Of a DNA stretch of 23,758 nucleotides, positions 1 to 23,758 are shown one piece after another. Below the pieces are notes generated by a model. The model ran no database searches and was not told the DNA's origin. It worked only from the letters and a program-made list of their open reading frames with translations. Each line of letters starts with the position of its first letter. Within the stretch, counting starts at the first letter, position 1. A program made the position numbers and the translations under genes. Origin of the DNA: a virus; the IMG/VR virus record IMGVR_UViG_3300028025_001228, positions 1 to 23,758 of that record; one strand, given 5' to 3'.

Positions 1-7
1 ATCTCAT
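1..7 (-). CDS. First codons of a leftward gene leaving the window
   Basis: On the minus strand an ATG begins at base 7 and reads Met-Arg before the window ends. It is preceded by the Shine-Dalgarno-like AAAGGAA at 5-bp spacing, the same arrangement as the rightward gene at 479. Only the start is visible, so no product can be named. It is called a gene because its ribosome-binding site and start codon are an exact mirror copy of those at 464-485. Confidence 0.45.
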
Positions 8-22
8 GATGTTCCTTTACTG
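1..22. repeat. Left arm of a 22-bp perfect inverted repeat
   Basis: Bases 1-22 are the exact reverse complement of 464-485. The arm contains the ribosome-binding site AAAGGAA and the ATGAGA start of the leftward gene. The match stops at base 23 and may continue beyond the left edge of the window. Confidence 0.9.
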
Positions 23-60
23 CAACATTGTGCTGCATGGTTTGCGTGGCTTTGTGCTTT

Positions 61-107
61 GTGAGTCATTGTGAGTCATGACCTTTTCATAACTCACGTT
101 GACTCAC
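61..107. promoter_or_regulatory. Four-half-site symmetric operator or iteron array
   Basis: GTGAGTCAT occurs at 61-69 and 71-79, exactly 10 bp apart. The reversed word ACTCAC occurs at 92-97 and 102-107, again 10 bp apart. All four half-sites are symmetric about base 84. One-helical-turn spacing with dyad symmetry is what a cooperative dimeric DNA-binding protein would use. Single related words recur at 141-149 (GTGGGTCAT) and 299-307 (GTAGGTCAT). The binding protein is unknown. Confidence 0.6.
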
Positions 108-298
108 GCGGAAAAGGCACGAACTTTGTGCACGCGGTTTGTGGGTCATGTGTGCAGTCGTGGGCGGTACTTTCAAGCGCGCCCAGAACGGCGTGCCTTA
201 CACAAACTTACACACACATATTTTTTTTGAGTTATAAGAAAACACTACTCACAACAACACACAATAAGATTTTTTCCTTTATTTATATGGCTTTGAGC

Positions 299-350
299 GT
301 AGGTCATCAAGGCACGTTTTCGCTACCCACGCAGATACACATTGACCTAC
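299..350. repeat. 8-bp inverted repeat GTAGGTCA / TGACCTAC
   Basis: GTAGGTCA at 299-306 and its complement at 343-350 are separated by 36 bp. Both are variants of the GTGAGTCA word of the array at 61-107, so they may be distal binding sites of the same protein. The separation suits looping or paired operators better than a transcript hairpin. Confidence 0.5.
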
Positions 351-355
351 ACTTT

Positions 356-379
356 ATGCAAATTTTGCATAATTGCAAA
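356..379. promoter_or_regulatory. Overlapping TTGCA palindromes upstream of the early promoter
   Basis: ATGCAA-ATT-TTGCAT (356-370) overlaps TTTGCA-TAAT-TGCAAA (364-379). Both are near-perfect dyads. Further TTGCA words follow at 386 and 396, the latter inside the -35 box. The cluster lies just upstream of the proposed early promoter and could be an operator. No binding protein is identified. Confidence 0.4.
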
Positions 380-395
380 TAAATGCTTGCACGCC

Positions 396-424
396 TTGCA
401 AAGTGTAAAAGAATCTGTTACAGT
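396..424 (+). promoter_or_regulatory. Probable sigma70 early promoter with extended -10
   Basis: TTGCAA (396-401) and TACAGT (419-424) are separated by 17 bp, and the -10 is preceded by TGT, an extended -10 element. Transcription would start near 431, giving a leader of about 47 bases before the ATG at 479. It is the best promoter match in the control region and faces the early operon. An alternative pair, TTGACC (342) with CATAAT (368), has a 20-bp spacer and is less likely. Confidence 0.55.
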
Positions 425-463
425 ACACGCACTGGCACAAAAAGGCCGGTAAAACCTAAACTA

Positions 464-485
464 CAGTAAAGGAACATCATGAGAT
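464..485. repeat. Right arm of the 22-bp perfect inverted repeat
   Basis: These bases are the exact reverse complement of 1-22 and carry the ribosome-binding site and ATGAGAT start of the first rightward early gene. Just upstream, 14 bases at 456-469 (CTAAACTACAGTAA) recur on the minus strand in front of the gene starting at 7688. Confidence 0.9.
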
Positions 486-676
486 TCGCTTTTATTCCTA
501 AGGCTCAATACACAATCGGGCAAATTATCCAAGTTCATGGGTGCGAAATGCGCGTTGAAAGTTTTACACACACTGGGCGCAATTTGATCGCGTGCACTTT
601 AGACGGCGCGCCTAAGTTTCAACGCGTCGCGTGCATCTGTACCGATTCGCCCGCGATCCAAGGGGTGACAGCATGA
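479..676 (+). CDS. Early protein of unknown function, 65 aa
   Basis: This is the first gene of the rightward early operon. AAAGGAA five bases before the ATG is a good ribosome-binding site and fixes the start. The protein is small, with no signal peptide or membrane segment, and has three Cys (in GCEMR and ACICTD) that form no obvious metal site. The stretch YTIGQIIQVHGCEMRVESF looks like a small beta-rich domain. I recognise no family. Its stop overlaps the next start as ATGA. First position behind the early promoter suggests strong early expression and perhaps a host-directed role; that is inference. Confidence 0.8.
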   Translation: MRFAFIPKAQYTIGQIIQVHGCEMRVESFTHTGRNLIACTLDGAPKFQRVACICTDSPAIQGVTA

Positions 677-810
677 CTTATTTCAACGCGGGACACCCTA
701 AAGGCACAATTTGCGTTTTGCGTCAATGCGCGGGCACATGGCACGCGTTAGCGTTACCCGTTACCGCATGGCGCGAATATAACGGCGCGTTTTCAATCTG
801 GAGGCCGTAA
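673..810 (+). CDS. Small early protein, 45 aa
   Basis: The ATG overlaps the previous stop in an ATGA, and AAGGGG lies nearby as ribosome-binding site. The frame stays open to a TAA at 808-810. The peptide begins MTYFNAGHPKGTICVLRQ, has two Cys and four Trp-containing turns, and no membrane segment. It fills the space between its neighbours without a gap, which is the main argument that it is real. No family recognised and no function assigned. Confidence 0.7.
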   Translation: MTYFNAGHPKGTICVLRQCAGTWHALALPVTAWREYNGAFSIWRP

Positions 811-813
811 GTT

Positions 814-960
814 ATGAAAACCGCATCATGGGTAATTGTTGACAAACAAACAGGCGCGGCTTTGTTTGAGACGTTTCAAGCCTCAATCATTGCCAAGATC
901 AACACCGCGCGTTATGAGGCGGTGCCAATTCTCACTTACTTGCAAGGGCTAAATAAATGA
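814..960 (+). CDS. Conserved small phage protein, 48 aa (MKT...WVIVDKQTG type)
   Basis: A GGAGG ribosome-binding site lies about ten bases before the ATG. The sequence reads WVIVDKQTGAALFETF, then INTARYEAVPILTYL. From memory this pattern (WVIV-K-TG-A-FET ... VPI--YL) is common as a small hypothetical protein in phages of proteobacteria; its function is not known to me. It looks like a single small alpha/beta domain. The stop overlaps the following start (ATGA). It opens with ATGAAAAC, as do three other genes of this operon. Confidence 0.8.
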   Translation: MKTASWVIVDKQTGAALFETFQASIIAKINTARYEAVPILTYLQGLNK

Positions 961-1052
961 AACACGCTATTTATGACATTCTCGCCGCCGTAGTTATCGG
1001 CTTACTTTTAACCGTGGGCGCGTTAGCCTACTTTGACATTCTTTGGAGTTAA
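957..1052 (+). CDS. Single-span membrane peptide, 31 aa
   Basis: The start overlaps the previous stop (ATGA) and the frame closes at TAA 1050-1052. The peptide is MKHAIYD followed by a hydrophobic segment, ILAAVVIGLLLTVGALAYF, and a short tail DILWS. This is one transmembrane helix with a basic or neutral N-terminus, so probably N-in. It fills the space before the gene at 1055 exactly. No family recognised. It could be an early inner-membrane effector, but nothing beyond topology supports that. Confidence 0.7.
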   Translation: MKHAIYDILAAVVIGLLLTVGALAYFDILWS

Positions 1053-1054
1053 TC

Positions 1055-1387
1055 ATGACCGATCTTTTTCAAAACTTTCAGGGCGCGGACATTGATCGCC
1101 TTGTTCTATGTATTCAAGCCGCCCGCGCAGCCGGTTTAAGTATTGATAAATACACCTCCGCCGGTGTTAATGACAATTCTGGCAATGTTTGGCTCGCGTC
1201 TGAAGATTGGACGGGGTGCGTTTATTGCTCAATCGGTTTTGACGTTCAATGGAACTTTTCTTGCATGAATTGCGGCGAAGAGTATGACTTTGACAGTTAT
1301 GCGGAAATGATTGAATTTGAGCGCGCTCAATATGAAAAGCATGGCAGCGAGTGCGACGCCTGCGCCACTGAGACGGAGGCAGCATGA
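1055..1387 (+). CDS. Early protein with three CxxC pairs, 110 aa
   Basis: Start chosen at 1055 because GGAG at 1044-1047 is correctly spaced; an in-frame ATG at 1043 lies inside the previous gene. The N-terminal half (DIDRLVLCIQAARAAGL) looks helical. The C-terminal half has CxxC pairs at residues 55/58, 70/73 and 100/103, the middle one being CMNCGEEYDF, which suggests zinc binding. The C-terminus is acidic. It overlaps the next gene by ATGA. No named family recognised; a nucleic-acid or host-protein binding role is possible for such small zinc proteins but unproven. Confidence 0.8.
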   Translation: MTDLFQNFQGADIDRLVLCIQAARAAGLSIDKYTSAGVNDNSGNVWLASEDWTGCVYCSIGFDVQWNFSCMNCGEEYDFDSYAEMIEFERAQYEKHGSECDACATETEAA

Positions 1388-1599
1388 AAACATCAGAACA
1401 TTTCGCCCTTGATGAGTGGCTGTCTTATTTTCCAGACGACTTGACCTATGACGAAATTATTGCCATTTTGCGCGACCCTGAAAACTCATGGTGTCACGAT
1501 GATATTTCAGTTTGGGAAACAGTCGAGGACTGCACCTTAGATCAAGTCGCCGGTTTTATTGAAAGCACAAAGAAACATTTTGAAAGAGTAACAACATGA
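1384..1599 (+). CDS. Acidic early protein, 71 aa
   Basis: The GGAGGCAGC just before the ATG is a strong ribosome-binding site, and the start overlaps the previous stop. The protein is acidic (DEWLSYFPDDLTYDEIIAIL and SVWETVEDCTLDQVAGFIES), mostly helical in appearance, with no membrane segment. Small acidic early proteins in phages are often inhibitors that bind host DNA-binding proteins, but no specific homology is recognised. The stop overlaps the next start. Confidence 0.8.
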   Translation: MKTSEHFALDEWLSYFPDDLTYDEIIAILRDPENSWCHDDISVWETVEDCTLDQVAGFIESTKKHFERVTT

Positions 1600-1763
1600 A
1601 AACACTCACACACGCCCAGATCAACGCGTTGAACCACGCCTTAGAACTTGCCCGCTATTTTGTAGAGGAACACGAGGGCAGCATTACGGAGGAACAATGG
1701 CAAACCGATAAAAAACGCTATGAAACCGCGTTAAAAATTGTGCAACGACTGGAGGCAGTATGA
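1596..1763 (+). CDS. Helical early protein, 55 aa
   Basis: The ATG overlaps the previous stop (ATGA) with only a weak AAAGAG upstream. The sequence MKTLTHAQINALNHALELARYFVEEHEG continues into an ITEEQWQTDKKRYETALKIVQ helix, so two amphipathic helices separated by a short turn are likely. That would fit a small helical-hairpin protein. It ends at TGA 1761-1763, inside the next ribosome-binding/start module. No family recognised. Confidence 0.72.
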   Translation: MKTLTHAQINALNHALELARYFVEEHEGSITEEQWQTDKKRYETALKIVQRLEAV

Positions 1764-1927
1764 AAACTTTTGAAGTTTGTTTTAAATATGAGACTTGGGC
1801 AAATTACACCGTAGAGGCGCAAGATCAAACAGAGGCCGAGAATATCGCCCTTGGCATGCTCCAGCGCGATGAGGGCGACTATTTGCACACGGGCGAATGG
1901 ACTGACACGACAGTGGAGGAAATATGA
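1760..1927 (+). CDS. Small early protein, 55 aa
   Basis: A strong GGAGGCAGT precedes the ATG, nearly identical to the module before the gene at 1384. The protein starts MKTFEVCFKYETWANYTVEAQD and continues QTEAENIALGMLQ, a beta-strand pair followed by a helix. This layout loosely resembles DpnD/PcfM-like small domains, but the resemblance is only structural guesswork. The stop overlaps the next start (ATGA). Confidence 0.72.
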   Translation: MKTFEVCFKYETWANYTVEAQDQTEAENIALGMLQRDEGDYLHTGEWTDTTVEEI

Positions 1928-2136
1928 CTTACGAAGTGCAAACCTTTATGGCCTTTGGTAATTGGGAGAACACATGGACAGACAACGACGGCACGCCCAG
2001 CCAATTTGAGAATTACACCGAGGCCGCAGCCGAACTTGCGGAGTTTTTGGATGACTTGGCATCTGCCGCCGAACGCAACTTTTTAGCCGACTTTAGCCCC
2101 TTAGATTATAGGATTGTAAAAAATGATTACCTTTGA
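1924..2136 (+). CDS. Acidic early protein, 70 aa
   Basis: GGAGG lies seven bases upstream of the ATG, which overlaps the previous stop. The protein begins MTYEVQTFMAFGNWENTW and contains a helix YTEAAAELAEFLDDLASAAE. The beta-then-helix arrangement is like that of the preceding 55-residue protein, so the two could be distant paralogues. It overlaps the next gene by 14 bases. No function assigned. Confidence 0.78.
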   Translation: MTYEVQTFMAFGNWENTWTDNDGTPSQFENYTEAAAELAEFLDDLASAAERNFLADFSPLDYRIVKNDYL

Positions 2137-2530
2137 ACACCACGGCATAACCGTAAAATGCAAACCCGAGAACGCGATGCAATACCGCGCCGCTATGGAT
2201 AAGCCGCCCAAGGCCAAAGCCGTTAGCGAAAAGCGGGGCTATCCGATTTTTGTGCAAGGCATGAGCACCGCTTCTTATGTGTCTCAGTTTAACGGTCAGT
2301 TTAACGGTTGGCAGCACAAAGTCGCCCACGATTGCCCAAACTACTACAACCCCGCGCCTATGCTGGACGCCACAACGCCCGAAGTTTGGGAGGAACCGGA
2401 CGCCGATTATGTGCCAACAATCAAGGCGCGCAAGATCACGCCCAAACAAGCCATTGTGCAAGCCCTTGAAGCCCTCAAGGCGGGCGACATGGACACGGCT
2501 CAATGTATCCTGACGGAGGCGCTTAAATGA
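2123..2530 (+). CDS. Early protein of unknown function, 135 aa
   Basis: This is the largest early protein. AGGA upstream serves as a modest ribosome-binding site. The N-terminus (ITFEHHGITVKCKPENAMQY) looks like a beta hairpin plus helix. The middle is rich in aromatic and Asn residues and includes a QFNGQFNG duplication. The C-terminal part (TPKQAIVQALEALKAGDMDTA) is a helical repeat-like segment. No membrane segment and no family recognised. It ends in an ATGA overlap with the next gene. Confidence 0.8.
   Translation: MITFEHHGITVKCKPENAMQYRAAMDKPPKAKAVSEKRGYPIFVQGMSTASYVSQFNGQFNGWQHKVAHDCPNYYNPAPMLDATTPEVWEEPDADYVPTIKARKITPKQAIVQALEALKAGDMDTAQCILTEALK
2285..2308 (+). repeat. 12-bp perfect tandem duplication inside a gene
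   Basis: CAGTTTAACGGT occurs at 2285-2296 and again at 2297-2308, encoding QFNG twice. The repeat is in frame, so copy-number slippage would lengthen or shorten the protein by four residues without a frameshift. Confidence 0.9.
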
Positions 2531-2724
2531 ACCAAACCATTGCCGAGGCGCTTGCGCCTTTTCGCCCGTTGACCTATACCGAGCATTATTACGTTGACTT
2601 AGGTTATCGTTACGAACTAGGCAAGGCCAATGAACACGAATACAAACGGGCGCAGGCCGAGGGCGCGGAGGCGCGTCGATTGCTTAACCGAGGCGCGATG
2701 GAGGCCATGATGAGGGCTTATTGA
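2527..2724 (+). CDS. Early protein, 65 aa
   Basis: GGAGG precedes the ATG, which overlaps the previous stop. The protein reads MNQTIAEALAPFRPLTYTEHY, then DLGYRYELGKANEHEYKRAQ and a basic helical tail EARRLLNRGAMEAMMRAY. It is probably a small helical protein. No family recognised. Its stop forms a TGATG overlap with a 19-residue membrane peptide. Confidence 0.78.
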   Translation: MNQTIAEALAPFRPLTYTEHYYVDLGYRYELGKANEHEYKRAQAEGAEARRLLNRGAMEAMMRAY

Positions 2725-2783
2725 TGGTTTTAATTATTGCGCTTATACTGGCAGCACTGATTGCCATCCTTCTTGATTTATAG
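2724..2783 (+). CDS. 19-residue membrane peptide, last early gene
   Basis: The frame starts at the TGATG overlap with the preceding gene and ends with TAG at 2781-2783, eight bases before the terminator stem. The whole peptide, MVLIIALILAALIAILLDL, is one hydrophobic helix with a single acidic residue near its end. AGGG lies about ten bases upstream. Translational coupling and exact fit between gene and terminator support it. A membrane-active or toxin-like role is possible, but only hydrophobicity is seen. Confidence 0.6.
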   Translation: MVLIIALILAALIAILLDL

Positions 2784-2790
2784 AAGTTCA

Positions 2791-2819
2791 AAGCCCCTAG
2801 AAATAGGGGCTTTTTTTTT
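2791..2819 (+). terminator. Strong intrinsic terminator of the early operon
   Basis: A 9-bp stem (2791-2799 with 2804-2812) closes a GAAA tetraloop and runs straight into nine T residues (2811-2819). It stops rightward early transcripts. Read leftwards the same stem is followed by only three T, so it may also weakly end the convergent replication operon, whose last stop codon lies at 2818-2820. Confidence 0.92.
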
Positions 2820-5118
2820 ATTTAACTAAGCGAACCAAAGACGCGATTTTAGACTCAGGCATTGACTGCACCATGTCGCGCAGTTCTGACTTGCCACGGT
2901 TGACCATGTCAGGCGCGGCGTAGATGTGCTTTTTAGTCGTATGCGCCCGCGACTTGAGCAAGCCCATATCAACCCAGCCCGCCTCACGAAACGCGTGCAG
3001 CAAGGCCGCCACGGGCAGTTTCATACCCGTAGGGGCTTGACCAGTCAGGCGGTCACAAACTGACTGCCAAGGGCCACCGAGCACGCCGGAGGCAAACTCA
3101 CCGATACGCGAGCGCATCATCTCGACAAGGAACGACTCAGCACCACTCATGCCCGTCTCGACCATGATGGCCTTGGCCTCAGTCATTGGAGGCGCAGCAC
3201 CGGCGTTAAATGCGGAGACGTCACGGGCGGCAAGCCACGCCGCCGCCGCCGCAAACCCGCCGGACTTGTACCACGCCCACATGCGGGCGGCGACCTCAGA
3301 GTCCATGCAAAAGGCGTTAGACCACAAAACGAACCACCGGCGGTCATTCGAGGGAATAGTGATCGCCATGCGCTCATTCGAAAACGCAACCACTTGCAAA
3401 CGGTTGACGGCTTCATAAGGTGCTAGACCCTTGCGCTGAATAGACAAGAACTCAGGGGGCGCGGCGATCACGGGCTTCAAACTGTTCTCAAGCGCGCGGC
3501 GATCTGACGCCTCGGGCTGGCGCAGCTCGTTAATAATGAGCACCTCACACTCAAGGTGATAACCCCAAGGGGTTGACAAGTCTTTATTGTCCAGCTTCTT
3601 GACGTTGGCAAGCGAGTCACCGCCCATTGCCCAAAAGAACGGTGCCCACATGGTGTCCTTGCCTGAGCCTGGGTGACCGCCATGCAGCACCGCGTGATTG
3701 ATTTTCTTATTTGGATGCTGAATTTTAAACGCCATCACGTTCAGGACGTGCTCACGCTCAATGTCGTCAGGAATCATGCGCTCAACGTGGTCAAGCCACG
3801 GCGTAGGGTCAACACCCTTAGCCACGGGCGGGCGGGCATCGCGCCAGCGATTGCCGTAAACCAAACCCTCACGGGCGCAAAGGATGGTCTCACCGGGGGC
3901 GTAAGTCACGCCCACAAGGGTTTTTGCACCTTTGCCTTGACGATTCTCATCAAAGCAAACAGACGCTTCAATCTTGCGTTTGACGTTGTTGATTGACCGG
4001 CAGTTAAGGTGACGAAACAATGCGTTAAAAGTACCACGCCCAATTTCACGGCGGTCTTGCATGTCAAAGTAAGAGTCATCGTCTTGGATGTATGCAAAAC
4101 GTTCCCACCAACCATCTTTTTCAATACGCCCAAGTTCCTTACGCTCGACTTCAGCGATGATCGCCGCCGCTGCGTCAGGGTAAGCCTCATTAGGCGTCAG
4201 TTTGGAAAGTGCCATATCCATCGCCGAGGCCAACAGTTCCTCACGCAAGCCGGGCGCATGCTTAGGGCCGCCGTTGTCTGACACCCACTGCAAAAACAGC
4301 GACGAGCCAAAGTCAACGCAGTGGCTGTGCAGGCAGCAGTACGCACGATTAGCGGGCATGTAACGGCCTTCTGGGTTGCCGTCGGTATGCTCGGCTGAGT
4401 TGGGGCACATCACGCCCGCCCAGCCCTCTTGATTGGGTTTAGACAGTAGCAGACCCTGACCAGACAGCCACGCCATCACATCGTCAGCACCATCATCTGA
4501 CAAGCGGATGGGACGCACGCCCACTGAGTCAGCAGGCGCGGGCACCACGTCCAAGGCAGCGCAAATCTGCTCAAGCGTAAAGTCACGCGATGGGTGAAAC
4601 TCCACCAACTTAGCGGCGAAGTTGTTGCGGTCAGGCTTCAAGTTGATCGAGCCGGGTATGCGAAAGTTGCGCACGGCGTTGATCGCACCCTTGTCGGTGT
4701 AGCCGGCGTCGGCTATCGCTTTAATGGCCGCGCTGAAGTCGGCCTTTGTGGGCTGTTCTGAGAAAGCATAGCCCCACTGATATGACCCTTCAGACGTTTC
4801 GATCTTCCACGTCGGCTCAAGTGGCGGGATGGCCGCCTTGGTGCCCACATCGTCCAGCACCATCACCAGCACATACTCACAGTTAACCGCTGACGCTGAG
4901 ACGTGGCCGTCTTTAAAACGGTCGATGATAAAGCTGGCCGTGTTGCCATAAATTGCCCAGTCGGGTTTGATCTTGGTCGTTGGCAACATAGCCGGCCATG
5001 TGCATTTGATCGCGCCATCTGCATGGAATTGCAGTTCTTTGCCGATGGGCTTCTGGCGCACGATCAGCGCAGTCTCACCCTCGGGTGCCAAGGAAATTAA
5101 AAAATCAAGAAAGTTCAT
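2818..5118 (-). CDS. Primase-helicase: AEP-type primase domain fused to SF3 helicase
   Basis: A 766-residue replication protein. The N-terminal 190 residues resemble RepB-like archaeo-eukaryotic primases: VLDDVGTK at 87-94 with the expected acidic pair, WKIETSEG at 104-111, and a NFRIPGSINLK stretch near 151. A Cys/His cluster at 238-267 (MCPN..H, then CCLHSHC) may bind zinc. The C-terminal half is an SF3-type helicase of the DUF5906 kind: Walker A GGHPGSGKDT (480-489), acidic VLIINE (526-531), sensor AFSNE (578-582) and Arg finger region NDRRW (591-595). It should prime and unwind DNA at the fork. It overlaps the polymerase stop by ATGA, so the two are translationally coupled. Confidence 0.9.
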   Translation of the reverse strand: MNFLDFLISLAPEGETALIVRQKPIGKELQFHADGAIKCTWPAMLPTTKIKPDWAIYGNTASFIIDRFKDGHVSASAVNCEYVLVMVLDDVGTKAAIPPLEPTWKIETSEGSYQWGYAFSEQPTKADFSAAIKAIADAGYTDKGAINAVRNFRIPGSINLKPDRNNFAAKLVEFHPSRDFTLEQICAALDVVPAPADSVGVRPIRLSDDGADDVMAWLSGQGLLLSKPNQEGWAGVMCPNSAEHTDGNPEGRYMPANRAYCCLHSHCVDFGSSLFLQWVSDNGGPKHAPGLREELLASAMDMALSKLTPNEAYPDAAAAIIAEVERKELGRIEKDGWWERFAYIQDDDSYFDMQDRREIGRGTFNALFRHLNCRSINNVKRKIEASVCFDENRQGKGAKTLVGVTYAPGETILCAREGLVYGNRWRDARPPVAKGVDPTPWLDHVERMIPDDIEREHVLNVMAFKIQHPNKKINHAVLHGGHPGSGKDTMWAPFFWAMGGDSLANVKKLDNKDLSTPWGYHLECEVLIINELRQPEASDRRALENSLKPVIAAPPEFLSIQRKGLAPYEAVNRLQVVAFSNERMAITIPSNDRRWFVLWSNAFCMDSEVAARMWAWYKSGGFAAAAAWLAARDVSAFNAGAAPPMTEAKAIMVETGMSGAESFLVEMMRSRIGEFASGVLGGPWQSVCDRLTGQAPTGMKLPVAALLHAFREAGWVDMGLLKSRAHTTKKHIYAAPDMVNRGKSELRDMVQSMPESKIASLVRLVK

Positions 5119-7007
5119 TTGCCATACCTTTTCATAGTTTCAACTTCAGCGTTTAAAGGCAGGCCACCTGCCCACTCTGGCGCTGTACACATCACACGTT
5201 TTAAATTTTCGGCAGCTTCTGGGTCTGCCGTTTCAAGCACAATCTCGTCATGCACATGTAGCACGACGTCATCAAGTTGGCGCAAGGCGTGGCGAAGCAA
5301 GTCGTTGGCCACCGCCTGCGTTACATTTTCACATGCCAAGCCTTTCCACAGACGGGCGCGTGGCCATTCTTTTGCATCTTGCGCTGGCTTCCATGCCGCT
5401 TTGGCATAACTGACGCCCTCTGATTCCAATTTGGCATAGGGGTAGCACAAAATCCGGCCAGAGGGTAGGGCATACCATAGGTGCTGGCCATCATATAAAT
5501 ATGTTATACGGCCAGCCTTAAATTCACGCCCCTTGTTTCTCATTGCTCGGGTGTACGATTCCTCAAGCGCCGACCAATAAGGCACGCTCCAAGAATTAGC
5601 ACGCCGCCAGCCATCCACCATGCGTTTGGCAACTGGCTCAGGAAGACTGATCCCATAAGCCCGACCCATAGCAGCAAAAGCCCCCACGCCCCCAGCAAAT
5701 CCACAGGCAAGTTCTTGAACCTTTCCAATCTGGCGCTGGTCTTTGGTGACGGCGTCCACTCGGACGCTGAACGTGGCTGCGGCATTGACTTTATATACGT
5801 CTTCCCCAGTGCGGAATAGTTCCAGCTTGTCTTGACCTCGGCCTGAAAGCCAAGGGTTGACTCGGGCTTCGATGGCTGCCCAGTCTGCGACGACAAGGTG
5901 TTTGCCTTTAGCGGGGATGATGGCAGGTCTGAGCATTCCTTTGAGAACATCGGTAACGCGCTTTCCATACCGAGGCACGATAGCGTGCCCTCTGACCATA
6001 GCGTGCCTGACATCGTCGGGCTGTTCTGCGCACTTGCGAGTGAAGTTGTGGACTTGGGCGCCGTAGGACGATGCTCGTCCTGTTGCTGAACCGCCTGCAA
6101 ATACAAACGCTCCTCGGACTCGCTCATCTTCAATATCTGCCAAAGCTGCAAGTCGGCTGAATTTTGCAACTGACGATGCCCAAAGGTCGTCTGCGCATTG
6201 AATGACTTCTTGGACATCGGGTGGTACTCCATCACAGTTTAAAAGGTTGGCTCTCACAGTCTTGTCAATGCTGACCTTGTCGTCTTTTTGCATCAGCTTG
6301 CGCGCTTCTTCATCGACACGATCCCAAACCCACTCACGCATGCGGGGGCTGCGAACGCTGGTGATCGCGCCGTTGGTCACTTCCTTGACAATTTCCTCGA
6401 TCTCAATCAACTCGTCTGACGCGTACTTGACTGCGGCTTGGCAAAGCGGCACGTCCACCAACACGCCGCGATCATTGATGCGCTCGTTGACGTGATAGTC
6501 CAGCAGTTCCTCATCTGTCAGATCACGCATGGCTTTGCTAATTGCACGCATAGCCCTAACGTCCTGCTCACAATATTGGATCATCTCGGCCATCAGTTCT
6601 GGCGAGTCTTTAAATGGTGGCACGCACATCAAGCGGATCAGTTGCGCGCCTCTGTGATCTTTTTTCATAGACGCGCCAGCAAAACGGCCAACGTCCTCCA
6701 GACTGCCAGGCGCACAGTTGGCGCGGGCTTGTGTTGCAGTGCAGTAAAACTGCTCAAGTTTGTAGTTGACCTGCAACACATACCAAAAAATCAGGCGCTC
6801 AAACGCCGCGTTGTGTGCCCTGATCTGGCCGGTGTAGTTCAGCACACGCTCGGGGAAGGGCTGGGATGGAATCCACGTTACCACGTCCTCATCGTCAAAC
6901 GCATAGGACATGCACAGCACATCGGTGCTTGCATCCTGAGCATAGTTGTACACGCCCTTGGCGCGTAGGTCGCACGTACTGCGCGTTTCAAAATCTAACC
7001 AAAGCAT
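5115..7007 (-). CDS. Family A DNA polymerase with 3'-5' exonuclease domain
   Basis: A 630-residue phage replicative polymerase. The N-terminal DnaQ-like exonuclease is complete: Exo I DFET (5-8), Exo II HNAAFE (65-70), Exo III YCEQD (145-149). The polymerase part has TGR (309-311), motif A VVADWAAIEARV (372-383), motif B RQIGKVQELACGF (425-437) and motif C HVHDE (584-588). All catalytic acids are present. The length is typical of the short phage PolA type that accompanies DUF2800 nucleases. The start is fixed by AAGGAG seven bases upstream. A GC-rich hairpin lies between it and the upstream gene. Confidence 0.96.
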   Translation of the reverse strand: MLWLDFETRSTCDLRAKGVYNYAQDASTDVLCMSYAFDDEDVVTWIPSQPFPERVLNYTGQIRAHNAAFERLIFWYVLQVNYKLEQFYCTATQARANCAPGSLEDVGRFAGASMKKDHRGAQLIRLMCVPPFKDSPELMAEMIQYCEQDVRAMRAISKAMRDLTDEELLDYHVNERINDRGVLVDVPLCQAAVKYASDELIEIEEIVKEVTNGAITSVRSPRMREWVWDRVDEEARKLMQKDDKVSIDKTVRANLLNCDGVPPDVQEVIQCADDLWASSVAKFSRLAALADIEDERVRGAFVFAGGSATGRASSYGAQVHNFTRKCAEQPDDVRHAMVRGHAIVPRYGKRVTDVLKGMLRPAIIPAKGKHLVVADWAAIEARVNPWLSGRGQDKLELFRTGEDVYKVNAAATFSVRVDAVTKDQRQIGKVQELACGFAGGVGAFAAMGRAYGISLPEPVAKRMVDGWRRANSWSVPYWSALEESYTRAMRNKGREFKAGRITYLYDGQHLWYALPSGRILCYPYAKLESEGVSYAKAAWKPAQDAKEWPRARLWKGLACENVTQAVANDLLRHALRQLDDVVLHVHDEIVLETADPEAAENLKRVMCTAPEWAGGLPLNAEVETMKRYGK

Positions 7008-7023
7008 TGGCGTCTCCTTTCCA

Positions 7024-7044
7024 ATGGGCGCTCATAACGCCCAT
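7024..7044 (-). promoter_or_regulatory. Hairpin in the leader of the polymerase gene
   Basis: ATGGGCG (7024-7030) pairs with CGCCCAT (7038-7044) around a 7-base loop. It sits between the stop of the upstream gene (7053) and the polymerase ribosome-binding site and is not followed by a T run. It is therefore more likely an mRNA-processing, stabilising or translation-tuning element than a terminator. Confidence 0.5.
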
Positions 7045-7052
7045 CAGAAAGG

Positions 7053-7688
7053 TTACGCTGAACGGCGGCGGCGTGCAGGTGCTGCTGGTTCTTCAACAAC
7101 TTCAGCAACAGGCGCCTCACCATCCATGCTCACCCACTCGACAACTTCAAACACTGGCGTGTAAATCTTGCCGTAGGATTTGTGGGCGTAGTGGTCTTTC
7201 TTCAGGCGCACGACTGGCACTGGCTTGGTCTGGTCTTTCTCGACCTGCTCAGCCAAGGCCACGGCCAAGGTCTGAACCGCACGCTTACCGCCCACTGACG
7301 TGGTGGTAAAGCGCGCTTCCATGCCCTTGTCTTCGCCTGTCAGGCACTTGATGGACATACCGACCTGAGTCTCCCAGCCCTTCTTGGCTTGGGGCGGTGC
7401 CTCATCCAACTCAGGCAATGGGTTGCTAACGCTTGTCATCTTCTCACCCAGCACTTCGCCATCGCCCCAAGCAATGAAACCATGCACGAATGAGAAAGGG
7501 TTGACTGCCCAGATAGCGTCGTCTTCGACTTCGGTTTGATCTGCGCCAAAGACCCAGTGGCCAGTCTTATCCATCTTGATAATGACAACACCGGACGGGC
7601 CAACTTCGGCTTGAATCGAACGCAAAGCGCTGGACAAAGTAGAAACAGCGGGTAGATTAGCTTGAGAGAAGGTTACTAAATTTGACAT
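7053..7688 (-). CDS. Possible single-stranded-DNA-binding replication protein, 211 aa
   Basis: It lies between the DUF2800 nuclease and DNA polymerase genes, where related phages carry a DUF2815-type ssDNA-binding protein. The sequence has alternating beta-strand stretches (GVVIIKMDKTGHWVFGA; FEVVEWVSM) that would suit an OB-type fold. The tail is acidic then strongly basic (EVVEEPAAPARRRRSA), unlike the purely acidic tail of classic SSBs. TAAGGAAAATC before the ATG is a strong ribosome-binding site, eight bases after the upstream stop. The function comes from gene position, not from a recognised signature, and the protein could simply be a conserved hypothetical. Confidence 0.65.
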   Translation of the reverse strand: MSNLVTFSQANLPAVSTLSSALRSIQAEVGPSGVVIIKMDKTGHWVFGADQTEVEDDAIWAVNPFSFVHGFIAWGDGEVLGEKMTSVSNPLPELDEAPPQAKKGWETQVGMSIKCLTGEDKGMEARFTTTSVGGKRAVQTLAVALAEQVEKDQTKPVPVVRLKKDHYAHKSYGKIYTPVFEVVEWVSMDGEAPVAEVVEEPAAPARRRRSA

Positions 7689-7696
7689 GATTTTCC

Positions 7697-8824
7697 TTAC
7701 TGTAGTTTAGAAAGGGCAGAGCTTAATTGCTTGCCCAAGAGCATCACTTCGGGTCGTGGATCATCCACGCTTGCCAAAGTGTTACCTGACGAGATGGCGA
7801 CCACTAGGTCTTCCGGTAGGCCGATCTTGCGCTTTTTAAGCGCCTTTTCGGCCTTGGCGGGGGAGACGACAGTAGTCTCCATCACTTCAGATTCTGTGAG
7901 GCCACACGCAAACAAAGCGACTTTCGCTTTCTCGTCGTCTGACCATGACCGGATGGCACGCTTGGCCACCAGTTTGTATTCGGGCAACTTGGCGCCAGAC
8001 TCAAGCATCTGCAATGCTAAAGCGCGCAAGTCTTTGATCCATTCCTCAAGCATGTCGGCGTTCTTCAAATACGTGCTGATCTGCGCAGCCGGCAGAGCGT
8101 CAATCTGCACCTTCAATGCGCGATCAACAGCGCCAGTCATCTTGGGGCAGATGGGCTTGGCTGCGCACCACTTGCAGTGATCGCCCACGGCCAGCTTTGC
8201 GTCGGGCTTCTCTGCCTGCTTAACCGCCTGCACCAACTGCAATTCAAACTCCGCAATGCGCGCAGGTGTTGTCACCCAGCGGCGCACTTGTGGTGGCTGC
8301 ACAATAACGCATTCGATCTCAGTCACGCCCTCAAACGCCCACTGCGCTTCTGGCGTGCGCATGGCCGCCGCCGCGTAAAACATCAGTTGCGGGTTTTCCT
8401 CAACCTCGACCATAACGCCGTCACCGAATTTCCAATCCAGTACAACAGCGCGATTGCCAAGACGACCGATAAGATCAGTAGACCCAAAGACGCCGTCAAG
8501 CAAGTCACCAAAATTGACGTGTGTCTCGGCCTCGATTTCCATGACTCGTTGTGGGTCGATTGCATCAAGCGCCTCCAGTGCTGGTTTGATTTTATTATCA
8601 ATCAATTCTTGCGTCAGGACTTGGTCTTCGTAACGTGCGCCAAGGTAATGCTCAGGGGCTTCGTCACCCATGATAAGTTCGGCCATGACGTTATGTAGGA
8701 GTGTGCCTTCATCAGCGTATTTGCTTGAAGGTCTTGGCGGCATCTTCTGCACCAACGCCACACTGCCTGGGCAGTTGATGACGCGTTTGGCTGTAGAGCC
8801 GCCGACGATATTTGAGTGAAGCAT
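7697..8824 (-). CDS. DUF2800-type PD-(D/E)XK (Cas4/RecB-like) nuclease
   Basis: 375 residues from the ATG at 8824, which has AAAGGAA upstream; an in-frame ATG at 8860 lies within the promoter and is rejected. The beginning GGSTAKRVINCPGSV and DEGTLLHNVMAELI are typical of Cas4/RecB-like nucleases. The catalytic core is DGVFGSTDLIG followed by VVLDWKFGDG (Asp ... Asp-x-Lys) and a YAAAA helix. A Cys cluster HCKWCAAKPICPKM near the middle could hold Fe-S or zinc. In phages this family is always near replication genes and is thought to process DNA ends. It is the first gene of the leftward replication operon. Confidence 0.88.
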   Translation of the reverse strand: MLHSNIVGGSTAKRVINCPGSVALVQKMPPRPSSKYADEGTLLHNVMAELIMGDEAPEHYLGARYEDQVLTQELIDNKIKPALEALDAIDPQRVMEIEAETHVNFGDLLDGVFGSTDLIGRLGNRAVVLDWKFGDGVMVEVEENPQLMFYAAAAMRTPEAQWAFEGVTEIECVIVQPPQVRRWVTTPARIAEFELQLVQAVKQAEKPDAKLAVGDHCKWCAAKPICPKMTGAVDRALKVQIDALPAAQISTYLKNADMLEEWIKDLRALALQMLESGAKLPEYKLVAKRAIRSWSDDEKAKVALFACGLTESEVMETTVVSPAKAEKALKKRKIGLPEDLVVAISSGNTLASVDDPRPEVMLLGKQLSSALSKLQ

Positions 8825-8850
8825 ACTTTCCTTTATTGAATTGAACTTGA

Positions 8851-8879
8851 ATGTTAGCACAGAAATAATTGTTGTGCAA
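8851..8879 (-). promoter_or_regulatory. Leftward promoter of the replication operon
   Basis: On the minus strand TTGCAC (8879-8874) and TAACAT (8856-8851) are 17 bp apart, and TGC directly before the -10 gives an extended -10. The start would be near 8844, about twenty bases before the ATG at 8824, leaving room for AAAGGAA. Its -35 overlaps that of the rightward promoter. Confidence 0.6.
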
Positions 8880-8899
8880 ATCTTTTTTACATGTATACT
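8872..8899 (+). promoter_or_regulatory. Rightward promoter, apparently giving a leaderless transcript
   Basis: TTGTGC (8872-8877) and TATACT (8894-8899) have a 16-bp spacer. Initiation 6-8 bases after the -10 falls at about 8906, next to the ATG at 8907. No Shine-Dalgarno sequence exists between 8880 and 8906, consistent with a leaderless message. The word TTGTGCAA serves both promoters as the shared -35 region. Confidence 0.5.
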
Positions 8900-8906
8900 T
8901 TACGGC

Positions 8907-9194
8907 ATGAGAGAAAAAGAAGTTGAAGTTTATTTTGATTGGGCGGTGCAGCGCATTGGTGGCCGGACTTGGAAGTTTACTTCGCCCGGACGCAAAGGTG
9001 TAGCAGATCGCATTGCGTGTTTACCCGATGGCCAAACATGGTTTGTGGAATTGAAAACCAAAGGCGGCAGATTGAGTGAACTGCAAAAACTATTTCAGAC
9101 AGAGATGGCGCTACTGCGTCAGAACTACACATGTTTGTGGACTAAGGAACAAGTTGATGGTTTCATTACGACCGTATCAAGAGACAGCCGCTGA
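8907..9194 (+). CDS. VRR-NUC domain nuclease, 95 aa
   Basis: A stand-alone VRR-NUC (PD-(D/E)XK superfamily). It has REKEVEVYFDWAV, then SPGRKGVADRIACLPDG and WFVELKTKGGRLSELQ, giving the family's Glu, Asp and Glu-x-Lys active-site residues, with LSxLQ after the core as expected. Phage members act on branched or flap DNA during replication or recombination. The start at 8907 is chosen because the earlier in-frame ATG at 8841 would place codons across both promoters. It overlaps the helicase gene by 38 bases, a pairing common in phages. Confidence 0.92.
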   Translation: MREKEVEVYFDWAVQRIGGRTWKFTSPGRKGVADRIACLPDGQTWFVELKTKGGRLSELQKLFQTEMALLRQNYTCLWTKEQVDGFITTVSRDSR

Positions 9195-10476
9195 CTTTCT
9201 CTTTGAGCATGACAGGGCCATGATCTTGGCGCCAGTCGGTGCGGGTAAAACGGCGATTACTCTGACGGCCATGTGGGAGATGATCCGCGACGGCCATGTC
9301 AAGCGCTGGCTAGTGCTGGCGCCTAAGCGCGTCTGCACAGACGTGTGGCCGGTTGAGCGCCCCAAGTGGGCAGACCGCATCAGCATGGCTCTGTGCGTTG
9401 GCACACCTAAGCAGCGCTTGGATGCGCTCAAGAGCAACGCCCAAGTGGTTGTGACCAACTACGACAACTTGCAATGGCTGGCCGAACAAAAATTAAATTT
9501 TGACGGCGTGGTGTTTGACGAACTGACCAGATTAAAGAACCCCAGCGGCACACGCTTCAAAGCGTTCCTCAAAGTGGTTGACCCTATGACGACGCGCTGG
9601 GGCTTGACTGGCTCGTTTACTAGCAACGGCCTTGAAGACGTCTTTGGCCAGTGCAAGATCGTTGACCAGTCATTGCTTGGCCGCAGCAAAGGCGCGTTCA
9701 TGCAGCAATACTTTGTGCTGATCAACAAAGAGTTTGGCGAATGGGCTCCGCGTGTAGGGTCGCTGGCCAAGGTCATGGACGTAATTAAGCCTGCCACATT
9801 TGTCTTGGAAGCAGGTGAGTATAAGGACAAGCTGCCGCCTTTGCATACGGTTGAGATCAAATGCGACATGGATCTGACGCCGTACAACAAGCTAAAAAAA
9901 GACTTTGTGCTGGAAGGCGTCACAGCCATCAACGCGGCGGTTGTCACGGGCAAATTACAACAGTTGGCGTCAGGGTTTGTTTACGACACGACCACCACGG
10001 CGTCAGACGTGCCTGGCAAGTTTATATCTACGCAACGTCCAATCTGGTACAGCATGCACAAGTTTGAACGCCTTGAGGAATTACTGAACGAAAACCAACA
10101 TGCCAATACCATCATCGCCTACACCTACCAAGAAGAGCTTGCCGAACTCAAGCGGCGCTTTAACGTCACAACCCTTGACGACACCGACGCCATCAAGCGA
10201 TGGAATGAAGGCAAAATACGACTGCTCGCTGTACATCCAAAGTCAGCAGGCCACGGGCTTAACTTGCAGCATGGCGGCTGTCACATGGTGTTTCTGTCGC
10301 TGCCGTGGAGTCTGGAATTGTACGAGCAGACCATTGGTCGTCTGCACCGCAGCGGGCAACAACACCCTGTGTGGTGCTACATCCTACTAACCAGCAAAAC
10401 AGTGGATGAAAAAATTTGGGCGGCCTTGCATGACAAGCGCGCTATATCTGATATTGCAATGGAGGAACTTAAATAA
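9157..10476 (+). CDS. SNF2-like superfamily 2 helicase
   Basis: 439 residues from the ATG at 9157, which has TAAGGAA seven bases upstream; a longer frame from 9076 is just overlap with the nuclease gene. Motifs: LRPYQ (4-8) as Q-like motif, Walker A APVGAGKT (25-32), motif II FDELTRLKN (120-128), motif III GLTGSF (149-154) and motif VI QTIGRLHRSGQ (391-401). It is likely an ATP-driven DNA translocase that works with the adjacent VRR-NUC on forks or recombination intermediates. The single-protein length is typical of the phage branch of the family. The stop TAA shares its last base with the next ATG. Confidence 0.93.
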   Translation: MVSLRPYQETAADFLFEHDRAMILAPVGAGKTAITLTAMWEMIRDGHVKRWLVLAPKRVCTDVWPVERPKWADRISMALCVGTPKQRLDALKSNAQVVVTNYDNLQWLAEQKLNFDGVVFDELTRLKNPSGTRFKAFLKVVDPMTTRWGLTGSFTSNGLEDVFGQCKIVDQSLLGRSKGAFMQQYFVLINKEFGEWAPRVGSLAKVMDVIKPATFVLEAGEYKDKLPPLHTVEIKCDMDLTPYNKLKKDFVLEGVTAINAAVVTGKLQQLASGFVYDTTTTASDVPGKFISTQRPIWYSMHKFERLEELLNENQHANTIIAYTYQEELAELKRRFNVTTLDDTDAIKRWNEGKIRLLAVHPKSAGHGLNLQHGGCHMVFLSLPWSLELYEQTIGRLHRSGQQHPVWCYILLTSKTVDEKIWAALHDKRAISDIAMEELK

Positions 10477-10568
10477 TGTGGCCATTCCCGCCCTTTCCAA
10501 ACCCCAAGGACAAAGGCGCCAACGTGCCTAAGTTTAACCCTGACAATTATGAGGACGCGCCCAGATGA
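10476..10568 (+). CDS. Proline-rich small protein, 30 aa
   Basis: GGAGGAA eight bases upstream of the ATG is a strong ribosome-binding site, and the start overlaps the helicase stop by one base. The peptide starts MWPFPPFPNPKDKG and continues VPKFNPDNYEDAPR, with no membrane segment. The stop overlaps the next start. The good ribosome-binding site and coupling on both sides are the reasons to accept it. Function unknown. Confidence 0.65.
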   Translation: MWPFPPFPNPKDKGANVPKFNPDNYEDAPR

Positions 10569-10648
10569 CATACAACTGTTGCCACAACTGCGGTAAACGC
10601 AAGCCGTTCTTTTTTATGCAGTGCCCTCAATGTGGGAAAAAACCATGA
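10565..10648 (+). CDS. 27-residue zinc-ribbon-like protein
   Basis: The ATG overlaps the previous stop (ATGA) with GAGGA upstream, and the frame ends in another ATGA at 10645-10648. The peptide has two CxxC knuckles, CHNCGKRK at 6-13 and CPQCGKKP at 20-27, exactly the ligand pattern of a minimal zinc ribbon. Basic residues surround both. It might bind nucleic acid or a partner protein of the replication group. Conservation of four Cys in so short a frame argues against chance. Confidence 0.68.
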   Translation: MTYNCCHNCGKRKPFFFMQCPQCGKKP

Positions 10649-10872
10649 AACATATTGACCTATGGAAAACCAAACTCAAAGCGGCCAAATCTGTGCACCG
10701 CATACGCGAGCGCGAGCTTAACGCGGCCAGGCGAGCGCACGCTAGCATTACTTTAACTATAGACGGACTGGAGAAACGAATTGAAAATTACATGGCGAAA
10801 GCTAAACGAAAACTTGAAGACGCTCGACGAATCGAAAGTCTTAGAGATGCTAGAGCACGAGCGACAGAATGA
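10645..10872 (+). CDS. Basic coiled-coil protein, 75 aa
   Basis: Starts in the ATGA overlap; an earlier in-frame ATG at 10621 lies inside the zinc-ribbon gene. The protein is nearly all charged helix (WKTKLKAAKSVHRIRERELN; GLEKRIENYMAKAKRKLE), a probable coiled coil with high Lys/Arg/Glu content. Its last 92 bases overlap the next gene in another frame. No family recognised; it may oligomerise or bind DNA. Confidence 0.75.
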   Translation: MKHIDLWKTKLKAAKSVHRIRERELNAARRAHASITLTIDGLEKRIENYMAKAKRKLEDARRIESLRDARARATE

Positions 10873-10972
10873 CCGGCGTGTTTCAGTATTAGAGCGCCTT
10901 CACCAGCGCTACAACACCCTGCGCGTTGCGCGGGAGAGAATAGAACTATTTAAAGGAGCAATACAGCCATGA
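10781..10972 (+). CDS. Charged helical protein, 63 aa, probable TTG start
   Basis: GGAG at 10770-10773 is seven bases before a TTG at 10781, making this the best start; the first ATG in frame, at 10847, has a poor ribosome-binding site. The sequence KVLEMLEHERQNDRRVSVLE then RLHQRYNTLRVARERIELF is helical and looks like conserved phage protein. It overlaps the preceding coiled-coil gene out of frame by 92 bases. If the ATG is used instead, the protein has 41 residues and the overlap is smaller. Confidence 0.68.
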   Translation: MKITWRKLNENLKTLDESKVLEMLEHERQNDRRVSVLERLHQRYNTLRVARERIELFKGAIQP

Positions 10973-11154
10973 TCGAAATGCCACCACATTCAAAAATCAG
11001 TTACCCGTCAATCCCGACCAAGGATTTTAAATGGACGTCAGGCTCTGACGTGCAAGCCATCTGGCGCAAGTACGGCTGGGCGCCGCCGTCTGAGAAGATG
11101 ACGCCTCCACCGCCAGAGCGCGTGATGGACATGCCGCTTAGGAGAGTGCGCTGA
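10969..11154 (+). CDS. Proline-rich protein, 61 aa
   Basis: AAAGGAG about ten bases upstream supports the ATG at 10969, which overlaps the previous stop. The protein has a FKWTSGSDVQAIWRKYGWAPP core and a Pro-rich basic tail (TPPPPERV ... RRVR). SDVQAIWRKYGWAPPSE is a compact motif I recall in small phage hypothetical proteins, without known function. Stop and next start overlap as TGATG. Confidence 0.74.
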   Translation: MIEMPPHSKISYPSIPTKDFKWTSGSDVQAIWRKYGWAPPSEKMTPPPPERVMDMPLRRVR

Positions 11155-11330
11155 TGATGCCTGCGATTCAAATGGGCCGAACCACGCCGGTGCATCAGCT
11201 AAAGTTTTGCACCAAGTGCCAGGCTGACAAGCCGCCAGAGGGCGGCGTTGAAATGGGCGCAAAGTGGCACTGCCAACTTTGCTGGGTTAGACAAACAATA
11301 CGACAACATGCCAAGACCAAAACCACCTGA
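11154..11330 (+). CDS. Zinc-finger-like small protein, 58 aa
   Basis: AGGAG lies nine bases before the overlapping ATG-ATG. The frame continues to TGA at 11328-11330. CTKC at 19-22 and CQLC at 40-43, about 17 residues apart, form a plausible four-Cys zinc site, with a basic C-terminal tail (VRQTIRQHAKTKTT). It is the second such tiny zinc protein in this operon and may bind nucleic acid. No specific family recognised. It overlaps the next gene by 23 bases. Confidence 0.72.
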   Translation: MMPAIQMGRTTPVHQLKFCTKCQADKPPEGGVEMGAKWHCQLCWVRQTIRQHAKTKTT

Positions 11331-11499
11331 ACCCCTATTGGGACGACAAGTCCGGATGTCAGATAGACACTGGATGATCTTACAAGAACTTGGCGGCGCT
11401 GAGTGGCTGCGCAATATATTGGACAAGAAAGCCAAGATGCCAGCTAAGTATTACCGCCGTGAACTGGACGCGCCGTCAAAGAAGGAAGCCAATGACTAA
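11308..11499 (+). CDS. Small protein with possible ribbon-helix-helix-like pattern, 63 aa
   Basis: The ATG at 11308 gives MPRPKPPEPLLGRQVRMSDR, then HWMILQELGGAEWLRNIL. The pattern PRPKPPEP, a short strand (RQVRMSD) and a helix-turn-helix with GGAEWLR resembles small DNA-binding antitoxin-like proteins, so it could regulate transcription. The ribosome-binding site is weak, and an ATG at 11356 is a possible alternative. It overlaps the next start by eight bases. Confidence 0.7.
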   Translation: MPRPKPPEPLLGRQVRMSDRHWMILQELGGAEWLRNILDKKAKMPAKYYRRELDAPSKKEAND

Positions 11500-11653
11500 C
11501 AGGCCAGACTTTCCGACCTGGAGCCAAGCCAACTTGGCCAAGTTTGCCGAGGAAGCCTACGCCAAGCTGTGTGAGCAAGACGACCGCATACAGCACCTGC
11601 AATGCGATCTGAAGACGGCCATAGAGGCGTACAGGGCGCTAACTAAGGAATAG
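11492..11653 (+). CDS. Helical protein, 53 aa, last gene of the rightward operon
   Basis: AAGGA five to eight bases before the ATG supports the start; a longer frame from 11390 runs through the previous gene. The protein reads MTNRPDFPTWSQANLAKFAE, then a long helix with EQDDRIQHLQCDLKTAIEAY, likely a coiled coil. The stop TAG (11651-11653) lies in the 3' arm of a terminator stem and 12 bases inside the convergent lysozyme gene. Function unknown. Confidence 0.76.
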   Translation: MTNRPDFPTWSQANLAKFAEEAYAKLCEQDDRIQHLQCDLKTAIEAYRALTKE

Positions 11654-11661
11654 CGCTTTTT
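11636..11661 (+). terminator. Intrinsic terminator containing both convergent stop codons
   Basis: GCGCTA (11636-11641) pairs with TAGCGC (11651-11656) around nine bases and is followed by five T (11657-11661). The rightward gene's TAG is in the 3' arm; the lysozyme's TAG (complement of 11639-11641) is in the 5' arm. It ends rightward transcription; read leftwards there is no T run. Confidence 0.7.
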
Positions 11662-12142
11662 CTGCGCTCCTGCGTTTAATCAAGCCTTTGACTTCTTTGC
11701 CGCCAGCTTTTGTCCAACTCATAAAAGCGTGGGCGGCATCTTCCCACTCACCACGGTTAACCTTCATGCGAATGGTTGACCGTTGGTAGTTGCCTAACCC
11801 TGCGTTGTAAGCAAAAGAGACAACAGCGTCGAATTTGCTTTGATGATTAGCAAGATTAGGAGAAAGTCGAAGAACACCGCGTTCAAAATTGTCGATGTCC
11901 ATCTTGAATAAGTTGACCAATTCTTCTTTCGACCATACACGGTTATCACCCTCCTTGAGTTGGTAATCAGACCTGATAAGACCTGCGTAGCCTTCTTTGC
12001 GCACGTTTGGCAGGCTTAGTTGGTCAGCGTACATAGCGTGGCCCCAACCGACCGTCCAGATGGCAGCGCTGCACCGATACGGGCGCGCCCTGTAGCCTTC
12101 AAAGAAGTGCATCAGGTGTTCGCCCTTTTCGCTGATTTTCAT
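11639..12142 (-). CDS. Endolysin, GH24 lysozyme (muramidase)
   Basis: 167 residues, the usual length of T4/P22-type lysozymes, cleaving peptidoglycan glycan strands at lysis. The active-site pattern is E15, then eight residues to C24, then five to T30 (FEGYRARPYRCSAAIWTVGWGH), the known E-8-D/C-5-T triad with Cys in the Asp position. SKFDAVVSFAYNAGLGNYQ and the WTKAGGKEVKGLIKRR stretch are family hallmarks. There is no signal peptide or SAR helix at the N-terminus, so a holin should release it. It follows the holin-like gene with a 4-base overlap and is the last late gene. Confidence 0.94.
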   Translation of the reverse strand: MKISEKGEHLMHFFEGYRARPYRCSAAIWTVGWGHAMYADQLSLPNVRKEGYAGLIRSDYQLKEGDNRVWSKEELVNLFKMDIDNFERGVLRLSPNLANHQSKFDAVVSFAYNAGLGNYQRSTIRMKVNRGEWEDAAHAFMSWTKAGGKEVKGLIKRRSAEKALFLS

Positions 12143-12642
12143 TTCTTAGACCACGAACGTGAGCCAAACCAAAAGCCGATGATGCCGCCAAGCATGGCCA
12201 TCTCATCAGTGCTAAAGATAATGTCGGACAAGCGGATCAAGTCTTCTATGCTCATTACCAAACTTGGCCGGCTGTAAACGTAGTAAGCAATCCAAGCGTT
12301 GATGGCGCATAACTCCAGCACAAAAATGTAAGTCACCATGGGGCGCACAGTGCCCACAAAGTTGACCACCCAACGGCTTGCTTCTTCCATGATCTTCTTG
12401 TCGTGGTCGTAAGCCGCCACAGTCATCTCAGCGTCGGTCTGCATGGCAATCTGGTCGGTGCGGATCTCTTCCATGCGCTCTTGGGCGGCAAAACCCTGTG
12501 CCATCATTTGTAACTGTAGCTCGACCTGAACACGCGCAAGCGCCAATTCATGCTTCTGGTCAGCCTTGTTCTGAAAAAAATCAAGTAGTTTGGGCAAGCC
12601 TGAAATTAGCAGACCGCCAAGTGTTGAGAATAGTGAAAGCAT
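12139..12642 (-). CDS. Probable holin (three-TM phage/GTA holin type)
   Basis: 167 residues with hydrophobic segments at about 1-22 (LFSTLGGLLISGLPKLL), 101-122 (MVTYIFVLELCAINAWIAYYV) and a short C-terminal one (LGGIIGFWFGSRSW). A long charged helix (KADQKHELALARVQVELQLQ) links the first two. The layout, the RP before the second segment and the C-terminal GFWFGSRS match the 3TM holin family of phages and gene transfer agents, as I recall it. It would form the inner-membrane lesion for lysozyme. It is placed directly before lysozyme, with a TAATG overlap to the gene upstream. Confidence 0.78.
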   Translation of the reverse strand: MLSLFSTLGGLLISGLPKLLDFFQNKADQKHELALARVQVELQLQMMAQGFAAQERMEEIRTDQIAMQTDAEMTVAAYDHDKKIMEEASRWVVNFVGTVRPMVTYIFVLELCAINAWIAYYVYSRPSLVMSIEDLIRLSDIIFSTDEMAMLGGIIGFWFGSRSWSKK

Positions 12643-12791
12643 TACAGTCCAATCATTCCAAGTAGTTTATTGACAATCTTGTCTGACAAATTGTCAGGCA
12701 GGAAACGGAGCAGCCCAAGCACCCACCACGCAATGCACAAACGCACAAACACTTTAAGGAACAAGTCGAATTGTTTCTGATACTCATTCAC
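12642..12791 (-). CDS. 49-residue membrane protein, GTG start
   Basis: A GTG overlaps the upstream stop as GTGA (12791-12788), and the frame runs to a TAA that overlaps the holin ATG, so the gene fits the gap with no spare base. The peptide begins NEYQKQFDLFLKVF after the start and has one hydrophobic helix, VRLCIAWWVLGLLRFL, followed by an amphipathic tail (DNLSDKIVNKLLGMIGL). Its place inside the lysis cluster suggests a holin partner, antiholin or small spanin-like role; none is shown by motif. Confidence 0.68.
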   Translation of the reverse strand: MNEYQKQFDLFLKVFVRLCIAWWVLGLLRFLPDNLSDKIVNKLLGMIGL

Positions 12792-13285
12792 CTACCACAC
12801 CGCATTCTGGCGCAAATTTCTGAAATTTCAGAGATGCCCCAACCAACAGCGCCGATCAGTAAAACGAGGGTCACAATGCCAATCGCCCACGCCAACTGTT
12901 CATCTTCTTCTTCTTTGCGTTTCTTTTCTTCGGCCTTGGCTTGGCGCGCTAGATGCGCGTCTTCAAGATCCATCTGTTGCTGGCGCTGTTTGATGTTGTT
13001 CCACACGTCTATGCGGCCAGTTTGCATAAAAAGCATTTGTAACTCGGCTTCAAAGCGCTTGGCCTCATCAAGCGCCATCTCAATTTGTAAGGCAGTACCA
13101 AGGTTTGACTTGTTGCCAGAACGCTTGGCTTCAACCATGGCCTTGGTAGCCACGCTTTTGGCGTCGAACATTTTGGCAATTATGGGCGCCAGCCCCGCCA
13201 GATCGTTGGCTACTTTACTTGCCTTTTTGACAAGTCCTATAGCGCTCTGTAGTCCTTCTAGCGCGGTTATGGGGTCGATGATCAT
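12788..13285 (-). CDS. Late protein with long helix and C-terminal membrane segment, 165 aa
   Basis: Begins MIIDPITALEGLQSAIGLVK, has a long charged helical region (ALQIEMALDEAKRFEAELQM through KAEEKKRKEEEDEQ) and one transmembrane helix near the end (LAWAIGIVTLVLLIGAVGWGI). From memory, the opening and the layout resemble a family of proteins encoded near the tail or lysis genes of marine T7-like phages. It overlaps its upstream neighbour by four bases. It could be a membrane-bound late factor, for example in lysis or DNA entry; undecided. Confidence 0.75.
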   Translation of the reverse strand: MIIDPITALEGLQSAIGLVKKASKVANDLAGLAPIIAKMFDAKSVATKAMVEAKRSGNKSNLGTALQIEMALDEAKRFEAELQMLFMQTGRIDVWNNIKQRQQQMDLEDAHLARQAKAEEKKRKEEEDEQLAWAIGIVTLVLLIGAVGWGISEISEICARMRCGR

Positions 13286-13503
13286 TTGTCAACTTTAGCA
13301 TCCAGTTTGTCAAATATTTTTCCCAACATGTCCTTAACTTCACGCATGTCAGACCGATAGTCGTCCCGGGTGACGTAGTTGAGTGGCATAGCCCGCACGT
13401 CGGTGTCTAGGCGCTCAATAGATCGGTAGATGTTGTTCAGCACCCAACCGCCTAAGAACCCCGCCAAACTTACTGCGATGTTAAAAAGAACTTGCGTGTC
13501 CAT
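13282..13503 (-). CDS. Membrane-anchored coiled-coil protein, 73 aa
   Basis: An N-terminal membrane helix (LFNIAVSLAGFLGGWVLNNI) is followed by a charged soluble part (SIERLDTDVRAMPLNYVTRD, VKDMLGKIFDKLDAKVDK) likely to coil. The start shares one base with the upstream stop (TAATG). Similar small proteins are frequent in environmental phages without assigned function. The topology also resembles a small inner-membrane spanin without its outer-membrane partner, but no Rz1-like lipobox frame was seen overlapping it. Confidence 0.75.
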   Translation of the reverse strand: MDTQVLFNIAVSLAGFLGGWVLNNIYRSIERLDTDVRAMPLNYVTRDDYRSDMREVKDMLGKIFDKLDAKVDK

Positions 13504-15347
13504 TACCGGTTTGTCCCACGAATTTCCATGCGGTAAGGTTGATTCAAAGCGTTACGCTGTTCATTTGCCTGCTGCATAAGCAAAGCGTTACGCGCCGCTT
13601 CATCGCTTGTCAAACGCGACGCAAAGGGTGAATAATTAGGAATTAAATTACGTTGACCTGTAGGCGACAACAAATAGTTGCGCATACCCGCAGACACCAT
13701 TTCAGGCGCAAATGCACCTATTGCTGCGCCTGCACCAGCACCGGCTTGGCCACCTAAAAGAAACCCTGCGCCCATACCCGCCGCACCGCCTAAACCACGA
13801 CCCATCATGGTACCTGCGCCGGGAGTTCCAATTTGGCTAGGTGTTTGGGAGACGCGAGGAAACACGTTAGAAAACTCAGCAATTGTTTTAATGTCGCCAG
13901 AGACGTATTTACCCGATTGAATATCACGCGCTAGTTTTGACGCTATAACCGAGCCGCCACCTTCTTTAATGGCGTCTTCTATAGTGTGGCTAACCGCCAT
14001 GCGTTGACGAGATAAACGGAACTGCTCAAGAATATCCGCTGCTTTAGCGTTATTAGACGTAGCAAGCGAGCGTTCGATTTGATTTTCTAACGCGTTTGAC
14101 ACATCTATCTGTGCTTTGGCTAACGCGTCATCGCCTTTTCTAAAATTACCTTTTGCTTGTTCGCGCAAAGTACGGGTAACTTCAATTGCATCTTTAGAGT
14201 TAAATTTATCAACAGTAAAGTTTTTAATAAGTTTAGTTACATCTTCAGGAACCGCGCCTGGAAACGAAGCGCCAGCGCCGGCGTATTTACTTTCGACGGA
14301 TATTAAATCATCTAAAAACGCGGGGTCAGTTTTAATTTCACCAATTTGTTTAATTGGCTCGTAACCTTTAGCGTATTCAGCTTTACGAATGTCTTGCATT
14401 GTTGCGGAAGTTAGCGGCGCAGTCTCTGGCAAACCTGCCGCGCGCCTTGCCAACTTGTCCGTCACTATTTGATTTTGTACAGACGCAAGCTGTTCTAAAT
14501 GCGTCTTTCCGGCCATACGTTCGGCCACAATGTTTTTGCCTGTAGGCGACACACTACCGGGCGTGGCTACATAACCTTCTCGTTGCGCGGCTTGTAATGT
14601 TGCATCGCGTACGGCGTTAAGTTCTTGTTGCTTAGATAACGCATTTGGAAAAAATTTTTCTTTTGCGGCTAAAGCGGCTTGCGCGGGCTTTGTCACCACA
14701 GATAAAGGATTGGTGTACGTAGCCGCCGTTTCTAAAGGTGCAGCAAGTCGGTCAAATCTAGCTATTGTTCCGGGCACTGCGCTTTGGGGTGCCCCAGCTA
14801 TTTTTGCAACCGTTGGAACTGTGGCGCGCGCGGCGCCTTTAATTAAACCCGCGCCGCCAGTCAATAGCGTAGACAGGTCAGCAGAAGCGCCAACAGGATC
14901 TTCTGCTAATGTACGTTTAATGCCTTCGTACGAACCATAGCGGTCTTTAAACATACCACCTACGGCATTAGCAGCTTCAATAGCTCGCGTAGCCGCCGCA
15001 GGGTTACCTTCAAATTGGTTTATAAAATTAACCGCGCTTTCAGGAAGTGCTTTTTGTAACGCGCCTGCGCCTATATCAAGAACACCCATAGCAGTTTGTA
15101 CCGGGCTTGTAACGGCTTCGTACAAGCCGCCTGCAAACTTTTTAGCGCTTGCAGGTATGTTTGCAATTGCTTGGCCGGGCACTTCTAGCAAGCCATAGTT
15201 TTTACGTGGGCCGGGCATGCCAGACGCAACTGCCTTAGGTTTATATGTAGACGCAGCAAACGCAATGGCATCTTGTTCTGTTGCGCCTTCTGGGGCATCA
15301 ACAGGGATAATAGAACCATCAGGAGCGTTGACGTTAAAGCGTGGCAT
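13503..15347 (-). CDS. Internal virion / DNA injection protein, gp16-like by position (614 aa)
   Basis: Third and largest of three consecutive injection-protein-like genes. The N-terminus MPRFNVNAPDGSIIPVDAPE then EGATEQDAIAFAAS is a short domain found at the start of other phage structural proteins. The middle is helical and Ala-rich (KAQAALAAKEKFFPNALSKQ). The C-terminal part has Gly/Ala-rich hydrophobic helices (GLGGAAGMGAGFLLGGQAGA) that could insert in a membrane. P22 gp16, in the same order and of similar length (609), is ejected with the DNA and forms part of the entry channel. No direct sequence match is claimed. Confidence 0.72.
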   Translation of the reverse strand: MPRFNVNAPDGSIIPVDAPEGATEQDAIAFAASTYKPKAVASGMPGPRKNYGLLEVPGQAIANIPASAKKFAGGLYEAVTSPVQTAMGVLDIGAGALQKALPESAVNFINQFEGNPAAATRAIEAANAVGGMFKDRYGSYEGIKRTLAEDPVGASADLSTLLTGGAGLIKGAARATVPTVAKIAGAPQSAVPGTIARFDRLAAPLETAATYTNPLSVVTKPAQAALAAKEKFFPNALSKQQELNAVRDATLQAAQREGYVATPGSVSPTGKNIVAERMAGKTHLEQLASVQNQIVTDKLARRAAGLPETAPLTSATMQDIRKAEYAKGYEPIKQIGEIKTDPAFLDDLISVESKYAGAGASFPGAVPEDVTKLIKNFTVDKFNSKDAIEVTRTLREQAKGNFRKGDDALAKAQIDVSNALENQIERSLATSNNAKAADILEQFRLSRQRMAVSHTIEDAIKEGGGSVIASKLARDIQSGKYVSGDIKTIAEFSNVFPRVSQTPSQIGTPGAGTMMGRGLGGAAGMGAGFLLGGQAGAGAGAAIGAFAPEMVSAGMRNYLLSPTGQRNLIPNYSPFASRLTSDEAARNALLMQQANEQRNALNQPYRMEIRGTNR

Positions 15348-15348
15348 G

Positions 15349-16614
15349 TTATGGCTTTCCTATGCTAAATCCAGGAAACTGTGGATTTGTCACTACATTT
15401 TTTGCTGGCGCTGGTTTAACTTCGGGCGGCAACTCAACTTCAAGAGGAATGTTAGTTTTGATGCCTTTAACATCTTTATTGTGGCGCGTAATCACGTTGC
15501 GCGCGGCGCGCTCGTTAATATCAAGAATTTTATTGATAGCTTTAGCATCAAGAGCGATACGACCACCCGCCATGTCTTTAGCAAACTCTCGGTCAGCGTC
15601 AGACAAACCAGTGCCCGCGCCAAACTGTTTAATTAACTTACCAACGTTGCCAGCCATGTTAGCTGTAAAGGCTTGTGAGTTTGCCGCAGCATCTGCGTAC
15701 CCTGCGTCAATACCAACAGTTTTAAGACCTTGGTTTAAGTTAACCAAGAAGTCTGCACCTGCGCCAGTGATCATGCCGGACTTCATAATGTCGCGGCCAG
15801 TTTTAACCGTGTCAATAATTGACGCGGCGTCTAGCGCGGCTACTTTGTTGTCAAGAAGTAATTTTGATTGCCCTGTACCAAGTCCAGCTTCAAACGCGCC
15901 TTCTTGTTTATTGGTTATGTTAGTTGCGCCAGCACGCGCAATTTCTTTCTTTTGCGCTACTACGGTAGCAGGCAAAGGTACATCCGCGTAAGAACTAAGA
16001 GTGGTGGGCGCGCCGCTAAAGGCAGGCACTCGCACAATGTCTGTAGCTCCGCTACGGTCGACTGTTTGCGTTGAGGGTTTTAACTCGCTTGCACTAGCGC
16101 CTTGCGACGCAAGATATGCTTGGCGTTCTGCAAAAGGTATTGTTAACAATCTTTGTTGCGTAGCCAAAGCCTTTGCTTTTTCTTCCGTTGAAAATAAAGG
16201 CGATGACTGAATGTCTTCTGTGTGCGCAATAATGTTAGCGTCTGATGGACGGCCGCTAATATCGCGCAAGGCTTGGCTTAACAATTTTTGTTTTTCTCCC
16301 GCCGCGCCAGCTAAAGACTTAGTTTTAGCGGCTTTTTGCGCGGCAGTAGTTGCGGCCTCTTTGCGAAAGCTAATGCCCAATTGAGGATTAACTTTAAACA
16401 ACTGAGATTCATAATCAGCCGATGTAGGGTCTAAGCGGCGCAGCGCGTTACGTTCTTCCAATGCCGCTTGCGCTTCTTGCATTTTAAGCGCGTTCATTTG
16501 TTGCGTGTCTTGCGCGGCCATAATCTGTTGAAGTTGGCCGTATTGCGCCAACTGATTGGGCATCTGAAATTGTATTGGCCGAACGCCAAGAGAAATGTTT
16601 GGATCAAGTGCCAT
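15349..16614 (-). CDS. Internal virion / DNA injection protein, gp20-like by position (421 aa)
   Basis: Begins MALDPNISLGVRPIQFQMPN and continues with a Gln/Ala-rich helix (QYGQLQQIMAAQDTQQMNAL; KMQEAQAALEERNALRRL). Such Gln- and Ala-rich, helical, repeat-poor proteins are typical of podovirus ejection proteins. A later part (QFGAGTGLSDADREFAKDMA) resembles the C-terminal helical domain of such proteins. It sits between the gp7-like and gp16-like genes with one- and two-base spacing. Role in the virion inferred from order, size (P22 gp20 is 471) and composition. Confidence 0.74.
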   Translation of the reverse strand: MALDPNISLGVRPIQFQMPNQLAQYGQLQQIMAAQDTQQMNALKMQEAQAALEERNALRRLDPTSADYESQLFKVNPQLGISFRKEAATTAAQKAAKTKSLAGAAGEKQKLLSQALRDISGRPSDANIIAHTEDIQSSPLFSTEEKAKALATQQRLLTIPFAERQAYLASQGASASELKPSTQTVDRSGATDIVRVPAFSGAPTTLSSYADVPLPATVVAQKKEIARAGATNITNKQEGAFEAGLGTGQSKLLLDNKVAALDAASIIDTVKTGRDIMKSGMITGAGADFLVNLNQGLKTVGIDAGYADAAANSQAFTANMAGNVGKLIKQFGAGTGLSDADREFAKDMAGGRIALDAKAINKILDINERAARNVITRHNKDVKGIKTNIPLEVELPPEVKPAPAKNVVTNPQFPGFSIGKP

Positions 16615-16616
16615 GT

Positions 16617-17372
16617 TTAATAATCCCCTTCACCAAACGTACCGCTACCGCTACCACCAAAATTGACCGGAGCGCCATACATAGAGCCACGATTTTTTAG
16701 CGCTTGCTGCAACAATGAGTTTTGTGCTTGATTTTGACTGTAATTCATATACGTGCCCAAACCACCCGTAAAGGCATTAGCCATACCAACTTGACCAGCC
16801 GCTTGAGCCGCGCCGGCGCCAGTCATTAGATTGCCTGCACTGGTTGCATAGTTTTGACCAGCTTGGCCAACTAAGTTTGTTGATGTTTGGCCGATGCCTG
16901 CCAACCCTGCTTGACGGTTGTACAACTGGTTTTCGCTAGCCACGCCAGTGTTGTAGCCCGTTAAAGCGCGGTTGTATGCGTTGCCAAATTCTTGCGAACC
17001 CATTTCTTGACCAAAGCGCTGTGCGGCTTTTAAAGCGCCGCCAGAAATCAAACCACCACGGGCAGCGGCTTGACGATCAAGAGCCTTTTGACCTTCCGAC
17101 AAGCGAAAAGCGTAACCTGGGTCAGCAGTAAAATCGCCCGCACCAAACTTAAACGCGCCAGGCACATTGCCAGCGGTGCGTTGCATCTCGGCTAGCGCGT
17201 TATAACCAGCCGTGCGATACGGCGCTTGGTCTTCACGCGTTTGTCGAAATTGTTCTGCTTGAAGTTCAGCAGCTCGGTCAGCCGCGCTGGCTTGTGTTTT
17301 AGCCGCGCTTTTAGACGCGCTTGCGCCAAGTAAGGCGCTTCCACCAATTGCTAGGGCCATCATCCACGGCAT
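16617..17372 (-). CDS. DNA injection protein, gp7-like (251 aa)
   Basis: N-terminal hydrophobic helix (MMALAIGGSALLGASASKSA), then a charged helix (QASAADRAAELQAEQFRQTR) and a Tyr/Gly/Asn-rich repeat-like region (AYNRALTGYNTGVASENQLYNRQ is split by such turns). This layout is common in phage DNA-transfer proteins related to P22 gp7 (229 residues) in type and size. A clean AGGAG seven bases upstream fixes the ATG. It leads the injection-protein block, as gp7 does in P22. Confidence 0.78.
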   Translation of the reverse strand: MPWMMALAIGGSALLGASASKSAAKTQASAADRAAELQAEQFRQTREDQAPYRTAGYNALAEMQRTAGNVPGAFKFGAGDFTADPGYAFRLSEGQKALDRQAAARGGLISGGALKAAQRFGQEMGSQEFGNAYNRALTGYNTGVASENQLYNRQAGLAGIGQTSTNLVGQAGQNYATSAGNLMTGAGAAQAAGQVGMANAFTGGLGTYMNYSQNQAQNSLLQQALKNRGSMYGAPVNFGGSGSGTFGEGDY

Positions 17373-17373
17373 A

Positions 17374-17715
17374 TTAGTTCTCCTGTAGGCACTGGGCCAG
17401 TTCTTGTGCTTGCGCTACATTGCTTGGCACAATTAAAACTTCGTCAACTTTGTCCAAATCAGTGCATTCTGTTGCATGAATGCAGTACCACACAACGTCT
17501 GTGAGCGATTTTACGCCATGATGCTTGTCTGCTTCAATAGTCAAACAAGCTGGCGCGTGAATAATTTTGCGCTCGTCATCCACCATCAATTCAATTGAAC
17601 CACTGGCAAGAATCGACAAATGGCTGAACCTATGCTTATGCTGCACAAGCACATGGCCCGCAGGAATGCGCGTTTCTTTTGCGTAAACCCCTGCACTAAA
17701 GTGGTGGTTGATCAT
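17374..17715 (-). CDS. Cupin-fold protein in the virion operon, 113 aa
   Basis: One small cupin barrel. Motif 1 fits G-x5-H-x-H-x3-[H]-x6-G at G20, H26, H28, H32 and G39 (GHVLVQHKHRFSHLSILASG); the usual Glu is replaced by His. The second motif is EADKHHGV (61-68) with H65 or H66 as ligand, so a metal site is likely intact. Cupins range from enzymes to sugar-binding or structural proteins, so function is open. It lies between a small virion gene and the injection proteins, the slot of P22 gene 14, and overlaps its upstream neighbour. I recall similar cupins in other environmental phages at this place. Confidence 0.82.
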   Translation of the reverse strand: MINHHFSAGVYAKETRIPAGHVLVQHKHRFSHLSILASGSIELMVDDERKIIHAPACLTIEADKHHGVKSLTDVVWYCIHATECTDLDKVDEVLIVPSNVAQAQELAQCLQEN

Positions 17716-18050
17716 TAGGTCACCTCACGCCCAGAAACGCGGATATTGATCGCGCTACCTGTGCCTGCAATTGTACTGATAAAGTCGCCAACGGCAAGCA
17801 CTTGGCCAACCAGTTCAGGGAACGTGTAGACCTCAGACGCCTGCAAGGTCTTGGTCTTAGTGATCAAGTTGGTGTTGCCAGCCGAGCCTGCGGTTGTGAC
17901 CAAGTTCACGCTAATCGTGGCAGCAGAGCCGCTAATATTAGTTGCGGTGAACTTGTCAATGATGGCCGTAACGCCAGTTGCGGTGTACTGGGTTGTTTGC
18001 GAGTTTTCGGCAAACTTTGCGGGTACAAGGACTTTGACGGTGACTGTCAT
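17715..18050 (-). CDS. Small beta-rich virion protein, 111 aa
   Basis: A GGAGG ribosome-binding site lies before the ATG, which overlaps the upstream stop. The sequence alternates short polar strands rich in Thr, Val and Ala (TVTVKVLVPAKFAENSQTTQ; ATISVNLVTTAGSAGNTNLI) and ends in INIRVSGREVT, typical of a small beta-sandwich. No family recognised. It lies between the candidate needle and the cupin and is probably a structural or decoration component. Confidence 0.76.
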   Translation of the reverse strand: MTVTVKVLVPAKFAENSQTTQYTATGVTAIIDKFTATNISGSAATISVNLVTTAGSAGNTNLITKTKTLQASEVYTFPELVGQVLAVGDFISTIAGTGSAINIRVSGREVT

Positions 18051-18814
18051 TGGAAACCTCCGATATTATTTGCGACTGTAAGGATTATGGACGGAATGCC
18101 TGGGTGCGGTGCAGACGCAGGGAAAGCAGCAATTTCAACACTAAGGTCAGTAACCGAAAACATTAGTTCAACATAGTCATTGGCTTTTAAGTCAAAAAAG
18201 TAATTAAGCGAGGAAAAAATCTCAGCGTTGTTGCCTTGAATTGTTATTCTACTGGCACTGTCTGGTACATCTACACCGTTAAGCCTAAACCAAAAATCAA
18301 AAACCGCAGTGCCGCCACTGGTTTTATCCAACTGAAACGAAGTGTCAAAGTTGTAAATACCTTCGGTATCAACATAAACACGGGATGTTGGTGAGCCAAG
18401 ATAAACGCCTTGGCTTAAGTCGGTAGTGTTAAATGTGATTGCCGTTGCTGTATTGATGATGGTTGCAACTTGAGTGGTGGTGTCGTAAAAAGATCCGTAC
18501 CTTGCCAGCTTAAACTCCCTTGGCGGCGGGGTAAGTTGCAAACCTTGAATCTGCTTTTGCATCTCAGCTATTTGAGACACCAAGTCAGCCGATTGGTCTT
18601 GCAAAGCAGATGTTTGCGCTAACGCTTGCAACGCCTCGTCATACGACGCAACCAAAGACACAGCATTTGGGTTAACGTCGCTGCTGTCGCTTGCTGCGTT
18701 AAACAAAGACAAAAAGAACAAGTACCAGGCACGGTCAATTAAACCCGTGCGAGTGTCAATCAACGGCACTCGCGGCGGCGTGATTGGCGTTGGCGTAGCG
18801 TTAGGGCTAGGCAT
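18047..18814 (-). CDS. Candidate tail needle / short fibre with jelly-roll-like C-terminal knob
   Basis: 255 residues in three parts. Residues 1-40 hold an anchor-like motif (RTGLIDRAWYLFFLSLFN) seen at the start of other phage virion proteins. Residues 57-93 form a heptad-like helix (ALQALAQTSALQDQSADLVS ... QIAEMQKQIQ). Residues 105-250 look like a TNF/C1q-type jelly roll (VYVDTEGIYNFDTSFQLDK; FDFWFRLNGVDV; FDLKANDYVELMFSVTD; IPSIILTV). The gene directly follows the gp10-like factor, where P22 carries needle gene 26; Sf6 needles end in a TNF-like knob. It is therefore probably a short knobbed needle, possibly touching the cell surface. An alternative is a head or tail fibre. Confidence 0.65.
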   Translation of the reverse strand: MPSPNATPTPITPPRVPLIDTRTGLIDRAWYLFFLSLFNAASDSSDVNPNAVSLVASYDEALQALAQTSALQDQSADLVSQIAEMQKQIQGLQLTPPPREFKLARYGSFYDTTTQVATIINTATAITFNTTDLSQGVYLGSPTSRVYVDTEGIYNFDTSFQLDKTSGGTAVFDFWFRLNGVDVPDSASRITIQGNNAEIFSSLNYFFDLKANDYVELMFSVTDLSVEIAAFPASAPHPGIPSIILTVANNIGGFQ

Positions 18815-20447
18815 TTGTTGGACTCAAAATAAGTTCAGCACCCATGATGGCAATCTTTACAGGGTCAGTGCCTGACACTTCATAAACGCGGTCACGCAGT
18901 TTGACAGTCATACCCAAACGGCGCCAGATTACGCGCTTGTAATATTCGCCAATTTTGCCCATAGACTTCCAATGCTCGTTTGACCATGTGTGGCCACCAT
19001 CATCTGAGAAGCGAAGCATGACTTGAGGGTCATAGCCCGGCGTGGCATTGTAGGCATTGGTAACAATTTCATAGCCTGTAATGTCAGTATCTGATAAATC
19101 AAATTGACCCAAAGGCTCAAAACCGTCCCCAGCTTCAGTGGTCAAGGTATCGCCCGATTGCGTAGCCAAGTACGTTTGCACATATTCTGCGACAAGATTT
19201 AACCCAGACTCAGTATCTATGTTTTCACTGTCATAACCAGGGAAAGCATTTAACCCCACACCAGACTCGCAATCAAGTTGCAGGGTGTGCTGAGTTGTGC
19301 GTTTAAGAGTGTTAGTGCCAGTAGGCAATGCACGCCATGATCGTAGCCATCTTTGGATGCTGCCGTTGTCCGAATAGTCATCTAGGTCAAAGGCGTAGAT
19401 GTTGCCGTTCTCAAAGTCGCCAATGACAATCTGGTTGTTAAACGCCATCTGGCAGTTGCCACGGTGACGGGTAAAATTTCCATTGACAAAGCCTGCACGC
19501 TCGTGCCAGGCTTGCGTTGCCGCATCGTAAACCCAAGTTGTATTGGCACTAGGAAAAACCAAAACATAAAAGTTGTGGCCGTCTTGTTGGTATGTGTAAC
19601 CAATAGCGTCCGACAAGTCAGCGTACTGTTGGATCTGCCACTCAACAGCGTGGGTAGAAATCCGAACGCCAGCATATCCATTGGCGCGGTAGACAATACC
19701 TTGGCCACGGCGGTCACGGCCAAGCCAGAACAGGCCGTTGTCCATCTTGGCCACAGAGTAAGGGGCTGCGCAACCAAGTTCGTTAAACGCGCCTTGGATG
19801 CGCTGTAATGGAAAGTCTGTGGCGCCAGAGTCAAACCAGACTTCAATTGAGTTAGTACCAAACGCCCAGACTTCGCGGAAGTTAGACTCTACGGCAATTA
19901 AGCCGTCGGGTGAACCTTCTGTGCTAGCAAATTCCAAAGGATCAATAGACGTGCCGTCAAGCAACGATGTAACCCACAGCTTCTGGCTGTTTGGCTCGTT
20001 GAATACAAAGTAGCCGTCCAGATAGCACACGGTTACAGCGCCAGGGAAATCTGGGTCAGTGATCTGGCCAAAGCCGCCAGTGGTGTTGTTGTAGATGTAA
20101 CTAGGGCCATTGGCCGCAATAAACAATTGCGTACCGTTATCAGCCATGCTAACTGGCCCAATGCCCGCCACCGTGCCAATTAGCGTAGCGGTATATGTAT
20201 TGTTTATCTTGTAAAGCGCATTGCCTGACACAACAAAACTAAAACCATCATTTGCAGAAAAAGCCCACAGACCACGGATCGGGCCAGTGCCAATAGTGTT
20301 AAGCAACCGCAAGCCTGGGGCGCGGTTTAGAAACGCAGGCTCTTTACCGGCCTCGGGAACAATCTCGGGAAACAGGTTGACCATCCGAGCGTCTGCTGCA
20401 TTGACGCTTCGGGTGACATAAGTTGAGCCAAGAATCGGCGTTTTCAT
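18807..20447 (-). CDS. P22 gp10-like tail accessory factor (packaged DNA stabilisation)
   Basis: 546 residues (P22 gp10 has 472). The opening MKTPILGSTYVTRSVNAADA then MVNLFPEIVPE and NRAPGLRLL is characteristic of the family, as are FREVWAFGTNSIEVWFDSGA and LFWLGRDRRGQG. It is predicted to be beta-rich. In P22 this protein sits below the portal and gp4 ring and helps close the capsid after packaging, then holds the needle. The gene shares one base with the upstream stop (TAATG) and also opens with ATGAAAAC. Confidence 0.92.
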   Translation of the reverse strand: MKTPILGSTYVTRSVNAADARMVNLFPEIVPEAGKEPAFLNRAPGLRLLNTIGTGPIRGLWAFSANDGFSFVVSGNALYKINNTYTATLIGTVAGIGPVSMADNGTQLFIAANGPSYIYNNTTGGFGQITDPDFPGAVTVCYLDGYFVFNEPNSQKLWVTSLLDGTSIDPLEFASTEGSPDGLIAVESNFREVWAFGTNSIEVWFDSGATDFPLQRIQGAFNELGCAAPYSVAKMDNGLFWLGRDRRGQGIVYRANGYAGVRISTHAVEWQIQQYADLSDAIGYTYQQDGHNFYVLVFPSANTTWVYDAATQAWHERAGFVNGNFTRHRGNCQMAFNNQIVIGDFENGNIYAFDLDDYSDNGSIQRWLRSWRALPTGTNTLKRTTQHTLQLDCESGVGLNAFPGYDSENIDTESGLNLVAEYVQTYLATQSGDTLTTEAGDGFEPLGQFDLSDTDITGYEIVTNAYNATPGYDPQVMLRFSDDGGHTWSNEHWKSMGKIGEYYKRVIWRRLGMTVKLRDRVYEVSGTDPVKIAIMGAELILSPTNA

Positions 20448-20977
20448 TACGCAACTACGCCATCAATCACAGCAAAGTTAATTACTGGTGCATCGGTAGC
20501 TGTGCCACCAGTGGTCAAGAAAGTAATGTTAAAACTTCCAGCAGTTATCGCAGTAACCGACAGAACGTATAAATTAGTGCCTGATGCTTGATTCAAAATA
20601 ATTACATCATTTGCGCCAACGGTGCTATTGGTAACAGTAAACGTAGCCGCAGTAGCAGAACCAGCCGCAGAGAACATCGTAATAGCACCGCAACGCTTGT
20701 TAAGCGTTACGCCGGTAGTACGGCTAGTTAGTTGTGTAACTGCGCCGCCTGCGCCTGTCGCATAGCCTACGCCAGCCGTGCCAGTTGACACAATAGCGCC
20801 CGTGGCTGTTAGGCTTGTGCCGGTGGCTACGCCAATATTAGGCGTAACCATTGTTGCATTGGTAAACAACAGCGCGTTGGTGACTTGTTTAGTTGTGCCT
20901 GATTGCACAATTGGCAAGACATCAGTAACAGCAGCCGCAGTGGCGACGGGAAGCGAAGTGATTGCAATGGTGGCCAT
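20447..20977 (-). CDS. Beta-rich structural protein, 176 aa
   Basis: Start placed at 20977, where AGGAAA precedes the ATG; a longer in-frame start at 21022 overlaps the gp4-like gene and has no ribosome-binding site. The opening ATIAITSLPVATAAAVTDVL and PIVQSGTTKQVTNALL is a pattern often seen at the start of phage fibre and decoration proteins. The rest is Thr/Ala/Gly-rich beta (GAITMFSAAGSATAATFTVT). It lies between the gp4-like and gp10-like genes, so it is probably a connector, fibre base or head protein. Confidence 0.78.
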   Translation of the reverse strand: MATIAITSLPVATAAAVTDVLPIVQSGTTKQVTNALLFTNATMVTPNIGVATGTSLTATGAIVSTGTAGVGYATGAGGAVTQLTSRTTGVTLNKRCGAITMFSAAGSATAATFTVTNSTVGANDVIILNQASGTNLYVLSVTAITAGSFNITFLTTGGTATDAPVINFAVIDGVVA

Positions 20978-20978
20978 G

Positions 20979-21692
20979 TTAGTAGTTTCCTGCGTAAATG
21001 TTAAATCGTTGACGGTTAGCAACTAATGCGTAAGGCAACGCCATCACATCATCTGGGTTGTTGATGCGTTTGAGGTCACGCTTAGAAGTCATCGCAATGC
21101 GCTGCACTTGGGGGCTTGGCTCAACACCAAACTCAGGGGCAAACTCCATAGCCAGATTGTATGTAAACGCCCGCAAATAACCAGGTGGGTAGTACAAAAC
21201 CGTAGACAAGTTGACGGGGTTGTTCAGTTCTTGAACCGAAACAAAGTGCCATTCCAAATCCTGCGTAGGACGTGGATAAACGTACATCTCAATATTAGGA
21301 AACGTCATGTTAGTGAACATGACTTGTGGGAAAGTGGAAGTTACGGTCTTAACAGCAATACCGTTGTACTGCTGTTGATTGATAAACTTGATGCCATACG
21401 ACACGCCGCTTGGCGCTTTGAAGTAAGTAGAGTCGTCAAGCAAGACAGGGCGGTTGCCCACAAAGTCACCAGTAGGGCCAAGGGTTCGGCTCAAAATACT
21501 GGCTGGCCATGTAAAGACTTGATCTTGTGTGCAAAACACAGACAGACGTTCTGTGTTCCAACTGTCAATCATTTGATTGAGCGCCATTAAAGCGTCTTGT
21601 GACGTAGCCGCAGAGGGCGTTTCACCTTCAGCAAGCACGCCAAGAAGCCGAAGCGCCCGGTTGATTTGTTCGCCAGCGGTGTACGTTGTCAT
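20979..21692 (-). CDS. P22 gp4-like head-tail accessory factor
   Basis: 237 residues. TTYTAGEQINRALRLLGVLA with MALNQMIDSWNTERLSVF matches the helical N-terminus of the P22 gp4 tail-accessory family, and VLYYPPGYLRAFTYNLAMEF with the region VQRIAMTSKRDLKRIN is also characteristic. Such proteins form a ring under the portal and start closure of the packaged head. AGAGG precedes the ATG. Longer than P22 gp4 (166), by a C-terminal extension. Confidence 0.9.
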   Translation of the reverse strand: MTTYTAGEQINRALRLLGVLAEGETPSAATSQDALMALNQMIDSWNTERLSVFCTQDQVFTWPASILSRTLGPTGDFVGNRPVLLDDSTYFKAPSGVSYGIKFINQQQYNGIAVKTVTSTFPQVMFTNMTFPNIEMYVYPRPTQDLEWHFVSVQELNNPVNLSTVLYYPPGYLRAFTYNLAMEFAPEFGVEPSPQVQRIAMTSKRDLKRINNPDDVMALPYALVANRQRFNIYAGNY

Positions 21693-21694
21693 GC

Positions 21695-21880
21695 TTAGAC
21701 CTCTTCGGTAGTCACTTTTCTACGGCGCTTAACTTCCAGCACGTTCACAGGAGCCGCTTCAGGTTCAGAAGGCGTGTCTGGATTATAACGAGTCCAGCCA
21801 TTTTGTTCATCTGTTTCAGCTTCAAGTTCCATGGTGGCAATTTTAGCGCCGTGGACAGGATGTACTAGAGTAATGTTCAT
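21695..21880 (-). CDS. Small protein of unknown function, 61 aa
   Basis: The peptide MNITLVHPVHGAKIATMELE has a strand-rich start, then an acidic and Pro-rich middle (EAETDEQNGWTRYNPDTPSE) and a basic patch near the end (LEVKRRRKVTTEEV). No Shine-Dalgarno is visible; instead a hairpin ends nine bases before the ATG. It ends two bases before the gp4-like start region. Perhaps a head-tail assembly accessory. Confidence 0.68.
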   Translation of the reverse strand: MNITLVHPVHGAKIATMELEAETDEQNGWTRYNPDTPSEPEAAPVNVLEVKRRRKVTTEEV

Positions 21881-21885
21881 ATTAG

Positions 21886-21908
21886 AAAGGGGGTGTTTAG
21901 CCCCCTTT
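21886..21908 (-). terminator. Hairpin after the second head-protein gene
   Basis: AAAGGGGG (21886-21893) pairs with CCCCCTTT (21901-21908) around a 7-base loop. In the leftward direction it is followed by only three T within the stem, so it is a weak or partial terminator. It also lies immediately before the start at 21880 and could restrict or tune that start. Confidence 0.6.
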
Positions 21909-21912
21909 TAGT

Positions 21913-22230
21913 TTAGGCAACTACGGCAAATTGCCACTTAGAGCCGTCAGAAATAAACAACTTACCAGTGCCAGTAGCATTGGTTGTAGTTGCAATTGAG
22001 CCGACAGGCACAGTGGTTGTAGTCACGTTTGCAGTGATGGCGGTGGTCAAAAAGTACAAACCAGCAGTAGCGTTTGCAATCACTGCACCTGTAGTCGCAG
22101 TTGAAGTAAACGTGCCGCTAACGGTAGCACCTGTTGAAGTAGAGTCAGTAATGGTTGCGCCAGTAATGGTAGTTCCAGAAACAAGTTCTGGATCAGAATA
22201 CGCAACGCCTACAGGTTTGGAATTGGCCAT
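21913..22230 (-). CDS. Thr/Ala-rich head or fibre protein, 105 aa
   Basis: Start at 22230, where AAAGGAAACATC precedes the ATG; a longer in-frame start at 22266 falls in a hairpin. The middle is a low-complexity, repeat-like run (SGTTITGATITDSTSTGATV, SGTFTSTATTGAVIANATAG), like beta-helical or collar parts of phage fibres, and the end KLFISDGSKWQFAV resembles a compact C-terminal domain. The gene lies two positions after coat. Likely a structural component. Confidence 0.78.
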   Translation of the reverse strand: MANSKPVGVAYSDPELVSGTTITGATITDSTSTGATVSGTFTSTATTGAVIANATAGLYFLTTAITANVTTTTVPVGSIATTTNATGTGKLFISDGSKWQFAVVA

Positions 22231-22242
22231 GATGTTTCCTTT

Positions 22243-22266
22243 AAAAATGAGGGCCGAAGCCCCCAT
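22243..22266 (-). terminator. UUCG-loop terminator after the decoration-like gene
   Basis: In the leftward transcript an 8-bp stem (22266-22259 with 22254-22247) closes a UUCG tetraloop and is followed by five T (22247-22243). It lies between the genes ending at 22270 and starting at 22230, so it should attenuate rather than abolish downstream expression. Confidence 0.8.
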
Positions 22267-22269
22267 TGT

Positions 22270-22677
22270 TTACTTCAAGAATGCCGAGTAAGCTGCGTCG
22301 CCGGTACGCACAAAACGGTATGTGTGCGCGCCGAAACGTGCAATAGTCACAGAGCCGAAGATTGTGATACCAGTGCCTGTGGTGACAGGAACGGTAGACG
22401 ATGCGCCAGTGTTGTTGTTATTGCAAATTGTCAACTCAAAAGCAGAGCCAACTTTTGCGCTAGGGATAGCTGCATCGAGCAACGCTGCTGTGGGCAGAGT
22501 CACGGTCAATGTAGCATCGCTGCCTTTGTTGCAAACAACCAAACCAACAACCACTTGATCAGCGGTCAACGTAGTGTCGCCAGTCAAAGTTGTGGGGATA
22601 GTTTGAACCGTCAGTTGTGCTTCGAGCAAGTTGCCGTCACCAATTTGATAACCGCCTGCGCCATTAGGTAAAGCCAT
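22270..22677 (-). CDS. Probable head decoration protein, 135 aa
   Basis: AAGGAA lies eight bases before the ATG. The sequence ALPNGAGGYQIGDGNLLEAQ, then TLTADQVVVGLVVCNKGSDA and a C-terminal GAHTYRFVRTGDAAYSAFLK, is beta-rich with a Gly-rich beginning, in the style of small capsid decoration or stabilising proteins encoded next to coat. No exact family is claimed. A UUCG hairpin on each side suggests that its transcript level is set separately. Confidence 0.74.
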   Translation of the reverse strand: MALPNGAGGYQIGDGNLLEAQLTVQTIPTTLTGDTTLTADQVVVGLVVCNKGSDATLTVTLPTAALLDAAIPSAKVGSAFELTICNNNNTGASSTVPVTTGTGITIFGSVTIARFGAHTYRFVRTGDAAYSAFLK

Positions 22678-22705
22678 GATAATTTCCTTAAAAAGATGTT
22701 AAGAC

Positions 22706-22727
22706 AAACGGGGCCGAAGCCCCATTT
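22706..22727 (-). terminator. UUCG-loop hairpin after the coat gene
   Basis: A 9-bp stem (22727-22719 with 22714-22706) closes a UUCG tetraloop, just after the coat stop codon at 22731. Three T of the stem end it and no longer T run follows, so it may act as an mRNA 3' stabiliser and a partial terminator of leftward transcripts. Confidence 0.7.
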
Positions 22728-22730
22728 AGA

Positions 22731-23758
22731 TTAGCCCCAGATGCGGCAGCCCATTTGTGGACGGATCGTATTGAAACCGTACAAAACGTCAATACGGCAA
22801 GGCATACGGTCATTGTTAATATCGTACTGGCGCACGACACGCAAAGAAATACCGTTGTGGACTGCGCGAGCAGCCATGTCAACACCTTGTGGCAACAGCA
22901 AGTCAGCAGTTGCAAAGGTGATGGCGTCCTTGTGATAGACCAAGTTCTGAGCGTACTGGCTAGAAGCAGCGCCTACGAACACAACAGCAGCACCGGAAGC
23001 AGGGAAGCTGTCCACGGTGGCCAAAGCATTGGCAGAAGTGTAGATAGGAGCAACAGTCACAGTGATGGCAGTGCTAACAGCAGTTGCATCAGCCAAAGCT
23101 ACAAACTGGAACAACGAACCAGTGGATTCACGGGTCTGTGGGTTCACAGCAAAGCAACCAGCAACAGTGAACACGTCGCCTTGCTTAACTGTTAGGCCAG
23201 AGCCAATAGTCAAAGCAATGCTAGAAGCGCCTTGAGAAGACACAGTGGTGGTCACAGAATTGCCAGTGGCAACGCGTGAGCCAGTTGTGTGCTGCTTGAT
23301 AGACTGAGACATGTTGATCTCGTCAAAGCCCAACACGCCAGTGCCCATCATGCCGTTCTTAAACTGCTTGCTGATGGTGTCTGTAGGATTGAACAGACCC
23401 TTCATGCCTTCAACCAAACCAGCGTTAGCGGCAGGGTTGACAGTGGCGTAACGGGGGTTCATCACAGCGGCGTTTTCGTTCAGCTTCTGCTGGGCTTGGA
23501 GCAAGACCAAAGAAGTAGAAGGAGTAGTGCCAGGTGTGCCAACGGTGTTACCGATGGATTTGTACGCATTGGCCACGTCTGCATCAATGGAAGATGCCAA
23601 CTGGCTGATACGAGGTTTTAACACACGCTCTGCGAAGTCATCCAATTGCATGGTCAATTCAGCAGATGTGAAGTTGACACCGATGTGCTTTTGGCTGGCA
23701 ACGGTCAAAGTGGTGAACTGCTCGTTGTCGTCTTGCACTTGCAAGGCAGCGCCGTCAG
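22731..23758 (-). CDS. P22 gp5-like major coat protein, N-terminus outside the window
   Basis: 341 residues are visible; the reading frame is open at the right edge, so the N-terminus (about 80 residues if of P22 length) is missing. Visible signs of the family are DGAALQVQDDNEQFTTLTVA, VNFTSAELTMQLDDFAERVL with KPRISQLASSIDADVANAYK, the beta-rich insertion after residue 150, and a C-terminal RVVRQYDINNDRMPCRIDVL followed by YGFNTIRPQMGCRIWG. It should form the capsid shell. It is the most upstream gene of the late operon in view. Confidence 0.93.
   Translation of the reverse strand, partial: DGAALQVQDDNEQFTTLTVASQKHIGVNFTSAELTMQLDDFAERVLKPRISQLASSIDADVANAYKSIGNTVGTPGTTPSTSLVLLQAQQKLNENAAVMNPRYATVNPAANAGLVEGMKGLFNPTDTISKQFKNGMMGTGVLGFDEINMSQSIKQHTTGSRVATGNSVTTTVSSQGASSIALTIGSGLTVKQGDVFTVAGCFAVNPQTRESTGSLFQFVALADATAVSTAITVTVAPIYTSANALATVDSFPASGAAVVFVGAASSQYAQNLVYHKDAITFATADLLLPQGVDMAARAVHNGISLRVVRQYDINNDRMPCRIDVLYGFNTIRPQMGCRIWG

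Follow-up and report, generated by a model that had tools for sequence, protein, structure and literature searches.

Tail genes of the window

The window, that is, the whole stretch of DNA that was analysed, is an IMG/VR virus record of 23,758 bases. Its order of coat, gp4, gp10, candidate needle and, further on, gp7 and other ejection-type genes is that of phage P22, in which gene 26 follows gene 10 (Table 1). A sequence-only reading of this DNA had placed the candidate directly after a gp10-like gene, as P22 gene 26 is, and the open reading frames and the phrog_578 and PF11134 matches agree with it: the candidate gene starts inside the end of the gp10-type gene, with an overlap of 8 nt. The gp10-type product matches phrog_578 ('head closure Hc3', E 2e-132) and PF11134 (Phage_stabilise, 35.4 bits at a cut-off of 25), and a gp10 profile iterated from the window recovers P22 gp10 (E 4.5e-47). 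Among solved structures it matches those of Pan3 (9vyg_M, E 2.3e-37), Pam1 (7eeq_1, E 8.4e-33) and P22 gp10 (8tvr_S, E 3.5e-9). Upstream of the gp4-type adaptor, which also has a P22_Tail-4 match below the cut-off, lies a P22-type coat gene truncated at the end of the window.

Table 1. Features of the candidate needle gene and its neighbours in the window
Feature	Coordinates	Strand	Evidence or remark
Candidate tail needle gene, 255 aa	18047..18814	-	ATG start, directly after the gp10-type gene
N-terminal anchor, residues 1-42, core motif PPRVPLIDTRTGLIDRAWYLFFLSL	18689..18814	-	Conserved; helix 28-42 in the model
Predicted helix / short coiled coil, residues 50-92, best heptads 66-93	18539..18667	-	AlphaFold2, heptad scan
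C1q/TNF-type jelly-roll knob, residues 96-255	18050..18529	-	Model, Foldseek, tblastn
gp10-type tail hub (head closure Hc3 / packaged-DNA stabilisation), presumed needle socket	18807..20447	-	phrog_578, PF11134
gp4-type tail adaptor	20979..21692	-	phrog_12985 E 1.6e-44; phrog_637 Ad3 E 4.8e-10
111-aa beta-rich protein	17715..18050	-	Usually adjoins the needle gene, also needles without C1q
gp7-type ejection protein	16617..17372	-	phrog_598 DNA ejection E 1.4e-40; P22 order after the needle slot

The 111-aa protein has no family match. It was considered as a partner specific to the C1q knob, and this was ruled out since it also adjoins needles with other tips; proteins of similar size (VvAW1 gp05 and PAE2_11) are located near the same slot. 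The next gene (17374-17715, minus strand) encodes a cupin-domain protein that occupies the position of P22 gene 14; it has further matches in phrog_24280 ('tail fiber adhesin') and in phrog_12032 ('short tail fiber protein'). Beyond the gp7-type gene the window contains two long genes. In the relative G001 the first of these matches phrog_2534, described as 'released from the phage upon host infection', and P22 gene 20 bears the same description.

Between gp4 and gp10 lies a gene for a 191-aa protein (20447-21022, minus strand) that matches phrog_18251, and the first part of which (SLPVATAAAVTDVLPIVQSGTTKQV) resembles positions 842-1252 of the G001 locus L088. In a second tail lineage, described below as B, its versions reach 434 aa with a conserved C-terminus, and it is possibly another fibre or decoration protein. 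An endolysin-type gene (11639-12142, minus strand; NCBIfam BgtA, 92 bits, below the cut-off) overlaps by 4 nt an upstream ORF of 167 aa (12139-12642), which may encode a membrane protein. Prophage relatives in named bacteria, sought as a pointer to the host, were not found.

Anchor, coil and knob of the candidate needle

The first 42 residues, with the core ITPPRVPLIDTRTGLIDRAWYLFFLSL, are kept in 159 IMG/VR loci retrieved with the anchor alone, and gp10 was found at 158 of them, at a distance of 80 nt or less in all 157 that could be measured. The anchor-like N-terminus proposed from the sequence is thus a conserved companion of gp10. This type of N-terminus (anchor A) is similar to the N-termini of the VvAW1, X14 and BA3 proteins (hhalign E 9.4e-7), with a score of 33.3 against a maximum of 18.6 for shuffles, and 0/200 column shuffles were as high. 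Direct homology of the anchor to P22 gp26 was rejected (hhalign E 0.79, 170/200 column shuffles as high), and the candidate gave no match to phrog_1219, the gp26 family.

The anchor is followed by a single helix predicted by AlphaFold2 from 30 sequences. About 37 residues of heptads had been claimed here, and a short coil is indeed predicted, with slightly fewer residues in about four clear heptads; even the best of these are only moderately above shuffles. The heptad periodicity compared with shuffles has p=0.007 for residues 77-95 and p=0.054 for residues 48-95, with a family median of 0.26. The coil is thus short and statistically weak, and, at about four to six heptads for the whole helix, it is much shorter than the long trimeric coil of P22 gp26 (11-16 heptads), as had been expected.

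The full-length AlphaFold2 model was poor (pLDDT 58.5); therefore, the knob was modelled separately from 55 more diverse sequences, including relatives down to 25% identity. The resulting monomer prediction is all beta, with pLDDT 92.7 and pTM 0.84, and Foldseek found 322 matches to it in the PDB with E of 0.001 or below. The leading ones are 4-1BBL (E 1.3e-7), Bacillus F-BclA (1.9e-7) and BxpB (4.3e-7), with EDA-A1 (TM 0.70 by query length), C1ql1, C1QL2 and the C1q domain of Caprin-2 just behind. Viral models matching the knob include several named C1q-domain proteins, and phage relatives found by tblastn are annotated as 'complement C1q-like protein 3 roll fold' and 'cerebellin-1 domain'. 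The C-terminal jelly roll suspected from the sequence is therefore well borne out by TNF-superfamily, BclA and C1q fold matches. The curated Pfam cut-offs were not reached, so the C1q/TNF assignment rests on the fold: the window protein scores 17.3 bits with BclA_C (PF18573; cut-off 38), Pfam C1q (PF00386) is not among its matches, and a relative in phage phiAC-1 scores 14.4 bits with C1q (cut-off 23.7). Sequence searches of the PDB for the identity of the knob returned matches to the FosB coil only (phmmer) or weak, chance-like matches to neuroplastin and others (A2 profile).

The earlier comparison with the Sf6 needle holds as far as a TNF-like jelly roll is concerned, but not for the Sf6 family itself, as PF16532 and phrog_1030 gave no match; the Sf6 knob is also absent from the best 50 fold matches of the knob model in the PDB. 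The dN/dS ratio of the knob is about 0.05-0.10, like that of gp10, so the knob is under purifying selection and looks less like a variable host-range domain. The idea of a fast-evolving receptor binder is not supported by these values, which come from a sample chosen by similarity to the query. Seven loci (L117, L193, L216, L218, L222, L245 and L246) match the knob in two pieces about 40 residues apart, as from an insert in the jelly roll; this pattern was seen in full in L117.

Exchange of tips on a conserved anchor

Complete ORFs with the anchor (139 in number) range from 147 to 972 aa, and only 30 of them carry the C1q knob. The other tips, classed by motif patterns of our own rather than by curated families, include a small beta domain (motif NNKSGS), fibre-like repeats (TDWxxFNxK), a cement-like domain and others. 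In gp31 of Rhodoferax phage P26218 (106 aa) the anchor is followed by a short beta-like domain without a coil; MW202557 (113 aa) has the anchor and coil without a knob, and DSL-LC05 has both with a different tip. X14 gp37 and BA3_0008, located in the same slot, begin with a region resembling the anchor (E about 1e-4 and 8e-4; none of the shuffles scored as high) and continue with long coil-like stretches.

Among the 80 loci with the C1q knob, two lineages can be told apart. Lineage A has the anchor of the window, while lineage B has a different N-terminus (LTRDQLAxFLTDQQQIRQFELLF), and homology between the two anchor types was not detected (79/200 shuffles as high). Compared with lineage B members such as L013, L021 and L026, the window is about 28% identical in gp10, 21% in the anchor and 30% in the coil, but about 86% in the knob, which also has about 77% nucleotide identity; the 111-aa neighbour is about 62% identical. 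Compared with members of its own lineage such as L010 or L022, the knob can be as low as 64-69% identical, with gp10 at 77-78%. The type of anchor follows the lineage of gp10 and the knob does not, and the boundary of the exchange is the junction of coil and knob. These loci were chosen by similarity to the query, so that the high conservation of the knob is partly a matter of ascertainment; the mosaic is not. Judged from these identities, the C1q knob has been transferred between lineages whose tails show hardly any other relationship. Leavitt et al. (PMC3741392) reported the same pattern of exchange for the knob of Sf6 among enteric phages of the P22 type. In aquatic P22-like phages the gene after gp10 might thus be a modular plug-and-tip slot, in which the anchor carries interchangeable tips, from the C1q knob, small beta knobs or long fibre repeats to almost nothing at all, and the ejection sensor is swapped independently of tail and spikes, a generalisation that we judge to be evenly balanced between right and wrong.

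Two records deserve separate mention. The 45-kb contig G003 has two similar, though differing, needle loci (L039 and L045) near both its ends and is possibly a chimeric assembly of two related phages. Limnohabitans phage DC33 (PQ492659.1, locus L084; 39 kb) is labelled Inoviridae, but positions 5571-7274 of the locus read as a tailed-phage portal-type protein beside a short C1q protein, so that the taxonomy line looks wrong.

Place of the protein in the tail

The product of the gene at 18047-18814 is probably the tail needle of an aquatic, short-tailed phage of the P22 type, with the C1q/TNF-type knob as the tip of the needle. This reading draws its main support from the freshwater Pseudanabaena phage Pan3, in which a needle solved as three chains is encoded immediately downstream of the gp10 homologue. 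It was deposited as 'Needle protein' and, according to the chain counts and names of the entries, is present in three chains, with all 197 residues in 9vzi_B and residues 1-69 in 9vyg_S; the latter entry also holds the Pan3 gp10 homologue (9vyg_M) in six chains. The Pan3 needle (Pan3_08) consists of the N-terminus RGVPIVDGQGRPNTQYQNLWQRT, a coil-like stretch and a non-coil C-terminal part of about 115 residues. It is like the window protein in its gene position and general layout. Its N-terminus has the motif VPIVD..G; the sequence of its knob is unrelated, and the direct similarity of the anchors is weak (E 0.017, 0/200 shuffles as high). In profile comparison the N-termini of VvAW1, X14 and BA3 match the Pan3-type N-terminus with E 1.1e-4, and a link of anchor A to the Pan3 needle through this intermediate profile is suggestive only. 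The Pan3 needle was not recovered by an HMMER search of the whole PDB with the anchor profile, and BLASTP of P0001 against Pan3_08 gave nothing significant.

The slot is not absolute: in phage Pam1 the relative of the Pan3-type needle lies two genes after gp10. This protein, Pam1_10 (L515:8272-9003), has the N-terminus of the Pan3 needle (57% over 35 aa), while Pam1_12 (L515:9421-10305) is annotated as 'needle protein' and is 51% identical to Pan3_10, an annotated 'ejection protein'; from these identities the annotation of the two Pam1 genes looks swapped.

P22 gp26 shares with the window gene the slot after gp10 and before the ejection genes, as well as the succession of anchor, coil and tip, but it has no detectable sequence homology, and its tip differs from the type of jelly-roll knob seen here. 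The needles of Sf6 and HS1 (phrog_1030, PF16532) do carry a TNF-type C-terminal knob, which spreads by exchange onto existing needles (PMC3741392). Taken together, the sequence comparisons do not support descent from the P22/Sf6 needle. In phage SU10, which belongs to a different group and is likened to the window gene by description, the needle gp18 has three chains, with a coil and a C-terminal domain in the channel of a beta-propeller nozzle (PMC9509320). C-terminal C1q domains are also found in proteins of marine pelagiphages and of glacier phages, where they are hypervariable, adjoin tail fibres and were proposed to contact the host (PMC3909814, PMC7468147); unlike these, the knob of the window shows conservation and is encoded next after gp10.

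As the main rival we consider a side tail fibre, with Anabaena phage A-4L as its precedent: the tail fibre of that phage (9k09_A) matches the fold of the knob over part of the chain (E 1.4e-6) and is present in 18 chains, presumably six trimers. On this model six trimers would be attached by their anchors to the outer face of the gp4/gp10 tail, the C1q knob would be the receptor-binding tip, and the real plug would be another protein. The length range of the same-slot proteins, some of which, up to 972 aa and with fibre repeats, are more fibre-like than plug-like, fits this model, as does the interpretation of marine and glacier phage C1q domains as receptor-binding proteins of variable islands (PMC3909814, PMC7468147). 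However, the A-4L fibre differs in its N-terminus and its gene is far from the A-4L tail tubular genes, the equivalent gene of Pan3 encodes a three-chain needle, and the knob is conserved rather than hypervariable. A separate gp26-like gene elsewhere in the genome would have told against the needle reading; no gene matching phrog_1219 or phrog_1030 was detected by sequence in any of the 23 relatives, which are not certified as complete, and no other needle gene was found in them in this way. We therefore regard the side fibre as unlikely, though worth keeping in mind.

The sequence-only reading had also seen no other spike and suggested that the needle might be a receptor-binding part. That inference is not supported, as the window ends in the coat gene: in relatives, tailspike-type genes are located between portal and scaffold, just past the window edge, and 20 of the 23 have one. 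G001 contains two of them (L088:2482-4113 and 4280-5932), and the N-terminal part of one (L088:5273-5932) has matches in 20/23 relatives; in G002, the gp10 of which is 87% identical to that of the window, the spike match is upstream of the coat gene. In G018, G002, W01 (DSL-LC05) and G023 the N-terminal domain of the spike is a separate ORF of 158-171 aa, and a second ORF of 416-620 aa encodes the later part. In other relatives the spike is a single gene of 550-866 aa, so that the split form reads as a spike and its adaptor. C1q-type domains bind many ligands and the tip modules are exchanged between phages, which could be expected of a needle acting as the main receptor-binding protein and setting the host range of a phage without a spike. 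The separate spikes, also in the close relative G002, and the purifying selection on the knob argue against it; moreover, the base of the P22 needle plugs the tail, and its tip affects the rate of ejection while P22-type needle knobs gave no host specificity (PMC3741392). Such a protein is accordingly improbable here, and the knob is unlikely to be the main determinant of host range; it may have a role in host-cell binding, and its task is probably to modulate ejection or to recognise some surface feature that is conserved. Least probable is a head-tail assembly protein or chaperone absent from the mature virion: the neighbouring 111-aa and cupin proteins have no certain virion role, but the Pan3 needle and a jelly-roll knob, typical of exposed tips, point the other way.

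For the preferred reading as a needle, the following mechanism may be proposed. Three copies would form a short needle, as in the three-chain needle of Pan3, and the N-terminal anchor would be held in the centre of the gp10 hexamer, as suggested by Pan3 and the gene order. The needle would help to close the DNA channel, as the P22 needle does (PMC3741392), and a short three-stranded coil, itself a prediction, would lead outward to the C1q/TNF-type knob, placed at the tip a short distance below the tail. Separate tailspikes would bind the cell surface first, after which the knob might make contact with the outer membrane or with a secondary receptor, acting as a trigger. The needle would then leave, and the DNA and ejection proteins would pass, as in P22 and SU10 (PMC9509320).

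C1q domains in phages are already known (PMC3909814, PMC7468147, PMC7824862), TNF-type knobs have been described on needles (Sf6, HS1), and Pan3 provides a solved short needle that has a C-terminal domain. In open-licence papers we came across no C1q-type knob described for a gp10-adjacent needle, no anchor slot with tips as diverse as these, and no case of two unrelated anchors bearing the same knob. New here are the anchor slot with its varied tips, in proteins of 147-972 aa, and a C1q knob shared across tail lineages. For the needle tip of short-tailed phages, P22 and Sf6 supply only two types; the C1q-type tip, on a short coil and under purifying selection, has been exchanged between tails with gp10 only 28% identical. 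If the slot is that of the needle, freshwater phages would hold hundreds of natural tip-swap experiments, and phages differing only in the tip could show whether it sets the timing of ejection, a secondary receptor or the host range. Cultured phages with the slot include Rhodoferax phage P26218, Shewanella phage X14 and Thalassomonas phage BA3.
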